In this document: one piece after another, positions 1-64,000 of the stretch | How the letters are laid out: each line of letters starts with the position of its first letter | Numbering within the stretch: position 1 is the first letter of the stretch | Assembly: GCA_003671275.1 (NCBI GenBank) | Contig: QWPB01000061.1 | Coordinates: 62,001 to 126,000, forward strand | Length of the DNA stretch: 64,000 nt | Direction of reading: 5' to 3' | Source: Planctomycetota bacterium | GTDB lineage: Bacteria > Planctomycetota > Planctomycetia > Planctomycetales > Planctomycetaceae | The notes under the pieces: model-generated | Database searches by the model: none | The model's input: the letters and a program-made list of their open reading frames with translations, nothing else | What the model was told of the DNA's origin: nothing | Program-made: the position numbers and the translations under genes

Positions 1-208
1 CGGCGACCTGTCCAAAGACGTAGGCCAGGTCGTGCTCGTTTCCACGGGTACAGACCATCTCCACCACACTGCCCAGTCGGGCGGGCGGCACTTTACCGCT
101 TTGCAGGAGCTTCATGACCGACCCGACAGCCGATGGCGGCGGGTCTGCCGCTTCACTCATCGAGGTGACCAGTCCACAGATGACGAAGAACAGGCAACGC
201 AGATTCAA
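1..208 (-). CDS. Secreted protein, N-terminal fragment (window edge)
   Basis: The frame is open from the window edge back to an in-frame TGA at about 220. A TTG start at 206-208 gives a hydrophobic leader (NLRCLFFVICGLVTS) followed by S-E-A-A-D, a plausible signal peptidase I site. An ATG at 158-160 would remove the leader, so I prefer TTG. The visible mature part (KLLQSGKVPPARLGSVVEMV, then CTRGNEHDLAYVF) resembles, from memory, the start of large secreted planctomycete proteins with HEAT-like or c-type heme domains. That assignment is weak because only 69 residues are visible. It is transcribed leftwards like the oxidoreductase upstream. Confidence 0.5.
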   Translation of the reverse strand, partial: MNLRCLFFVICGLVTSMSEAADPPPSAVGSVMKLLQSGKVPPARLGSVVEMVCTRGNEHDLAYVFGQVA

Positions 209-318
209 AGCGACGACTCACTGTTAGCAGGGACTACGAGTTCACGGGGAGACAGCGGGCCAACTGTCGTCAGGTCGCGCGGAGTTTCCGCGAGACCTCG
301 CCGCACGGGGCATCCCCT

Positions 319-1611
319 TCAGCTCTTGGCGGTGTACCGCATGTCGTGTGTGTACGGGGTCCGATAGTCCTTGTCGATCAGGCTCTGCGCCGCATCGTCG
401 CCGACGATCTTTTCAGCAGCGGGATCCCACTTCACACCATGGCCCAGGCGGGCGACCAGGTTACCGAGGTGGCAGACCGTTGCCGAGCGGTGACCGATTT
501 CGACATCGCAGATCGGCAGCTCGCGGCTCTTGATACAGTCCAGGAAGTTCTGGTGGTGGTTCTTGCTGCGGTACAGCTGGGTCTTGGCCCCGTCGAGTTT
601 CTGATCGAGCAGCCCGTCAACCGTCGAGGTGATCTTGCCGCGATTGACCCAGACTTCGCCTTTGGAGCCGATGAACCGGGCCCCCTGCTGAATGTCCTTT
701 TGTCCCTGACCACAGGTGACTTTCACACCGTTGGCATAGGTGTAGACCAGCCGCACCGTTTCGGTGACTTCGTGGAACTTCTCGGGGTGGAAGGTGGCCG
801 TACCGTCGCAGGCGACCGGTCCGGACTCGTCCATGCCGAGTCCCCACTGCGCGATATCGAGGTGGTGCGCCCCGAAGTTCGTCATCTGGCCACCGGAGTA
901 GTCCCACCAGAAGCGGAAGTTGTAGTGGACCCGCTTCTCGTTGTACTTCTTCAGTGGAGCGGGCCCGAGCCACAGGTCGTAGTTCAGCTCCGAGGGAGCT
1001 TCGGTATCAGGACCGAGTTTGCCGGGGTGGTTCGGTCCCGGGATGCCGACGTGGACTTCGGAGATGTCGCCGATCATGCCATTGCGAACCAGCATGCAAG
1101 CCTGCCAGAACTCGGAGCTGGAGCGCTGCTGCGAGCCAGTCTGCACGATCCGCTTGTTGTCACGGGCGGCCTGCACCATGCGGCGGCCCTCCATGATGGT
1201 CAGCGACAACGGCTTCTCGCAGTAGACATCCTTGCCGGCCTGACAGGCATGAATCGACATCAGGGCGTGCCAGTGGTCGGGCACGGTGATAATGACGGCG
1301 TCGATCCCCTTTTGGTCCAGGATCTCGCGGTAGTCGCCACAGGTTGTTGGCTTCGGTCGGTCTTTTCCCACCAGCTCCGCCGCTGTGCCGAGCACCTTGG
1401 AATCGACATCGCACAGGGCCGCGATATCGACATTGGTCTTGAAGAAGCTCTTGAGGTTGTTGGTTCCCTGATTCTTGACACCGATCGAGGCCAGCGTGAT
1501 TCGCTCGTTGGCCCCAAAAACCCGGCTCGGGAGGATCATCGGAGCGGCAAACGCCGAGGCGGCGAGAAGCCCGGCCTGCTTGAGAAAGGAACGACGAGGA
1601 GTGCGCGACAT
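319..1611 (-). CDS. Gfo/Idh/MocA family oxidoreductase, Tat-exported
   Basis: A 430-residue NAD(P)-dependent sugar or inositol dehydrogenase-like protein. The N-terminus carries a twin-arginine leader (PRRSFLKQAGLLAASAFAAP), so the folded, cofactor-loaded enzyme is probably exported. The Rossmann region follows at about residues 38-160, with the family EKP motif (CEKPLSLTIMEGRRM). The C-terminal half has the typical GGQMTNFGAHHLDIAQWG segment. The length is normal for the family. Planctomycetes encode many paralogs of unknown substrate, so substrate and reaction direction are not assigned. The start at 1611 places the twin arginines close to the N-terminus. It is monocistronic as far as can be seen, and the AT-rich strip at about 1735-1800 is its likely promoter region. 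Confidence 0.9.
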   Translation of the reverse strand: MSRTPRRSFLKQAGLLAASAFAAPMILPSRVFGANERITLASIGVKNQGTNNLKSFFKTNVDIAALCDVDSKVLGTAAELVGKDRPKPTTCGDYREILDQKGIDAVIITVPDHWHALMSIHACQAGKDVYCEKPLSLTIMEGRRMVQAARDNKRIVQTGSQQRSSSEFWQACMLVRNGMIGDISEVHVGIPGPNHPGKLGPDTEAPSELNYDLWLGPAPLKKYNEKRVHYNFRFWWDYSGGQMTNFGAHHLDIAQWGLGMDESGPVACDGTATFHPEKFHEVTETVRLVYTYANGVKVTCGQGQKDIQQGARFIGSKGEVWVNRGKITSTVDGLLDQKLDGAKTQLYRSKNHHQNFLDCIKSRELPICDVEIGHRSATVCHLGNLVARLGHGVKWDPAAEKIVGDDAAQSLIDKDYRTPYTHDMRYTAKS

Positions 1612-1958
1612 AGATCACCTGAGCGAGGTCGAGGAGGCCGGAACGAACTGAAAGAGATAAGGTAACCCGGTCCAGCACAACTCGCCACTGCGGTGGCGGT
1701 TTCCCGCGTTGCAGGGGATGGCGATTTTGTTGCAAGTGATTTATTTTAAAATGGTTATGTCTGATTGTTCAGATTTTTACAGTTTTTGAATCGGCGAGAT
1801 TTCCGCCTGTGCTGATTGGGTAAGCAGGGCAAGAGACGACTGGCGTAGGTTCTCTAACAATCGTGCTTCGCATGCGAATCGATCATCCTGTGCGGATCGC
1901 TCCGACGATATCCCAGATACCGATCAATCCGATTATGCGACTCTGGGAGCATCCGCCG
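1612..1958. promoter_or_regulatory. Divergent intergenic region with AT-rich strip
   Basis: A gene-free stretch between the leftward oxidoreductase and the rightward TolC-like gene. A clearly AT-rich segment at about 1735-1800 (containing ttattttaaaatgg) contrasts with its GC-rich surroundings and is the natural place for divergent promoters. I could not assign a -35/-10 pair with confidence. The reading frame of the TolC-like gene stays open back to 1863, so a longer form of that protein cannot be excluded. Confidence 0.35.
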
Positions 1959-3986
1959 ATGCGGAAGTCTCGTTGGAACCACTGCCGAAATCTGACCGCC
2001 TCTGCGATGGCCGCTGTGCTGTTGTGGGGATGTCATAACACGCACAAGGAACTCAGCTTCCTTGGAGAGGCTGACCCGGACTACTACCGGACGCATGCCA
2101 CGTCGATCGAATACCCGGACGTGGTCACCGAGACGCCGGAGGCTGTCCGTGACTCGCTGCCGCCGCGGACGGTTAACTCGGAGGAAGACTGCGAAATCCG
2201 GGACATTACGCTGGTTGATGCGGTCCAATATGGTCTGTCCAAGAGTGAGATCGTCCGATCCGGCGGACAGTTTCTGTCCCCGGGAAATGGTTTGTTGAAC
2301 TCTCCGGAACGGACGATCTCCTCCTACGATGCGGCGATTCAAGAGACTGGCGTGCTGTTCGGTGGGCGTGGTGTGGAAGCGGCACTGGCCGACTTCGACG
2401 CCCAGCTGGACACTCGGGCAGTCTGGGGCCGCAGCGAGTTTCCGGTCAATTCTCTGGGAGCAACGGATCGCGCAAATGATACGGGCGAGTTCTCGACATC
2501 ACTGAACAAGACCTTCGCCAACGGGGGGCGGGCGGAGATTTCGCATGAACTGAACTATCTGCGGACTAATCAGACGGGGGTCAAGTATCCGACCTCCTAT
2601 TCGGGCAATCTGAATCTGGGATACCAGCATCCATTATTGGCAGGTTCCGGTACCGAGTTCACACGCATCGCGGGCCCCATTGCCCGCAGCTTCGGCGGCA
2701 TTTCGGGGGTGTCACAGGGGGTGGTCATCGCCCGGATCAACAACGATCTGGTGTTGTGCGACTACGAAAATGGTCTGCGGAACCTTGTCCGGGACATCGA
2801 AGACGCGTACTGGAACTTGTACCTCGCCTACCGGACGTTTGACGCCGCCACCTGGGTGTATGACTCGACGCATGAGACGTGGCGCAAGACCTCCGTGCAG
2901 GCGGAGAATGGAGCCAAGGGGCTGCAAGACGAGTCACAAGCGCGGGATCAGTTGTTCGCCGTTCGGGCCTCGCTCGCGACGGCAAGGTCCAATCTCTATA
3001 CCCGCGAGACCGAATTGCGGCGACTCATTGGTCTTCCGGTGAATGATGGGACTGTGCTCCGGCCCGCCGAAGATCCGACCACTGCGGAACTGGCTCCCGA
3101 TTGGAATGAAAGCATCAGCGAAGCCTTGTCTCACCGCGTGGAGTTGCGACGGCAGAAGTGGCAGATTCGCAGCCTCGACCTGCAACTGACGGCGGCCAAG
3201 AGCCTGACGCGGCCGCGGCTGGATGCCGTAGCTCAGTATCAGGTCAACTCACTGGGCGACAATCTGGCCTCCTACGGCGACGGGAATTCATTCTATCAGG
3301 GGATTACGGGCACGAAGACCGATGGCTGGAATGCGGGCGTCGTCATGAACATGCCGGTGGGGCTGCGATCGGCTCACGCTCAAGTCCAGAACTACGAATT
3401 GCGATTGGTGAAAGCCCGCAAGGCCCTGGAGGTTTCCGAGGAGGAGATTTCGCATGAGTTGGCTGTCGCGTTTCAGGAGATTGCCCGAGCCCATTCGGTC
3501 ATGAAGGCGAACTGGAGTCGGTACTACGCGGCTCAGCAGAATGTCCATACGTTTGAAGTTCAGGATCGGCTGGGCGTGGGCAATGCAGTCGTGTTTTACG
3601 ACAACTACCTTCGCTCGATCGTGCGGTGCGGTGACGCCGAGTCGGCCTACTACCAGAGTCTTGTGGAGTACAACAAAGCCATCACCAATCTGTACTACCG
3701 CAAGGGAACAATCCTGACCTACAACAACATTCAGTTGATGGAGGGTGGCTGGCATCCGGAGGCTTACGAGGATGCACATCGCCGGCACGGCGAGCGGGCT
3801 TATGGGAACGACATTGATGCGGAAACGCAGCCGCCCGCCTTCGCATCGCCCGGACCCGTAGACCCGGTGGAACTGACAACAAACCCACTGCCTTATGGTC
3901 GGATCGGGGTGTCCGCCGACGGGGAAACGTCGGAATCCGAACCCCCGGCTCCGACACAACCGGTGGTCCCCGCTCCTCCGGAATGA
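1959..3986 (+). CDS. TolC-family outer-membrane lipoprotein
   Basis: A 675-residue outer-membrane efflux or secretion channel protein. From the ATG at 1959 the N-terminus is basic, then hydrophobic, and ends in LLWGC, a lipobox; a GGGAG ribosome site lies about 9 bp upstream. The frame is also open from 1863, but that form would bury the signal peptide. The body has two long helical repeats typical of TolC/OEP proteins, such as the LSHRVELRRQKWQIRSLDLQ stretch and the C-terminal YYQSLVEYNKAITNLYYRKG. The C-terminus is a proline- and glutamate-rich tail. It is longer than E. coli TolC. No inner-membrane pump or adaptor gene lies beside it, so its partner is elsewhere. It could serve efflux or type I secretion. 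Confidence 0.85.
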   Translation: MRKSRWNHCRNLTASAMAAVLLWGCHNTHKELSFLGEADPDYYRTHATSIEYPDVVTETPEAVRDSLPPRTVNSEEDCEIRDITLVDAVQYGLSKSEIVRSGGQFLSPGNGLLNSPERTISSYDAAIQETGVLFGGRGVEAALADFDAQLDTRAVWGRSEFPVNSLGATDRANDTGEFSTSLNKTFANGGRAEISHELNYLRTNQTGVKYPTSYSGNLNLGYQHPLLAGSGTEFTRIAGPIARSFGGISGVSQGVVIARINNDLVLCDYENGLRNLVRDIEDAYWNLYLAYRTFDAATWVYDSTHETWRKTSVQAENGAKGLQDESQARDQLFAVRASLATARSNLYTRETELRRLIGLPVNDGTVLRPAEDPTTAELAPDWNESISEALSHRVELRRQKWQIRSLDLQLTAAKSLTRPRLDAVAQYQVNSLGDNLASYGDGNSFYQGITGTKTDGWNAGVVMNMPVGLRSAHAQVQNYELRLVKARKALEVSEEEISHELAVAFQEIARAHSVMKANWSRYYAAQQNVHTFEVQDRLGVGNAVVFYDNYLRSIVRCGDAESAYYQSLVEYNKAITNLYYRKGTILTYNNIQLMEGGWHPEAYEDAHRRHGERAYGNDIDAETQPPAFASPGPVDPVELTTNPLPYGRIGVSADGETSESEPPAPTQPVVPAPPE

Positions 3987-4139
3987 GAGAAGTCTGCCCG
4001 AGGGACGGAGGCGAATTCGACTCTGAGCGTTTCTACTGCACTGGGGCAAACTCGGTCCCTGATCGACTCATGTCGTTTAATTGCAACATACTGTTCGGGT
4101 ATCAGAGCGTGTTGCCTTTCCCCGAATTGTGAGGTTGTA

Positions 4140-4877
4140 ATGGATGGACATCTGGACTCGGCATCAAAACATTTGCTGCCTTTTCTCGAACTGGAAGACG
4201 GACAGCGATATGGCGTGAAAATCCGCCAGGCGGGGACGACCGAAATTCGCCTCGACGCGGCGATTCGGGTTGATGTGGGAATGATTGCGCTGCTGCATAT
4301 CGAAGACGAACACGGAGACTGCTGGTTTCGTTCCGCCGTGGAAATTCATTGGGCAGATCCATTTCCGGGCGGGACCAGTGTTGGGCTCTATCTCAGTCAG
4401 CCATTCTCTGAAGAACTGATGGCGTGGCATGAATGGGATCGCCGCGAGGCCATACGCTATCCGGTGGATATGGAGGCGCGGGTCTGGTGGTCGGGGGCTC
4501 GCCATGGGGCCTTGGGCCGGGTCGTTAATTATTCGTCGCATGGGGTCGGGGTGGTTTGCGATCGTCCCGTGGCTCAGTTTGGAGTTCCCGCGATTATTGT
4601 GGCCGGAATCGGATCGGATCGCATTGTCTGTGCCAATGGTTCCGCATGCTGGCAGGTCCAGGCGGTCGAAGGGATCATGATCGGCTTTGAGTTGGAGTCG
4701 TACCAGGGACGACGTTTTGGCGGTCAATCCCAAGCACCTCAGCGGTCCGTCAAACTCCCCGCTTCCAGCGTGGTTCGCAGCCCATTGCAACTCAATAACC
4801 CAATGAGTCCTTCGAAGGGGCCTCCCGATCAGGCATACTTTCGAAAGACACTCGACATGCAGCTGAATCTGCAGTGA
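4140..4877 (+). CDS. PilZ-domain protein, probable cyclic-di-GMP receptor
   Basis: A 245-residue cytoplasmic protein with no signal peptide. The PilZ signature lies at about residues 97-180: RREAIRYPV gives the basic R-x3-R type element, and NYSSHGVGV gives the (D/N)-x-S-x2-G element, separated by about 30 residues. Both halves of the c-di-GMP binding motif are present, so ligand binding is plausible. The first 95 residues form a beta-rich region that may be a YcgR-like N-terminal domain, and the 65-residue tail is polar and unrecognised. A GAGG ribosome site precedes the ATG. It lies 153 bp after the TolC-like gene and 257 bp before the terpenoid-synthase-like gene, same strand. Confidence 0.82.
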   Translation: MDGHLDSASKHLLPFLELEDGQRYGVKIRQAGTTEIRLDAAIRVDVGMIALLHIEDEHGDCWFRSAVEIHWADPFPGGTSVGLYLSQPFSEELMAWHEWDRREAIRYPVDMEARVWWSGARHGALGRVVNYSSHGVGVVCDRPVAQFGVPAIIVAGIGSDRIVCANGSACWQVQAVEGIMIGFELESYQGRRFGGQSQAPQRSVKLPASSVVRSPLQLNNPMSPSKGPPDQAYFRKTLDMQLNLQ

Positions 4878-5134
4878 GCCAGGGCCGCTGCAACGGGTAT
4901 CTTCATCGTCAGATTGCCGTAACGGTCAGTCCGGGTGACGGACGTGCGTTGTCGACATCGATGTTTCGCTTCCCTTAGTCGCGGCGTTTCTCGCGGGAAT
5001 CCGTGCATCGCGAAGGAGAACTTCATTCCGGTGACCGACGGCTGCGTGACACTTCCTATGGTATCTTGGGGGGATTCGGTGGATCTCGCGGGCTGATATG
5101 ACAGACTAGTGTGGGTTTATGGGCTTGAAGGATT

Positions 5135-6355
5135 GTGCCGGAGAGACCGCCTGAGACGAGGGATTACCCTGTAAGTTGCTGTGAATTTACTGGGAAGTGC
5201 GATGAGGCCTTGAGGTGCCTCAACGGGAAGGTCAGTATCGAGATTCTCTTCTTGCAGGGAACAGTTGGTTCCACAGAGGCTCTCGCGATCATACCGACAG
5301 GCATCCCACTGAACGATCAGTCCCCCACGTCGCTTCGATGGGAGCGGCTGCGGCACTTGTTTGTGGATGTCTTTAGAGAAAGTGGTATACCCAGTCAGAG
5401 ATTAGTGCTTTTAGGGCCGTCCGATCCGCCCGCATCGGTCACAGCGTGGATGACTGCGGATTTGCCGGCGAACATTCAATGCTGGGTGAATGAGTACAAC
5501 CACGTTGGCCAGCGTGGGTTATTTTTATGGCGGTGGTGTCTGTATGCCGTCGACCTGATCACCTTGTCTACGGTCGAGGCATCGCTCCGGAAGGAGGTGC
5601 TGGAGATCAAGTTCCTGATCGGGATGTACAACTGTCTGGTGGATGACGTGGCCGACGAGGGGCACAACCATGCGCTTCTCCACTCCCTGTTGAAACTGCA
5701 CCAGGGAGTGATTCCGGAACCCGCGTCTCCCGATGAAATTCCGGTGATCCAGTTCACCTCCAAAGTGTGGCGGGCGATTTGGGATCGGGCTCTGCGTTTG
5801 CCGCGATTTGATGAGTTCAAGCAGCTCCTGGCGTTTGATCTGAAGCAACTGGGGAACACCATCGAACACGCCGATCTCGTGTACCAGATTCCCGAACTGA
5901 TGAGCCCACAGGAACACGAGCTGTATTCGGCGCACGGCATGATGGTGACGATCTCGGCCAGCGTTGACCTGATGGCCAGTCCGGCCTTCGATCGACGGGA
6001 ACTAGGAGCCTTGAGAGAGATGCTGTGGCATGCCGAGTCGATGGCTCGAATCGGGAACATGATCAGCACCTGGGAACGGGAAATCGACGCCAACGATTTT
6101 TCGAGTGGCGTGTTCATGGAAGCGATCTGGCGGCGCGCCTTGAAGCCTTCGGATCTGTCAGCTGCCAATCGGAATCATCTGGTTCAGACGATCATCGAAT
6201 GTCAGATCGAGGAGCAGTTTGTGGGACGATGGAATCGTCATCGTGAGTCAATCCGCGCATTGCGAGATCGACTGGAGACGATCGACATGGACGATTATGT
6301 CGATCGGCTGGACAGCCTGTTCGACAGCGAACTCATCAGCCATGGGCGAAAGTGA
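5135..6355 (+). CDS. Class I terpenoid-synthase-fold protein, function unknown
   Basis: A 406-residue, mostly helical protein with no signal peptide. Two motifs mark the class I terpene synthase fold. The first is the acidic D-D-x-x-D-E at residues 170-175 (NCLVDDVADEG). The second is an NSE-type triad, N308-x3-T312-x3-E316, in GNMISTWERE. Their spacing of about 138 residues is normal for bacterial terpene cyclases, where they bind the Mg2+-diphosphate cluster. I do not see the usual pyrophosphate-sensor arginine in the helix before the NSE motif, nor a C-terminal R-Y pair, so substrate and even activity are uncertain. The first 130 residues are unrecognised. The GTG start at 5135 is poorly supported. 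The next gene, a hybrid histidine kinase, starts 24 bp downstream, so the two are probably co-transcribed. Confidence 0.7.
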   Translation: MPERPPETRDYPVSCCEFTGKCDEALRCLNGKVSIEILFLQGTVGSTEALAIIPTGIPLNDQSPTSLRWERLRHLFVDVFRESGIPSQRLVLLGPSDPPASVTAWMTADLPANIQCWVNEYNHVGQRGLFLWRWCLYAVDLITLSTVEASLRKEVLEIKFLIGMYNCLVDDVADEGHNHALLHSLLKLHQGVIPEPASPDEIPVIQFTSKVWRAIWDRALRLPRFDEFKQLLAFDLKQLGNTIEHADLVYQIPELMSPQEHELYSAHGMMVTISASVDLMASPAFDRRELGALREMLWHAESMARIGNMISTWEREIDANDFSSGVFMEAIWRRALKPSDLSAANRNHLVQTIIECQIEEQFVGRWNRHRESIRALRDRLETIDMDDYVDRLDSLFDSELISHGRK

Positions 6356-6379
6356 CGCCCACTTAGGGGATGTCACGCC

Positions 6380-9300
6380 GTGATTGAATGGATCTACCGG
6401 AAGAGCCAGCAGCATTTCATCACCGCGATGATGTTCGGGACGCGTTCGTTTGGCGTGGTGGGCGGCTGTCTAGTCTTGGTGTATGTCATCATGACGACCG
6501 ACATGCCAGGCAACGTGCAGCATCGTTTTTTGGAGTTGGGTTACTCCCTGATTGCGGTGGCCGTGTCGGTGACTGTTCCGCTGGCCTGGTATAACACCCC
6601 GCAGCTGCGTCGTGCGCTTCGGATGATTCATCAGGGAGTGCCATTATCGGCGGAGCTTTCGAGGCAGGCTACACTGGAGGCCATCCGGTTTCCGATCCGT
6701 CAGAATATCTGCGAAGCGATCGTTGTCCCCTGCACAACGGCCGTGCCGATGTGTCTGGATCTGTGGTTGAGATTTACAATCACTGGGGATCTATTATTAC
6801 AGATCTGTCTCGCGACATTTTTGGGAGTAGGACTGGTACTGCTCATTACATTCTTTGGAAGTGAACAATGGATGAGTGTCGCCATTGCCGACCTCATGCG
6901 GCGGGGCGGAGCGGTCGACTTTGATCAGCTCCCGCCGAATCATCTGAAGCGGCGGATCATGCTCTGCTTCAGCGTGATTATCATGCTTACGGGAGTGCTG
7001 GTGGGGGCGCTCGTCCATCAGGAGGCGTTGGACCTGACGCGGGGTACGGCGAGCAGTTCCTCGGTGCAGCGCATTCGTGAACATGCCATTCTGGTCACCG
7101 GCGTTGCGATCGCATTGGGCTGCTTTTATTCGCATTGGTTGGCGCAGTCGATTACCGGACGCATGGGGCGACTCATCTCGATCATGCAGGCGGTCCAGGC
7201 CGGAGACTTGACCGTGCGGGCCCGATCGACCGGAAATGATGAGCTTGATTTTCTCACGCGGCGATTCAATGACATGATTTCCGAGTTAAATCGGCAGACG
7301 ACATGCGCCCGAGAACTGAATCAGACACTGGAACAGAAGGTCGAAGAACGGACATTTGAACTTAGCCAGACTCTTGAGCAACTGCAAAATCTGGATCGAA
7401 TGAAGACCGAGTTCTTCTCGAATGTCAGTCATGAACTGCGCACACCACTCACGATGATTCTGTCTCCGATCCAGCAGTTACAGGCTCACTTTGCAGAGCA
7501 GACTGATGGGCGGATCGGCTCGCTGCTCAATGTGGCACATATCAATTCCCATCGTCTCCTGAAGCAGATTAACCAGCTGCTGGACTTCAGCAAACTGCAG
7601 GCGGGAAAGGCCCAGATCAATCAGTCGGAAGTCCAGTTGAACGCCATCGCCTTACGACTTGTGGAGGCCGCTGGACCATTGGCCGAACAGCGCGGAATTC
7701 ATCTGGTCGCGGACTTGGCGGAGCTGATGCCCGTGACCTGTTCCGACGAAGACAAGCTGGACGTGGCCATCACCAATCTGGTTACCAATGCGATCAAATT
7801 CACCCCGTATGGGGGGCACATCGCCATTCGAACCGAGGCGCTGGCCCATCCCGAGGGAACGCGGCTGCGATTTAGCGTGGCCGATACCGGGCCAGGGATT
7901 GCCGATCAGGATATGAGTAAACTGTTTCGACGGTTTGTTCAGCTGGACGGTTCGTTGTCTCGCGAATACTCCGGGACGGGGCTCGGCCTGGCGCTGGTCC
8001 GGGAACTCGTGGAACTGCTGGGGGGCACTGTAGGGGTCATCAGTCAGCTGGGACGCGGCAGTACGTTCTGGTTTGAGATTCCCTGGCGGCCGACTCTTAC
8101 GGATAGTGTGGTCGCAGAGCCCTCGCAATCATTGACCAAAGAGTTGGCGTTCTCGGACCTCAAGGATTGCCGACTGCATAGTGAACACTACGAGTCGCGG
8201 CCCGCGAATCCCTATGCTCCGCTGATCCTGATTGCGGACGATAATGCGGAGCTTCGTGACTTGCTCGTGGAGTTGCTGCGGGACGAGTACCGGATCGTGA
8301 CCGCCAAGGATGGTTTGGACGCCCTGTCGATGCTGGAGCGGGTCACTCCCGACTTGTTCATCTCCGACATCATGATGCCCCACATGGATGGGCAGGCGTT
8401 CTGCCGTGAAGTGAAACGTCGTTCGCAGACTGAGGCCGTGCCGTTCATCCTGCTGACAGCCCGCTCCTCGACCCTCATGAAGATCGAAGGTCTCGATTGC
8501 GGAGCTGATGATTATGTGTGCAAGCCCTTCGAGGGAGATGAACTGCGGGCCCGAATTCGGGCGCTGCTGCGATTGCGTCGGGCGCATGTCCAGCTGGACA
8601 TGCGAAAGTCCGAACTGGAACAGGCCAATGCTGAACTCGGGCGTGCGAATGAGAGCCTGAAACAGGCTCAGCAGCAACTGGTACAGACCGAGAAACTCAG
8701 CTCGTTGGGACAACTGGTGGCCGGTCTGGCACATGAAATCAACAACTCGATTAACGCCGTCTACAACGGTGTGCCAGCGCTCAAAATGAGGCTGTTGAAG
8801 TTGCGGAATCAGGTCAAAGCAGAGGCTTCCTCAGAGGCCGGTGGTAAGCTGGGAGAGGCCTTTGATAAATTGGATCTGCTGGCAGGGGTGATTGAAAGCG
8901 GGGCCGAACGGACCGCCCGAATTGTGAGTGACATGAAGACGTTCGCTCATCCGGGCCGTGAACGGAATGAGGACTTTGATTTCCATCGAGCGCTCGATCT
9001 GTGTTTGAATCTGAGCACCAAACAGACGGCCTCACCTATTCAGATCAAACGCAATTATGGCGAATTGCCGGTGGTGCATGGCCCGTACGGCCAGCTGCAC
9101 CAAGTGTTCCTGAACATCCTGACCAATTCCGTACAGGCCATGGGACCGGGCGGGGCGATTACCGTGTCGACCAACCGAGTCAAGCACATGTTGGAAGTTC
9201 GCCTGCGGGATACCGGGCCGGGAATCCCCGCTGCCAATATTCGCAAAATCTTCGAGCCGTTCTATACCACGAAGGCCCCCGGGGTGGGGACTGGGCTGGG

Positions 9301-9463
9301 GCTTTCGATCAGCTACAGCATTGTGACTAAGCTCGGGGGATCGATTGAGTGTGTCAGTGAATGTGATGCCGAAGGGGAACACGGGACAGAGTTCATTCTC
9401 CAGATCCCGGTGCCACGGTATCTGCTGAATGCCGAGTCTGGAGTGCTGGCTTCCGCCCGCTAA
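6380..9463 (+). CDS. Six-TM hybrid sensor histidine kinase with two kinase cores
   Basis: A 1,027-residue membrane protein. About six hydrophobic helices fill residues 15-255 with almost no periplasmic domain. A HAMP-like linker follows (about 254-308). The first HisKA has H351 in FFSNVSHELRTPL and is followed by a HATPase with DTGPGIADQ and GTGLGLALV. A receiver domain has acidic DDNAE, phospho-acceptor D663 in FISDIMMPHMDG and K in CKPFEG. A coiled coil leads into a second kinase core with H785 in GLAHEINN and a HATPase containing GVGTGLGLS. This allows an internal H351 to D663 relay plus output through the second kinase. No output regulator is adjacent. It uses a GTG start 24 bp after the terpenoid-synthase-like gene. 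The membrane portion looks suited to sensing a lipophilic or membrane-bound signal, which is inference. Confidence 0.93.
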   Translation: MIEWIYRKSQQHFITAMMFGTRSFGVVGGCLVLVYVIMTTDMPGNVQHRFLELGYSLIAVAVSVTVPLAWYNTPQLRRALRMIHQGVPLSAELSRQATLEAIRFPIRQNICEAIVVPCTTAVPMCLDLWLRFTITGDLLLQICLATFLGVGLVLLITFFGSEQWMSVAIADLMRRGGAVDFDQLPPNHLKRRIMLCFSVIIMLTGVLVGALVHQEALDLTRGTASSSSVQRIREHAILVTGVAIALGCFYSHWLAQSITGRMGRLISIMQAVQAGDLTVRARSTGNDELDFLTRRFNDMISELNRQTTCARELNQTLEQKVEERTFELSQTLEQLQNLDRMKTEFFSNVSHELRTPLTMILSPIQQLQAHFAEQTDGRIGSLLNVAHINSHRLLKQINQLLDFSKLQAGKAQINQSEVQLNAIALRLVEAAGPLAEQRGIHLVADLAELMPVTCSDEDKLDVAITNLVTNAIKFTPYGGHIAIRTEALAHPEGTRLRFSVADTGPGIADQDMSKLFRRFVQLDGSLSREYSGTGLGLALVRELVELLGGTVGVISQLGRGSTFWFEIPWRPTLTDSVVAEPSQSLTKELAFSDLKDCRLHSEHYESRPANPYAPLILIADDNAELRDLLVELLRDEYRIVTAKDGLDALSMLERVTPDLFISDIMMPHMDGQAFCREVKRRSQTEAVPFILLTARSSTLMKIEGLDCGADDYVCKPFEGDELRARIRALLRLRRAHVQLDMRKSELEQANAELGRANESLKQAQQQLVQTEKLSSLGQLVAGLAHEINNSINAVYNGVPALKMRLLKLRNQVKAEASSEAGGKLGEAFDKLDLLAGVIESGAERTARIVSDMKTFAHPGRERNEDFDFHRALDLCLNLSTKQTASPIQIKRNYGELPVVHGPYGQLHQVFLNILTNSVQAMGPGGAITVSTNRVKHMLEVRLRDTGPGIPAANIRKIFEPFYTTKAPGVGTGLGLSISYSIVTKLGGSIECVSECDAEGEHGTEFILQIPVPRYLLNAESGVLASAR

Positions 9464-9649
9464 ACCCCGGCGGGGAGTCTGAAGCCTGCGGAAGCAATTG
9501 CGAAAGAGGCCGTACATTCCCGGGCCCAGGGCTCCGTTGCTGCACCGTCGCGAGAGTCAGTTCCGGGGGCAAACTTGACATTCGAATCCGCCCGTCGGAC
9601 AGTGTCTGCTGCGGAGTGTCGGTTGTCACACGGTTCGGGAGGTGCGGTC

Positions 9650-10741
9650 ATGCGCTGGTATCAGAGAACGTTGGGTTTGGCGGCGGCGTTGTGTGTCTCG
9701 TTCAGCAGTATGGCTCAGGCGGATCAATTGGGGCTGACGGAAGGGGGCGTGGAACTGCACTCGGCCAATGTACTGGCCTTTGGACCGTATGGAGTGCTGT
9801 TCGTGGGCGATGCCAAGGCGGCCCGCGTCTACGCCATTCAGACGGGAGACCTGAAGGGGGATCCGGCCAAGGTCACCATCAATATCGAAGGGGCGGCCTC
9901 GAAGATCGCCGCAGCTCTGGGGGCGTCCACCGTCGAGATTGCCGACATGGCGGTCAATCCGCTGACGGGATCGGTCTTCGTCTCGACCATGGCCGATGGA
10001 AAAGTGCAGCTGGTCCAGATTGGCCCGGATGGCAAGATTGCCCGGCTGGCGCTCGATAAGGTGGCCCATGCCAAGCTCGACATTCCGAATCCTCCTGAAG
10101 ACAAAGTCGTGGGTGAAGGACGTCGGGCTCGCAACAATCGTCCGAATTCGGTTACGGATCTGGCGTTTGTAGATGGGCGTCTGCTCCTGTCCGGGATCAG
10201 TCAGGGCGACACGCCTTCGACCGTTCGGGCGTTCGATTTCCCGTTCAATGACAAGGCCGCGGCCACGGGGCTGGAAATCTATCACGGAGCCCACGGCCAG
10301 CTGGAGAATTATGCCCCGATTCGGACGTTCGTGCCGTTTATCATCAACGGTGAGGCCAACGTGCTGGCGGGCTTTGTGTGTACGCCGCTGGTGAAGTTTC
10401 CGGTGGCTTCGATCGGGGCCGGAGAGCAGGTGCGGGGCACGACCGTGGCGGAACTGGGAAACCGCAATCAGCCACTCGACATGATCGCCTACAAGAAAGA
10501 GGGCAAAGACTATCTGCTTCTGGCCAACAGTGCCCGTGGCGTGATGAAGATCAGTACCGAAGATCTCGACAAAGCTGCGGGGATCGAGTCCAAGGTCGCG
10601 GAGACAGCGGGCCAGAAGTACGAGACCGTTGCCGAGTGGCAGGGCGTGGTCCAGCTGGACCTGCTCAATGAAGGCCACGCGATTGTGCTTGTGAAGAACG
10701 AGGGGGGGCAGGGCGATTTGCGGACATGGGTGTTGCCATAA
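9650..10741 (+). CDS. Secreted protein with possible beta-propeller, unknown function
   Basis: A 363-residue exported protein. The ATG at 9650 has a good GGGAGG ribosome site and starts a Sec signal peptide (WYQRTLGLAAALCVSFSSMA, cleavage after AQA). The mature part repeats short strands such as VLAFGPYGVLFVGDAKAARV and MAVNPLTGSVFVSTM, spaced like blades of an NHL or YVTN-type propeller. I recognise no catalytic motif or cysteine-rich site. It lies 186 bp after the histidine kinase on the same strand and is followed by a strong terminator hairpin. It may be a separate transcription unit. The function is not assigned. Confidence 0.75.
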   Translation: MRWYQRTLGLAAALCVSFSSMAQADQLGLTEGGVELHSANVLAFGPYGVLFVGDAKAARVYAIQTGDLKGDPAKVTINIEGAASKIAAALGASTVEIADMAVNPLTGSVFVSTMADGKVQLVQIGPDGKIARLALDKVAHAKLDIPNPPEDKVVGEGRRARNNRPNSVTDLAFVDGRLLLSGISQGDTPSTVRAFDFPFNDKAAATGLEIYHGAHGQLENYAPIRTFVPFIINGEANVLAGFVCTPLVKFPVASIGAGEQVRGTTVAELGNRNQPLDMIAYKKEGKDYLLLANSARGVMKISTEDLDKAAGIESKVAETAGQKYETVAEWQGVVQLDLLNEGHAIVLVKNEGGQGDLRTWVLP

Positions 10742-10757
10742 AACGACGGTGGCTGGT

Positions 10758-10810
10758 TTCTCACGTGAGAATCTTGAACGGGACGGGCAGGATCGCCTGT
10801 CCCGTTTGTC
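10758..10810 (+). terminator. Rho-independent-like terminator hairpin
   Basis: Just after the stop at 10741 there is a perfect 14-bp palindrome (ttctcacgtgagaa, 10758-10771). It is followed by a GC-rich hairpin with arms aacgggac (10777-10784) and gtcccgtt (10799-10806), whose stem extends inward with one mismatch and is followed by a short T-rich run. This suits termination of the secreted-protein gene. Confidence 0.7.
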
Positions 10811-10961
10811 ATTCTGTGAGGAACCGGCATAACCGGAACCCCATTGAAAAAACTACAACGATCGGGGAATCGGCGGTTTGACCTGCCGCTGGGGCGACCT
10901 AGGTTCGAAGGGGTCCGGAAATGACGGGCCGCACACCTCGAACTATACGGGATGGCCTCTC

Positions 10962-11201
10962 ATGCTTCGCACCGCACACGCTCTCTGGCAGGATGACAAC
11001 GGCTTTGTGGTCTCTTCGGAGCTGGCCCTGGTGGGGACAATAGCGGTGCTGGGGATGGGTGTGGGGCTGTCCGAGGCAGCGGGCAATACACGCAACGAAC
11101 TGCGCGATGTGGGGGTTGCGGTGGGATCCCTCGACCAGTCATTCTCCTACACCACGGGCGATGGCCAACTGGTATCGTATGTGGATCGTGATCAACAATA
11201 A
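10962..11201 (+). CDS. Orphan Flp-type pilin-like small membrane protein
   Basis: A 79-residue protein from the ATG at 10962. A short polar N-terminus containing D-D-N-G-F is followed directly by a long hydrophobic helix (VVSSELALVGTIAVLGMGVG) and a polar tail. This matches the layout of Flp/class III pilins, where cleavage falls before the hydrophobic helix and a Glu sits near its start (SSEL). Similar single proteins are common in planctomycetes. No tad/cpa assembly genes lie nearby, so it is an orphan. It could be a pilin subunit or a pseudopilin-like membrane peptide. It lies between a terminator and a long inverted repeat. Confidence 0.65.
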   Translation: MLRTAHALWQDDNGFVVSSELALVGTIAVLGMGVGLSEAAGNTRNELRDVGVAVGSLDQSFSYTTGDGQLVSYVDRDQQ

Positions 11202-11225
11202 TGCGGGATGATTCACAGCCCCGCC

Positions 11226-11352
11226 CCACGAGCGAGGGCGAGTGTGACGGGCTGGTTCGCGATGCCCCCCAAGTTCATCGCCGGGCGGGAACCCTTCGTG
11301 TGAGGCCCTCCTGCCAGGTGGAATTGCCTGCCCCACTCGCTCTCGCTCATGG
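11226..11352. repeat. Long inverted repeat (about 127 bp)
   Basis: The arms are ccacgagcgagggcgagtg (11226-11244) and cactcgctctcgctcatgg (11334-11352). They are inverted complements over 19 bp with two mismatches, around an 89-bp centre. It lies between the Flp-like gene and the convergent RluA gene, where it could act as a bidirectional terminator or be a small mobile palindromic element. Confidence 0.6.
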
Positions 11353-11468
11353 GTTGGGACGCTGCATCCGTGGCGTTTGACCGGGATTCAACGTCCGATT
11401 GTGGCAAGGCCCGGAGCGCGCCGCCGATCCGGTCGGATTATCGGTGAACGGCTCACCAAGTCAGTACG

Positions 11469-12527
11469 TTATAGTTTTCTCAGGACCGCAATGGTCTCGG
11501 CGAAGTCCGGTGGTGACGGGCTGTGAAACTCCATCCACAACTGGGTGATGGGGTGGGCAAACGCCAGTCGGCAAGCATGCAAGGCATGACGGCGAATCGG
11601 GAAACCGGTATCCAGCGGATCGGGGGAGTCATCGATTCCCTCGTCGTCGTCGCCCCTCTCGCTGGATTTCGTACGGAACGGATGAAACTGTCCGTGAGCG
11701 CGATAAAACTCGTCGCCGATCAGTGGATGCCCCAGATGGGCCAGATGGACTCGGATCTGGTGATTGCGGCCGGTGAGGGGGGTCGCTTTCACGAGGGTAT
11801 GAAGCGGGTAACGTTCGAGGACATCGAAGTTGGTTTGCGAAGGGCGGGGATCAAGGGCATCCCCTCGGCAGGACATCAGCACGTGTCGTCCGGTCGCCGC
11901 TCGTCCGATGGGGTGCTTGATGCTCCCTTGATTCTGGGAGAAGACGCCCTCCGTGAGAGCCAGATAGCTTTTCGAAACCCGTCCGGCCTCAAACCCCATC
12001 GACAGATTGCGGTGGGCCGTGTGGTTCAGTGCGACCACCATCAGCCCGCTGGTCTGACGATCCAGGCGGTGGACGATCCCCGGTCGCAGCAACCCCCGCT
12101 GCGGTGTCTGCTGGTCGATATAACGCTGGAGAATATTGGCCAGGCTGTTGACCTGGTATTCCCCGGTTGGATGGGCGATGACTCCGGCGGGCTTGTCGAT
12201 TACCAGCATCCACGGGTCGGCATAAACAATGGGGACTTCGGTGGGATCATGTTCGAGCACATGGTCGGGTGGTTCAATCAGGCGGATTCGTACAGCCTGT
12301 CCCGCAACGACTCGCTGAGTCTCCTCGACGGGGAGATCATCGATGGTGACCAGTCCGGCCCGGATGATCCGCATCAGTCGCCAAGTCGAGTGATTCCGCA
12401 GGTGTCTCCCCAAGAACGTGTCCACCCGCACCCCGTGGAGGTACTCCTCCACCAGGAATTCCAAGGACGGCAAGACGATGGGGGCGGACAAACGGCAGGC
12501 TTCCGCAGGAAAGGAACACCGCCGCAA
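11469..12527 (-). CDS. RluA-family 23S rRNA pseudouridine synthase
   Basis: A 352-residue RNA-modifying enzyme. An S4-like RNA-binding segment comes first (about residues 33-95, VDTFLGRHLRNHSTWRLMRI). The synthase domain follows, with the family motif HRLDRQTSG; D156 is the expected catalytic aspartate. The later VKATPLTGRNHQIRVHLAHL is also typical. The length fits RluC/RluD-type enzymes, but the exact uridine target cannot be told. The first 20 residues are probably not conserved and the true start may lie a little downstream. It is transcribed leftwards and ends facing the inverted repeat. Confidence 0.92.
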   Translation of the reverse strand: MRRCSFPAEACRLSAPIVLPSLEFLVEEYLHGVRVDTFLGRHLRNHSTWRLMRIIRAGLVTIDDLPVEETQRVVAGQAVRIRLIEPPDHVLEHDPTEVPIVYADPWMLVIDKPAGVIAHPTGEYQVNSLANILQRYIDQQTPQRGLLRPGIVHRLDRQTSGLMVVALNHTAHRNLSMGFEAGRVSKSYLALTEGVFSQNQGSIKHPIGRAATGRHVLMSCRGDALDPRPSQTNFDVLERYPLHTLVKATPLTGRNHQIRVHLAHLGHPLIGDEFYRAHGQFHPFRTKSSERGDDDEGIDDSPDPLDTGFPIRRHALHACRLAFAHPITQLWMEFHSPSPPDFAETIAVLRKL

Positions 12528-12598
12528 GGTAATCCAAGCGGCGGCTCCTCACCATGGCAACAGTTTTTGCTGGAATGCCGAGTGTCGCAGTCCGGGCA

Positions 12599-13126
12599 CT
12601 ATTCGATGGGGACGATATACCCCACCGCTCCGATCGGCTGTCCCTTGCCGACGTTCTTGTAGTGCGCGTGGCACATCACGCATTTTTCCATGACCACCGG
12701 GACGGGAGTGGCCGCCCGCAGGTAAGGTTTGCCGTTCTTTTCGATGACCTGATCGACGAACGTTTCCCCTTTTTTCAGCTGGGCGATGGCGTTCTTTTCA
12801 AATTCATCCGCCGGGGAGTTCTTCTCTTCGTACGGTTCGCCCGTGGCATCAATCAGTCGGGCTTCGTGCCAGCCTTTTTCCTTCATTGCGGTGAACAGCA
12901 ATCGGGCTGCGGAGCCGGCGGAGACATCGTCTTCTTCGTGAACGTAGTGTTCGGTGATGAGGACGACGGCTGTTTTGTACAGATCGTCGAGCATCTTCAC
13001 CTGCTTGCGAGCCCGCTCAACGGCGGCCGGATCGACTTTTGCTTTGTCGGCACTCCGCGACTGAGCCACGATCATGCCGACTAGTACCAGAGGCAACACA
13101 GCCCAAGCCATACGACGTTTCATCAT
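12599..13126 (-). CDS. DUF3365 (Tll0287-like) c-type heme protein
   Basis: A 175-residue exported protein with a Sec signal peptide (MKRRMAWAVLPLVLVGMIVA). A helical PAS-like sensor fold of the DUF3365/Tll0287 type is suggested by the overall pattern (LIDATGEPYEEKNSPADEFE and the RAATPVPVVMEKCVMCHAHY segment). The C-terminus carries one c-type heme site, C149-V-M-C152-H153. Family members are periplasmic heme proteins thought to sense redox or bind small ligands. The gene lies 40 bp downstream of an Rrf2-type regulator on the same strand and is very probably co-transcribed with it. Confidence 0.85.
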   Translation of the reverse strand: MMKRRMAWAVLPLVLVGMIVAQSRSADKAKVDPAAVERARKQVKMLDDLYKTAVVLITEHYVHEEDDVSAGSAARLLFTAMKEKGWHEARLIDATGEPYEEKNSPADEFEKNAIAQLKKGETFVDQVIEKNGKPYLRAATPVPVVMEKCVMCHAHYKNVGKGQPIGAVGYIVPIE

Positions 13127-13166
13127 CTGCTCCCGAGGCCAAAGTCCGGCCCCGGTCAGTGAGCGC

Positions 13167-13610
13167 TCACTGCGAAGCGGAAGCCGGTTTTGTCAGTTGC
13201 ACGAGATCCAGACCCGGGTGGACCACACTGGCCAGCATGACCGTGTCGAGATATTCCCACTGCAACCGTTCCGCTTCCGCAAAGACATTCCTCAGCTGGC
13301 ACCCGGGCTGGATGACGCAAACCGTGGATTCCGATCCGACACATTCGAGGTAGTGCAAGGCACCCTCGAAGTCACGGATCATCTGGCCCACGGAAACCCC
13401 ATCGAGCGCTCGTGCCAGTTCGATTCCGCCGTTGATTCCCCGGATGCTGCGGACATAGCCCAACTGGACCATCCGCTGGGTGACCTTCGCCAAGTGATCT
13501 TTCGAGATGCCGAAGAATTCCGCGACATCCGCGATTGTCACCCGTCCCGGTCGACAACCGAGATACATCAGGAAACGCAGGGCATAATCGGTGTGGAGGG
13601 AGAGTCTCAT
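13167..13610 (-). CDS. Rrf2-family regulator, NsrR-like with three cysteines
   Basis: A 147-residue winged-helix regulator. The N-terminal helix-turn-helix is clear (RLSLHTDYALRFLMYLG, then TIADVAEFFGISKDHLAKV), followed by the wing GYVRSIRGINGGIELAR. Cysteines C90, C98 and C104 have the spacing expected for an Fe-S cluster in the NsrR/IscR branch, which suggests response to nitric oxide or redox state. The order regulator then DUF3365 heme protein suggests it controls its neighbour and itself. The length is normal. Confidence 0.9.
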   Translation of the reverse strand: MRLSLHTDYALRFLMYLGCRPGRVTIADVAEFFGISKDHLAKVTQRMVQLGYVRSIRGINGGIELARALDGVSVGQMIRDFEGALHYLECVGSESTVCVIQPGCQLRNVFAEAERLQWEYLDTVMLASVVHPGLDLVQLTKPASASQ

Positions 13611-13628
13611 GGAAACGTGATAAAGAGG

Positions 13629-13657
13629 AGCCTATTAAGCCTGTTTGTGTTTGTCAA
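13629..13657 (-). promoter_or_regulatory. Sigma-70-type promoter for the Rrf2 regulator
   Basis: On the minus strand a perfect TTGACA (13652-13657) is followed after 17 bp by TAGGCT (13629-13634). An overlapping TAATAG at 13632-13637 is a second -10 candidate. The ATG at 13610 follows within about 20 bp. The fit is good at -35 and weak at -10. No clear symmetric operator was found. Confidence 0.45.
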
Positions 13658-13822
13658 CCGGAAACAGGTGGATGGGGGATGCGGTGTTTGATGGGGAGAA
13701 CTCATCGACGCCTTATGAAGACCACAGGTAGACTCATTCTGTGTCGCGGGACCGTTCGGATAAAGTGCGGGTGTGTGAGTCTTCGGGGGATTCTTGAAAA
13801 TAATCGAATGTGACACCACGGC

Positions 13823-14767
13823 CTACATTTCGGCCAGGGTCTGCAGATGCCGTTCGACCGACTCCGCCAGGCGGTCGGGGTGATAACCCCCTTCCAGCAG
13901 GCTGACAATCCGCCCTCCGGCGGTAATCGTCGAGGCCTCGACGACCATCCGGGTCAGTGTCCCATAGTCTTCCACCTCCAGACCAAGCGAGCCCACCGGG
14001 TCCTGACGATGGGCATCGAATCCGGCACTGATCAGCACCAGCTGGGGACGACACCGCTCGACCGCCCGCGCGAGGGACTGCTGAAAGGCATTCAGATACT
14101 CCTTTCGGGAGATGCCAAACTTCAGGGGGACATTATGTGTCCAGCCGAGCCCCGGTCCCGTGCCCGTTTCATCCGCCGCACCGGTCCCCGGATAAAAGGG
14201 GGACCGGTGCAGGGAAAGAAAGTACACGGTCCCGTCTCGGTAGAAGATATCCTGGGTGCCGTTTCCATGGTGCACATCCCAGTCAACGACGAGTACGCGG
14301 TCCAGACCCAGCTTTTGTCGGGCATGCTGGGCTGCAATCGCCACGTTGTTGAACAGGCAGAATCCCATCGGCTGGGTGACCACCGCATGATGGCCCGGCG
14401 GACGGATCAGCCCCATGGCCCGCTGATGGTTCCCCTGAACGACAGCTTCGACGGCGGCGACGGCACACGCGGCTGCAGTCAGGGCCACTTCGCCGGAACG
14501 CGGGCTGGCGACCGTGTCGGCATCCAGCCGACCGCCACCCCATTCGCACAGTTGCTCGATCGCCTGCACCATCGGCCTGGGGTGAATACGTTCGACCAGA
14601 CTGCGGTCGATCCGGGCCAGTGGCTGGAGATCGCAATGCGCACCAACTGAGGAGGACTCCAGGCGTGCGTGGATTTTTTGCAGTCGCTCTGCCGACTCCG
14701 GGTGCTGGCCGGTGTCATGTGCCAGGAACAGATCATCCTTCCAGAGGGCGATGCGGCGCGGGGTCAA
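13823..14767 (-). CDS. Histone deacetylase / acetylpolyamine amidohydrolase family
   Basis: A 314-residue Zn-dependent deacetylase of the AcuC/HDAC class. Diagnostic pieces are [11 protein letters not shown] with the two catalytic histidines, [13 protein letters not shown], and [12 protein letters not shown] with metal ligands Asp and His. Further on, [12 protein letters not shown] supplies the third ligand. The start is TTG and overlaps the upstream stop by 4 bp (TTGA), so translation is coupled to the small upstream gene. The physiological substrate (acetyl-lysine, acetylpolyamine or another acetyl-amide) cannot be told. Confidence 0.92.
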
Positions 14768-15237
14768 TCGTGCGTCTCCGGGGAAGGCGGGCGGCCTTCC
14801 GTCAGCAGGCTGTCTGGTATTTCGAGTGACTGCGAAGTCTCATCAAAGAATGGCTGCAGATCTTCCAACTCGGTATCGGTCCCTTGAGTCGTGACCAGAA
14901 ACGTGCCGACGGGCGTCCGAAAACATCGCAGCTCGGCCCGGTTCAGCAGTTCGAGACAGACGAACTCGACATCCCGTCCCTCGCAGGGGAAGTGTGCCAT
15001 TTGCAGTTCGACATCGAAGACATCGACTTCGTTGTACTCGTCGACATAGACCTCAACGGCGGATTCCAGGACTTCCGCGATCTCGGGCTGGTCCGGCATG
15101 ATCGTGACTGACCAGGACGCTGTCTGGCTGGCGTGCAGCGTGACCGAGATATAGGAATCACCGATCGCCTCTTCTTCGAGATCCCAGACCTCGGGGTAGC
15201 GAAACAGAATTCCGTGGGCATCATAGAGTTTGGTCAT
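14764..15237 (-). CDS. Conserved small acidic protein, unknown
   Basis: A 157-residue, very acidic cytoplasmic protein. It begins [20 protein letters not shown] and continues with alternating strands, giving an alpha-beta look similar to small PsbP/Mog1-like or DcrB-like folds. That comparison is only visual. It overlaps the deacetylase by 4 bp and is surely co-translated with it, which suggests a shared role. No catalytic motif is seen. Confidence 0.65.
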
Positions 15238-15401
15238 GGGGACAGTATGAGTGAGTGCCTGCTGTGCGGCAAGTGGCGGCGCTGTGCTGCCCCAGACGGC
15301 GTGCGAGGACCACCCGCAGCTTTCAAAACACGTTATTATCCGGGGTTGAGGATTTCGGCTTGCCAGGATGGGGCCACTCGTGAGGCTCGCAAGGGGATTT
15401 C

Positions 15402-16352
15402 ATGCGTCGCATTCAGATTGTCGATTCGCACACGGGCGGTGAGCCCACACGCTGCGTGATTGCCGGGTTTCCTGATCTGGGGACTGGGACGTTGGCCGAG
15501 CGGCGTGAGGTCTTTCGTGACCGGTTCGATTCGTTTCGCTCGGCAATCGTGAACGAACCACGCGGTTCCGATGTGATCGTCGGGGCCTTGCTATGTGAAC
15601 CAGTCGATCCGGCCTGTGTGACGGGGGTAATTTTCTTCAATAACGTCGGTCCGCTGTACATGTGCGGGCACGGGACCATCGGTCTGGCGGTGACGCTTGC
15701 GCATCTGGGACGGATCACTCCGGGACAGCATCAGATCGAAACTCCTGTCGGAGTCGTCCGATTGGAATACCACGGCGAGAACCGAGTGACGATCGAGAAC
15801 ATCCCCAGTTATCGCTACCGGGCTGATGTCCGCATTGAGGTGCCCGGCTGGGGGTCATTCACCGGCGATATTGCTTGGGGGGGGAACTGGTTCTTTTTGG
15901 TGAAGGACTACCCGGAACCGATCGAGATTGCCCGCGTCGAACGCCTGCTCGATGTCTCGCGGGCAGTCCGGCGGACCTTGGAAGCAGCGGGAATCACTGG
16001 GGAAAACGGTGACGAAATCGACCATATCGAACTGTTCGGAGCGGCTGCAGACTCCGCCAACCACAGCCGCAATTTTGTGCTCTGTCCGGGCGGGGCCTAC
16101 GACCGGTCGCCCTGCGGAACGGGAACGAGTGCCAAGCTGGCCTGTCTGGCGGCAGATGGCCAGCTGGCACCGGGGGCCATCTGGCGACAGGAAAGCGTGC
16201 TGGGTAGCGTGTTCGAGGGGAGTTACCGTTACGAGGGAAACGTGCTCGTTCCGCGGATCACGGGGACGGCTTACGTGAACGCCGAGGCGACCCTGCTGCT
16301 CGATCCCAGTGACCCGTTTGAGATGGGAATTCGGGGCTCAGCAGTCCGTTGA
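15402..16352 (+). CDS. 4-hydroxyproline 2-epimerase / proline racemase family
   Basis: A 316-residue cytoplasmic enzyme of the proline racemase superfamily. The two catalytic cysteines are present: C88 in MCGHGTIG and C238 in [14 protein letters not shown]. With both thiols it should epimerise rather than dehydrate. The N-terminal [12 protein letters not shown] is typical, and the SPCGTGTS form is common in hydroxyproline epimerases, so I favour 4-hydroxyproline as substrate. No other hydroxyproline catabolism genes are adjacent. The last codons and the TGA stop lie inside a palindromic repeat that begins at 16342, so the repeat has shaped the C-terminus. Confidence 0.88.
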
Positions 16353-16439
16353 AAAACGTGGGATAGGCTTCCCGCCTGTCGATATTCTGAAGGGATTGAC
16401 AGGCGGGAAGCCTATCCCACGGCGTTCTTCAACAGGCTG
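16342..16439. repeat. Palindromic element family A, copy 1
   Basis: A 98-bp near-perfect palindrome. The outer arms are cagtccgttgaaaaacg and its inverse cgttcttcaacaggctg. The inner arms gtgggataggcttcccgc and gcgggaagcctatcccac are exact complements, around a loop of about 17 bp. The stop codon of the upstream epimerase gene (16350-16352) is inside the left arm. It is related to the elements at 38268 and 44144. It probably folds as a terminator and may be a MITE. Confidence 0.85.
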
Positions 16440-16489
16440 TCAGGCGATCACTGCTGACCCCATGCACGTGGTGGCTAATCCCATGTGGA

Positions 16490-17602
16490 CTAATCCAGTT
16501 CAGTCAGCCAGAGTCGCAGTTCGTTTTGATACTCGCTCGACAGATCGCCGATGACGAGTTCCTTCTCGAATGCGGCCGCACCGTTCTCGGACAGATCGGC
16601 GTCCTCCGCGCTGGAGAACCGATCTTCGGGCCGGACGGCCACGAGCTTTGTCAGCAGCGACATCAGTGTCGCGTTGCGGGAAACATCCTTTGGCAACAAA
16701 AAAGGCAGTTGGGTTGGGAGGAGTTTCTTGGCGGTGATCAGCTCTTCATCGGAGTCGATCCCCATAAATGGGTATTGGCCCGACAGCATCTCGAACAGCA
16801 CGTACCCCAGGCTGGCGAGGTCTGATTCTCGCGTGGGGATCGCTCCGGACTGGACTTCGGGGGCGGCGTAGCGGGGTGTCCACATGCGCTGCATCGGGGG
16901 ATCATCGATGGCAAAGGCCGAACCAAAGTCGATGATTTTGCTGTGCCCGGTCCGCTTGACCATGATGTTGGCGGGCTTCAAGTCAGCATGGATCAAGCCT
17001 TCGCGATGCAACGCACCAATTCCGGTTAAACACTCCCGAAGAATGGAGATGGCAATGCCCGGTTTGAGCCGTAACTGTTCCGACGTGCGGGTCACGATGA
17101 CATCGTTGAGGTAATCCCAACGGTCATCGTCGACGGAATCACGCACTTGTTCGAGAGTCTGAGGCGTGAGCAATCGTCGCAGGTCGAAACCATCCACCCA
17201 CTCCATTGCCTGGATCATGATGCCCTGGGCTTCGACGACGTTATACACATCATGCAGGTGATCCTGCTGCAGACGGGACATCTTCATGGCCAGCCGGGCC
17301 AGCCGACCCATGTCTTTGCGGTAGTCGTTGACCGAGGGATAACGGTCGGGGCGAAAGAACTTCAGGGCCAGTTGAAAGGAGACCCCAAACGCCCCCGATC
17401 GATCGGCCAGGTAGACGATCCCTTGCCCCCCCGATCCCAGCTTGCGAAGCAGGCGGTAGCTGACCTCCCAGGCCACTTCATCGCGCGTGACCAGCTCTCG
17501 ATATTGTTGCGAGAGCGCGAGTCCTTCCGCGTAGGCCTGTTCATAGGTCACGGTCGGGGTGACGAAATTTTCCGTCGCGTCCATGGAGTGGGAGTCGGAC
17601 AT
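16490..17602 (-). CDS. Cytoplasmic Ser/Thr protein kinase
   Basis: A 370-residue Hanks-type kinase without a membrane segment. The glycine loop (LGSGGQGIVYLA), the VAIK-equivalent lysine K81 (LALKFF), the catalytic loop IHADLKPANIMV with D207, and DFG at D225 are all present. The family H-R-D is H-A-D here, so the arginine that normally contacts the activation loop is missing. This points to activation-loop-independent activity. An APE-like AAPEVQ follows. About 50 residues precede the kinase and about 30 follow. The frame opens at a TTG (17611), but the ATG at 17602 is more likely. The targets are unknown. It lies 61 bp downstream of the DUF1501 gene and may be co-transcribed with it. Confidence 0.9.
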   Translation of the reverse strand: MSDSHSMDATENFVTPTVTYEQAYAEGLALSQQYRELVTRDEVAWEVSYRLLRKLGSGGQGIVYLADRSGAFGVSFQLALKFFRPDRYPSVNDYRKDMGRLARLAMKMSRLQQDHLHDVYNVVEAQGIMIQAMEWVDGFDLRRLLTPQTLEQVRDSVDDDRWDYLNDVIVTRTSEQLRLKPGIAISILRECLTGIGALHREGLIHADLKPANIMVKRTGHSKIIDFGSAFAIDDPPMQRMWTPRYAAPEVQSGAIPTRESDLASLGYVLFEMLSGQYPFMGIDSDEELITAKKLLPTQLPFLLPKDVSRNATLMSLLTKLVAVRPEDRFSSAEDADLSENGAAAFEKELVIGDLSSEYQNELRLWLTELD

Positions 17603-17663
17603 CCGGGTCAAAGGCTCTTGAAAGAATTCGTCGGAGGGCGGGAGGATTTCAGCGGGTGAGAGA

Positions 17664-19058
17664 TCAGGCGATCAGTTCGGAGATGGGGCGGCCATCGGCA
17701 ATCGGTAACGGGCGGTTCAGAGCGTCCCGCATTTCGGTGTCCGCCGGAATCCCTAGCAGTTCGAAGACCGTGGCTGACAGGTCACCTGGGGTGACGGGAT
17801 TCAGGGCGGGGTAAGCGCCCTGTTTGTCCGAGGCACCGTAGACTTGTCCGCGTGGCATGCCGCCCCCGGCGGTCAGAACGGTATAGCACCGGGGCCAGTG
17901 GTCGCGAGAGAGGTTGTCGTTGATTCGGGGGGTTCGGCCAAACTCGCCCATCCAGAGGACCAGCGTTTCGTCGAGCAACCCCCGGTCATCCAGATCGTTG
18001 ATCAACACCGGCAAGGTATGGTCCGTGAGCGGCAAATGCCATGCCTTCAGGATGGGGTATTGTCGGGTATTGTTGAAACCATGGGTGTCCCAGCCGCCGC
18101 TGTCCGTTTTCTGACCTCCGATATTGCTGGAGAAGTAGACGTTCACGAACTTCACCCCAGATTCGACCAGCCGCCGCGCGAGCAGGCAACTTTGCCCATA
18201 GGTACTCCTTCCGTAGCGGTCGCGCATCTCCGGAGTTTCCCGCGACAAGTCGAACGCATCCCGGACCTTGGGCGAGTTCAGCATGGAGAGCGCCCGCTCG
18301 AAGTAGGAATTCATTCCTTGGGCAAGCGGCTGGGCTTCCAGCGACCGAATCTGCGAATTGACCAGTGACTGCATCTCCCGCCGCCGCTGCAGCCGTTCCG
18401 ACGAAACACCTGCGGGCAGGCTCAGCTCCGGCAGGCGGAACTGCGAATCGTTGGGGTCTTCGGTGATCAGCAACGGGTCGTGATGCCTGCCAAGAAAACT
18501 GGCATGTTGTCCCGGCGTGACCGATCCATCGGACATGACATGCGGCAACGCCACGAACGAGGGGAGCCCCGCCGATTGCGGCAAATACCGATTCGCCACG
18601 GAACCGTACGCCGGAAACAGTTCGATCGAATCCCGCAGCCGGATGTCATCCAGTGGTGGCGCATGTCCCGTTAATGCGTGGTAGGCTGCGGAGTTATGGT
18701 TGTTCATGGTGTGGTGAACGCTACGAATCAGCGTCACTTTGTGCATGACTTTTGCCATCTCGGGAAGGTGCTCGCAGACCGGCACTCCGGGCAATGAGGA
18801 GGCAATCCCATTGAACTGCGTGCGGACGCCACTCGGTGCCTCCAGCTTCAGATCAAATGTGTCCACATGACTGGGACCGCCGAACTGGTAAAGGAAGATG
18901 ACCGACTTGGCCTTGGCCACTTGTCGAGTGACCTCCTGACCCGGTAAAAAATGATTCATCCCGAGGCCCAGCAGCCCCGCACCCCCGATTCGTAAGGCAT
19001 CCCGCCGTGTCAGAATCGATTGCAAATGGTCTTGTTGCGTGGGGGTCATGAAACGCAT
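17664..19058 (-). CDS. DUF1501 protein, Tat-exported sulfatase-like
   Basis: A 464-residue protein of the planctomycete-rich DUF1501 family, related to the alkaline phosphatase/sulfatase superfamily. The N-terminal TRRDALRIGGAGLLGLGM is the usual Tat-like leader. Conserved stretches are FLYQFGGPSHVDTFD, the HHTMNNHNSAAYHALTGH region, GGWDTHGFN and LWMGEFGRTPRINDN. The start has a strong GGGGAGGA ribosome site 6 bp upstream. In other planctomycete genomes such genes are usually paired with DUF1549/DUF1553 cytochrome genes, but no such partner is visible here. The substrate is unknown. Confidence 0.92.
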   Translation of the reverse strand: MRFMTPTQQDHLQSILTRRDALRIGGAGLLGLGMNHFLPGQEVTRQVAKAKSVIFLYQFGGPSHVDTFDLKLEAPSGVRTQFNGIASSLPGVPVCEHLPEMAKVMHKVTLIRSVHHTMNNHNSAAYHALTGHAPPLDDIRLRDSIELFPAYGSVANRYLPQSAGLPSFVALPHVMSDGSVTPGQHASFLGRHHDPLLITEDPNDSQFRLPELSLPAGVSSERLQRRREMQSLVNSQIRSLEAQPLAQGMNSYFERALSMLNSPKVRDAFDLSRETPEMRDRYGRSTYGQSCLLARRLVESGVKFVNVYFSSNIGGQKTDSGGWDTHGFNNTRQYPILKAWHLPLTDHTLPVLINDLDDRGLLDETLVLWMGEFGRTPRINDNLSRDHWPRCYTVLTAGGGMPRGQVYGASDKQGAYPALNPVTPGDLSATVFELLGIPADTEMRDALNRPLPIADGRPISELIA

Positions 19059-19527
19059 CGGATTCCTCCCCTGGACGATGAAACCGGTTCCGGTGTCATG
19101 TGAGCCAGTAGTGTATCACACCCTGGCAACTGACTGCACAGGGGGCCGCCGTCGGACAATGAGTGTGTACTGTTGAATAGGCCGTGTCGCCCGGATTCGT
19201 CCCGCGAGGATCGATCCCACGGGATTCAAAGCTCACCACCCAAGTGCCACGATTGAACCACGTTCCAGAGGGCCGAGTGATTCTCCTGCCCTCCGGGTTG
19301 CGATGCAGCGGCCAACTCTGCCGATCCACGGACCCTGAGACCGCTGAAAACGCCATGATTGACCCTCTTAGCGTTCTAAATAACGACCATTGAGCGTCTG
19401 TGGAATATTTCCTAAGCTGTTTTTGGGTAATGGGATGCGTTTTCAGTTTGTGTTGACTGGAGGTGGTAACGGTTCGTGGAGCCCCTCTTGTCGTCGGATG
19501 GGGTTTCCGGGTACATCAGCGGTTCGC
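19059..19527. other. Gene-free intergenic region
   Basis: About 470 bp between the leftward DUF1501 gene and the rightward DUF2752 gene. Short open frames exist on both strands but have no recognisable protein pattern. The part at about 19360-19440 is more AT-rich and is the likely promoter area. I see no RNA gene or repeat. Confidence 0.4.
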
Positions 19528-19977
19528 ATGGCTCCTTCTTCGCGATCTTCCGAGGTTTTCCTCTCCCGCCGGGAACAGGTCCTCCTGATCCTGGGAGGGG
19601 GCGTGGGACTCATGTTGTTGTTGGTGGCTTGCGGACTGCGGCCTGATCCACGGGGGTATGGCACCCATCGACAACTTGGGTTACCGCCCTGCACGTTTCA
19701 GCTGGTCTGGGACATTCCGTGTCCCAGTTGTGGAGGGACGACGGCGTTTTCGCTGTTTGTTCGGGGACGGTGGGTTGCGGCCCTGCGTTCCAATGCGGGG
19801 GCGGCGCTGCTGGCGGGGTTGTGCGTGGTCGGTGTGCCCTGGGTGATCGGTTCGGTTCGGGCCGGGCGTTACCTCGGAATGCGTGATCCCGTGCAGGTGC
19901 TGGTGATTGTCATGGTCACACTGACAGTCGTGTCGTGTACACAGTGGGGGCTCCGTCTGGGAGGCTGGGTACCCTAG
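19528..19977 (+). CDS. DUF2752 membrane protein
   Basis: About 149 residues from the ATG at 19528; starts at 19498 or 19435 in the same frame are also possible. Three hydrophobic helices are visible (VLLILGGGVGLMLLLVACGL, ALLAGLCVVGVPWVIGSV and VLVIVMVTLTVVSCT). Between the first two lies the DUF2752 signature WDIPCPSCGGTTAFSLFVRG, with C-P-S-C-G-x-T-R/T. Members are small inner-membrane proteins of unknown role. It precedes two lipoprotein genes on the same strand by 62 bp and may share their transcript. Confidence 0.8.
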   Translation: MAPSSRSSEVFLSRREQVLLILGGGVGLMLLLVACGLRPDPRGYGTHRQLGLPPCTFQLVWDIPCPSCGGTTAFSLFVRGRWVAALRSNAGAALLAGLCVVGVPWVIGSVRAGRYLGMRDPVQVLVIVMVTLTVVSCTQWGLRLGGWVP

Positions 19978-20039
19978 TCGCCCGCGATGGGGCGTGCGGT
20001 TTCGTTCACCTCGACCTCTTTCCCTTCACAAGGTTTGCC

Positions 20040-20747
20040 ATGGATGGCACCACGCGGAATCGGATCTCCCGGCGTGCCGCTTGTCAGTCACTGGCAGCGG
20101 GAGTTTCCCTGCTGTTCACTGGCGGTTGTATTAATGTCGCGGCGATTGCTGGCAAGATGTTCATTGGCGATCCCAAGTCCAACTCGAAGGTGAAAGACAT
20201 TTCGGGGGTCGATCTCGAAGAGGCCGGACACCGCGTGATCCTGACCTGCCAGGCACCACTCTCGGTGATGGAAGGTTATGAATCGGCAGCCAGTGATCTG
20301 GAAGTCGAACTGCTTCGCCGGATGCGGCAGAAGAAAATTCCGACCGTCGACTCCGATGAAGTCGTTGAACTGCTGGATGCCCGTGGAGGGCAGTACAATC
20401 CACAGATTCTCATTGATGAAATTCCGGACGCTGACCTGTTGTTCGAATTGCGCATGGAGAGTTTTACCCTTAAGGATCTGAACACCCCACAAATGTATCA
20501 CGGTCAGTGTGCCGGTCGGATTATCGGCTTCCAGATTATTGGTGGGGAGGAGCATGGAAAAGCTCCAGGCTCTCGAATGATGAGTCAGTTCTTTGAGAAC
20601 GATTTCGACATCGATTATCCCAACGGTTACCCGATCCCACGTGAGAATATGTCGGAAATGATCTTTCGGAAGAAGTTTATCGGCTTCCTCGGTCAGCGGC
20701 TGGGGAATATCTTCTTCGATGTGACCAGCCAGGAGTTGTACTCGTGA
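20040..20747 (+). CDS. Lipoprotein, first of a tandem pair
   Basis: A 235-residue protein from the ATG at 20040, with an AAGG ribosome site. The N-terminus has a leader (RRAACQSLAAGVSLLFTGGC) ending in a lipobox, so it is a likely lipoprotein. The mature part has an alpha-beta pattern with helix LEVELLRRMRQKKIPTVDSD, then DEIPDADLLFELRMESFTL. The same order of elements occurs in the next protein, so I read them as divergent paralogs. The fold resembles periplasmic proteins that bind partner subunits, but no function is assigned. Its stop overlaps the start of the next gene (TGATG). Confidence 0.72.
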   Translation: MDGTTRNRISRRAACQSLAAGVSLLFTGGCINVAAIAGKMFIGDPKSNSKVKDISGVDLEEAGHRVILTCQAPLSVMEGYESAASDLEVELLRRMRQKKIPTVDSDEVVELLDARGGQYNPQILIDEIPDADLLFELRMESFTLKDLNTPQMYHGQCAGRIIGFQIIGGEEHGKAPGSRMMSQFFENDFDIDYPNGYPIPRENMSEMIFRKKFIGFLGQRLGNIFFDVTSQELYS

Positions 20748-21445
20748 TGTCTCACTCGGCGTGTCTGGCTACTTCCACGATGAATCCCCAGCCGCAGCGC
20801 TGGGCTGTCTGGCTGGGGGCATGTTTAGCACTGGTCCTGATGGCCGGATGTCAGCAGTTCGTGATTATCAGCTATCTGCTCGGCGGACCGCCGTCGATCG
20901 AACCGGATTTCGACAAGGAGACGGGACAGTCCTTAAAGGACAAAGATAAGACCGTGGCTGTGGTCTGCTTCGCCCCGCGCGAAATGTTGCTGGAGTTTCC
21001 GAACATCGATGACGAGATCGCCGCTCAGGTGTCGTACCGTCTGGCGGAAAACAAGATTTCCATCTGCAAGCCGGACTTCGTGCGGGCCTGGGTCGATGCC
21101 CACCCGAATTGGGAACTGGCCGAGGAAGTGGGGCGCGAATTCGAAGCCGACTACGTCATTGAGATCGAACTCTCCAGTTTCAGTCTGTATGAAGGAACCA
21201 GTACCACGCTCTATCGCGGGCGGGTCGAAGCGGATATTCACGTGACGGAGATGGACGATTCCGGGCATGGCGATCGGGTCTTCTCGAAGGAACTGGCGCT
21301 GGCTTATCCGCTGCATGTCGCCCGTTCGACATCCGAGCTGTCACTGGTGAAGTTCAAGCGGGAATATATTTCACGGGTCAGCGACAAGATCGGTTGGATG
21401 TTCTACGAGAGCTACAACGGCGACCAGATCCCCTGGTCGAACTAA
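20747..21445 (+). CDS. Lipoprotein, second of a tandem pair
   Basis: A 232-residue protein starting at the ATG overlapping the preceding stop; an in-frame GTG is just upstream and an internal ATG at 20780 is also possible. The leader WLGACLALVLMAGC ends in a lipobox. The mature part, VAVVCFAPREMLLEFPNIDD, then VSYRLAENKISICKPD and ELSSFSLYEGTSTTLYRG, parallels the first protein element for element. It is probably transcribed with the two genes before it. Its end overlaps the convergent PLP decarboxylase gene by 4 bp. Function unknown. Confidence 0.75.
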   Translation: MSHSACLATSTMNPQPQRWAVWLGACLALVLMAGCQQFVIISYLLGGPPSIEPDFDKETGQSLKDKDKTVAVVCFAPREMLLEFPNIDDEIAAQVSYRLAENKISICKPDFVRAWVDAHPNWELAEEVGREFEADYVIEIELSSFSLYEGTSTTLYRGRVEADIHVTEMDDSGHGDRVFSKELALAYPLHVARSTSELSLVKFKREYISRVSDKIGWMFYESYNGDQIPWSN

Positions 21446-22917
21446 CGGTGGAGCGATCGCAATTGCTGCAAAAGTAATTGCACGGTCGCGCGCGTCGTCA
21501 ACGGATTGATGATCGTCATTCGAAGGTACGCGACTCCGTCGATGGTCGTTTGCGAGATATAGAAAGTTCCGCTTTCAATTAACTGGCGGCGAAGTTCGCG
21601 GTTCAACTCGTTCCACTGCGAGGCCTCGATCTCTGCGGGCGTATAGCGAAACACGACGATGTTACACTGCGGACGGTACGGGGCCTGGAAGTCCGGCTGC
21701 TCTTGCAGGTCTTGCCACACCTCATCGGCCAGATCGAATGTCACGTCGATCAGATCCGCAAACACCTGCGGACCATAGGCACACCATACTCCCCACAGTC
21801 CATAGGCTGCGGCCCGTTTCGTACACTCCAGCGTCATCAGCCCGCAGTCGTATTCCGCCATCCCCGGTGCCGAAGGATCGAACAGATACGGAGCGTCCTG
21901 TTGAAATGCTGCAAACCGATGGATCGACTGTCGGTAAAAGACAAACGCACAGAGTGCGGGTACGTGCATCATCTTGTGGGCGTCGGCAATGAAGCTGTCG
22001 GCCCGGTTCAGCCCGGCGACCAGCGCGCGGTACTTGTCACTGAATGCAGCGGCTGCCCCGTGAGCGGCATCCACGTGCATCCAGACGTTGTACCGCTCGC
22101 ACAGATCCGCAATCGCTTCCAGGGGATCGAACGCTCCAATCGGGGTGGCGCAGGCACAGGCCACGACCGCCATCACAGGAATGCCATGGGCTGCACAATC
22201 GGCCAGTTGACGAGCCAGCTGCTGCGGGCACATTCGCCGCTGGTCATCCAGAGGGATGCGGATCACCTGGTTCGTACCCAGTCCCAGGATGCCTGCGGAC
22301 CGGGCGATACAGTAATGTGCATCCTGCTGCACCAGCAGGACCGGGGGGTGGGGCAGGGCCGCGACTCCCTCCTGCCAACTGGTCCCGAATACCACATTGC
22401 GAGCGGTCAGCAGTGCCGTCAGATTGGCGAGCGAGCCCCCGCTGGTGATCAACCCGGAGAACTCACCCGGTGACAGCCCGCACTGGAGCCCCAATCGCTG
22501 GATCAGCGCGCGTTCGATGGCCGTGGCCCAGGGGCCCATTTCATAGACAGCCATCACCTGATTGGTAATCGTTCCGATCGCATCGAATACGCCCGCCAGC
22601 GGGATCGGGCCGGGAACCTGATGCCCAATGTAATGCGGGTGATGCAGGTTCTGACCGTGGGTCAGGCACTGTTGAATCAGCCCGTCTATCCGTTCGTTAT
22701 CGGGCGTCGTCGTGCTGGCCATGTCCAGGGCCCGCCCCGCCATCGCGATCTTGTCGAGGGGATGCGTCCAGCGCTGGACGGGGCCTTGTCCCGCCAAAAC
22801 GTCCGTGAAGTACGTCTTGAGGGCCGACGTGGCCAGATCCAGGGTCCGGGTGAAATCCTCGGGAGAGAAAATCGCCTGAAGACGCTCTGCGGCGGTCGTG
22901 GTCGGACGGGGTGACAT
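21442..22917 (-). CDS. PLP-dependent group II amino acid decarboxylase
   Basis: A 491-residue fold type I PLP enzyme of the aromatic amino acid / glutamate decarboxylase family (DDC-like). K315 in FIADAHKMMHVP is the expected Schiff-base lysine. The motif HVDAAHGAAAAF (281-292) supplies the PLP-binding Asp, and GLITSGGSLANLTAL binds the cofactor phosphate. The substrate could be an aromatic amino acid, 2,4-diaminobutyrate or cysteate; sequence reading alone does not decide. It ends face to face with the lipoprotein gene, overlapping it by 4 bp. Confidence 0.9.
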   Translation of the reverse strand: MSPRPTTTAAERLQAIFSPEDFTRTLDLATSALKTYFTDVLAGQGPVQRWTHPLDKIAMAGRALDMASTTTPDNERIDGLIQQCLTHGQNLHHPHYIGHQVPGPIPLAGVFDAIGTITNQVMAVYEMGPWATAIERALIQRLGLQCGLSPGEFSGLITSGGSLANLTALLTARNVVFGTSWQEGVAALPHPPVLLVQQDAHYCIARSAGILGLGTNQVIRIPLDDQRRMCPQQLARQLADCAAHGIPVMAVVACACATPIGAFDPLEAIADLCERYNVWMHVDAAHGAAAAFSDKYRALVAGLNRADSFIADAHKMMHVPALCAFVFYRQSIHRFAAFQQDAPYLFDPSAPGMAEYDCGLMTLECTKRAAAYGLWGVWCAYGPQVFADLIDVTFDLADEVWQDLQEQPDFQAPYRPQCNIVVFRYTPAEIEASQWNELNRELRRQLIESGTFYISQTTIDGVAYLRMTIINPLTTRATVQLLLQQLRSLHR

Positions 22918-23277
22918 GGGTATCGAATGGGAGCCGGTCAGTCAGTGTACGCACGATAAACCATGTCCGCATGATGTCGAGCGCACCGAGCGTTCCGGGG
23001 CATTGGAATCATCGGTTCTCGATGAATCCATTCCGGTGCGTAACCGCTGATATTTCGAGGGACGGAAGAGGCCAGCCAGCGCCCTTGGGCACGTGGACGG
23101 TCTTCCTGGCGGGCACCGGTCATGTCCGGACAGGCAGCTTGTTCGGTGTGAAACACTGCAAACTTTCGGGGGTGTCCGGTCAGCCTTTCGGTTTTCATGC
23201 CGTTTGTGCAGACTGAAGGGATGAGTGGTGTTTTCTCCCACCACTCGATCCTGCGTGGTCCTGCCGGAATATCGACA
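22918..23277. promoter_or_regulatory. Divergent intergenic region
   Basis: About 360 bp between the leftward decarboxylase and rightward hemD. Open frames on both strands here lack any protein-like pattern. It should hold both promoters, but no convincing -35/-10 pair or operator was found. The hemD frame is open back to 23197. Confidence 0.35.
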
Positions 23278-24087
23278 ATGCTCAAGGTCTGCACGTTCGA
23301 AAGTCGTCGTTCGGAAGAGATGCTTTCGCTGATCCAGCGTCAGGGGGCGACAGCGGTCTCGGCTCCCTCATTGAAGGAGATCCGCCTTGATGAGAACAGC
23401 GACGTTCTGAAATTCGGGGAAGAGCTGTTGTCTGGGCAGATTGACATCGTGCTGTTTCTGACCGGTGTCGGAGCCCAGGCGATGCTTGACGTGCTGGTCA
23501 CTCGCTGGTCGATGGAGGCCATTGCCGGGGCGTTGAGTCGAACCATGGTTCTGGTTCGCGGCCCCAAGCCGGTCGGGGTTCTGCGATCATGTCAGATCAA
23601 GGTGGATTACCGGGCTCCCGAACCGAATACGTGGCGAGAAGTGGTCAGCATGATCGACAGCACCCCGATTCCGATTGCGGGGCAGGTGGTCGCCTTACAG
23701 GAATACGGCCAGCCTCAGAAGGAACTGGCCCAGGCGCTCCGTGATCGGCTGGCGGAGGTCCGCAGCGTACCGGTCTACAAGTGGGCCTTGCCCGATGACC
23801 TGGCTCCCCTGGAGGCCGCCATCCGGTCCACGATTGCGGGTGACCTGGACGTACTGCTGTTTACCAGTGCGCAGCAGGCCGTGAACACTCTCGATGTGGC
23901 TGACCGGTTGGGCTTGCGCGGGGCGTGGGTCGAAGCTGCGAGAAAATGTGTGATCGGCAGTATTGGTCCCACTGCGACAGAGATGCTTGAATCACTCGGG
24001 CTGCGACCCGATCTGGAACCCTCTCACGGCAAGATGGGCCATCTGGTGATCGAGACTCTCGCCCTGGCCCGTTCAGCTCGGGGGTGA
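23278..24087 (+). CDS. hemD: Uroporphyrinogen-III synthase
   Basis: A 269-residue enzyme that closes hydroxymethylbilane into uroporphyrinogen III in heme and corrinoid synthesis. The usual two-domain pattern is seen: CTFESRRSEEMLSLIQRQGA at the start, DIVLFLTGVGAQAMLDVL, the linker ALSRTMVLVRGPKPVGVLR, then DLDVLLFTSAQQAVNTLDVA and CVIGSIGPTATEMLESLGL near the end. HemD sequences are poorly conserved, but this order is diagnostic. I chose the ATG at 23278 because the family starts just before the first strand. Confidence 0.88.
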   Translation: MLKVCTFESRRSEEMLSLIQRQGATAVSAPSLKEIRLDENSDVLKFGEELLSGQIDIVLFLTGVGAQAMLDVLVTRWSMEAIAGALSRTMVLVRGPKPVGVLRSCQIKVDYRAPEPNTWREVVSMIDSTPIPIAGQVVALQEYGQPQKELAQALRDRLAEVRSVPVYKWALPDDLAPLEAAIRSTIAGDLDVLLFTSAQQAVNTLDVADRLGLRGAWVEAARKCVIGSIGPTATEMLESLGLRPDLEPSHGKMGHLVIETLALARSARG

Positions 24088-24624
24088 AGATTCTACGAAC
24101 GGAGCCCGCGCACGTCATGAAGCCGGAAGTCGATGGGCTGTCGTTCACCAGCGAGCCTCCGACGTGAGTCGAGGGTATCTCTCGGGAAGTGTCGCTACGG
24201 CCCCGGTATGCCTTCGGAGTCGCAGGCAGTGGGGTGCTACTGCGAATCGGATTCCGACGACCAGTGTGTTACGAATCGGGATGAGACGGACCACTGCTGG
24301 CTTGCCCAGCAGTGTCCGCTGGATGTGGTCAGTTAGGGAATGGTGACAAGGGAGACGCTCGACTCCCCCTGAAGCCTAACCCAGCAGGTCCGGAGGGAAT
24401 GGAGCCATTCGGGGCAAGTCCGGGTCTTACGGCATCCCCGGCAAGATATGATACCGGGCACTGGACCATTTCCAATTGATGGCCCGCTCGAACCATGGTC
24501 AGTTTCAACCGGGGGCTAGCGCCCGGCGGCTGATTTTGATCAGCCGGAACGCGCTAGCGTCCGGTTTCTGGTCGCGCTCGCCCTGGCACGGAGGACTCAC
24601 GTCCTCTGCTCACTAGCTCTCTCC
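24088..24624. other. Gene-free region with one palindromic repeat
   Basis: About 540 bp between hemD and the aspS remnant. Apart from the repeat at 24507-24566 I see no gene, RNA or terminator. Short open frames in it have no protein pattern. Confidence 0.4.
24507..24566. repeat. REP-like double palindrome
   Basis: Nested inverted repeats of 60 bp. The outer arms are aaccgggggctagcg and cgctagcgtccggtt (two mismatches). The inner arms are ggctga and tcagcc. The gctagcg-based arms look like a dispersed planctomycete intergenic element as far as I recall; only one copy is in this window. Confidence 0.65.
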
Positions 24625-25178
24625 CTACTGCTTCACATCCAGCTTGATGTGCAGGTCGCGGATCTGGCGGGCGTCGACTTCGCTGGGGGCGCCGGTCATT
24701 TGGTCGGCAGCCTTCTGGGTCTTGGGGAAGGCGATGACGTCGCGGATGTTGTCTCCACCGGTGAACATCATCACCCAGCGGTCGAGGCCGAGGGCGATGC
24801 CGCCGTGGGGCGGGGCGCCGTAGCGGAGGGCGTCGAGGAAGAAGCCGAAGCGCTGCTCGGCTTCTTCTTCCTTGATGTTCATCAGGTCAAAGACCCGCTC
24901 TGCTGGATCTTGGGGTCGTGGATCCGCACGCTGCCGCTGGCGGCTTCGTAGCCGTTGCAGATCAGGTCATACGACGAGGCCCGGACCTTGCCGGGATCGG
25001 TGTGCAGGTACTGCTCGTCGTCGGGATGGATCGAGCAGAACGGGTGATGCTCGGCGTCCCACCGCTTCTCGTCCTCGTTCCAGGTGAACAGAGGGAAGTC
25101 CAGCACCCAGAATACCTCCATGGTGTTCGGATCGAACAGATTCTGCTCCCGTGCGATCCGGTTACGGACAGCGCTCAA
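24625..25178 (-). pseudogene. Truncated, frameshifted duplicate of the aspS 3' third
   Basis: This segment repeats the last part of aspS, including [10 protein letters not shown] at the end and the motif 3 region [10 protein letters not shown]. It begins abruptly at about 25178 at the [10 protein letters not shown] segment, far inside the aspS coding sequence. A +2 insertion (ctct where intact aspS has ct, near 24900) shifts the frame after KIQQ, so two frames are needed to follow the homology. It lacks the anticodon-binding and most of the catalytic domain. Many scattered substitutions show that the duplication is not recent, or that the copy came from a related aspS. Confidence 0.88.
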
Positions 25179-25183
25179 GGCGG

Positions 25184-25714
25184 CTACAGAGGCCCTTTCC
25201 CGTCTCCTCGTAACAACACCAAGATGGTAATGAGAGCTAGAACCCAGAGAAAAGCCAACCCCGCGTGAACAACCATTGAGACCTGTTTCGCATGCGAGAC
25301 ACCTATGTCAGCGTGTTTACTCAGAGCCTTTGTGAACAGTAGATGCTCGACAAATATCCACACTGGCAACAAGAACCACCATACCTTTAACTCAAGCCTT
25401 AAGCCTGCGGGTTCTTGAGGCGATAGAACTTTCACAAGAATGACCACTGCGAGAAAGATCACGAATAACGCGATCCCTGCGACGCAAGAGTGTACTAATG
25501 AAATAAGCAGACCTTGTCTCAAGGTGAATCTCGACTTCTTCGGCAGCACGAACCGACTTGCGGCCATGACGCCAGCGAGCACAAAAAGAGCGCGAACGGC
25601 TACAAAAATTCCGTAAATCATCAACATCACGATTGGGATCGCAGCTCCGACGCTCGCGTCTCCTGCTGCGAGAACTGGACGTGAAAGAGACTCAGAGAAA
25701 AACTCTGGCATCAA
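25184..25714 (-). CDS. Small four-helix membrane protein, unknown
   Basis: A 176-residue protein with about four hydrophobic helices ([76 protein letters not shown]). I recognise no family. Its base composition is visibly more AT-rich than the neighbours. It sits between intact aspS and the broken aspS 3' copy, and its last residues run into the edge of the duplicate. This suggests that it arrived together with the partial duplication. Transfer is an inference from composition and placement. Confidence 0.6.
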
Positions 25715-25734
25715 CGCATCCTATTTTTGGCGAT

Positions 25735-25794
25735 CTCGATCCCAAGCTCCGGCTTGGGGACGTCTATCCTCGAAGCTCTGCTTCGCTGCGTGCC
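25735..25794. repeat. Double-hairpin element family C, copy 1
   Basis: About 60 bp with two adjacent stem-loops: tcccaagctccggcttggga and cgaagctctgcttcg, followed by ctgcgtgcc. A close relative lies at 51312-51370 inside the sdh operon. Here it separates intact aspS from the inserted membrane-protein gene. Confidence 0.7.
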
Positions 25795-25817
25795 AAGCAG
25801 CTGCCGCTCGCTTGTCA

Positions 25818-27587
25818 CTATTCCTTCACATCCAGCTTGATGTGCAGATCGCGAATCTGCCTCGCGTCGACTTCGCTGGGGGCGCCGGTCATTTGGTCGG
25901 CAGCTTTTTGGGTTTTGGGGAAGGCGATCACGTCGCGGATGTTGTCGCCGCCGGTGAACATCATCACCCAGCGGTCGAGGCCGAGGGCGATGCCGCCGTG
26001 GGGCGGGGCGCCGTAGCGGAGGGCGTCGAGGAAGAAGCCGAAGCGTTGTTCGGCCTCTTCGTTGCTGATGTTCATCAGCTCGAAGACCCGCTGCTGGATC
26101 TTCGGGTCGTGGATGCGGACGCTGCCACTGGCGGCCTCGTAGCCGTTGCAGATGAGGTCGTAGGACGAGGCCCGGACGCGGCCCGGATCGGTGGCGAGGT
26201 ACTGCTCATCATCGGGGTGGATCGAGCAGAACGGGTGATGCTCGGCATCAAACCGCTTCTCGTCGTCGTTCCATGTGAACAGCGGGAAGTCGAGCACCCA
26301 GAAGACCTCCATGGTGTTCGGATCGAACAGCTTTTGCTCGCGAGCGATGCGGTTGCGGACGGCGGACAACGCGGAGCTGGAGACCTTGAAGGTGTCGGCC
26401 ACGTAGAGCAGCAAGTCGCCCTCCTCGCCGCCCATCTTGGCGATGATGGCCTGCTGCTGCTCGTCGGTGAAGAACTTGGCGATCGACGATTCGAGCTTGC
26501 CGCCGGTGACCTTGAAGTAGGCCAGTCCCTTGGCTCCATAGTCGGCGACCAGGGCCTTCATGTCGACATCCAGGATGCGGCGGCTGTACTTGTCGGCCCC
26601 TCCCTTCACGTTGATGCCGCGGACGCGGTTGCCAGCTGCGATCGTCTGCTTGAAGACGCCGAACTCGCACTGACCGGCGATGTCGCCGATGTCGATCAGC
26701 TGCATGCCGAACCGCATGTCGGGCTTGTCGCTGCCGTAGTTTTCGAGGCAGTAGGCATGCGTGTAGCGCCGCAGCGGCAGCTGGAACTGCTCGCCGCGGA
26801 TCGCCTGGATCATCTCGGCGACAAGGCCATCGATGACGTTGAGAATGTCATCCCGCTCGACGAACGCCATCTCGACGTCGATCTGCGTGAACTCTGGCTG
26901 GCGGTCGGCACGCAGGTCCTCGTCGCGGAAGCAGCGGGCGATCTGCATATAGCGGTCGAACCCGGCGACCATCAGCAGCTGCTTGTAGAGCTGGGGCGAC
27001 TGCGGGAGGGCGTAGAAGGTGCCTTCGTGAACGCGGCTGGGGACGAGGTAGTCGCGGGCCCCTTCGGGGGTGCTGCGACCGAGCATCGGGGTTTCGATTT
27101 CAAGGAAATCGAGCTTGTCGAAGTAGTCGCGCACGACCTTCGTGAGGCGATGCCGCAGGATCAGGTTCTGCTGAATCGAGGGCCGCCGCAGGTCGATGTA
27201 GCGGTGCTTGAGGCGGATATCTTCGTTGGGGACCGACTGGCCGTCCGGCTCGAACGGAGGGGTCTTGCTCTTGTTGAGGACCTTCAGGTCACGAACCAGC
27301 AGCTCGACGCTGCCCGTATCCAGCTTGGGGTTTTCGAGTCCGGCGGGCCGCGCGACGACTTCGCCAGTGACCTGGATCACGTCCTCGTACCGCAGGTGGC
27401 GGGCGAGTTCCTGAATCTCGCTGTTGTCGGCGAGGTCGAACTTGATCTGCGTTTTGCCGTAGCGGTCGCGCAGGTCGATAAACACGATCCCGGCATGGTC
27501 CCGGTACTTGTCGACCCAGCCGCAGAGGGTGGCTGTCTCGCCGACATGGGAGGTCCGAAGTTCGCCGCAGGTTCGAGTTCGCAACAC
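25818..27587 (-). CDS. aspS: Aspartyl-tRNA synthetase, bacterial type
   Basis: A 589-residue class II aminoacyl-tRNA synthetase, normal length for the bacterial type. The N-terminal OB fold binds the anticodon ([20 protein letters not shown]). Class II motif 2 is seen around [20 protein letters not shown] and motif 3 in [12 protein letters not shown]; the GAD insertion lies between. [18 protein letters not shown] is also typical. The frame is open back to 27950, but the conserved start is a GTG at 27585-27587 ([16 protein letters not shown]). Whether it is discriminating or also charges tRNA-Asn was not determined. Part of its 3' end is duplicated at 24625-25178. Confidence 0.95.
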
Positions 27588-27748
27588 GTGAGAGAGCCTT
27601 TGCTTATGCCAATTCGGCGGGGCGTGACGGATCTCGATTCGAGGACCGTCTGACCTGAGAAGCCCGCATTCTAGGGGGACATGGAGTGTGGTCGCAATGT
27701 TCGCCCGGACGAGTGCGGGACCAGTCGGAAGGACAACCGGTTTCGCGG

Positions 27749-28900
27749 CTAGCGGCCCGCTTCCGGAAAGCCCGGCCAGATGCCATTTTTGATGGGGTCG
27801 CGTTGCAGTCTGATCGGGTTGATCACCAGGTGCTTGATCGTCTGCCGCCGCCACGTATAGAGCACATGCACCAATCCGTCGCGAGTCTGGATGACCGCCG
27901 GGTAGGAATACTCGTGGGGAGTGTTTTCGAGGACCAGCGCAGCATCCCATTGCTCCCCATCGTTGGACAAGGCGATATTCAGGAAGCCCCGACCGCGAGG
28001 CGTGCCAGTCTTGCGGACCGTATGGTTATAGACCAGCAGGTGACTGCCACTGGCGAGTGTGACGGCGTCGATCCCAGAATTGGGGTTGGGCAGGCTGGTG
28101 CGGACCATCGGGCTCCAGGTCAACCCGCCATCGGCAGAGGTGGTCGAGGTGATCCGGTCCTGCTGACTGCGGGAGAGGGCCTGCAACCGTCCATCGGGAT
28201 GCATCAGAATCGTGGGCTGGATGGCCCCGAACTCCGTCTTGGAATTCACAGGACCGATCCGTTCCCAGGTCCGGCCCTGATCGCGGGTCCGCTCAAAATG
28301 AACGGTCCATCCATCATGCTCGGTGGATGATCCACAGAGTAACGTCCCGTCCGCCAGCAGGACCGGCTTGTTCTTGACGGGGCCATCAATCGTGGCTGGT
28401 AGCCGTCGCGGCCAGCTCCACGTGGCCCCCGCATCGGTCGATTCGGTCAACATGCCCCACCATGACGCCGGGTCGGGACCGCATTTGTAATACAGCTGGA
28501 GCGGTCCGTGGGGTTGTTGAAACAGGACCGGATTCCAACACGGATAACGCAGGGTGCGATGCTGGATTCCATCGGCGACTTGCACGACGGGTGTCCAGAC
28601 GCCATCGATCTGACGCGTGACCCAGATTCCGACATCGTCGTTTTTCTCTTCGGTGCCACCAAAAAATGCGGCGACCAGTCCCGTGGAGGTCTCGACGAGT
28701 GTCGAGGCATGCACCTCGGGGAAGGGGGCTTTTTCGTAGAGGAGCTCGGACTTGAGAACCGGGGTGGGCTCAACGGCATTCAGTGGGTGCAATGCACGCA
28801 GATCCGTCAGCCAGGGCTCGGCGGAATGGACAGACTCAGAAGAGTGCCAGCCGGTAAAAAGCAGCAGTGAAAGAGTGACAAGAATACGCACAGAGGTCAT
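27749..28900 (-). CDS. Secreted sialidase-like (BNR repeat) protein
   Basis: A 383-residue exported protein with a Sec signal peptide ([18 protein letters not shown]). It has the six-bladed sialidase pattern with Asp-box repeats: [22 protein letters not shown] and [10 protein letters not shown]. Early segments [20 protein letters not shown] and [12 protein letters not shown] match planctomycete exo-sialidase-like proteins. Such proteins act on sugars in the periplasm or outside, but the substrate (sialic acid or another) is not certain. The start overlaps the stop of the upstream DUF4175-like gene by 4 bp (ATGA), so the two are translationally coupled. Confidence 0.87.
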
Positions 28901-31900
28901 TCCTGAGAGGCTTCGTTGAGGAAATCGCGGGCGGACGTGGCCAGATCCTTTTGCCGGTGTCGCAGCTGCTCCAGTTCCTGCCGCTGGGGGGCGGTCAGCG
29001 GATGGCCTGTCGTATGCTGGTCGACCAGTTCGCGGGTTCGCCGCTGAATTTCTTCCTGCATCGACAGGAGCAGTCGGACCTCGATCGCCATGGCCGAAGC
29101 CGATTCCGTGTCCGAAGGGGGCGATTCCGTGGGAGGATTTTCTCCAGGGGGCGTCGGAGGAGCGGCCTCATCCGATGGCGGTTGGACACTCGTCAGGAAC
29201 TGTTCCATCAGCGTTTCCGCAGTCCGCTGGTCGGCTTGAGTGGCGTCGCCGGTGTCGCGTTCAGACAGTCGCCGGGCAGCGGAACGCTGGGCCGTCATGA
29301 CGGCCTGAAGACAATGCTGGACGACTCGTAACGAGGTCGATTCGGTGAACAGTGGTTCGCAGTGGTCGGCGAGTTCGGATTGGGTTTCGGCGAGCTGTTG
29401 AAGCGATTTCAGTTGACTGCGGGTCCACTTACCTTCGGCGGTCCGAATTTCCTGAAGGCGGACGGTCTCGTCGCGAGCCACCCGTTGACGTTCGAGCAGG
29501 GCCGTGATGAGTTGGCTCATGGCAGTCAGGGCCTGCTCTTCCGCCTGCTGTTGAGCGTGTTCCAGTTCCTGGCCCAATGAATCGGCAGCTTGTTCGAGGT
29601 CGTCGAGGGCTTCTTGTTGTTCGTTGGTGGCAGGTTCAATCTGGTCGCTTTCCAATTGTTCACGGGCGGCCTGCATCCGCTCCTCCGCTCGCTGGATCGC
29701 GGCGGCGGCCTGGGGCTCCTGCCGCCTGAGTCGCTGTGTCAGCGCGGTGGTTTGCTCCTGGGTCTCACGCTGCAGGCGTTGCAACTCGTCGAGTTCAGCC
29801 GCTCGCTGGCTGTCGGCGGAGGGCGTCTGCAAAGCCGTGGTTCGTTTGTGCAGTTCTGCTTGCCGCTGCCGCAGTTCGTTCGTCTGTGTCAGGGATTTGC
29901 GCAGTTCGTCGACTGCGGACTGACGCGGGCGGGTCAGGGCCAGCTCATTTTGCAGAGCGTGGAGAGATTCCAGCAGCTCTCCCTGGGCGCTGGTGGCTGA
30001 CTGGACGTGATTCTTTCGAAGCTGGTCGGCGACTTCCCGCATGCGTGTGGCGATCGACTGCTGCTCCAGTTTCTGGCCCAGTCCGGCATGCTCAGGGGCC
30101 ATCAGCAATTGGCGGGTCAGCTGGTCGACCTCCTGGGCCAGGTTCGATTGCCGGTCGGCGGAACGGGCCAGATCGGCCAGTTGTTGAGTCGTGAGCTGGT
30201 CGTAGTTTTGATCCGCTGTGGACTGTCCGAGGGTCGTGGTCTGGTCCCGCAATTCGGCCTGCCGCGAGGTTAGTTCAGCAACCCGCTGGATCAGGTTTTC
30301 CTCACGCCGCCAGAGTGCCAGTTCGTCGGCCAGCTGCGTGAGATCCTGAAGTGTCCGTTGCTGGGCCGCCAGTGATTGGTTGAATGATTCGGTGATCGGC
30401 TCACGGGCGGATTCCGGGTGACGGTCGGTGGCTGTCGCCTGCCGCACAGCTTCGAGCTTCTGGGGGATCAGCGGCAGAACCTCCTGAACGAGCGGTTGTA
30501 AGATTCCCTCCCAGCGAGCCAGCTGCTGAGCCTGTTCGCTGGCTTCGAGTCGGTTAGCCTCCAGCTCGCGGCGGATAGTGGCCAACTCCGGGATCAGGCC
30601 GCGCTGGGTATCGACGAGCTGTTGTTCCAGCTCCCGCTGTCCGGTCTCCACCCGTTCCAGATCCCGGCGGTCCTCGGGACGCAGTGATCCGACCGTGGTC
30701 CACTGGTCGCGAATTTCCCGGGCTGTCTGTTCGAGTAGCCCCTGTTTTTGACGCAAGGCGTCGAGTCGGTCGGCCAGTCGAATCTGGCGTTCGCTCAGTT
30801 CCTGCTGCTTGTCTTCGAGAGAGACAATGGACAGCACCCGGACGGCACTCAATCCGACTTGTCCCGTCGAGTCTTTGAGGTTGTAGGCGTCTGCCGCCTG
30901 CACCCAGAAACGTACCGTCATCCCCGGTTGCAGCTGAAGCTTGGTCAGATCCCAGGCGTACTGGATGGTATGGCTGTGGTTTCCTGGGGATGTCGGTCCC
31001 AGGGAGACCACGAGGGGCGGGGTATTGGCTGATTCGGTCTCACCGGAGCCGGGTGGGTCGACCAGCAGTTCGACACGTTGCAATCCCAGGTCATCCCGGG
31101 CGGCTCCCCGGAGATCGATGATGGCATGGGGCGTGACGCGGCGGTCTTCGTTGGGTTCCAGCAGGGAAACAACGGGAATTTCGTCGCGGACCCCTCGGAT
31201 TTCATAACGTTGAGGTCGGACGGAGACGATCCCTTCGCGATCCCTCAGCGTCAACCAGTAGGCATCCCGTTCTTCGGTCTGAAGAGTCCATTCCATGGAG
31301 ATGGCGCGGGTCGAGTCATCCACGGGAAGCGCCAGGGGGGCCGACTGGCCTCGATGGAGATGCGCGGTCTGAAGGGGAGAGTTGGTGTGTGCCACGATCT
31401 CGACTTGACTGCCGACCAGACCCTGCAGATGGCCGACCGCTGATTCGGTCACTTCGGCGGGCAGCCCTGTGTAAGCGGGAGGGGTCACCGTGATGGTGAA
31501 TGATTCGATCTTGGGCGGCTGGACGACACTGACTTTCAGCCAAGGTGTTCGGTCGTCATCACCGCCCGTCGCGCGAAATTCGCACGCCTCGATCGTTGAC
31601 CACGTAGCGACGGCAACCGTGTGCGGACGGCCTTGTCGGTCTCGCAGAGTGGCTTGCGGCAGGGTGCCTTCTTCGGAAGCTGTTCCAGAGACGGCGACTC
31701 GCTGAAATTGAACGCGATCGGGGAGCCCGCCGAGCCGGTTTTCTACATAAACCGTCAGGTTCTCTCCTTGCGGGGTTCGCAGCTGGCTAGTGCTCAACGG
31801 TCGCAGGTCGGCATCCAGGTAGACCAGTGTCGTTCGCCGCGGCCAATCCCATGCGGCCCAGGGCTGGGTCAGCCGGCAAGCACCAATGGCCAGCCGGTCC

Positions 31901-32403
31901 GGCTGCCAGAGGCCGAATCCCCCCAGGAGCAGCAGACACGTGAGCAGCCCCAGAATCGGACGGAGTACACGTCCCCGGTTCAGCAGCAGCTGGGTAGGAA
32001 CCGTCGCCAGCTGGGCGCGGGCGTGCGCGACGACCACGGATTGCAACGTGGGGGAACCTGCCGCCGGAGGCAGAGATTGTCCCGCGAACTCGACCCCTGA
32101 AACCAGATCGGGGGTCAGCAGGGGCCAGCGGCGGTGAATGCGTCGAGCAAGATCCAGATCGCTCAGGGGCCTCTGCCAGGGACGCCACAGGGTGTACCAG
32201 AGCGTCCCTCCCAGTAAGGACAGCCATACCGCTGACTGCAGGTAGCGGGCAAGAGCCTCTCGCCAGCGGATCAAGGCATCGATCCCGCCGAGGAATAACC
32301 CACCTCCCAGCAGAGCGATCAGGACCAGCCCCACACCGCGCACGACCAGCATGCGTCGTAATCGACGATGCACGGGTCGTAGATCATCGGCGATCATCGA
32401 CAT
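28897..32403 (-). CDS. DUF4175-like membrane protein with long coiled coil
   Basis: A protein of about 1,168 residues from the ATG at 32403 (the frame is open to 32535). Three hydrophobic helices lie near the N-terminus (MLVVRGVGLVLIALLGGGLF, YLQSAVWLSLLGGTLWYTLW, ILGLLTCLLLLGGFGLW). A beta-rich region with Ig-like strands follows (SFTITVTPPAYTGLPAEV). From about residue 560 to the end it is almost pure Q/E/R/L coiled coil with repeated QRELEQQ-like heptads, then a short P/E/T/S-rich segment and a final helical piece. This layout matches large planctomycete proteins grouped with DUF4175. A structural or scaffold role in the envelope is likely. It is coupled to the sialidase-like gene. Confidence 0.8.
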   Translation of the reverse strand: MSMIADDLRPVHRRLRRMLVVRGVGLVLIALLGGGLFLGGIDALIRWREALARYLQSAVWLSLLGGTLWYTLWRPWQRPLSDLDLARRIHRRWPLLTPDLVSGVEFAGQSLPPAAGSPTLQSVVVAHARAQLATVPTQLLLNRGRVLRPILGLLTCLLLLGGFGLWQPDRLAIGACRLTQPWAAWDWPRRTTLVYLDADLRPLSTSQLRTPQGENLTVYVENRLGGLPDRVQFQRVAVSGTASEEGTLPQATLRDRQGRPHTVAVATWSTIEACEFRATGGDDDRTPWLKVSVVQPPKIESFTITVTPPAYTGLPAEVTESAVGHLQGLVGSQVEIVAHTNSPLQTAHLHRGQSAPLALPVDDSTRAISMEWTLQTEERDAYWLTLRDREGIVSVRPQRYEIRGVRDEIPVVSLLEPNEDRRVTPHAIIDLRGAARDDLGLQRVELLVDPPGSGETESANTPPLVVSLGPTSPGNHSHTIQYAWDLTKLQLQPGMTVRFWVQAADAYNLKDSTGQVGLSAVRVLSIVSLEDKQQELSERQIRLADRLDALRQKQGLLEQTAREIRDQWTTVGSLRPEDRRDLERVETGQRELEQQLVDTQRGLIPELATIRRELEANRLEASEQAQQLARWEGILQPLVQEVLPLIPQKLEAVRQATATDRHPESAREPITESFNQSLAAQQRTLQDLTQLADELALWRREENLIQRVAELTSRQAELRDQTTTLGQSTADQNYDQLTTQQLADLARSADRQSNLAQEVDQLTRQLLMAPEHAGLGQKLEQQSIATRMREVADQLRKNHVQSATSAQGELLESLHALQNELALTRPRQSAVDELRKSLTQTNELRQRQAELHKRTTALQTPSADSQRAAELDELQRLQRETQEQTTALTQRLRRQEPQAAAAIQRAEERMQAAREQLESDQIEPATNEQQEALDDLEQAADSLGQELEHAQQQAEEQALTAMSQLITALLERQRVARDETVRLQEIRTAEGKWTRSQLKSLQQLAETQSELADHCEPLFTESTSLRVVQHCLQAVMTAQRSAARRLSERDTGDATQADQRTAETLMEQFLTSVQPPSDEAAPPTPPGENPPTESPPSDTESASAMAIEVRLLLSMQEEIQRRTRELVDQHTTGHPLTAPQRQELEQLRHRQKDLATSARDFLNEASQE

Positions 32404-32609
32404 CCTACGGACTCGGCGCAGACTACGGGCGATAGTGTTTGATTCTATGCCGGGGCAACGTTCATGGGAACGTCGGGGGGTGTTCCGGGCCATGGCTGGC
32501 CAGTTTGTGAATCTGCCTCGCCCTCCCGACCGCACAAACTTACCAGAAGTACTTTCTGGACAGCCGTGGTGTTTCGAGTCGTTCGCACTCCTGCATGCGA
32601 GGGGTGGGT

Positions 32610-33008
32610 TCAGGCGGATTCTGGTTCATAGGTAATGCCGCGAGCGAGTGTCTCGGCCCACGGCTTGTCTTGTGGATTGTCGAAGTAGATGGCCACTTGC
32701 AGGTAGTTGCCTTCCACCACGGCAAAGGCGTAGACCGCGAACCGGCGTTCACCGTCTTCGAACTCAACCAGACGATACGCGTACTTGAAGACCTCGCCCT
32801 CCCAGAGTTCAAAGAGGTCATCGCGATCCGCCGAGGCTTCGGTCTTAATCAGCTCGATGATTTCGGATTGTGACGGTTCGTCTCCATCTCCCCAGCAATC
32901 GATCCAGATCGTGCGGCCTGACATGGCAAAAACGAGACTGTCGTCTTCGACGAACCGGTCCCAGGTGGAGTCGACATCAATCAGCCAGGAATCAGTGATG
33001 CGTTGCAT
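32610..33008 (-). CDS. Conserved small acidic protein, unknown
   Basis: A 132-residue cytoplasmic protein from the ATG at 33008; an upstream ATG at 33044 would add 12 residues. It begins MQRITDSWLIDVDSTWDRFV and is rich in Asp, Glu and aromatic residues. The pattern (alternating strands, WLID/WDRF start, FELWEGEVFKYAYRL) resembles in style the small protein at 14764-15237, though I cannot show homology. It lies 63 bp downstream of tRNA-Phe and upstream of the DUF4175-like gene on the same strand. Confidence 0.6.
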   Translation of the reverse strand: MQRITDSWLIDVDSTWDRFVEDDSLVFAMSGRTIWIDCWGDGDEPSQSEIIELIKTEASADRDDLFELWEGEVFKYAYRLVEFEDGERRFAVYAFAVVEGNYLQVAIYFDNPQDKPWAETLARGITYEPESA

Positions 33009-33070
33009 GAAGTGCTGCCCGAGGGCTGAAAAAGAAAACCGCACGCCGCCCCAAGGGACGACGTGCGGAG

Positions 33071-33143
33071 TGGCCAGAGCCGGAATCGAACCGGCGACAC
33101 CAGGATTTTCAGTCCTGTGCTCTACCAGCTGAGCTATCTGGCC
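33071..33143 (-). tRNA. tRNA-Phe (anticodon GAA)
   Basis: On the minus strand the 73-nt sequence folds as a cloverleaf. The acceptor arms GGCCAGA and TCTGGCC pair perfectly, with discriminator A. The D-arm is GCTCAGCTGGTAGAGC, the anticodon stem-loop is CAGGACTGAAAATCCTG with GAA in the loop, and the T-arm is GCCGGTTCGATTCCGGC. The CCA end is not encoded. Confidence 0.97.
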
Positions 33144-33325
33144 CAGCAGGAGCTTCGAATGTTATCTGGGGGGGCGGGGGGTTGCAATCGAAGTCGAATC
33201 ACGCCTCAGCGGGAAGCTCCGAAAGGTTCCCGAGGGTGACCGGATGAACCGTTCCTGCGGATTGAAGGGACTTTGGAAAGCCTTGCGAATACTTATGTTG
33301 CGGGAAGTTCCGTCTCGTGAAATGA

Positions 33326-33365
33326 GCCGGGGCTGAGTCCATTTCCAGACTCAGCCCCGGCGATC
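33326..33365 (-). terminator. Strong hairpin terminator after the secretin gene
   Basis: The perfect 13-bp arms gccggggctgagt (33326-33338) and actcagccccggc (33349-33361) enclose a 10-nt loop. It sits about 25 bp past the secretin stop codon at 33387. The T-tract is weak, so it may work with Rho or as a 3' stabiliser. Confidence 0.75.
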
Positions 33366-33386
33366 AGTTTTCGAATGGGAAGCCGA

Positions 33387-36300
33387 CTACTCAGCGAGGC
33401 CGAGCAGTTCTTCTTCCTCTTCCTGAATGATGATTCGAGGAGTCACCATCATCATCAGGCTCGACGTTTCGCGGCCCACACCCGTGTTACGGAACAACCG
33501 GCTGATGTACGGGATCTTGTTGAGGATTGGCACACCGGCCATGTTGCGGCCTTCGCTCAGGGACTTCACACCCCCGAGCAGAACCGTACCACCGTCCGGA
33601 ACGCTGACCACAGTGCTGACCGTGACCTGGGCCACGATCGGGAGCTGAACCGCCGCGGAGAGGCCCCCACCGCCATTCTGCTGCTGGCCCTGTCCACCTT
33701 GTCCACCCTGGCCCTGACCACCAGCACCACCCAGGCCACCACCCTGGCCGCCGAAGCCGCCCTGGCCCTGCTGACCACCACCACCCTGGCCACCGGCCAG
33801 ACCACCAGCGGAACCACCGGCGAACGAGAAGGTCTGCACATCCGTGATGTTCGTGAAGTCCGGAGCCACCGATAAGCGGACGTATCGGCGATCCGATGAA
33901 ACCACCGCTTGAACCGACAGGTTGGTGCCTTCGCGAATCGTCGTCAGCTGAGGCTGGAAGCCGATGCTAAAGCCCGAAGAAACCGGGGTGAGCGAGGTCA
34001 CGAACGGACGGTTAGTTCCGCTGAAGATCGAGGCAAGGCTGCCGTTGAAGAGGGTGACCTTGGGGGCAAACATGATGTTCGACCGACGATCGCCCTGGGC
34101 GGCTCGCACGAACAGGAAGGCTTCAATATCGCTGAGGATTGCCATCCCGAACTGGATACCCGCTGCCGGGTCAAAGTTACCGAAGGTTGGTGCGGCGAGA
34201 TCGAACGAACCCTGCCGGAACGGCACATCCAGGTCACCGCTGAACTGACCGGGGGCACTCATCCCCACGACCGTCTTGCCGGGCCAGCTGTCGCGTCCGA
34301 CAAGGTTGATTCGCGGTCCCGGTGCGAACGGTCCGACGGCCCCGGTGTTACCACCACCCTGGCCAGCCTGGTTCTGCTGTCCGCCCTGCTGTCCACCACC
34401 GCCTTGCTGGCTACCTGTCTGACCGGCACCACCGGAGGTTCCGTTGACAGGGTCCACCGTACCAAAGCCGGAGAGTGGATTGAACTGAGAGTTGGTGCGC
34501 GGGCCACCCACGGTATCGTTCACATTGAAGTCGAAGTCGACGCCGATCTGCTCGAAGAACCGGTCGCTGACCGAGATGTACCGGACTTCGATCGTGACCT
34601 GCAGATCCTGAAGCCGACGCAGCTGAGACAGCAGGTCCGAGATTTCCTGATGGACCTTCTGTGTCTGGCGGATGACCAGGCTCAGGGTGCTGTCGTGGGT
34701 GGCGATCGAGGCCTGGCCCGCATTGACTTCCCAGGAGTCCGGCTCAACGGTGGCCGTAATCAGGTCGGTCAACATTCGGAAGTCATGTTCACTCAGCCCC
34801 TGCTCACTGTTGAGTCCCGGTAGCGAAGAGTTGGTCGGCAGCAGGCCCCCTTCAGCGGGCACCTGGGCCAGTCCACCCATGCCGGGCACAGAGAACGCTC
34901 CCGATCCGATACCGGACGGATGAGCGACAGCGGACGTGGGGGCTCGGGCCGACAGAGGCGTCACGAGGTCGGCGACCTGATAGGTGACGACCTTCATGTC
35001 CCCCTGACGGCGGGACTTGCTCGTGATCATCAGGGTTTCGTTCTCGACCACGTAGTCGAGCTGCAACTGGGCCAGCATCAGGTTGAGGGCACTTTCCAGG
35101 CGGACACCATCGACGCTGATGGTGACGGGAGTGCTCTCGGTGCTGCCGGCGTCAGCCAGTCCCTGCATGTCGATCGCAACGTTAATACCTTGCGATTCGG
35201 CGATGTGGTTGAGGATGTCCTTCAGCGGAGAGTTGTCGAAGTGGACCGAAACCGGGGCCTTCAGGCTGGAGTAGATCCGCTCTTCTGTTTCGCTGCGGTC
35301 CCGACCATCGATGGGCTGGGCCTTGCGGCGGGCGTTGAGTTCTTTCCAGTCCTTGGGATAGCTGACCCCGCGGCCATCGGCGACTGGATTGACCAGCCCG
35401 AGTTCGGCATCGTGGTACATCTTCCAGAGACCGTCTTCCTTGTCCGATTGGAGCCGGGCATTCTGCTCATTGCGGAACGCGAACTGACTTTTCAGTTTCA
35501 TGTTCACGACCACCGGATTGCTGCTGTCGAGTTCCTTCGCCTGTTTGGCGATGGCCTGGGCTTCTGCAAATCGCTTCTGGTCCATCAATTCATTGAATTT
35601 GTCGACCAGCGTGGCCAATTCTTGTTCCACGCGGACGCGGGTCTGGATTTCCCGTTCCACGCGATCCCGGGTTTCGCCGTTCTTCCGTTCCATTTCGAGG
35701 ACCGGAGCCCGCTGCTTCATATAGGCTTCGACACCCGTCAGGGAGTTGCGAACCGACACGGCCAGCGGCTCGGCCTGTTCGGGAGCCAGTCCGGCGGCCT
35801 CAATGGCTGCCAGCTGTTCTTCGAGCATGGCCTGAGCTTCCGCCGGCTTGCGTTCCCGCAGCCGCTCCGCCCGGAAGACGGTGTTCAGGGTTTCGGTACG
35901 GAGTTTGTCGAAGCGGGCGTCGTTCATCTGGACCGCTTCGGTCATCAGACTGGGATCCCCACCCAGATCCGCTCCGTCCGCGACCTGTTCACCGCTGACC
36001 TGCTGAATCTGATTGTGCCGCGGAGCGAGTTCGCGGAGTTTGTCCTGCAGCTGTTGCTGGCGGTATCCGTCGAGCTTTTCGCCGGTCTGGTAGGCTGCGA
36101 GAAAGGCCTGGTAAGCGGCCACCCGGTCGCCTTGACGCAGGGCGTTGACGCCCTGGTCGTACAATTCACGGGCGGAGCCTTCTGCTACCACCGGGTGGCG
36201 ATCAAATCCTGCTTGAGCGGTCATCACGCCACGGTTCGTCGCTCCCGGAGCCTGCTGTGCAGCCCGATCGATGTCAGCCAACAACATTTCGGGAGTGTCT

Positions 36301-37904
36301 TCGAACAACTCGTAAGCCACGTCAAACTGTCGGGCCTGCTGGGCCTTGGCCTGGGCTTCGGCCACCTGGCCCGCAGCTAGTGCGGCGCGGCCTTCATCCA
36401 CCAGGGCCAAAGCAGATTGCTTCTGCTCTTCCAGGCTGGCTTGGGTGGCAGCGGGGGCTTTGCGGCCCGACTGACCCGAGACAAGACGTTCGATGTCTTC
36501 GCGGACCATTTCCGGACGGTCATCGAACGTGCCGTAGGCCACATCAATTTGTTCGGCTTGAGCGACCAGTTCCCGGGCCGCGGCCAGGTCGCCCGCTTTC
36601 AGTGCCTGGCGGGCTTGAGACACCAACTGGTTGGCATTGGCCTTCTCGTTGGAGGCTGCGGCAGGGCTGGCGGGGCCACCCGATTTCTGGGTGGCGGCTA
36701 CTGCGGAACGGGATTCAGCGGTTCGGATTTCCTGCAGAACAAGTTCTGGTCGGTCATCGAACACGGCGTATGCCACGTCGAGCTGAGCAGCCTGTTCAGC
36801 GAGTTTCTTGGCTTGAGAAAGCTGTCCGGACTTGAGGGCTTCGCGGGCTCCCGCCAGCAGATCGAGAGCCTCCGCGTGGAGGGTTTCGGTTTCGTCGGAG
36901 CTGGCGGCCGCTTTCACTGGTCGTGCGGCTGACGGTGCACCCGACAGGACGACTGATTTGGAACGGCGTTCAATCTCCGCGAGGACATGCTGCGGGTGTT
37001 CGTCGAGCAGGCCGTAGTTGACGTCCAGCTTCTGGGCCGCCATTGCGAAGGTCCGGGCCTCTTCATAGTGACCCTTTTCGAGGGATTCACGGGCCAGAGC
37101 GACCAGCTCCTGAGCTTGTTCTTTCAGGGAGAGGTTATCCGCCGTGTCTGCTGCGGGGGCTACTGTGGGAGCGTCTTTCTCCACCGAGTTCCATTCGCTG
37201 CGAGCCTTCTGAACGGTGGCGAAGTCTTCGGACGGCCCCGTCGGGCTGGCCTTCTGTTGCTTGGCCAGCTCAGCCATTACCTGTTCGGGCCGCAGGTCGA
37301 AGTTGCTGTATTCCACGTTGGTGTTGCGAGCGGTCTCGATCTTCTCGCGGGCGGCGGCGAGATGCCCCTGGCGGATGTCAGTCTGGGCTTCGGTCAGCAG
37401 CGACTGCACATAGGCATGCGGGTCGTCGGTCGCCGACACGGTCTGGACGCCCTGGGAGGTCTCCCCCGCTCCCTGTGCGACCATCGTGCCGTCATCGACG
37501 GGGCCCTGAATCAGCGCCATCAGCGCGGTTGGGGTCTGTTCGTTCGCCTTGAAGGAAACCTTCCATTGGCGAGCCATCTGGTCGGCAGTGGATGCCAGAC
37601 GCAGGGCTTCGTCGGCGTCTCCGTTTCGCAGGGCCAGACGGGCTTGCCGCATCTGGTCTTCGACCTTTCGTCGATTCAGATCGGTCGCCTTCGCGGATGA
37701 GCCCGAGCTGTTCGGGGACGAGGCCCGATACCGCTCGAACGGATTCGCATCCGGAGTGGCCTCCTCGGCGTTGGTCTGGCCGTTGATCCAGACGCTGGCC
37801 GCCACGAGACCGCCACAGGCGATCAGGCCAAGGAACCGCTTCAGAGTGCGTCCCAGTCGGGGACGGACAGCTGCGGTCCGGGAAGGGGAAGTATTTCGCG
37901 CCAT
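33387..37904 (-). CDS. Giant TPR-like/secretin fusion (type II/III, T4P secretin)
   Basis: A 1,505-residue protein from the ATG at 37904. A basic N-terminus and one hydrophobic helix (about 23-40) act as a signal. Residues 160-550 hold five tandem modules of about 55-60 residues. Each has a TPR-like helix pair and ends in a shared signature such as DVAYAVFDDRPELVLQEI. A weaker module lies before them (77-115) and a further TPR-like one at 575-625. A coiled region follows (735-800). Residues 885-965 match a secretin N-domain (VHFDNSPLKDILNHIAESQG), and a second N-type domain lies at 1040-1115. The secretin pore domain is at 1250-1495, with VPDGGTVLLGG and VPILNKIPYISRLFRN. Two Gly/Gln-rich inserts lie at 1155-1192 and 1363-1414. 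It is an outer-membrane multimeric channel; the pathway it serves is unknown. Confidence 0.9.
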   Translation of the reverse strand: MARNTSPSRTAAVRPRLGRTLKRFLGLIACGGLVAASVWINGQTNAEEATPDANPFERYRASSPNSSGSSAKATDLNRRKVEDQMRQARLALRNGDADEALRLASTADQMARQWKVSFKANEQTPTALMALIQGPVDDGTMVAQGAGETSQGVQTVSATDDPHAYVQSLLTEAQTDIRQGHLAAAREKIETARNTNVEYSNFDLRPEQVMAELAKQQKASPTGPSEDFATVQKARSEWNSVEKDAPTVAPAADTADNLSLKEQAQELVALARESLEKGHYEEARTFAMAAQKLDVNYGLLDEHPQHVLAEIERRSKSVVLSGAPSAARPVKAAASSDETETLHAEALDLLAGAREALKSGQLSQAKKLAEQAAQLDVAYAVFDDRPELVLQEIRTAESRSAVAATQKSGGPASPAAASNEKANANQLVSQARQALKAGDLAAARELVAQAEQIDVAYGTFDDRPEMVREDIERLVSGQSGRKAPAATQASLEEQKQSALALVDEGRAALAAGQVAEAQAKAQQARQFDVAYELFEDTPEMLLADIDRAAQQAPGATNRGVMTAQAGFDRHPVVAEGSARELYDQGVNALRQGDRVAAYQAFLAAYQTGEKLDGYRQQQLQDKLRELAPRHNQIQQVSGEQVADGADLGGDPSLMTEAVQMNDARFDKLRTETLNTVFRAERLRERKPAEAQAMLEEQLAAIEAAGLAPEQAEPLAVSVRNSLTGVEAYMKQRAPVLEMERKNGETRDRVEREIQTRVRVEQELATLVDKFNELMDQKRFAEAQAIAKQAKELDSSNPVVVNMKLKSQFAFRNEQNARLQSDKEDGLWKMYHDAELGLVNPVADGRGVSYPKDWKELNARRKAQPIDGRDRSETEERIYSSLKAPVSVHFDNSPLKDILNHIAESQGINVAIDMQGLADAGSTESTPVTISVDGVRLESALNLMLAQLQLDYVVENETLMITSKSRRQGDMKVVTYQVADLVTPLSARAPTSAVAHPSGIGSGAFSVPGMGGLAQVPAEGGLLPTNSSLPGLNSEQGLSEHDFRMLTDLITATVEPDSWEVNAGQASIATHDSTLSLVIRQTQKVHQEISDLLSQLRRLQDLQVTIEVRYISVSDRFFEQIGVDFDFNVNDTVGGPRTNSQFNPLSGFGTVDPVNGTSGGAGQTGSQQGGGGQQGGQQNQAGQGGGNTGAVGPFAPGPRINLVGRDSWPGKTVVGMSAPGQFSGDLDVPFRQGSFDLAAPTFGNFDPAAGIQFGMAILSDIEAFLFVRAAQGDRRSNIMFAPKVTLFNGSLASIFSGTNRPFVTSLTPVSSGFSIGFQPQLTTIREGTNLSVQAVVSSDRRYVRLSVAPDFTNITDVQTFSFAGGSAGGLAGGQGGGGQQGQGGFGGQGGGLGGAGGQGQGGQGGQGQQQNGGGGLSAAVQLPIVAQVTVSTVVSVPDGGTVLLGGVKSLSEGRNMAGVPILNKIPYISRLFRNTGVGRETSSLMMMVTPRIIIQEEEEELLGLAE

Positions 37905-38267
37905 ATGAGCACCAGCCTGGAGTTCCGGGGTTGGAGACGTTCCGGGGGAGGATTCGTTCGGGCGAGGGCGTGCCGGCGGACAACCCGCGGGGGGCACAAG
38001 GTCGGAGGCGGGCTCCACCCTCGCTCGAACGAGCAGTCTGCCCGATTCGAAATCGGGACGGGAACAGGTTGTGACCGTTCGAGGGTCGCGGATGTAATTC
38101 ATGTTTTTCGTCAGGGTCAATACGCGTCTCGCGGATTCACTGGCCAGGGGGCGATAATTGCCGATTGACGTCGGATATCACGTTTTTTAGGTTTTTTACC
38201 GGCGAAGGATGCCGGAGAGAACGAGCACTTCGCGTCCCGTTTTCCATCGGCACTATGCCCTTTATGA
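37905..38267. promoter_or_regulatory. Upstream region of the secretin gene
   Basis: About 360 bp upstream of the secretin start. The frame remains open to 38120, but the added residues are proline/arginine-rich without a protein-like pattern. It should hold the secretin promoter, but I found no convincing -35/-10 pair. The AT-rich run at 38180-38200 (cgttttttaggttttttacc) is the most likely regulatory part. Confidence 0.35.
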
Positions 38268-38363
38268 GCCTGTTGAAGAACGCCGGGGGATCGGCTTCCA
38301 GCCTGACAATCCCTTCAGAACAGGGACAGGCTGGAAGCCTGTTCCACGTTTTTCAACAGACTG
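38268..38363. repeat. Palindromic element family A, copy 2
   Basis: A 96-bp palindrome with ends gcctgttgaagaacg and cgtttttcaacagactg and inner arms ggcttccagcctg and caggctggaagcc. Its right end abuts the stop codon (38364-38366) of the convergent ThDP-enzyme gene. It is related to the elements at 16342 and 44144. Confidence 0.85.
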
Positions 38364-40061
38364 TTAAACCTTCTGAGACATTCGCTCCGCCAACCGTCGG
38401 AGAGCGGGGCTGGTGTCATCAGGTTTCAGGTGAACATTCAGCAGGCTGAAACCATCGGTCTGGGCCAGTCCCGCCTGCACACTCTGATGCAATTGTCCCA
38501 CAGTGTGGACCTCGAAACCCCATCCCGCGCCCAGCAGATCCGGCAGTCGATGATACTGCCAGTTCAAAATGTCATTGAACGGACCTTCCAGGAGAAACCG
38601 TTCCGTGGTGTACCCCTTGTTGTTCAGCACAATTACCAGCGGATTAAACCCCATCCGGATCGAAGTCGACAACTCCAGACAGGTCATCTGAAAGGCCCCA
38701 TCGCCCACCAGTACAATGGGTCGCAACTGTTTGTTGGCCGCCTGGACTCCGACGCTGGCCGGGATGGCAAATCCCATGGAGGTGTAATAGGCCGGGCTCA
38801 GGAATTCCGTGTGTTTGTGAATGGTCAAGTCGCTGGCTGCAAACAGCGAATCGCCCACATCGGCGACGACCACCATGTTGTCGTCCAGAATCAAATTGAT
38901 ATGTTCAAAAAGTGAAGCAATCGTGACCGGCTCGTGACTGGGACGGCGGTTCGGCTGGGGCTGTTCGTGCGGGGGCAGATTGGGCTTCCGGCGAGCGGGC
39001 AGCTTGAGCTGCGTCAGGCCGGTCAGGAAGTCGTCGAATAACACATCATGGAAGTGATGGTGTCCAATTCGCAGCTTTTCACTGGTGGCGGAGATGCACT
39101 GGCCGGGCTCCAGATGAGCGGTGAAGATTCCCAGATTGATGTCGGTCATAAAGGCCCCGAGCAGCAAGACGCAGTCGGAGGACTCGACGTATTCGGCCAC
39201 GGATTGGCGTCCCATGGCCCCCTCGTAAACGCCGATGTAGAGCGGGTGTTTTTCACTGACAACGGACTTGCCCAGGAGTGTGGCACCCATGGGGATGTTG
39301 AACTTCTCCGCCAGTTTCACCACGAGCTTCTGCAGGCCGAACCGGTGGACTTCGACTCCGGCGATCAACACCGGTTTCTGGGCGGCTTGCAACCGTTCCG
39401 CGGCTTCCGCAAGGGCGGCTTCCAGGGCGGCGGGATCACTGACGACGGGAGTGGAGATGGAGCGGTACGGGTGGATCGGACGGGCATTGACTCGATCCCG
39501 GGGCAGTTCCAGATAGACCGGTCGTTTGAACCGGACCGCAGCTTCGAGGCAGCGATCAATCTCTCGAAAAGCGGTCAGGGGATCGTCCAGTACGGCGCTG
39601 GCCACGGTAATCTTTTCGAAGACTTCCCGCTGGGTATTGAAGTCCCGGACCTTGTGGTGGAGCAGGGGATCGTTGCGGCGTTCTTCGACTCCTGGGGCTC
39701 CGGTGATTACCACCACGGGCGATTTCTCGGCAAAGGCCCCCGCGATCGAGTTGCACAGGCTGAGTCCCCCCACGCAGTACGTGACGCAGACCGCGCCGAT
39801 TCCATTGATCCGCGCATACCCGTCCGCCGCATAACCGGCATTGTCTTCGCGTGTGGCTCCGATGACGCGGAGCGGACTTTTCTGTAGCTGGTCGTAGAAC
39901 GTGAGGACGAAATCGCCGGGGATTCCGAAGACATCCCGAACACCGTAGTCCTGCAGTCGCTGGATGAGGTAGCTGCCGATCGTGGGGTTGGTGATTGCCT
40001 CCGTTTTTTCGGCAGGGCGAGTGCTCCGGGCCGCTGCTGGGGTTGTTATTCTTTTGGCCAT
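38364..40061 (-). CDS. ThDP-dependent 2-keto-acid decarboxylase
   Basis: A 565-residue enzyme of the pyruvate/indolepyruvate/phenylpyruvate decarboxylase family. N-terminal ThDP Pyr domain: [15 protein letters not shown] with the conserved Glu in [16 protein letters not shown]. The central domain follows, and then the PP domain with [19 protein letters not shown] and [19 protein letters not shown] for Mg2+-ThDP binding. The GDFVL and [12 protein letters not shown] forms fit 2-keto-acid decarboxylases rather than acetolactate synthase. The substrate (pyruvate, indolepyruvate or phenylpyruvate) is not decided. Its stop codon abuts a palindromic repeat. It is monocistronic. Confidence 0.88.
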
Positions 40062-40197
40062 AATCCATGTTCCTCATGAAGCTGGCGAAATACTTACTGG
40101 CGTTATTCTACGCGGGGATGGGGGTGGCGTCTGCCCATGTTCTGGGGTGGGAAGCTGTTTTTAGTGCCGCTTCCGAATGGATTGGCAGGAAGGCCGA

Positions 40198-40239
40198 CAA
40201 GAATGTCAGCCCCGTCGAATCCGTGCCCCGACATTCCTG
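40198..40239. repeat. 42-bp palindromic element family B, copy 1
   Basis: The ends caagaatgtc and gacattcctg are inverted complements with one mismatch, and the total length is 42 bp. The same 42-bp design with almost the same ends occurs at 44269-44310. It lies downstream of metX and upstream of the ThDP-decarboxylase gene. Confidence 0.65.
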
Positions 40240-40307
40240 TCTGGGCGAACGGATGACGGACGCTGCAAGGGCTCTGGACGCGGTGATTGCGAGCCGCAGG
40301 ATGAGCC

Positions 40308-41507
40308 TTACGCGTGCCGGATGGCAGACGCTTCGTGGGTTCTGGCGAGAAATGGTTCCACCAGATCCTTGAGCATGGGCAGTTCGGAATCGATCAAAAA
40401 CGCATCATGGCCGTGCGGGCTTTCCAGTTCGGCGAACGTCACGTGGCGTTTGGCCTCTAGTAGTGCCCGGACAAGCACTTGGCTCTGGGTGGTGGGGAAC
40501 AGCCAGTCGGTGTCGTATGAGACGACGAGGAACCGAGCGTCAGTCTTTCCCAATGCGTCTGGCAACGGACCGTGCTTCATCTCCAGGTTGAAGTAATCCA
40601 TGGCTCGCGTGAGGAGCAGATAGCTATTGGCATCAAAGCGTTCGACGAATCGTTTTCCCTGATAGTGCAGGTAGCTTTCGATTTGGAATTCGGTCTCTTT
40701 TCGCAGGTCGTACGTCAGGTCTTCGCTGTGCTGCAACCGCCGACCGAATTTCAGTTCGATCGATTGCTCTGAGAGATAGGTGATGTGAGCGATCATCCGG
40801 GCCAGGGCCAGCCCAAAGCGGGGCTTCTCCGATTGGTCATAATAGTTCCCGTCTCGAAAAGCCGGGTCCGTGTAGATCGCCCGCCGCCCCACCGCATTGA
40901 AGGCAATCCCCTGGGCATTCAGCCGCGAACCACTGGCGAGGACCACGGCTGCCGCGAGCCCCTGCGGGTAGCGAGCGGCCCATTCGAGAACCTGCATGCC
41001 GCCCAGGCTGCCGCCCACTACCGCGAGCAGCTTGTTGATTCCCAGCCAGTCCACGAGACGCTTGTGAAGGCTGACGATGTCAGAAATGGTCAAGAAGGGA
41101 AACGCCGGCCCGTACGGGTTACCGGAGTCTGGATCGAATGAACTGGGCCCTGTGGTTCCCATGCACCCGCCCAATACATTCGCGCAGATCACGAAATACC
41201 GGTCGGTGTCGATCCCTTTGCCGGGTCCGATGAACCCATCCCACCAGCCGGGCTTTTTCTCGTCGTCGTGATGACGACCCGCCACATGTGCATCACCCGT
41301 AAGGGCATGGCAGATGAAGATGGCATTGTCCCGTTGCGGCGACAGCGTGCCATAGGTCTCGTAAGACACCTGAATTGGGCCGAGGGTCTTCCCGCTTTCC
41401 AGCTGGAGCGGGTCTGTCGGGGGACAGAGCTGGACCGTACGGGCAACCACGGTCCCCTGAAACGGGGAACGGATTGGATTCGAATCAGGCGGTACGGTTG
41501 CGGACAT
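40308..41507 (-). CDS. metX: Homoserine O-acetyltransferase
   Basis: A 399-residue alpha/beta-hydrolase-fold enzyme that activates homoserine for methionine synthesis. The nucleophile elbow is VVGGSLGGMQVLEWA. Other family marks are the YETYGTLSPQRDNAIFICHAL start, WWDGFIGPGKGIDTDRYFVI, GTTGPSS and the late ESPHGHDAFLID with the catalytic histidine. I chose the ATG at 41507 because the family begins about here; the frame is open to 41627. No SAM riboswitch was recognised upstream. The acyl donor (acetyl or succinyl-CoA) was not tested. Confidence 0.93.
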   Translation of the reverse strand: MSATVPPDSNPIRSPFQGTVVARTVQLCPPTDPLQLESGKTLGPIQVSYETYGTLSPQRDNAIFICHALTGDAHVAGRHHDDEKKPGWWDGFIGPGKGIDTDRYFVICANVLGGCMGTTGPSSFDPDSGNPYGPAFPFLTISDIVSLHKRLVDWLGINKLLAVVGGSLGGMQVLEWAARYPQGLAAAVVLASGSRLNAQGIAFNAVGRRAIYTDPAFRDGNYYDQSEKPRFGLALARMIAHITYLSEQSIELKFGRRLQHSEDLTYDLRKETEFQIESYLHYQGKRFVERFDANSYLLLTRAMDYFNLEMKHGPLPDALGKTDARFLVVSYDTDWLFPTTQSQVLVRALLEAKRHVTFAELESPHGHDAFLIDSELPMLKDLVEPFLARTHEASAIRHA

Positions 41508-41810
41508 GGGTGCAATGTGCCTGATTCGTCGGCATGGTTCAACAGAACCCGTCCATTCTGGGTGGGAATCGTGGGAGTCCACGTAGAAATCTCGCCGTCT
41601 CGTATTTTCCCGGACGCCGTTCCGCATGGCGAGTGGCCATTCCGAGGATTATGAAGAATGAGATCCTGGTAGATGACTGGGGTCCTGTAAAAAAAGCGTT
41701 GCCCTGTGGAAATTCGGGAGATCCTTGCCAGGGATGTCCGCGCTTTCCATAATGAAATGGCCCCTTCACGCCCCGCTTGATCCCTCTCAGGTTGCCGAAC
41801 ACTTTCCACC
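41508..41810. promoter_or_regulatory. Divergent intergenic region of metX and FHA gene
   Basis: About 300 bp that should hold two divergent promoters. A run of seven A residues lies at about 41690. I looked for a SAM or similar riboswitch in the metX leader and saw no known pattern. Short frames here have no protein-like pattern. Confidence 0.35.
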
Positions 41811-42953
41811 ATGGAAGACCAACTCGTCGCTCTCTTACGGTTTGCATCCGGGCAGACGCAGCCACTGCGGCTGGTCGTTCGTGATGCCCGGGGCGAATTG
41901 GTTCAGCGAAAGGAAATTGACGCTCCGTTTGCCATCATTGGACGAGGCAGTAACTGCGATCTGCATATTGATGAAGAGGTCGTCGCCTATCGCCATGCCT
42001 ACCTGCAGGTGTTCGCCAACCGGGTGGCGTGTATCGATCTGATCAGCACCAATGGCATCGCGATTCAGCCACCGGCTCCAACCCATTGGATTTCCTCCGA
42101 ACATCGTTTTCGCATCGGGACTCATTGGGTTCAGCTGGAGGGAGACTGGCTGGCCGACCCGACGGTTCCCTCTCCCATGGAGTTCAAGGCCCGCGACGAA
42201 CAACGTATTGAGTTTGGCGTCCTGCCCAAGGCTGAGCTGGAGTTGCTGAATACCTCAGCCAAGGGGCGGATGTGGCCGATCAATCGTGTGGTGACACTCA
42301 TTGGTCGCGATGAAAAATGCCGCATCACGATTCCTGATGAGCGGATCTCTCGCGTGCATTGCGTGCTGTTGCTGTTGCCCTCGGGGTTATGGGTGATTGA
42401 TCTGCTGGGCAAGGGCGGGATTAAGGTCAACAGTCAGCCCGTCCGCTGTTCCGCCCTGCCCGAAGGGTCTCAGTTGCAGATTGGCGACTATCTGGTGGCC
42501 GTGCATTATCCGGAACTGCAACAGGCTCCCATGGTGGTGACGTCCCCGCTGCCTCCGCCTCCGCAATCGATTGGGAAAGGCAGCGTCGAGTTTCGAACGA
42601 GCCAGAACCGGTTGTTCAAGGTGGAAACCTGGGGCGATACGCTGATTGTGATCCCCATCGGGGCGGATTCCGGTGGTTACAAGTATCATGACATTCATAC
42701 CGAGGCCGGGCGGATCAACGAACTGATCATCGGTCATGGCTACCGAAAGCTGATTGTCGATTGCAGTCAGACCCGTCTGGTGGGCTCCCTGATGATCGAT
42801 GCGATTACGGGGTTCTTGCGAAAAGCGACGGATAAGGCAGTGTTTTGCGGGGCTTCGCCGGAGATGCACCAGTCGCTGACCGATTTGCAGTTGCTGCGTA
42901 TCTGGCCGTTGTATGCGACACGGCATGATGCGCTGCTGGCGATCTATTCATGA
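41811..42953 (+). CDS. FHA-FHA-STAS signalling protein
   Basis: A 380-residue cytoplasmic protein. The first FHA domain (about 20-115) has FAIIGRGSNCDLHIDEEVV, with the Arg-Gly-Ser phosphothreonine site partly kept. The second FHA (about 145-235) is clearer: VTLIGRDEKCRITIPDERIS with the RVHC motif. The C-terminal 110 residues look like a STAS/anti-sigma-factor-antagonist fold (DTLIVIPIGADSGGYKYHDI, LIVDCSQTRLVGSLMIDAI). At the usual phosphoserine loop it has L-V-G-S rather than D-S-S-G, so partner-switch phosphorylation may be altered. It is translationally coupled (ATGA) to a GT4 glycosyltransferase. It may link Ser/Thr phosphorylation to another output. Confidence 0.78.
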   Translation: MEDQLVALLRFASGQTQPLRLVVRDARGELVQRKEIDAPFAIIGRGSNCDLHIDEEVVAYRHAYLQVFANRVACIDLISTNGIAIQPPAPTHWISSEHRFRIGTHWVQLEGDWLADPTVPSPMEFKARDEQRIEFGVLPKAELELLNTSAKGRMWPINRVVTLIGRDEKCRITIPDERISRVHCVLLLLPSGLWVIDLLGKGGIKVNSQPVRCSALPEGSQLQIGDYLVAVHYPELQQAPMVVTSPLPPPPQSIGKGSVEFRTSQNRLFKVETWGDTLIVIPIGADSGGYKYHDIHTEAGRINELIIGHGYRKLIVDCSQTRLVGSLMIDAITGFLRKATDKAVFCGASPEMHQSLTDLQLLRIWPLYATRHDALLAIYS

Positions 42954-44143
42954 CGTCCACGGGGCGACCGCTACGGGTCGCACACATTATCACGCGGCTT
43001 ATTATCGGCGGTGCGCAGGAAAATACGCTGCACAATGTCGAGGATCAGCATCGGTTGCACGGGGATGAGGTGCATCTCATTACGGGGCCGGGGCTGGGAC
43101 CGGAAGGCTCACTGGAGCCACGGGCGATGGAGGGGGGCTATCCTGTGCATCTCCTGCCAGAGATGCAACGCCGGATTCACCCCTGGAAAGACTGGCAGTG
43201 TACGCGGGAGATTCGGCGGCTGCTGACAACGATCCAGCCCGATATCGTGCATACCCATAGTTCCAAGGCGGGAATCATGGGGCGGGCAGCGGCCTACTGG
43301 CTGGGGATTCCTGCCGTGCATTCGATTCATGGAGCGGCGTTTCATTATGGCCAGAACCCGCTCGCGTATTGGGTCTATCGACAGGCCGAACGTTGGGCCG
43401 GACGCCACACCGCCCATTTCGTTAGCGTCGCGGATGATATGACGGACGAATATGTCCACGCTCGGATCGCGGGACGAGAGCGGTTCACCACGGTTTATAG
43501 TGGTTTTGATGTCGAGCCATTTCTCCAGCCGACGCGGTCGCGGGACGAGGTTCGCTGCGAACTGGGGCTGTCCAGTTCAGACATCGTGGTGGGCAAGATC
43601 GCGAGGCTGTTTCATTTGAAAGGGCATGAGTTCCTGCTGTCGGCGGCCCCTGCGATTGCGAGAAGTTGTCCGCATGTCAAATTTATGTTCGTGGGCGATG
43701 GACTGCTGCGGGAGACGTTTCAAAGGCAGGTCGCCGAGATGGGGTTGGCGGATCGATTCGTCTGGACTGGACTGGTGCCGCCGACGCGCATTCCGGAACT
43801 GATTCATGCGATGGACATTGTCGCTCACACGAGTCAGTGGGAAGGATTGGCCCGCGTTTTGCCGCAGGCGCTGATTGCGGGTAAACCCGTTGTGGCCTAT
43901 GACGTGGGCGGGGCGCGCGAGGTGGTGCTGCCGGGGGCGACCGGTTATCTGCTGCCGCGAGACTGCGTTGAGCCGCTGGCCACGGCCATCATCCGACTGG
44001 CCGAATCGCCCGAACGGAGGTTGAAATACGGGATCGAAGGGCGGCGTCGATTTACAGAGCAGTTCCGGCATCAGACGATGACGCAGCGGATTCGCGAAGT
44101 CTACTACCGGGTATTGAACGAACCGAAGCTGGAAGGCTCATGA
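42950..44143 (+). CDS. GT4-family glycosyltransferase
   Basis: A 397-residue GT-B enzyme that uses an activated nucleotide sugar. The N-terminal domain has VAHIITRLIIGGAQENTLHN and the middle DIVHTHSSKAGIMGRAAAYW. The C-terminal domain holds SQWEGLARVLPQALIAGKPV and the nucleotide-binding VAYDVGGAREVVLPGATGYL, with the usual E-x7-E type motif. It overlaps the FHA-FHA-STAS gene by 4 bp. Its stop TGA is followed immediately by a palindromic repeat. The likely product is an envelope or surface glycan; donor and acceptor are unknown. Confidence 0.9.
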   Translation: MTSTGRPLRVAHIITRLIIGGAQENTLHNVEDQHRLHGDEVHLITGPGLGPEGSLEPRAMEGGYPVHLLPEMQRRIHPWKDWQCTREIRRLLTTIQPDIVHTHSSKAGIMGRAAAYWLGIPAVHSIHGAAFHYGQNPLAYWVYRQAERWAGRHTAHFVSVADDMTDEYVHARIAGRERFTTVYSGFDVEPFLQPTRSRDEVRCELGLSSSDIVVGKIARLFHLKGHEFLLSAAPAIARSCPHVKFMFVGDGLLRETFQRQVAEMGLADRFVWTGLVPPTRIPELIHAMDIVAHTSQWEGLARVLPQALIAGKPVVAYDVGGAREVVLPGATGYLLPRDCVEPLATAIIRLAESPERRLKYGIEGRRRFTEQFRHQTMTQRIREVYYRVLNEPKLEGS

Positions 44144-44239
44144 ACCTGTTGAAGAACGCCGTGGGATAGGCTTCCAGCCTGTCCATCCCTTCAACATATC
44201 GACAGGTTGGAAGCCTATTCCACGTTTTTCAACGGACTG
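44144..44239. repeat. Palindromic element family A, copy 3
   Basis: Starts directly after the glycosyltransferase stop codon (TGA at 44141-44143). The ends are acctgttgaagaacg and cgtttttcaacggactg. The inner arms gggataggcttccagcctgtc and gacaggttggaagcctattcc are inverted complements with a few mismatches. It is about 96 bp. Confidence 0.85.
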
Positions 44240-44268
44240 TCAGGAGAAAACGCGGGGCTCAATGACCG

Positions 44269-44310
44269 CAGGAATGTCCATCCCGCGAAATCGCGGAATC
44301 GACATTCCTG
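44269..44310. repeat. 42-bp palindromic element family B, copy 2
   Basis: The perfect ends caggaatgtc and gacattcctg enclose an inner hairpin ccgcga-aa-tcgcgg. It is 42 bp, the same length as the copy at 40198-40239. It lies between a family A element and the OmpA-like gene, about 30 bp from that gene's stop codon. Confidence 0.7.
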
Positions 44311-44339
44311 CCGGTGATCGGGAGCAAGCGAGACGTGGA

Positions 44340-45149
44340 TTACCGCACCATCGATGGGCCATCCCAGCCAGCGACCTGAGCGTCGGGAGCGAGAATGTAG
44401 ATCTCGACGCGGCGGTTTTGCTGACGGGCACTGTCGTCGGAGTTGGCTGACACGGGTTGGAATTTGCTGTAGCCCGCCACTCCCATGCGGGTTTCGGCCA
44501 GCCCCAGCTTGCTGAGCTGGTGAACCACGGCGGTCGCTCGGTGTGCTGACAATTCCCAGTTGGTCGGATGTTGTGCCCGCGTCACGGACTTGACGATCTC
44601 CTGATCGTCGGTGTGACCGACCACCAAGATGTCGAACTGCCGGGCATCCGAGTCGTTCATGATCGATGTGAATTCCTTCAGCAGGCTCGAAGCCTGTGTC
44701 CGGACTTCATCGCTGCCTGTGGCGAACAGCAGATCACCATTAAAGCGGCTGACACCGGTCACCGGGTCGAATTCGAACTCCGGATATTTCCGAGCCAGTT
44801 CTTCGAACCGCCGGTTGGCTCCGCCACCCAGTGGATTCTTACTGGACAGCAAGCCCGTGTACTTTTCGTGCAGCTGGGATCGCTCCGCGTTCAGGTTGGC
44901 AAGCCGCTGATTGGCGACATCCAGACTCTGCTGAGCGACAGCCAGCGACTGCTGCAGCTGGCTGTTCTCCTGCGAGAGCGGGCCAATCATTTGGGCCTGA
45001 GAATTCAGCTGTTGATTTTCACGGTACAGCTGCAGGGAGTGCAACTTCGCTTGGCGAAGTTGGGCCCGGCGACCGCGGCCACACCCCGTTGAGGAGAGGC
45101 ACAGCGCCAGGACAAGGCACAGGGACAGTGAGCGAGAAAGGCGGGTCAT
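44340..45149 (-). CDS. OmpA/MotB-domain lipoprotein
   Basis: A 269-residue outer-membrane lipoprotein. The leader MTRLSRSLSLCLVLALCLSSTGC ends in a lipobox. A Gln/Leu-rich coiled coil follows (about 30-100) and then an OmpA_C-like peptidoglycan-binding domain (about 130-255). That domain has LLFATGSDEVRTQASSLLKE, VVGHTDDQE and ELSAHRATAVVHQLSKLGL, with DDSARQQNRRVEIYIL at the end. The ATG at 45149 has a GGAG ribosome site. It probably ties the outer membrane to peptidoglycan, as in Pal. Planctomycetes are now known to have a thin peptidoglycan layer, so this role is reasonable. Confidence 0.9.
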   Translation of the reverse strand: MTRLSRSLSLCLVLALCLSSTGCGRGRRAQLRQAKLHSLQLYRENQQLNSQAQMIGPLSQENSQLQQSLAVAQQSLDVANQRLANLNAERSQLHEKYTGLLSSKNPLGGGANRRFEELARKYPEFEFDPVTGVSRFNGDLLFATGSDEVRTQASSLLKEFTSIMNDSDARQFDILVVGHTDDQEIVKSVTRAQHPTNWELSAHRATAVVHQLSKLGLAETRMGVAGYSKFQPVSANSDDSARQQNRRVEIYILAPDAQVAGWDGPSMVR

Positions 45150-45560
45150 CGCGTTCTCCGGAGGCCGCGTTACCCCAGTACGTGAGGGGATCACTGAAGG
45201 GCCGACGAGCGGACCTTCAGCGTTCCCGACGGGTGGGGCCGCGTTCAAATCGGATACTGAAAGGGGGAGTCAGGTGATGGGGTTACTCGGCGGACCGGGC
45301 AACCGACCGTCTCACGAGTTCGAGGAATCGAACGGGACACGAGACGGGGCGGGACAGACATGTTGTCCGTGGGAGCAACTTGCCTGAATGTCGACTTGTA
45401 TTCCCTTTTTTCCTCAAGGACCAGTCGATCTCTGCCGATTAGCGGGAGTTCGGCAGGTTTCGCCGAATTGGACCGGGCAGAAAATGACCAGGACGTGGTT
45501 ATGTCAGTGTAACGTATTGTTTTGTAGGGATTTGCGGAGAGTTGCCGGGGATGTGACAAC
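45150..45560. promoter_or_regulatory. Upstream region of the OmpA-like gene
   Basis: About 410 bp between the OmpA-like start and the end of the next upstream gene. It should hold the OmpA-like promoter. A TACACT element near 45510 (minus strand) is a possible -10, but no fitting -35 was found. No RNA gene or repeat was recognised. Confidence 0.35.
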
Positions 45561-46667
45561 TCAGGGCTTGGAGTCACGCCGGCCCACGGTCTCCAGAATG
45601 GCAATAATCGCCAGTACGCAAAGTACCAGTGACAGAACCAGAATTGCTCCAGACCACCCCTGTACGTGGTACAGCAGGAGTGCTCCCAGCCCCGTCGTAA
45701 TCGTGCAGAGATGGACCGTCAGCACGGCGTGCTTTCGCGATAGTCCCAACTCGACCAGCCGATGGGAAAAATGGGACTTATCCGGCTGAAAGGGGCTGCG
45801 GCCCTGAGACAGTCGAATCAGCATCACCGACGTAAAATCGTACAGCGGAACGGCCAGCACGCAGAGCGGGGCGAGGATCACGGACTTCGAAGACTGCCCG
45901 GCATCGTAGAACGTTCCCATCAGTGTCAGGGAGGAGAGCATCACTCCCAGAAACATGCTGCCCGAATCCCCCATGAAGATGCGGGCGGGGGGCCAGTTGT
46001 GGCACATGAACCCGGCGATGGAACCGGCTAGTACCAACAGCACTCCCCCGACAAACCATCGAGGCTCCGCAACGGCGGTCAACATGACCGAGGCAAAGAT
46101 CAACGACGCGATCAGTCCAATTCCAGACGACAGGGCGTCCATGTTGTCCAAAAAATTGAAGGCGTTGATCAGGACGCCAATCCACAGCACGGTCAAGATA
46201 AATCCGATCCACGGCTGCGAGACAAAGACCGTCGCGCGAATCCCTCCCGCAGCCAGGCCGACCGCGACACCCAGCTGCAGCAGCAGACGCGGCTGCCACG
46301 GGAGCGGACGTAGGTCATCCAGCAGTCCCATCGTGGCCACGAGTATCCCGGCAGCGATCAGCTTCCACAGTTCTCCGGATCGCGACAGGACACCAGCCAG
46401 ATGGGGCTGAAGTTCCGCAGGTAACCACTCGGGAAGCGTCGGCTGGCGTTGTATCCACCAGACAGCCCCGTAAGCGGCCATCGTGGTCAGCAGAAACCCG
46501 CACACAATCCCCAGCCCCCCCCCGAGTGGGGTCGGCGTGGAGTGGACCTTGCGGGCCGCCGGGTGGTCGATCAGGCCAACACGTGGTGAAAACCATCGCA
46601 TCAGTCCCGTAACGGCGCAAGACACCACGAATGACGGAATGAGGCAAGCGGCAATAAACCAAAGCAC
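45561..46667 (-). CDS. Undecaprenyl-phosphate sugar-1-P transferase (TagO/WecA-like)
   Basis: A 368-residue polytopic membrane enzyme of the MraY/WecA/TagO family, about ten hydrophobic helices. Diagnostic cytoplasmic loops are VGLIDHPAARKVHSTPTPLGG, NFLDNMDALSSG (the catalytic Asp-rich site), MGDSGSMFLG and the late HFSHRLVELGLS. These match UDP-GlcNAc:undecaprenyl-phosphate GlcNAc-1-P transferases rather than MraY. It starts O-antigen, teichoic-acid-like or other surface glycan synthesis. It lies 6 bp downstream of pgsA on the same strand, so they are co-transcribed. A TagO-type enzyme near the GT4 gene fits a surface-glycan theme. Confidence 0.9.
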   Translation of the reverse strand: MLWFIAACLIPSFVVSCAVTGLMRWFSPRVGLIDHPAARKVHSTPTPLGGGLGIVCGFLLTTMAAYGAVWWIQRQPTLPEWLPAELQPHLAGVLSRSGELWKLIAAGILVATMGLLDDLRPLPWQPRLLLQLGVAVGLAAGGIRATVFVSQPWIGFILTVLWIGVLINAFNFLDNMDALSSGIGLIASLIFASVMLTAVAEPRWFVGGVLLVLAGSIAGFMCHNWPPARIFMGDSGSMFLGVMLSSLTLMGTFYDAGQSSKSVILAPLCVLAVPLYDFTSVMLIRLSQGRSPFQPDKSHFSHRLVELGLSRKHAVLTVHLCTITTGLGALLLYHVQGWSGAILVLSLVLCVLAIIAILETVGRRDSKP

Positions 46668-46673
46668 GAGAGA

Positions 46674-47327
46674 TCACTCCGCCACAGGGCGCCGCAAGAT
46701 GAGAAACGCCCGCCAAGAGTATTCCACTCCGCTGTACACCGTGATGGCCACCGTGCCCCAGACGGTGATATCCCGCAATCTCAGAAACACCGTCGGTGAC
46801 AGGTAATGACTCCAGCCATTGATAAACTCACGACTCAGGGACAGCAGGCACAGCGGTACGGCAACGCACTGCACCGCCATCTTGATCTTGCCGGACCAGC
46901 GGGCCGAGAAGTCAGTGCCCCGCTGTTCCATAAAGGCTCGAACCTGCGTGATAAACATCTCTCGGGCGACTATGGCAAAGGTCACCCAGGCTCCCACGCC
47001 ACTGTCGGGCCAACGGAGCAGAAAAATGAATGATCCACAGATGATGATCTTATCCACGAACGGGTCGAGGATTCGGCCCAAGACCGTCACCTGACCATAT
47101 TTGCGGGCGAGGTAACCATCCAGGAAATCGGTGGCTGCGGCGATCACGAACACAAGGGCTGATGTGATCCAGTATCCATCAGCCCAGATCAGTGTGAACA
47201 GCACCAGCGACAACACGAACCGCGACAGCGTGATGGCGTTCGGCAAATTCAGCGAACGCGAATCAATCGCCAGTGCGGGTGACGTGTTGGGGGGCTGAAC
47301 AGTCATGGGCAACGGGACCGCTTCCAT
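46674..47327 (-). CDS. pgsA: CDP-diacylglycerol-glycerol-3-P phosphatidyltransferase
   Basis: A 217-residue inner-membrane CDP-alcohol phosphatidyltransferase making phosphatidylglycerol phosphate. The active-site motif D-G-x2-A-R-x8-G-x3-D-x3-D is present in FLDGYLARKYGQVTVLGRIL followed by DPFVDKI. LNLPNAITLSRFVLSLVLF opens the membrane part. An internal ATG at 47306 is also a possible start. It is 6 bp from the downstream TagO/WecA-like gene, consistent with a lipid and glycan-lipid envelope operon. Confidence 0.9.
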   Translation of the reverse strand: MEAVPLPMTVQPPNTSPALAIDSRSLNLPNAITLSRFVLSLVLFTLIWADGYWITSALVFVIAAATDFLDGYLARKYGQVTVLGRILDPFVDKIIICGSFIFLLRWPDSGVGAWVTFAIVAREMFITQVRAFMEQRGTDFSARWSGKIKMAVQCVAVPLCLLSLSREFINGWSHYLSPTVFLRLRDITVWGTVAITVYSGVEYSWRAFLILRRPVAE

Positions 47328-47752
47328 TGAGGAGCCTGCATCGGGCGACGGATCGCCCGATCACGGGACCAGTTCCCAGAGACGCTCCGTCAGTTGTCAT
47401 AATAGCCAGATACGGGGAGTCAGCGACAGCGAATCGTCGCGTTCCGGCAGACGGGGTGTGGTGATTCAGGAGGCGAGTCGCACGTTCCCATGGGGGCTAC
47501 CCATCGAATGGGGCCTCCACGGGGCGCAAAAAACTCTCGGAACTGCACCTGGCCGGTCGTTTTCTGGGCTGATTTTTCAACGAGAATGAATGTAGGAGGT
47601 CGCTTTCCAGGGAAGGGATCGCAGCTTCTATGTGTGGAAACCGCTTAAGTACTTTCCACTTGAATGGCCATGAATGGGCACGTGTCGGCAGACGCATTTG
47701 CCACAGACTGGACACGTGAACGCCCCCCGACGAACATCTTCGTTCGGTCCCA
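47328..47752. promoter_or_regulatory. Divergent intergenic region of pgsA and aroB
   Basis: About 425 bp between two diverging genes. A short AT-rich ttgtcataatag (47395-47406) may be part of a promoter. No repeat or RNA was seen. The frames here lack protein patterns. Confidence 0.35.
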
Positions 47753-48907
47753 TTGAGTCCCACGAGTGTCCCCGTGTCCGCATCTGCTTCTACCGCTAAT
47801 TTGCAAACAGTTTCCGTCGCCCTGAGTGAACGGAGCTACGAAATTCATATCCAGCCGGGTTGTCTCGCGAATCTGGCGTCGATCATTGAGCCGTGGAATG
47901 TCCGATTTGGTCAGGGAAAGACCTCGCGGACCGGAGTCATTGTCAGTGATTCCAATGTGCGATCGCATGCCGAAACAGCGCGGCAGTCACTGGTTGCGGC
48001 AGGCTGGCGGATCGAGCTGATCGAGTTGCCGCCGGGCGAGCCAACTAAGAATCTGGCGGTGATTTCGTCGATTTATGACCGGCTGGTGGATCTGCCAGCG
48101 GATCGCCGGACCGTCGTCTTTGCCGTGGGGGGCGGGGTAATTGGCGACGCTGCGGGCTTTGCCGCCGCCAGTTACAACCGGGGTATGCCGTTCATTCAGT
48201 GTCCCACCACGCTGTTGTCCGATGTGGACAGCTCAGTCGGGGGAAAAGTCGGAGTGAATCACCCCAAGGCCAAGAACCTGATCGGGGCGTTTCATCAGCC
48301 GCTGGGGGTGGTCATCGACACCGAGGTGTTGCGGACGCTGCCGGATCGTGAATACCGGGCCGGGCTGGCCGAGGTGGTTAAGTATGGGGTGATTCTCGAC
48401 GCCGAGTTTTTCAGCTGGCTGGAGGATAACCAGGCGGCCCTGAACACTCGCGATCCCCAGGCTCTGCTGTGGGCGATCACCCGCAGTTGCCGTCTGAAGG
48501 CGGATGTCGTGGAGCATGACGAATATGAACGGACGGGTCTGCGGGCGGTGCTGAACTATGGGCATACATTTGGTCACGCGTTTGAGGCGCTGGCCGGGTA
48601 TGGCGAGTTGCTACATGGGGAAGGGGTCTCGATTGGAATGGTCTATGCCAGTCGATTGGCAGTGGCCTTGGGCCGAATCCCCGAGGCCATGACTCAGCGG
48701 CAGGTCGCCCTGTTATCGGGATTGGGGTTGCCGACGGTGCTTCCGGCCAGGTGTCAGTGGCCGACGGAGGAGATTCTCGGGCGAATGCGACTGGATAAGA
48801 AATCCGAGGCGGGGCTGTTACGGTTCGTGTTGCCCACGCGGATGGGACATGTAGAACTGGTTGATGGTGTCGACGAAGCATTGGTGCGGCGCGTCCTCGA
48901 GTCGTGA
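47753..48907 (+). CDS. aroB: 3-dehydroquinate synthase
   Basis: A 384-residue NAD+- and metal-dependent shikimate pathway enzyme that converts DAHP into 3-dehydroquinate. NAD binding is marked by AVGGGVIGDAAGFAAASYNRG and CPTTLLSDVDSSVGGKVGVNH. Metal ligands are in the LAEVVKYGVILDAEFF and NYGHTFGHAFEALAGYGELL regions. The length is typical. The start is TTG with no clear ribosome site; a GTG slightly downstream at 47774 would lose only a few residues. Nothing beside it points to an aro operon. Confidence 0.95.
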   Translation: MSPTSVPVSASASTANLQTVSVALSERSYEIHIQPGCLANLASIIEPWNVRFGQGKTSRTGVIVSDSNVRSHAETARQSLVAAGWRIELIELPPGEPTKNLAVISSIYDRLVDLPADRRTVVFAVGGGVIGDAAGFAAASYNRGMPFIQCPTTLLSDVDSSVGGKVGVNHPKAKNLIGAFHQPLGVVIDTEVLRTLPDREYRAGLAEVVKYGVILDAEFFSWLEDNQAALNTRDPQALLWAITRSCRLKADVVEHDEYERTGLRAVLNYGHTFGHAFEALAGYGELLHGEGVSIGMVYASRLAVALGRIPEAMTQRQVALLSGLGLPTVLPARCQWPTEEILGRMRLDKKSEAGLLRFVLPTRMGHVELVDGVDEALVRRVLES

Positions 48908-49038
48908 TTCGGGGGACTCGAATTCTGGACGAGCGGGATCTCCCCGAGACGAGAATTTCCACGATGCGCCTTGGACAAGTCCCACCGGTCAGGGGAAGAT
49001 AGTCCCTTCCGATTTCGAGTTCCGTCGCGGGTATTCCC

Positions 49039-50406
49039 ATGTCACTCTCCATCCCCACGATCGATTGTCGCGCTGTCGAGGCGACGACACTGTTCGCCGA
49101 CCTCCGTGAGAAGCTCAGCCCGCGCGGGGATGTGGTTTCGGAAGCTGGTAAGGCTCGCACGATCGCCTTGTTCGGCGAGCCACTCTCCCCGCAGCAGGTG
49201 GTCGAGCGGATCTGTCAGCGGGTCCGCCGCGAGGGGCTCGATGCGGTCCTGGAGTACACGCGGCTCCTCGACAAAAAGGAAATTACCCGTGATACGCTCC
49301 GCGTCAGCCCGGTGGAGCTTCAGGCGGCCCACGCAGCTGCGGACCCCCAGTACCTCGAAACGATCCGCAAGATCCGCGACAACATCGTCGAATACCAGCG
49401 GGCGCTGCTGGCCAGTGATGTTCGCATCGTGCGCCAGTCGGATGACGCCTGGATCGAGCTGCGGCAGCGGGTCCGGCCCCTCAAGCGAGTCGGGGTCTGC
49501 ATCCCTGGCGGCGCAGCTGCATACCCTTCGACCCTGCTGATGACGGTTGTCCCAGCACAGACGGCGGGCGTGAGAGAGATCGCGGTGGTCGTTCCGCCGA
49601 CACCGTTTGGGGGTTACAACGTTGACCTGCTGGCGGCGTGCCATGAACTGGGTGTGACCGAGGTCTACCGCGTTGGCGGAGCCCAGGCGGTCGCCGCGCT
49701 GGCTTATGGAGTCGAGGGGATTCCTCGGGTCGATAAGATTGTTGGTCCCGGGAACCTGTTCGTCGCACTCGCCAAGCGACACGTCTTTGGCGAAGTCGAC
49801 ATCGACAGCATCGCGGGCCCCAGCGAGGTGATCGTCCTCGCGGATGAGACTGCCAACCCAGTCTTCGTGGCAGCCGATCTGATCTCACAGGCCGAGCACA
49901 GTCCCGGCTCCGGCGTCCTGATTACCTGGTACGCCCCGTTGATCGAGCAAGTGCGGGCCGAACTCGAACGCCAGTTGGCTCAGCTCGAACGCGGTGACCT
50001 GGCCCGCGAAGCGCTCGAACAGTACGGAGCCTTTATCCTCGCTCGGAGTGAAGAAGAAGCCGCGAAGTTGACGGATGATTTGGCAACCGAACATCTGCAC
50101 ATCTCGACCGCTGACCCGGAGAAAATGCTCGACAAGGTCCAGAATGCCGGAGCAATCTTCCTGGGGCACTACACGCCGGTGGCCATGGGGGATTACGTCG
50201 CCGGTCCGTCGCACGTCCTCCCCACCGGAGGCACAGCCCGGTTCGCGAATGGACTCAGCGCGGTCGACTTCCTGAAACGGTCGTCGGTGATCTCCTACAA
50301 CAAGGCAGGGCTGGCTCTCGATGCGGATCTGGTCCGTCTGATGGCCGACAAAGAGGGTTTGACCGCCCACCGAGCGAGCGTGGACGTGAGATTAAAGACG
50401 CCCTGA
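49039..50406 (+). CDS. hisD: Histidinol dehydrogenase
   Basis: A 455-residue Zn-dependent enzyme that does the last two steps of histidine synthesis. Family marks are KRVGVCIPGGAAAYPSTLLM, YRVGGAQAVAALAYG, KIVGPGNLFVALAKR, SIAGPSEVIVLAD and AEHSPGSGVLIT with zinc and substrate ligands. GHYTPVAMGDYVAGPSHVLP and TGGTARFANGLSAVDFLKRS close the protein. The length fits. It lies 131 bp after aroB, same strand, and convergent with sdhB. No other his gene is adjacent. Confidence 0.95.
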   Translation: MSLSIPTIDCRAVEATTLFADLREKLSPRGDVVSEAGKARTIALFGEPLSPQQVVERICQRVRREGLDAVLEYTRLLDKKEITRDTLRVSPVELQAAHAAADPQYLETIRKIRDNIVEYQRALLASDVRIVRQSDDAWIELRQRVRPLKRVGVCIPGGAAAYPSTLLMTVVPAQTAGVREIAVVVPPTPFGGYNVDLLAACHELGVTEVYRVGGAQAVAALAYGVEGIPRVDKIVGPGNLFVALAKRHVFGEVDIDSIAGPSEVIVLADETANPVFVAADLISQAEHSPGSGVLITWYAPLIEQVRAELERQLAQLERGDLAREALEQYGAFILARSEEEAAKLTDDLATEHLHISTADPEKMLDKVQNAGAIFLGHYTPVAMGDYVAGPSHVLPTGGTARFANGLSAVDFLKRSSVISYNKAGLALDADLVRLMADKEGLTAHRASVDVRLKTP

Positions 50407-50454
50407 CGCATGGCAGGGGCCATCGGTTTGACCATATCCAACGTTCGGCAGGCC

Positions 50455-51276
50455 TCAATCTCCGCCGGTGCCGCTGGAGGTCAGCAATTCGCCTTTGAGG
50501 CCGAGCGGCGAGCCGTACAGGGCTTTCGCGTATTCGCGATTGAGCCGGGCAATGTGCGTGACCGAGACGCCCGCCGGGCAGGCGGCTTCGCACTCGCTGG
50601 TGTTGGTGCAGTTGCCGAATTCTTCGCTGTCCATCTGGCCGACCATGCCGAGGACGCGAGCCGCCCGCTCCGGTGCGCCTTGCGGGAGCTGGGCAAGGTG
50701 CGACACCTTCGCGGCGACGAACAGCATCGCGCTGGCGTTCTTGCATGAGGCCACGCACGCGCCACAGCCAATGCAGACGGCGGCGTCGAGGGCGCTTTCC
50801 TGGTCGTTCTTGGAGATCGGGACGCTGTTGGCTTCGGGGGCTTGCCCGGTGCGGACCGAGACGTAGCCGCCCGCCTGGATGATGCGGTCGAAAGCGGAGC
50901 GGTCGACAACGAGGTCGCGGATCACGGGGAACGCCTTCGCCCGCCACGGTTCGATGGTGATCATCTGGCCATCATGGAACCGTCGCATGTGCAGCTGGCA
51001 GGTGGTGGTCCCGTTGTCCGGGCCGTGGGCTTGGCCGTTGATCATCAGCGAGCAGGTGCCGCAGATTCCCTCGCGACAGTCATGGTCGAAGTTGACCGGC
51101 TCTTCTCCCTGCTGGAGCAACTGCTCGTTCAGAATGTCGAGCATCTCCAGGAACGACATCTCGGTTGAGATCCCCACCAGCGCGTAGTCGCGGAACTCGC
51201 CGCGAGAGGCGTTGTCCTTCTGCCGCCAGACTCGCAGCTTGAGGTTCAGGGTTTTGCCGGTGGTGGAGTGACTCAT
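50455..51276 (-). CDS. sdhB: Succinate dehydrogenase iron-sulfur subunit
   Basis: A 273-residue subunit of complex II, carrying electrons from FAD to quinone. The 2Fe-2S site is CREGICGTC followed by the distant C in TTTC. The C-terminal ferredoxin-like part has [18 protein letters not shown] and then [12 protein letters not shown] for the 4Fe-4S and 3Fe-4S clusters. The ATG at 51276 has an AAGGGA ribosome site. It is third in the sdhCAB order, with a 113-bp gap to sdhA that holds a double-hairpin repeat. It is the non-E. coli type, grouped with five-helix SdhC. Confidence 0.95.
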
Positions 51277-51311
51277 GGTGTTCCCTTGTCGGGGCAGACG
51301 CCCCACTGGCT

Positions 51312-51370
51312 CTCGGTCCCAAGCTCTGCTGGGGACCGCATATCCCGGAAGCTCTGCTTCCCCGCGTGCC
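51312..51370. repeat. Double-hairpin element family C, copy 2
   Basis: About 59 bp closely related to 25735-25794: ggtcccaagctctgctggggacc then ggaagctctgcttcc and cgcgtgcc. It sits between sdhA and sdhB inside the operon, so it may attenuate transcription or stabilise upstream mRNA. Confidence 0.7.
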
Positions 51371-51389
51371 GAACGACTCTGTGTTCCGC

Positions 51390-53321
51390 CTACTTGTAGT
51401 TCCGGACCTGCAACGGGCAGAACTCGAAAGTCAGCGGCTCGACGTGCCGCTTCTCCTGCGTTCCCTCGCCGAGGTACTCCCAGGCGGCAACGTGAGCGAA
51501 CTTCTCGTCGTCGCGTTTCGCTTCGTTGTCGGCGGTCTGGTGTTCCTCGCGGAAGTGACCGCCCGCCGATTCCTCGCGGGCCAGGGCGTCGCGGCACATC
51601 AGCTCGCCAAACTCCAGGAAGTCGGCCACCCGCCCGCCCAGCTCCAGGCTCTGGTTCAGGTTCTCGCCGACGCCGGGCACGTTCACGTTCCGCCAGAAGT
51701 CTTCTCGCAGTGAGGTGATCTTGCCGATCGCGGTGTTGAGGCCCGCCGCATTCCGCGACATCCCGCAGTAGTTCCACATGATCTGACCGAGTTCACGATG
51801 GTAGCTGTCGACCGACCGCTTGCCGTCAATACTCAGCAGACGTTGCAGCCGCATGCGGGCCTCTTCGGCAACCTCGCGGAACCGGGGGTGAGCGTCCGTG
51901 ACTTCGGGGAGTTTGCGCGATGCGAGGTGGTTGCTGACCGTATAAGGGGCGATGAAGTACCCATCGGCCAGACCCTGCATCAAGGCGCTGGCCCCCAGTC
52001 GGTTGGCCCCGTGATCGGAGAAGTTCGCCTCACCCAGCACGAACATGCCGGGGATCGTACTCTCCAGATGATAGTCGACCCACAATCCGCCCATCGTGTA
52101 GTGGACCGCCGGGTAGATTCGCATCGGCGACTGGTACGGGTTCTCGTCGGTGATCTTCTGATACATGTGGAACAAGTTGCCATACTTGCCGCGAATGGCC
52201 GCTTCACCCTGCTCCTTGATCGCCCGGCTGAAGTCGAGATAGACCGACAGCTTGCTGCTGCCGACACCGTACCCGGCATCACAACGTTCCTTGGCGGCGC
52301 GGCTGGCCACATCGCGGGGGACCATGTTGCCGTAAGCTGGGTAGCGGCGCTCCAGATAGTAGTCGCGTTCCCCTTCGGGAATCTGGCTGGGAGTGCGGGG
52401 ATCATTGGCCTGCTTCGGCACCCACACGCGGCCATCGTTGCGAAGGCTTTCACTCATCAAGGTGAGCTTCGACTGGTGATCGCCGGTGACCGGAATGCAA
52501 GTCGGGTGAATCTGCGTATAACACGGGTTACCGAACAAGGCCCCCCGCTTGTGGGCCCGCCACGCAGCAGTGACGTTGCAGCCCTTCGCGTTCGTTGAAA
52601 GGTAGAACACGTTGCCATATCCGCCGGTGCAGAGGAGCACAGCGTGAGCGGCATGCGACTCGATCTTGCCGGTGGTCAGATTGCGACAGACAATCCCGCG
52701 AGCGACACCGTCCACCGTCACCAGATCAAGCATCTCCCGCCGGGCATACAGCGTGGCGTTGCCGCCCGCGACCTGCCGCATCAGGGCTTGATAGGCTCCG
52801 ATCAGCAGTTGCTGCCCCGTCTGGCCGCGAGCGTAAAACGTCCGCGAGACCTGTGTTCCGCCGAAGGTGCGGTTGGCCAGCGTGCCGCCGTATTCTCGGG
52901 CAAACGGGACGCCTTGAGCCACGCACTGGTCGATGATATTTTCGCTGAGCTGGGCGAGGCGGTAGACATTGGCCTCGCGAGCGCGGAAGTCGCCGCCCTT
53001 CACCGTATCGACGAACAGCCGCCAGACCGAGTCGCCGTCGTTGTGGTAGTTCTTGGCGGCGTTGATGCCCCCTTGGGCGGCGATGCTGTGGGCGCGACGC
53101 GGGGAGTCCTGGAAGCAGAACACCTTGACCTTGTAACCCATCTCAGCCAGCGAGGCTGCCGCAGCTGCCCCGGCCAGGCCGGTGCCGACGACGATCACCT
53201 CGTATTTGCGGCGACTGTTGGGCGCGACGAGCTTCTGATCCCGTTTGAAACTGTCCCACTTTTGTTCGATGGGACCGCCGGGAACGCGGGAATTCAGGAG
53301 AGTGGACGAGTCGGAGCTCAT
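51390..53321 (-). CDS. sdhA: Succinate dehydrogenase flavoprotein subunit
   Basis: A 643-residue catalytic subunit with covalent FAD. The dinucleotide fold is [20 protein letters not shown], the FAD-linked His region is [19 protein letters not shown], and substrate-site pieces are [33 protein letters not shown] and [19 protein letters not shown]. The C-terminal half is the helical domain. The protein is longer than E. coli SdhA and follows the Bacillus/Wolinella-type complex. It lies 66 bp after sdhC. The motif set is complete, so it should be active. Confidence 0.95.
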
Positions 53322-53387
53322 GGTCGGGTGACTCTCAAGGCGACGAGAAGTCGCGTGGGCGGTATGCGACAGGGCCAGCGGCTGAAG

Positions 53388-54236
53388 TTACGACTGCGGA
53401 ACCGTTTCCGCCGGAGTCGTGGGAGCGGGGGCAGACTCGGTCGCCGCTGCGGGAGCGGTGGAGGGCATCGTCGTGGGAGCTGTTTCCATTGTGGCCGGTG
53501 ATTCGCAGCCGCAGCGACGTTGGCCATCCCAGGTGACAAAGCTGCCGAAACCGATGGCCACTGCCACACCAAACACCTTGCTGATGGTCTTGATGGTGGG
53601 CATGTACTTGGGGTGGTTCAGACCGAGTGACTGAAAGGCGCTGGCGAATCCATGGGACACATGAATCCCCACGACAATGGCCGCAATCGCGTAGATCACC
53701 TTGCGGGACGTACTGCTGAGGACCATCGCCGCTTTGGTGTAGGGATCGGCGGCCAGCTGGGCGGCATCGGCAAAGACTTCGAACTTGAAATCGCACAGAT
53801 GGAGGGCGATGTAACCGAAGATCAGGGCTCCCGTGATGTACATCGTCGTGTCCGGGGCGAGTCCCGCGACGTGGATGACTCGTCCCGGAATCTTGGACTG
53901 CCGCATGGCGTAATCGGTCGCACCACGGGCAGCGCGGTTCTCGGATGCGGTGACGAAGGCCAGATAGATGTGCAGCAGCATGGCCCCAAACAGGCCGATC
54001 TCCGCCACAATCAGCAGCGCCACATTTTCGTGGAGCTTATTGGCGTAGCTGTTGTAGGCATCGGGGCCCGCGTACAGCAACAGGTTCCCGGCCAGATGAA
54101 CGACGAGGAAGAAGCACAGGAATAACCCTGTCCCCCCCATGACGAACTTCTTTCCAACCGATGATCGCAACGTGGCGAGCAGCCAGCTCAAGGTCCGCTC
54201 CTCTGGTCTTTTGGCATACGCATCCTCCTCTTTCAC
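53388..54236 (-). CDS. sdhC: Succinate dehydrogenase cytochrome b subunit, five-helix
   Basis: A 282-residue membrane anchor of complex II. Five hydrophobic helices are visible, and the first four contain histidines suited to two b-hemes (VVHLAGN, MLLHIYLAF, YIALHLCDF, VGIHVSHGF). This is the di-heme, single-subunit anchor seen in Bacillus and Wolinella rather than the SdhC plus SdhD pair. The last 50 residues are a P/A/T/E-rich tail, unusual for the family, preceded by C-G-C. It is the first gene of sdhCAB. The start at 54236 has no strong ribosome site. Confidence 0.92.
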   Translation of the reverse strand: MKEEDAYAKRPEERTLSWLLATLRSSVGKKFVMGGTGLFLCFFLVVHLAGNLLLYAGPDAYNSYANKLHENVALLIVAEIGLFGAMLLHIYLAFVTASENRAARGATDYAMRQSKIPGRVIHVAGLAPDTTMYITGALIFGYIALHLCDFKFEVFADAAQLAADPYTKAAMVLSSTSRKVIYAIAAIVVGIHVSHGFASAFQSLGLNHPKYMPTIKTISKVFGVAVAIGFGSFVTWDGQRRCGCESPATMETAPTTMPSTAPAAATESAPAPTTPAETVPQS

Positions 54237-54376
54237 AAGAGTTTCGGACGCATGGCCGCATTGGTGGACAGTCAGTCGCGATTATAGGGAGGGCGGCCCG
54301 GGCTTCAAACCAGTGGCCGTGGCGGTTGTCCTGGGATTCTCTGAGTCTGGAAACTGAGCCTGGAAATAATGAGGAG

Positions 54377-54414
54377 AAAAAAGACGACGGGCGGCCTTTC
54401 TGGAAGGCCGCCCG
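54377..54414 (-). terminator. Rho-independent terminator after the SurA-like gene
   Basis: Perfect stem cgggcggcctt / aaggccgcccg (54388-54414), with a T-rich run on the minus strand at 54377-54382. It sits about 30 bp past the SurA-like stop codon at 54443. A clean intrinsic terminator. Confidence 0.85.
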
Positions 54415-54442
54415 TGAAAAGGTTCAGGCGTTCTGATCCGGT

Positions 54443-57019
54443 TTAGCGGTTCAGAGTCACACCGTGGCGTTCTTCCAGTCGTTGGACGAACTGCTGGCTG
54501 AGAGCCTGCTGCTCGGTCTGGTTCAGTGTCATCTGAAGGATGAATGACGTCATGAAATTGGAGGAACTCACAAACTCCTTGCGGAGGGTTTCCTGTTCGG
54601 CCTCTGTCAGGTGCGAACGGGAATCGATCTTCATCACGTAGTAGGCCGAACGGTCCGCATTCGGCAGGGCCTCCACATCGCCCGGCTTCATCTCGTCAAA
54701 GATCTTCGTGCGAAACGCTTCGTCGATTTCCTGGGGCGGGATTCCAAGAATGTCGCCCGCGCGGGGCATCCCGAATCCGCCACCCGTGGTAATCCACTGG
54801 TAGTCGCCGGTGGCCTGCACCGTGACGAACAGGCTGGCAGGCTGTCCGTTGACCGTCTGCTCTGCCAGGGTTTCTTCGATCGGTTTGTCCGATTTGCGGA
54901 TCAGATCGGCAAGTTCCGTGGCCCGTTTTTCGGCGAGTGGACGGGCTTTCTGGGTTCGCCAAGCCTTGATGACGGCGTCACGGACGCCCGGTTCATCAAT
55001 GGTCTCCGGGTTGTGGGCGTCAATGTCTTCTGTCTTCCAGAACGCAAAATGGGCTCCCGTGGAGAAGTTTTCCGCCGTGTAGGTCACGAACAGGTTGTTC
55101 GAAGAACGGAAGGTCATGTCGGCGACGCTGGAATCCCGGCCGATGCGGGCCAGGCCGATGGAGTGATCCTCGGATTGAACCAGCTCACCGTAGCTGGACA
55201 GAGGGGTTTCGGCGTACGAGTAGCCGTTTTTCTCGGCGAACTCTTTCAATTGCAGTGTGGCTTTTTCGGGTGTCAAAGCGTGTTCTGTCAGGGGGTACTC
55301 AGCCTTGTTCTCCGCCTTCTGGTGATCCAGGTACTCCTGAACGCGTTCGCCGAGGGAGGTCATGTAGTCGCGAGCGGCTTCTACTTTTTCCTGCTTCAGC
55401 GGGTCAGTCTTCTCGCGGAGAAGTTCGTCTCGGATCTTCTGCTTCAGCTCTTCATCGAGTGGGCGAACCGAGGAAGTGGGCGGGGCGGGATCGCCTTCCG
55501 CATCGGTGGCAGGGACCGTCAACGGGGTTGAACCAGACGGTGCGGGCGGGGTCTCCGTCGAGGGGGGCGTCTCGGTAGCGGGTTTCGCTTCCGGGGCAGG
55601 AGCCGTTGGGGCTTCTGCGGCAGGGGCTGCCGGTTCCTCGGCCTGCATGGCCACCAGTTGCAGACGCGAATTCCGCGGATTCAGGGACGACTGTGGCTGC
55701 TCAGGGGCTGGAGCTTCCGGCTGCGGAGCCGCCTCGGGCTTGGTCTCCGGTGCAGGCTGGGCCTCCGGTGTCGGTGCGGGAGATTCCGTGGGCTGTTCCG
55801 GAGTCGAAGGTTTGGCGGGCTGGGCTTCAGGTGCCGGGGCGCCTTCCGTCGGGGGAGCGGCGGGATCGGTCTTCGGGGCCTCCGGGGTGGCGGCCTCCTC
55901 AGCGGGCTTCGCTTCCGCCGGATTCACGGGGACGTTCGGCAGCTCGGGCAATTCCGGAAGCATTTCTTCTGGTCGAGAGGGGACCGCTGTCTTGTAGCGT
56001 TCCTCGTACCGCTTCAGGATTTCCTCTTCCGTAATCGCAGGAACCTGTTTTTCGAGGGATTCATAATCGGGTTCGAGGTAGACCAGTTTCTCGCGGCGTT
56101 GCAGGGCAAATCCTGGCAAGCCCGGTTGTAGTTCTCCCTTGGCGGTGAAGTTCGGGTAGTTCTCTCGGTGAACGGCGAAAAGCTCCTTCAACTCTGCATC
56201 GCCGGGCTCGGCCTTGTCGAAGAAGGCCGTGACCGGGATCGAGACGTAATGGCTTGACTGGCGGACCGCCATCTTACGATGCAGGTCCCAGTAACTTTGC
56301 GGGCTGGTCCGGGCAGAGCCGAACAGCGATACGGCCGCAGTACGGGCTCGAAGCTCTTCCTGAACGGCATTCAGAACGGTTGCTTCGCTGACGCCGTGGG
56401 CCGCCGCAACGGTTTCCTCGAGGCTGAGGCTGTAGACCGATTTCGTCAGGCGGGTAACGCCATTCTCATCTTCGCCAGCGATCTGCTTCAGGTAGTTGAG
56501 GGCCGCTTCCCGGTCGACCTGAATTCCGAACTTGTCCGCTTCCCGTAGCAACAGCTGGGTCACGATCATTTCGCGTTCGCCTTCGGCTCCCGTGTGGTTG
56601 AATAGCTGGGGGCCGCGTTCATTGAGATCCGTGGGGTGGGCGTTTCGATGGACGAAGGTCACCAGGCGATTGGCCAGCATCCGATTCCGGCTGAGCATTT
56701 CCAGCTGGCTGGAGGAGATCGATCCGGAGGACGCGGTAATGCTGTTTGTCTGCCGTCCGAAGAACATGAAAATCAGTGAGACGGCCAGTCCCAGGACGAT
56801 ACCGAAGAGGGCGTTTTCACGGGACTTATTTTCCTTAACGCCAGAGATCCATCCGAAGATGGCCAGGCAGCCGGTGAAAAGGATCGCGACCGCCGGACCG
56901 GACATGCGTCCCTGGTTACTGGCCGCATCGGCGACGAGGAACGACAGGATGGCCATCCCGGTAACAGCCGCCAGGGCGACCTTCTGATTCCGACGGAAGA
57001 ACTCAAACGGGGTCGACAT
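54443..57019 (-). CDS. SurA/PpiD-like membrane chaperone with long P/A/E linker
   Basis: An 858-residue protein from the ATG at 57019 (AAGGA ribosome site); an upstream ATG at 57130 would add 37 residues. Three hydrophobic helices lie at about 13-32, 41-57 and 70-88. A SurA-N-like helical domain follows (110-340, with LLREADKFGIQVDREAALNY and LNAVQEELRARTAAVSLFG). A long Pro/Ala/Glu-rich linker spans about 350-515. The C-terminal part (520-858) has PPIase-like and helical segments (DEELKQKIRDELLREKTDPL, DEAFRTKIFDEMKPGD). It probably helps outer-membrane or exported proteins fold. Only part of a parvulin domain is recognisable. Confidence 0.72.
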   Translation of the reverse strand: MSTPFEFFRRNQKVALAAVTGMAILSFLVADAASNQGRMSGPAVAILFTGCLAIFGWISGVKENKSRENALFGIVLGLAVSLIFMFFGRQTNSITASSGSISSSQLEMLSRNRMLANRLVTFVHRNAHPTDLNERGPQLFNHTGAEGEREMIVTQLLLREADKFGIQVDREAALNYLKQIAGEDENGVTRLTKSVYSLSLEETVAAAHGVSEATVLNAVQEELRARTAAVSLFGSARTSPQSYWDLHRKMAVRQSSHYVSIPVTAFFDKAEPGDAELKELFAVHRENYPNFTAKGELQPGLPGFALQRREKLVYLEPDYESLEKQVPAITEEEILKRYEERYKTAVPSRPEEMLPELPELPNVPVNPAEAKPAEEAATPEAPKTDPAAPPTEGAPAPEAQPAKPSTPEQPTESPAPTPEAQPAPETKPEAAPQPEAPAPEQPQSSLNPRNSRLQLVAMQAEEPAAPAAEAPTAPAPEAKPATETPPSTETPPAPSGSTPLTVPATDAEGDPAPPTSSVRPLDEELKQKIRDELLREKTDPLKQEKVEAARDYMTSLGERVQEYLDHQKAENKAEYPLTEHALTPEKATLQLKEFAEKNGYSYAETPLSSYGELVQSEDHSIGLARIGRDSSVADMTFRSSNNLFVTYTAENFSTGAHFAFWKTEDIDAHNPETIDEPGVRDAVIKAWRTQKARPLAEKRATELADLIRKSDKPIEETLAEQTVNGQPASLFVTVQATGDYQWITTGGGFGMPRAGDILGIPPQEIDEAFRTKIFDEMKPGDVEALPNADRSAYYVMKIDSRSHLTEAEQETLRKEFVSSSNFMTSFILQMTLNQTEQQALSQQFVQRLEERHGVTLNR

Positions 57020-57389
57020 CCGTGATCCTTGACTGCTTGTGGGCGATAGGTTGCCCAGGCTGTGAGTGGCATCTGAACCGCGATCCGGGTCGACCGGGGG
57101 ATTTTTCTTCCCACGATCGGAATTTGTCATGAACCCCGCAACGGCCAGAGAAAACACACGGTTTTCAGGGGACGAAGGGCCTGATCCGGGGGAACAGGCA
57201 CAGGGGCCGTGACTTGACAACGCGAGCCGGAATTCCGTAAGGAAGTCCGCATCTCTCGTGTGGATGGATGGCGGCGACCCGCATTGTAGCTCGCCCCACC
57301 CCCCCCGCAAGAGGGACGCATCGGGCGTAATTTCCGCGTGCCGATGCGGGTTGAGTTCAGTGGGCGTCGTCTACGGAATCGGGTGATCG

Positions 57390-60053
57390 GTGTCTGACAA
57401 GTCGAGCAGTAAAAAGACGCTGGTGATCGTGGAATCTCCGGCCAAAGCCAAGAAGATTGGCGGCTTTCTGGGCCGAAATTTCGATGTTCGGGCCAGCGTC
57501 GGGCATATTCGCGACTTGCCGCAGAAGGCGGCGGATGTCTCCAAGGAGATGAAAGAAGCGGGCTGGGATGCCCTGGGCGTAAATGTCGCCCAGGATTTTA
57601 CACCCCTTTATATTGTCCCCTCCGAAAAGAAGAAGCTCATCAGTGAGCTGAAAAAAGCACTCAAAGAGGCTGACGAACTCATTCTGGCGACGGACGAAGA
57701 CCGCGAAGGGGAAAGCATTGGCTGGCACCTCGCGGATCTCCTGCAGCCGAAGGTTCCCGTCAAGCGGATGACCTTCTCTGAAATCACCAAAGAAGCGATT
57801 CTCGACGCCCTCAAGCACACCCGTGATCTCGATATGAATCTGGTGCGGGCCCAGGAAACCCGTCGCGTTCTCGATCGCCTGTACGGGTACACCCTTAGTC
57901 CGCTTTTGTGGAAGAAAGTGGCCCCGAAACTGTCTGCCGGACGTGTGCAGAGCGTGGCCGTTCGTGTGCTGGTCCAGCGTGAGCTGGAACGGCTGGCGTT
58001 TGTGAGCGGTACTTATTGGGACATAAAGGCTTACGTTACATCGCCGTCAGGAACGCCGTTCGTCTCCGAATTGGCCACCGTGGGGGGCAAGCGGGTCGCC
58101 GCCGGGAAGGATTTCGATGAGAATACGGGGCATCTGAAGTCCGCGATCAAAGACAGCGTCGTCCTGCTGGACGAGACGCTGGCCAAGGCGGTTCAAAACC
58201 GTGTGAAGAGCAGTCCGTGGACGGTCACTTCGGTCGAGTCCAAGCCCTCGGTACGCCGGCCTTACGCCCCGTTTACCACCAGCAGCCTGCAACAGGATGC
58301 CAATAATAAGCTGCGGCTGTCGGCTCGTGAGACGATGCAGGTGGCCCAGCGACTCTACGAAGATGGTTACATTACCTATATGCGAACCGACAGCGTGCAT
58401 CTCTCTCAGGAGGCGATGACCGCTGCCCGGACCCGGATCGCCGAAACCTACGGGACCGACTACCTGAGTCCGACGCCACGCACCTTCACCAGCAAGACCA
58501 AGAACGCTCAGGAGGCTCACGAAGCCATCCGACCCGCCGGGAAGGAGATGCTCACGGGCGAGCAGTTGGGGCTGAGTGGACGCGAACTGGCGCTGTATGA
58601 CCTGATCTGGAAGCGGACGATGGCTTGTCAGATGGCCGATGCCCGCTTGCGGCAGGAGGCCGCCACCATTCAGGCTGCCGATGCCGAGTTTCGGGCGACC
58701 GGACAGGTTGTCGAGTTTCCCGGATTCTTTCGAGCCTATGTCGAAGGGGCGGATGATCCCGAGGCGGCGCTCGAGGATCGCGATAACGGCCTGCCCCCGC
58801 TGAAGGAGCGGGATGCGATCGGGCTGGAGAAGCTGGAACCGCTGGGGCACGAAACCAAGCCACCGGCCCGCTACACGGAAGCGACCCTCGTCAAAAAACT
58901 GGAAGCCGAAGGCGTCGGGCGTCCGTCAACCTACGCCAGTATCATCAGCACCGTGCAGGACCGGGGTTACGTCACCAAGGCCAGCAATCAGCTGATTCCG
59001 ACCTTCAAGGCGTTCGCGGTTTCACGGCTGCTGGAAGAGTATTTTCCGAAGCTGGTCGACCTGCAGTTCACTGCCCAGATGGAGCAGTCGCTGGACGACA
59101 TCTCCAATGGAGTGCAAGAGTATCTGCCCTACTTGAAGGACTTCTATCTCGGGGAAAATGGCCTCGAAGCCGTGGTCAAGCACCAGGAAGCGAATATCGA
59201 CCCCCGCAAGGCCTGTACGGTCGAGATAAAGGGGCTGAATGCATCCGTGCGAATTGGCCGCTATGGTCCCTACCTGCAACGCATGGATGGAGAAGTGACT
59301 CTCACGGCTCCTCTTCCAGACGATGTCTCTCCTGCGGATATCAACAACGAACTGGCTGACAAGCTGTTTGAGGCCAAGCAGCGGGGGCCCGAGGCACTGG
59401 GGATGCATCCCGATGAGGGCGTGCCGGTCTTTTCCCTCACGGGTCGGTTTGGGCCCTACGTTCAGCTGGGAGAGGTCACGGACGAAAACCCCAAGCCCAA
59501 GCGGGCATCGATTCCGCGGGGGACCGATCCCGCCAGTGTCAGCCTGGACATGGCGATTCAGCTGTTGACGTTGCCTCGGAACCTGGGACCGCATCCCGAA
59601 GACGGTAAACCGGTTAACGCTGGAATTGGCCGCTTTGGTCCGTACGTCGAACACAATCGCAAGTTCAAGTCTCTCCAGAAGACGGACGATGTGTTGACGA
59701 TTCAGTTGCCACGGGGCCTGGAGTTGCTGGCGATGGCGCGTGCCAAGTCGGGACCGGCACCGCTTCGAGAACTGGGCAAACATCCGGAAGACGGAGAAAC
59801 CGTCGCGATCTATGACGGCAAGTACGGCTACTATGTGAAGCACGGCGACGTGAATGCAACCATTCCGAAGGATGCCAACGTCGAAGCGTATACACTGGAA
59901 GAAGCTCTGCCATTGCTGGCGGATCGGGCTGCGGCGGGCGGTGGTAAGTCCGCCCGCAAGAAGGTGACCAAGAAAGCCGCCCCGAAGAAAAAGGCAGCTG
60001 CGAAGAAGAAGGCCGTCAAGAAGAAAACGGCTACCAAAAAAGTGGCGGAGTAA
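57390..60053 (+). CDS. topA: DNA topoisomerase I (type IA) with lysine-rich tail
   Basis: An 887-residue enzyme that relaxes negative supercoils. The TOPRIM fold is IVESPAKAKKIGGFLGRNFD with the acidic TDEDREGESIGWHL. The catalytic tyrosine is Y330 in YITYMRTDSVHLS. GVGRPSTYASIISTVQDRGY is also typical. The C-terminal third has three or more topoisomerase C-terminal repeat units (for example MHPDEGVPVFSLTGRFGPYV) instead of classic zinc fingers. It ends in a Lys/Ala-rich tail of about 35 residues, also seen in other bacterial TopA proteins. The start is GTG. It is followed by a terminator shared with the convergent gene. Confidence 0.96.
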   Translation: MSDKSSSKKTLVIVESPAKAKKIGGFLGRNFDVRASVGHIRDLPQKAADVSKEMKEAGWDALGVNVAQDFTPLYIVPSEKKKLISELKKALKEADELILATDEDREGESIGWHLADLLQPKVPVKRMTFSEITKEAILDALKHTRDLDMNLVRAQETRRVLDRLYGYTLSPLLWKKVAPKLSAGRVQSVAVRVLVQRELERLAFVSGTYWDIKAYVTSPSGTPFVSELATVGGKRVAAGKDFDENTGHLKSAIKDSVVLLDETLAKAVQNRVKSSPWTVTSVESKPSVRRPYAPFTTSSLQQDANNKLRLSARETMQVAQRLYEDGYITYMRTDSVHLSQEAMTAARTRIAETYGTDYLSPTPRTFTSKTKNAQEAHEAIRPAGKEMLTGEQLGLSGRELALYDLIWKRTMACQMADARLRQEAATIQAADAEFRATGQVVEFPGFFRAYVEGADDPEAALEDRDNGLPPLKERDAIGLEKLEPLGHETKPPARYTEATLVKKLEAEGVGRPSTYASIISTVQDRGYVTKASNQLIPTFKAFAVSRLLEEYFPKLVDLQFTAQMEQSLDDISNGVQEYLPYLKDFYLGENGLEAVVKHQEANIDPRKACTVEIKGLNASVRIGRYGPYLQRMDGEVTLTAPLPDDVSPADINNELADKLFEAKQRGPEALGMHPDEGVPVFSLTGRFGPYVQLGEVTDENPKPKRASIPRGTDPASVSLDMAIQLLTLPRNLGPHPEDGKPVNAGIGRFGPYVEHNRKFKSLQKTDDVLTIQLPRGLELLAMARAKSGPAPLRELGKHPEDGETVAIYDGKYGYYVKHGDVNATIPKDANVEAYTLEEALPLLADRAAAGGGKSARKKVTKKAAPKKKAAAKKKAVKKKTATKKVAE

Positions 60054-60101
60054 CAGGCTGCCGGGGGGGCGTGAGTCTCTAATACGCAGGCCGAAAAGAC
60101 A

Positions 60102-60143
60102 AAGGGCCGACGTTCCCATCAGGAAGGTCGGCCCTTGCGTTTT
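60102..60143. terminator. Bidirectional terminator between topA and dioxygenase
   Basis: The perfect arms aagggccgac (60102-60111) and gtcggccctt (60127-60136) lie between two convergent genes, with gcgtttt after it on the plus strand and cttttcgg on the minus strand. It can serve both genes. Confidence 0.8.
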
Positions 60144-60160
60144 GTACTCATCGCCAGGTT

Positions 60161-60805
60161 TCAGGCCTCTGGGGTGAATCCCAGGACGATATTAAACTGG
60201 GCATTCAGTTCGCCGACTTTAGAACCGGCAATCGGATCAAAGGCCACGGTGATCGATTCGCGGGCCTGCGGGTTGCGAACCGATTTGTAGATGCCATCTT
60301 TCTCGTTCTGGGGATGGCCCTTAACGTAGCACTGAGTGGTGAACTTGTCGCGACCGGGAACCTTGACCGCAAAATGAATATGCGGGGTGCGGCCCGGATA
60401 GGGGACAGGCTTGATGGTGCGGAACAGGTACTCGCCCGTCGAGCCCGTGGTGAACCGCCCGAATCCCTGGAAGTTGCCATCCCGCTTGTCGCCATTGCTG
60501 CTCTCCGAATGCAGGTAGGCCCCGTTGTTGTCGGCCTGCCAGATTTCGACGACTGCATTTCGAATCGGTACGCCGTTCGATCCGAGGATCTTGCCGCTCA
60601 GGTAGGTGATCTCTCCGACCCCCGGCGTGATGCTGTCATTCAGCACCAGCAAATCGTTGTCGGTGTCGAGTGGCAACTTGTCCGGGTAGAAAGGGCCTTC
60701 GGTCTGTGCGGGGGTTTTGATCAGTTCCTCCGCGAGCAGGCCGGGAACCGTGAACAGGGCTGAGCCCCAGATAGAAGTGTGGAGGAATTGTCGGCGAGAG
60801 ACCAT
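60161..60805 (-). CDS. Intradiol ring-cleavage dioxygenase, exported
   Basis: A 214-residue protein of the catechol/protocatechuate 3,4-dioxygenase family. The likely Fe(III) ligands are Y97, Y136, H142 and H144 (VPYPGRTPHIHFAV). EGPFYPDKLP and VEIWQADNNGAYLH are typical. The N-terminus is a twin-arginine-like leader (SRRQFLHTSIWGSALFTVPG), so it works outside the cytoplasm. It is shorter than the catabolic PcaH/PcaG. Exported versions are common in planctomycetes; the substrate may be a lignin- or humus-derived aromatic. The ATG at 60805 has an AGGGA ribosome site. No other aromatic genes are adjacent. Confidence 0.88.
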   Translation of the reverse strand: MVSRRQFLHTSIWGSALFTVPGLLAEELIKTPAQTEGPFYPDKLPLDTDNDLLVLNDSITPGVGEITYLSGKILGSNGVPIRNAVVEIWQADNNGAYLHSESSNGDKRDGNFQGFGRFTTGSTGEYLFRTIKPVPYPGRTPHIHFAVKVPGRDKFTTQCYVKGHPQNEKDGIYKSVRNPQARESITVAFDPIAGSKVGELNAQFNIVLGFTPEA

Positions 60806-60930
60806 GGTTGAATCCCTGTGAAAAGTGAAACCGCGAATGCGGGAAAAGCAGGTGGAGGTATTGTGCCCGGGTTGGCCGGAAATGTCTTGCCCGCTTCGGA
60901 GGCTCTCCCACATCAGGCATCGCAGGGAAT

Positions 60931-60966
60931 GATACCAAAACAGTCCCGGCGGTAAGGCCGGGACTG
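60931..60966 (-). terminator. Intrinsic terminator after the Spy-like gene
   Basis: The perfect 10-bp arms cagtcccggc (60941-60950) and gccgggactg (60957-60966) with a 6-nt loop, followed on the minus strand by tttt. It sits about 45 bp past the stop of the gene at 61009. Confidence 0.85.
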
Positions 60967-61008
60967 TGGCGATCTCCACGGGGGCAATCTCATCTGTTGC
61001 GAATCGAA

Positions 61009-61779
61009 CTACTCGGGACGAGCCGGACGATCACCACCGCGAGTCCGTCCACCGGGGGCTCCCGCGCCGCCGAATCCACCGCGAGCGGGGAATTCGAACT
61101 TGGCACCGAGCATTTTCTCCCAGGCGGCCTTCTGGTCGGCGGTCAACACGCCAGCCATGTCTTCCTGGTACTTCTTCTCGCGGGCGTCGCGCTCTTCGCG
61201 AGCCTTGCGCATTTCTTCTTCCGACTGATCGCCATCGCGACCGAAGCCGCCGAATCCACCGCCACCCGCCCGCCGGGCATCGGAGATCGTCTTGACTTTG
61301 CCCACTTGTTCTTCGCTCAGTCCGAGAGCCTTCTGGACATCAGCCCGGCTCAGAGCCGAGACCCCTTCCCGCTGATTACGCAGTTCGGAAAGACGTGCCC
61401 ACTGTTCCGGCTTCAGAGCGGCCTTGATGGCTTCTTCAGCCTTCTTGGCCCGCTCTTCACCCTGCTTGCGCATTTCTTCGAACCGCTTGGCCCGGTCTTC
61501 TTCCGACAGGCTGCGGAACTCTTCCGGGTTGAATCCACCTTGCCCCTGTTGAGGGCGCAGTGATTCGCCGATCTTGGTGAGTTCGGCCTTTTGCTCGTCG
61601 GTAACGCCGATTTCCTTCTGGACTTCGGCCATCATCAGCAGGCCACTGACACCGCCGCCGAAGCCTCGACCACCTCCGAAACCACCCCGTCCGCCACCTG
61701 GGGCCTGGGCAAACGCCCAGACGGGGGCGAGCAACAGTCCGGCCAGCACTGCCGCGACACGAATTTTGGAAGACCGCAT
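61009..61779 (-). CDS. Exported Gly-rich Spy/CpxP-like protein
   Basis: A 256-residue exported protein with a Sec signal peptide (KIRVAAVLAGLLLAPVWAFA). Gly-rich stretches at both ends (residues 27-45 and 230-256) flank a charged helical middle. The middle has repeated LTxxQ-like elements (LTADQKAAWEKMLG, VTDEQKAELTKIG, LKPEQWARLSELRNQ), as in Spy/CpxP periplasmic stress proteins. It has no catalytic motif. It may bind unfolded proteins or metals. It lies downstream of the PQQ-propeller gene, 66 bp away, possibly in one transcript. Confidence 0.7.
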   Translation of the reverse strand: MRSSKIRVAAVLAGLLLAPVWAFAQAPGGGRGGFGGGRGFGGGVSGLLMMAEVQKEIGVTDEQKAELTKIGESLRPQQGQGGFNPEEFRSLSEEDRAKRFEEMRKQGEERAKKAEEAIKAALKPEQWARLSELRNQREGVSALSRADVQKALGLSEEQVGKVKTISDARRAGGGGFGGFGRDGDQSEEEMRKAREERDAREKKYQEDMAGVLTADQKAAWEKMLGAKFEFPARGGFGGAGAPGGRTRGGDRPARPE

Positions 61780-61845
61780 TTTCGAACTCCAACGAGAGAG
61801 GGAAGCGATTCCCCGTGCTGCGAATGCCGCGCGGGGGGCGCGGCG

Positions 61846-63210
61846 TTACTTTGCCGACACGCAGTACAGAGCCTTGTCCGACCGCAGAAACAGACGGCTG
61901 CCGGACACGGCGGGGGTTCCATTGAATTTGCTGTTATCGGAGGCGAACCGGTTTGTCGCGAGTGACTGGAACTCGGGGCCATCCTTCCAGACATGAGTGA
62001 CACCGGATCGGGTCACGAGGATGAATTTGTCGCCCACGAGGATCGGCGAGGCATAGTCCGATCCGCCTCCCATGCCGCCGCCCCGGCCTCCGCGATCCCC
62101 CCCGCCCGTCGCGGACGCCGCGTCGGCTGAAGGGAACCGTTCCTGATAGATCTTCTCGCCGGAAGTGGCATCGAGACACAGGACCGTGCCGCGGGTCGTC
62201 GTGAAGATGCGTCCATGAGAAACGATCGGAGAACAGATCCGCCCCGGGGCGTTCGTACGCCACACCGTGTGGGACTGAGTCACATCTTTGTCTTTGCTAT
62301 TCGGGTTGCCTCCGGCTCGGATGGCGACTCCTTCGCCGCTTCGGCCATCGATCGCGTAGACCACCTGACCATCGGTTACGACGCTGGCGCAGTATGACTG
62401 GTCTTGTGTTCCGGTGGCGTACCAGCGCATCTTGCCTGTCCGGGGATTCATGGCCCAGACTTCTCCGGGAACGCCCAGCACCAGTTCCGCCGCTTCGCCT
62501 TCTCCGACAATGACGGGTGTCCCCCACGTACTGCTCAGTCCGTCCGCCTGGGCTTTCCAGACTTCCTTGCCGGTCAGCTTGTCGAGACCCACCAGTGCAC
62601 TGTTCTCTTCACTGGCATTCACGATCAGCAGATTCTCGAACAGGATGGGACTCGCTCCCGAGCCCCAGCGCTGCGGGCCAGATTCGGTTCCGACGCTGGT
62701 TCGCCACAGCTCTTTGCCATTCAAGTCGTAAGCCAGCACGCCCCCCTTGCCATAGAAGACATAGACCCGCTCCCCATCACTGACCGGGGAACCGCTGGCG
62801 TACCCGTGTTCTCCGAGCATCCGCGAATACGGATCTTCTGGCATGGCCGCTGACAGTGAGACGGCCCAGATCTGGGTTCCCGTCGTCGCATCGACGCAGA
62901 CCAGGTGCCGCTTAAGGTCTTCCAGTTTTCCGGCGTTGCCTTCCGACGTGGTGCCATAACCCGAGAAGCAGGTCACAAATACCTTGTTTCCGACCACAAT
63001 GGGAGAACTTGAGCCCGGTCCCGGAAGTTCGAACTTCCAGGCCAGATTCTTGGTATCACTCCATTCTGATGGCACGGACGCGTCGTCGGGGGCGATGCCA
63101 CTGCCGTTGGGGCCTCGAAAGCGGGGCCAGTCCGCAGCGCTGGCGAACTCGCCCGCTGCCCAGAAGGCCAAGCCTGTGACAACCACTGCCGCCGATTTTG
63201 TGGAAAACAT
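61846..63210 (-). CDS. Exported PQQ-type beta-propeller protein
   Basis: A 454-residue exported protein with a signal peptide (KSAAVVVTGLAFWAAGEFAS). It shows the PQQ-like/BamB blade pattern: DWPRFRGPNGSGIAPDD at the start, then repeated W-x-tryptophan docking strands such as SSPIVVGNKVFVTCFSGYG, LVCVDATTGTQIWAVSL and GKEVWKAQADGLSSTWGTP. The WPRFRGPN start is typical of planctomycete PQQ-propeller proteins. A Gly/Arg-rich loop lies at about residues 385-400. No catalytic residues or PQQ-binding Cys pair were found, so it is more likely structural or binding than a dehydrogenase. Confidence 0.87.
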   Translation of the reverse strand: MFSTKSAAVVVTGLAFWAAGEFASAADWPRFRGPNGSGIAPDDASVPSEWSDTKNLAWKFELPGPGSSSPIVVGNKVFVTCFSGYGTTSEGNAGKLEDLKRHLVCVDATTGTQIWAVSLSAAMPEDPYSRMLGEHGYASGSPVSDGERVYVFYGKGGVLAYDLNGKELWRTSVGTESGPQRWGSGASPILFENLLIVNASEENSALVGLDKLTGKEVWKAQADGLSSTWGTPVIVGEGEAAELVLGVPGEVWAMNPRTGKMRWYATGTQDQSYCASVVTDGQVVYAIDGRSGEGVAIRAGGNPNSKDKDVTQSHTVWRTNAPGRICSPIVSHGRIFTTTRGTVLCLDATSGEKIYQERFPSADAASATGGGDRGGRGGGMGGGSDYASPILVGDKFILVTRSGVTHVWKDGPEFQSLATNRFASDNSKFNGTPAVSGSRLFLRSDKALYCVSAK

Positions 63211-63592
63211 CCGGGGACTCCGCTGTGTGCTGAGGGGCGTGTTGGCGAAAACTTCATTCAAGCCTCGGGCTCGAACGCGGAATACCACCCATTAGGCCAC
63301 TGAGGTACAAGAACGCAGCTACAGCTCACAATCTACAGTCCGGTAGTGCGGATTTCACCCCGTCGGGGAGGGGGACCGTTCCCGGCCCGGAGATACCCCC
63401 GGGCGATCGGGATTGGAAGCCGGGAGGAGACCCTCGCGATCCGGTTGGGGCGGAATCTCTGCTGGCTGAGCGGCTGACCGTGATTCGATTGTGCTCGCAG
63501 CCTGACGCGGTTTCGCAGCTGGCCGTCGCCGCGAATTTTCGCAGGGGATGTCGAGTGAGTTGTGGCGGCGTGAACGGAGTGTCCTCGGCCCG
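63211..63592. other. Gene-free intergenic region
   Basis: About 380 bp between the PQQ-propeller start and the protease stop, both genes running leftwards. It should hold the propeller promoter. I see no repeat, RNA or convincing frame; the inverted gggagg/cctccc type runs near 63370-63440 are too short to call. Confidence 0.35.
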
Positions 63593-64000
63593 CTACTCCG
63601 GCTCAGTCAGTGTTTCGGGCATGGTTTCACCGCCCAGAGTGATTTCAATGTCGAGTGATTTTCCATCGCGTAGAACGGTCAGCGTAATGCGATCCCCAGG
63701 CTTGCTGGTCTCGATCCGCTCCAGAAATTCCGCAGGAGTGGCGACCTTGTCGCCATCGACAGCAGTGATGACATCGGCGGCAGCTAGATTCATGATCTGG
63801 AACGGGCCCCGCCGGGTGATCTTGGGGCCACGGATGCCGGCATCCTTGGCGGCTCCGTCCGGTTCGAGCAGGCGGATTCGCAGTCCCTCTTCGACTAGCT
63901 GAACCGCGGTGATGCCGATGTCACCGCGGACCACACGACCATGTTTGATAAGTTCGGGAACGATGCGTTTGATGAGGTTGATCGGAATGGCGAAGCCGAT
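63593..64000 (-). CDS. HtrA/DegP-type serine protease, C-terminal PDZ part
   Basis: The frame is open to the window edge; the N-terminal half is outside. Visible residues include IGFAIPINLIKRIVPELIKH, the end of the trypsin-like domain in HtrA proteins, followed by a PDZ domain (GRVVRGDIGITAVQLVEEGL, DVITAVDGDKVATPAEFLER, GDRITLTVLRDGKSLDIEIT). The catalytic triad is not in the window. It is a periplasmic quality-control protease, one PDZ visible. Confidence 0.85.
   Translation of the reverse strand: MGFAIPINLIKRIVPELIKHGRVVRGDIGITAVQLVEEGLRIRLLEPDGAAKDAGIRGPKITRRGPFQIMNLAAADVITAVDGDKVATPAEFLERIETSKPGDRITLTVLRDGKSLDIEITLGGETMPETLTEPE

Follow-up and report, generated by a model that had tools for sequence, protein, structure and literature searches.

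To our knowledge, the known pairs of a signal synthase and its receptor use acyl chains, ketones, lactones or peptides. In the CqsA-CqsS and LqsA-LqsS systems, the synthase gene adjoins the kinase gene, and CqsA is a PLP-dependent enzyme. The receptor CqsS possesses a six-transmembrane (six-TM) sensor without extracellular loops, and its ligand is highly lipophilic (PMC4821796). In the RpfF-RpfC-RpfG system of Xanthomonas, RpfC is the sensor of the fatty-acid signal DSF, and it both represses the synthase via its receiver domain and switches on a c-di-GMP phosphodiesterase (PMC5391125, PMC3749722); it also provides a precedent for a receptor of a lipophilic signal that consists of TM helices only (PMC5391125). 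We analysed a stretch of planctomycete DNA of 64,000 nucleotides, hereafter the window, which contains a gene pair with the layout of the Xanthomonas system, in that a gene for a putative synthase of a lipophilic signal adjoins a gene for a hybrid kinase with a TM-only sensor. No description of a terpenoid-synthase/sensor-kinase system was found in the open-access literature.

Given the layout of RpfF-RpfC-RpfG and the precedent of CqsS, the most likely explanation of this pair is that it comprises a synthase for a terpenoid signal and the membrane receptor of that signal. We give a probability of about 0.43 to the reading that the two genes form a terpenoid-signal module in which the product of the synthase is sensed by the adjacent membrane kinase. 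In such a module, the synthase-fold enzyme would use a prenyl diphosphate to make a small, lipophilic terpenoid, this product would partition into the membrane, and the neighbouring hybrid kinase would detect it there with its six-TM sensor domain, which is poor in loops. The kinase would then relay phosphate to a response regulator, which in several relatives may be a REC-HD-GYP c-di-GMP phosphodiesterase. Signalling would thus run from the synthase to the kinase, and the module would work like RpfF-RpfC-RpfG (DSF) or CqsA-CqsS (CAI-1), with a terpenoid replacing the fatty-acid or ketone chemistry. If this is true, a pair based on a class I terpenoid synthase adds terpenoid chemistry to prokaryotic cell-cell signalling.

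The gene pair in the window

The class I terpenoid-synthase-fold protein is encoded at positions 5135..6355 of the + strand (406 aa, GTG start; conserved domain at approximately residues 108-406). The first ~47 residues of this protein are missing from the homologue in the same genus, and its exact start codon is therefore uncertain. Direct reading of the sequence located the first metal motif, DDVADE (D170-E175), at 5642..5659 (+) and the second, N308-MIS-T312-WER-E316 of the NSE/DTE type, at 6056..6082 (+). After a gap of 24 bp, the membrane hybrid histidine kinase follows on the same strand at 6380..9463 (+; 1027 aa, GTG start), as assigned by Pfam and hydropathy. The sequence-only reading had described both ORFs with their 24-bp spacing, the metal motifs D170-D171-x2-D174-E175 and N308-x3-T312-x3-E316, and a six-TM kinase with almost no periplasmic domain. 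The ORFs, the spacing and the motifs were all found by direct reading of the window, and hydropathy agreed on the kinase, giving six TM segments with short outer loops.

The architecture of the kinase is 6TM-HAMP-HisKA-HATPase-REC-HisKA-like-HATPase, i.e., kinase-REC-kinase. Hydropathy placed the six-TM sensor region at 6425..7141 (+), with TM segments at residues 16-34, 50-68, 110-128, 138-156, 193-211 and 236-254 and, in an N-in topology, outer loops of approximately 15, 9 and 24 residues; no recognisable input domain other than the TM helices was present in the sensor. Pfam identified a HAMP domain (7136..7291, +), a first kinase core of HisKA and HATPase_c (7400..8086, +), a receiver domain within the hybrid kinase (8225..8560, +) and a second stretch of HATPase_c, which together with a HisKA-like region forms the second kinase core (8657..9412, +). 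The six-TM sensor without an extracellular domain, as judged by hydropathy only, is shared with CqsS and LqsS, a likeness of layout for which no sequence relation between the sensors was shown. The kinase differs from RpfC, which has five TM segments and no HAMP domain. The six-TM-HAMP region presumably resembles that of the six-TM-HAMP adenylate cyclases; a relation between the two could not be demonstrated, as a PDB profile search and a plasmid tblastn search reached essentially only the HAMP end.

A PilZ-like protein is encoded 257 bp upstream of the synthase-like gene (4140..4877, +; Pfam PilZ E 0.17, under the cut-off). PilZ and GGDEF proteins are part of the Xanthomonas network (PMC5391125, PMC3749722). 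The upstream gene is a possible but weak candidate for a third member of the unit, given its sub-cut-off Pfam score and the lack of a homologue among those found at the locus of the same genus. Further upstream, on the same strand as the pair, lies a gene for a TolC-like outer membrane efflux protein (PF02321; 1863-3986, +), for which no link to the pair was shown.

Predicted fold and active site

Direct sequence searches with the 406-aa protein found no match in Pfam, NCBIfam or the PDB sequences, and a scan of genome contigs with the single protein also gave none, although a later profile scan did match. The window protein did not reach the gathering threshold of PF19086 (Terpene_syn_C_2) and had no match at all to this family; a PF19086 search likewise found no match in the window's own genome or in any control genome. 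Among the relatives, one protein (L064) scored 20.6 bits against the threshold of 23.7, and three members of the alignment matched weakly.

An AF2 model of the 406-aa protein from its single sequence was unusable (pLDDT 37), and an alignment-based model of the conserved 306 residues was built from 20 homologues. The latter reached a pLDDT of 91.5 and a pTM of 0.90 and presented an all-helical class I fold. VIA-align comparisons of this AF2 model gave Z scores of 20.6 with tobacco epi-aristolochene synthase (TEAS) and 20.4 with the bacterial synthase Sat1646, and the top Foldseek matches were bacterial class I terpene synthases, the best being T-muurolol synthase (E 5e-4). In addition, a PDB profile search matched the protein to the Streptomyces synthase Stt4548 with the two metal motifs aligned in the same order, at a non-significant E of 0.19. 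The predicted structure (AF2, Foldseek and VIA-align) indicates that the 406-aa protein has the class I terpenoid-synthase fold, and the sequence-only proposal of that fold was upheld. This predicted fold sets the protein apart from RpfF, which belongs to the crotonase superfamily and acts on acyl chains, and from the PLP-dependent CqsA. Bacterial class I terpene synthases (T-muurolol synthase, Sat1646/Stt4548, hydropyrene synthase; PF19086) share with it the fold and both metal motifs in the same order. The differences from these enzymes are an identity of only ~9-16%, the missing Pfam match of the window protein with sub-threshold scores in its relatives, an unusual active-site arginine region, and the frequent fusion of this synthase family to DXS, PilZ or receiver domains.

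To evaluate the active site, the protein was compared with 91 non-identical relatives. The DDxxD/E motif (D170-D171-x2-D174) and the NSE/DTE motif (N-x3-S/T-x3-E; N308-T312-E316) are present in 90/91 of them, and all six metal-ligand positions are kept in these 90; the one relative that deviates belongs to a tandem pair within a single genome. This conservation argues that the metal motifs did not arise by chance. R315 (N308 + 7) is kept in 89/91. By sequence spacing alone, neither the canonical pyrophosphate-sensor Arg, expected ~46 residues before the NSE motif, nor the C-terminal R-Y pair of bacterial class I terpene synthases was seen in the window protein. The stretch equivalent to the Arg region is a family-specific motif with a conserved Tyr and His in most members, and the non-canonical character of this stretch holds family-wide, also in operons with polyprenyl synthases or methyltransferases. 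Since the canonical Arg is absent across the whole synthase family, its absence would be a family trait and not a decay of the window protein. However, at five positions that are otherwise conserved (H245, S257, G268, E301 and E399), the window protein differs from the rest of the family, and its genus-mate does so at four; because of the five altered positions, the window copy may have changed its function.

Isoprenoid, output and transport neighbours

In many planctomycete homologues, which measure 500-980 aa, the synthase domain is preceded by a whole or partial N-terminal DXS (1-deoxyxylulose-5-phosphate synthase). The DXS motifs GDG, NDN, GIAEQH/GLAEQH, THHG and DRAG are intact in three fusions from Planctomycetota bins (L058, 3840-6587; L059, 7120-9930; L061, 7162-9909), where GHQ reads GNQ. 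A degenerate-GGDEF-like gene lies just upstream of each of these three or overlaps it. In at least nine other fusions (those examined: L023, L027, L029, L039, L040, L060, L068, L073 and L097), the DXS motifs have been lost and the metal ligands of the synthase have been kept. Judged by these motifs, the decayed fusions stand at different stages of decay and appear to be a natural enzyme-to-pseudoenzyme series, and intact and decayed domains together would offer material for how an enzyme domain turns into a pseudoenzyme. The window protein's first 110 residues were considered as a remnant of the C-terminal domain of DXS, which was rejected because a fused-DXS profile scored them no better than shuffles.

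IspH (LytB) is the last enzyme of the same pathway as DXS, the MEP pathway. In nine planctomycete loci (L037, 13250-14179; L039, 12798-13724; L060, 14214-15221; and six more), an IspH gene lies downstream of the kinase gene. Its DATCP and IC-x-ATQNRQ motifs are present in 9/9, and RGFC was found by a strict pattern in five. In the three genomes where this was checkable (G481, G538 and G539), the pair-linked IspH is an extra copy. In Patescibacteria and their relatives, a polyprenyl synthase or methyltransferase gene precedes the synthase and a seven-TM kinase, and an FAD oxidoreductase adjoins the DXS-synthase fusions in L059, L061 and L073. None of the neighbouring genes scanned in the window encodes DXS, IspH or another isoprenoid enzyme; elsewhere in the window's genome there are a separate DXS and, on a different contig, one IspH. 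With dedicated supply genes absent from the window, the synthase there would have to draw on the general prenyl-diphosphate pool of the cell. The earlier statement that no other isoprenoid gene is near is therefore correct for the scanned neighbours in the window and fails for the synthase family elsewhere. Conversely, the isoprenoid link that it had suggested is seen in the relatives, with their DXS fusions, IspH, polyprenyl synthases, methyltransferases and nearby FadL porins, whereas the window itself is without such neighbours. This probable isoprenoid connection is strongly supported, by the relatives rather than by the window.

These neighbours also bear on the hypothesis that the synthase fold is non-catalytic and acts as a prenyl-diphosphate sensor, touching the kinase directly and reporting isoprenoid supply. 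The missing canonical Arg and R-Y pair, the conversion of the DXS domain into a pseudoenzyme in most fusions and the five altered positions in the window protein are consistent with this hypothesis, but the near-invariant metal ligands (90/91) and R315 (89/91) speak against it, and the presence of methyltransferase, polyprenyl synthase and FAD oxidoreductase genes nearby suggests that a product is made and modified. Taken together, the metal ligands and the supply and tailoring genes argue for a product, and we therefore regard a non-catalytic sensor as unlikely; this reading is strongest for the window copy, where conserved positions have changed and supply genes are absent. The earlier suggestion of such a role from the missing Arg and R-Y pair is weakened by the family-wide nature of the non-canonical Arg stretch and by the retention of the metal ligands and R315.

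In several relatives (G121, G538/G539 and L069), the pair is followed at a short distance by a gene for a REC-HD-GYP protein whose HD and H-x4-G-x-GYP motifs are intact, which recalls the RpfF-RpfC-RpfG layout, and a REC-kinase gene follows the pair in other planctomycete loci. Among the neighbouring genes scanned in the window, no response regulator, including REC-HD-GYP, adjoins the pair. HD_5 domains number only 1-11 per genome in the 15 genomes checked. FadL-family proteins move hydrophobic molecules across the outer membrane. In 11 non-duplicate loci, a FadL-family porin gene, mostly present in one copy per genome, was found at most 10 kb from the synthase. The window's genome yielded a single FadL-family gene (G000:C1:50873-51952), which shares contig and strand with the pair and lies 15 kb upstream of it.

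Distribution of the pair and its signalling partners

Within the taxonomic family of the window, the synthase-like protein is encoded in 13 of the 170 genomes and the sensor region of the kinase in 14, namely the same 13 and one more, whose copy sits at a contig end with the upstream gene out of view. The two genes are adjacent in all 13 genomes (13/13), and with the exception of the contig-end copy, the sensor was not found in any synthase-less genome among the 170 scanned. Pairing is thus obligate in this family. Distances between synthases and between sensors are correlated (r 0.84; none of 2000 permutations as high; 22 pairs, with a contribution from shared ancestry). The concern that the gene pair might be confined to a single genome is removed by these 13 genomes and by wider relatives.

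A profile scan over 84,980 species genomes, seeded on two short motifs, revealed at least 102 relatives, and the sequences of 80 were retrieved. Their hosts are Planctomycetota, Patescibacteria, single Proteobacteria, Verrucomicrobia, myxobacteria and more than 40 archaea, mostly haloarchaea. The gene calls at these loci are mechanical, loci from the same clade cannot be counted as independent, and many of the genomes are metagenome bins. At loci with enough flanking DNA, a signalling gene was the next neighbour in 30/83 cases in archaea, against 1/198 further off, and in 26/60 cases in bacteria, against 3/83 further off. Signalling genes therefore make up 36-43% of immediate neighbours and 0.5-4% of those further away, and with non-independent loci and mechanical gene calls kept in mind, these counts led us to reject a chance adjacency of synthase and signalling genes. 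In 21 of the 76 counted loci (about a quarter), several of them at contig ends, no signalling gene is immediately adjacent. The partner differs among hosts: it is a six-TM hybrid kinase in planctomycetes, a histidine kinase with a seven-TM region (PF16927) in Patescibacteria and their relatives, and a Bat-type PAS-GAF-BAT-HTH_10 regulator in haloarchaea, adjacent in 26/43 archaeal loci. In addition, the synthase is fused to a receiver domain in two haloarchaeal copies (L102 and L113) and to PilZ in two bacterial copies (L030 and L065). The synthase-sensor pair is old and widespread.

It could be argued that the pair has merely been co-inherited, a terpenoid enzyme and a kinase remaining neighbours with no functional link, since gene order can persist in slowly rearranging regions and the related haloarchaeal loci are not independent. 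However, sensory partners differ between lineages, signalling genes are concentrated at the immediately neighbouring positions, and the sensor is not found in synthase-less genomes of the family apart from the one contig-end copy. We therefore consider simple co-inheritance very improbable.

The classical Bat (bacterio-opsin activator) locus controls bacteriorhodopsin and retinal genes. The archaeal loci resemble it in that Bat-type PAS-GAF-BAT-HTH_10 proteins adjoin a member of a family with an isoprenoid-enzyme fold; no description of this synthase family at Bat loci was found in the open-access literature. Haloarchaeal plasmid copies are annotated 'hypothetical protein' in the records examined, and several adjoin 'bacterio-opsin activator', 'PAS domain S-box' or HTH-regulator genes, with 'HalOD1' genes nearby. 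These loci raise the alternative that the sensory proteins stand upstream, so that terpenoid production is switched on or off by the kinase or Bat regulator in response to light, oxygen, redox or membrane state, the terpenoid being an end product (a membrane modifier, protectant or defence compound) and not a signal. This alternative is nearly as likely as the terpenoid-signal module. The receiver-synthase fusions, the Bat regulators in 26/43 archaeal loci, the HTH regulator and HalOD1 genes beside the Halorussus gene, and the dedicated DXS and IspH copies, which would raise flux, all fit it. Nevertheless, no DNA-binding regulator was seen next to the planctomycete pairs, the regulators scanned there are REC-HD-GYP or REC-kinase proteins with no obvious control of a terpenoid gene, and the kinase sensor has no recognisable input domain besides its TM helices. 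If the direction of signalling were reversed in this way, with the sensor controlling terpenoid synthesis, the pair would still be an undescribed control circuit that can be tested.

Several lines of evidence speak for the terpenoid-signal module: the predicted fold, the metal ligands in 90/91 relatives, the pairing with its co-varying distances, the TM-only sensor, and the DXS, IspH, polyprenyl synthase, methyltransferase, FadL and HD-GYP genes that accompany it in relatives. Three observations weaken it. First, control of the synthase accounts at least equally well for the receiver-synthase fusions and the Bat neighbours. Second, about a quarter of the loci are without an adjacent signalling gene. 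Third, the window copy itself has five altered positions and no adjacent response regulator, IspH or DXS. We tentatively suggest, at somewhat less than even odds, that bacteria and archaea share a form of terpenoid signalling in which a membrane-permeant terpenoid made by the synthase family is read by a host-specific sensor, c-di-GMP being one of the outputs in planctomycetes; at the same level of confidence, the host-specific sensors would be the six-TM and seven-TM histidine kinases and the Bat-type regulators. If so, this would provide a function for a synthase family of planctomycetes, Patescibacteria and haloarchaea, whose haloarchaeal members carried only the 'hypothetical protein' annotation noted above.

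Two smaller observations concern the outskirts of the family. On Halorussus plasmids (L151, 6929-7690; L153, 6927-7727), an HTH regulator gene follows the synthase-like gene without a gap and is itself followed by a HalOD1 gene. The regulator in L151 carries FilR1_middle and HVO_A0261_N domains, and the Halorussus HTH regulator is a third kind of signalling partner. A genome of 9.5 Mb from the same phylum as the window (G163) contains four distant paralogues (L031, 7971-10083; L033, 7920-8882; and L034, 6374-8242, among their loci); one of these is a tandem-pair member with broken metal motifs, and another is fused to a domain that, by eye, is methyltransferase-like.
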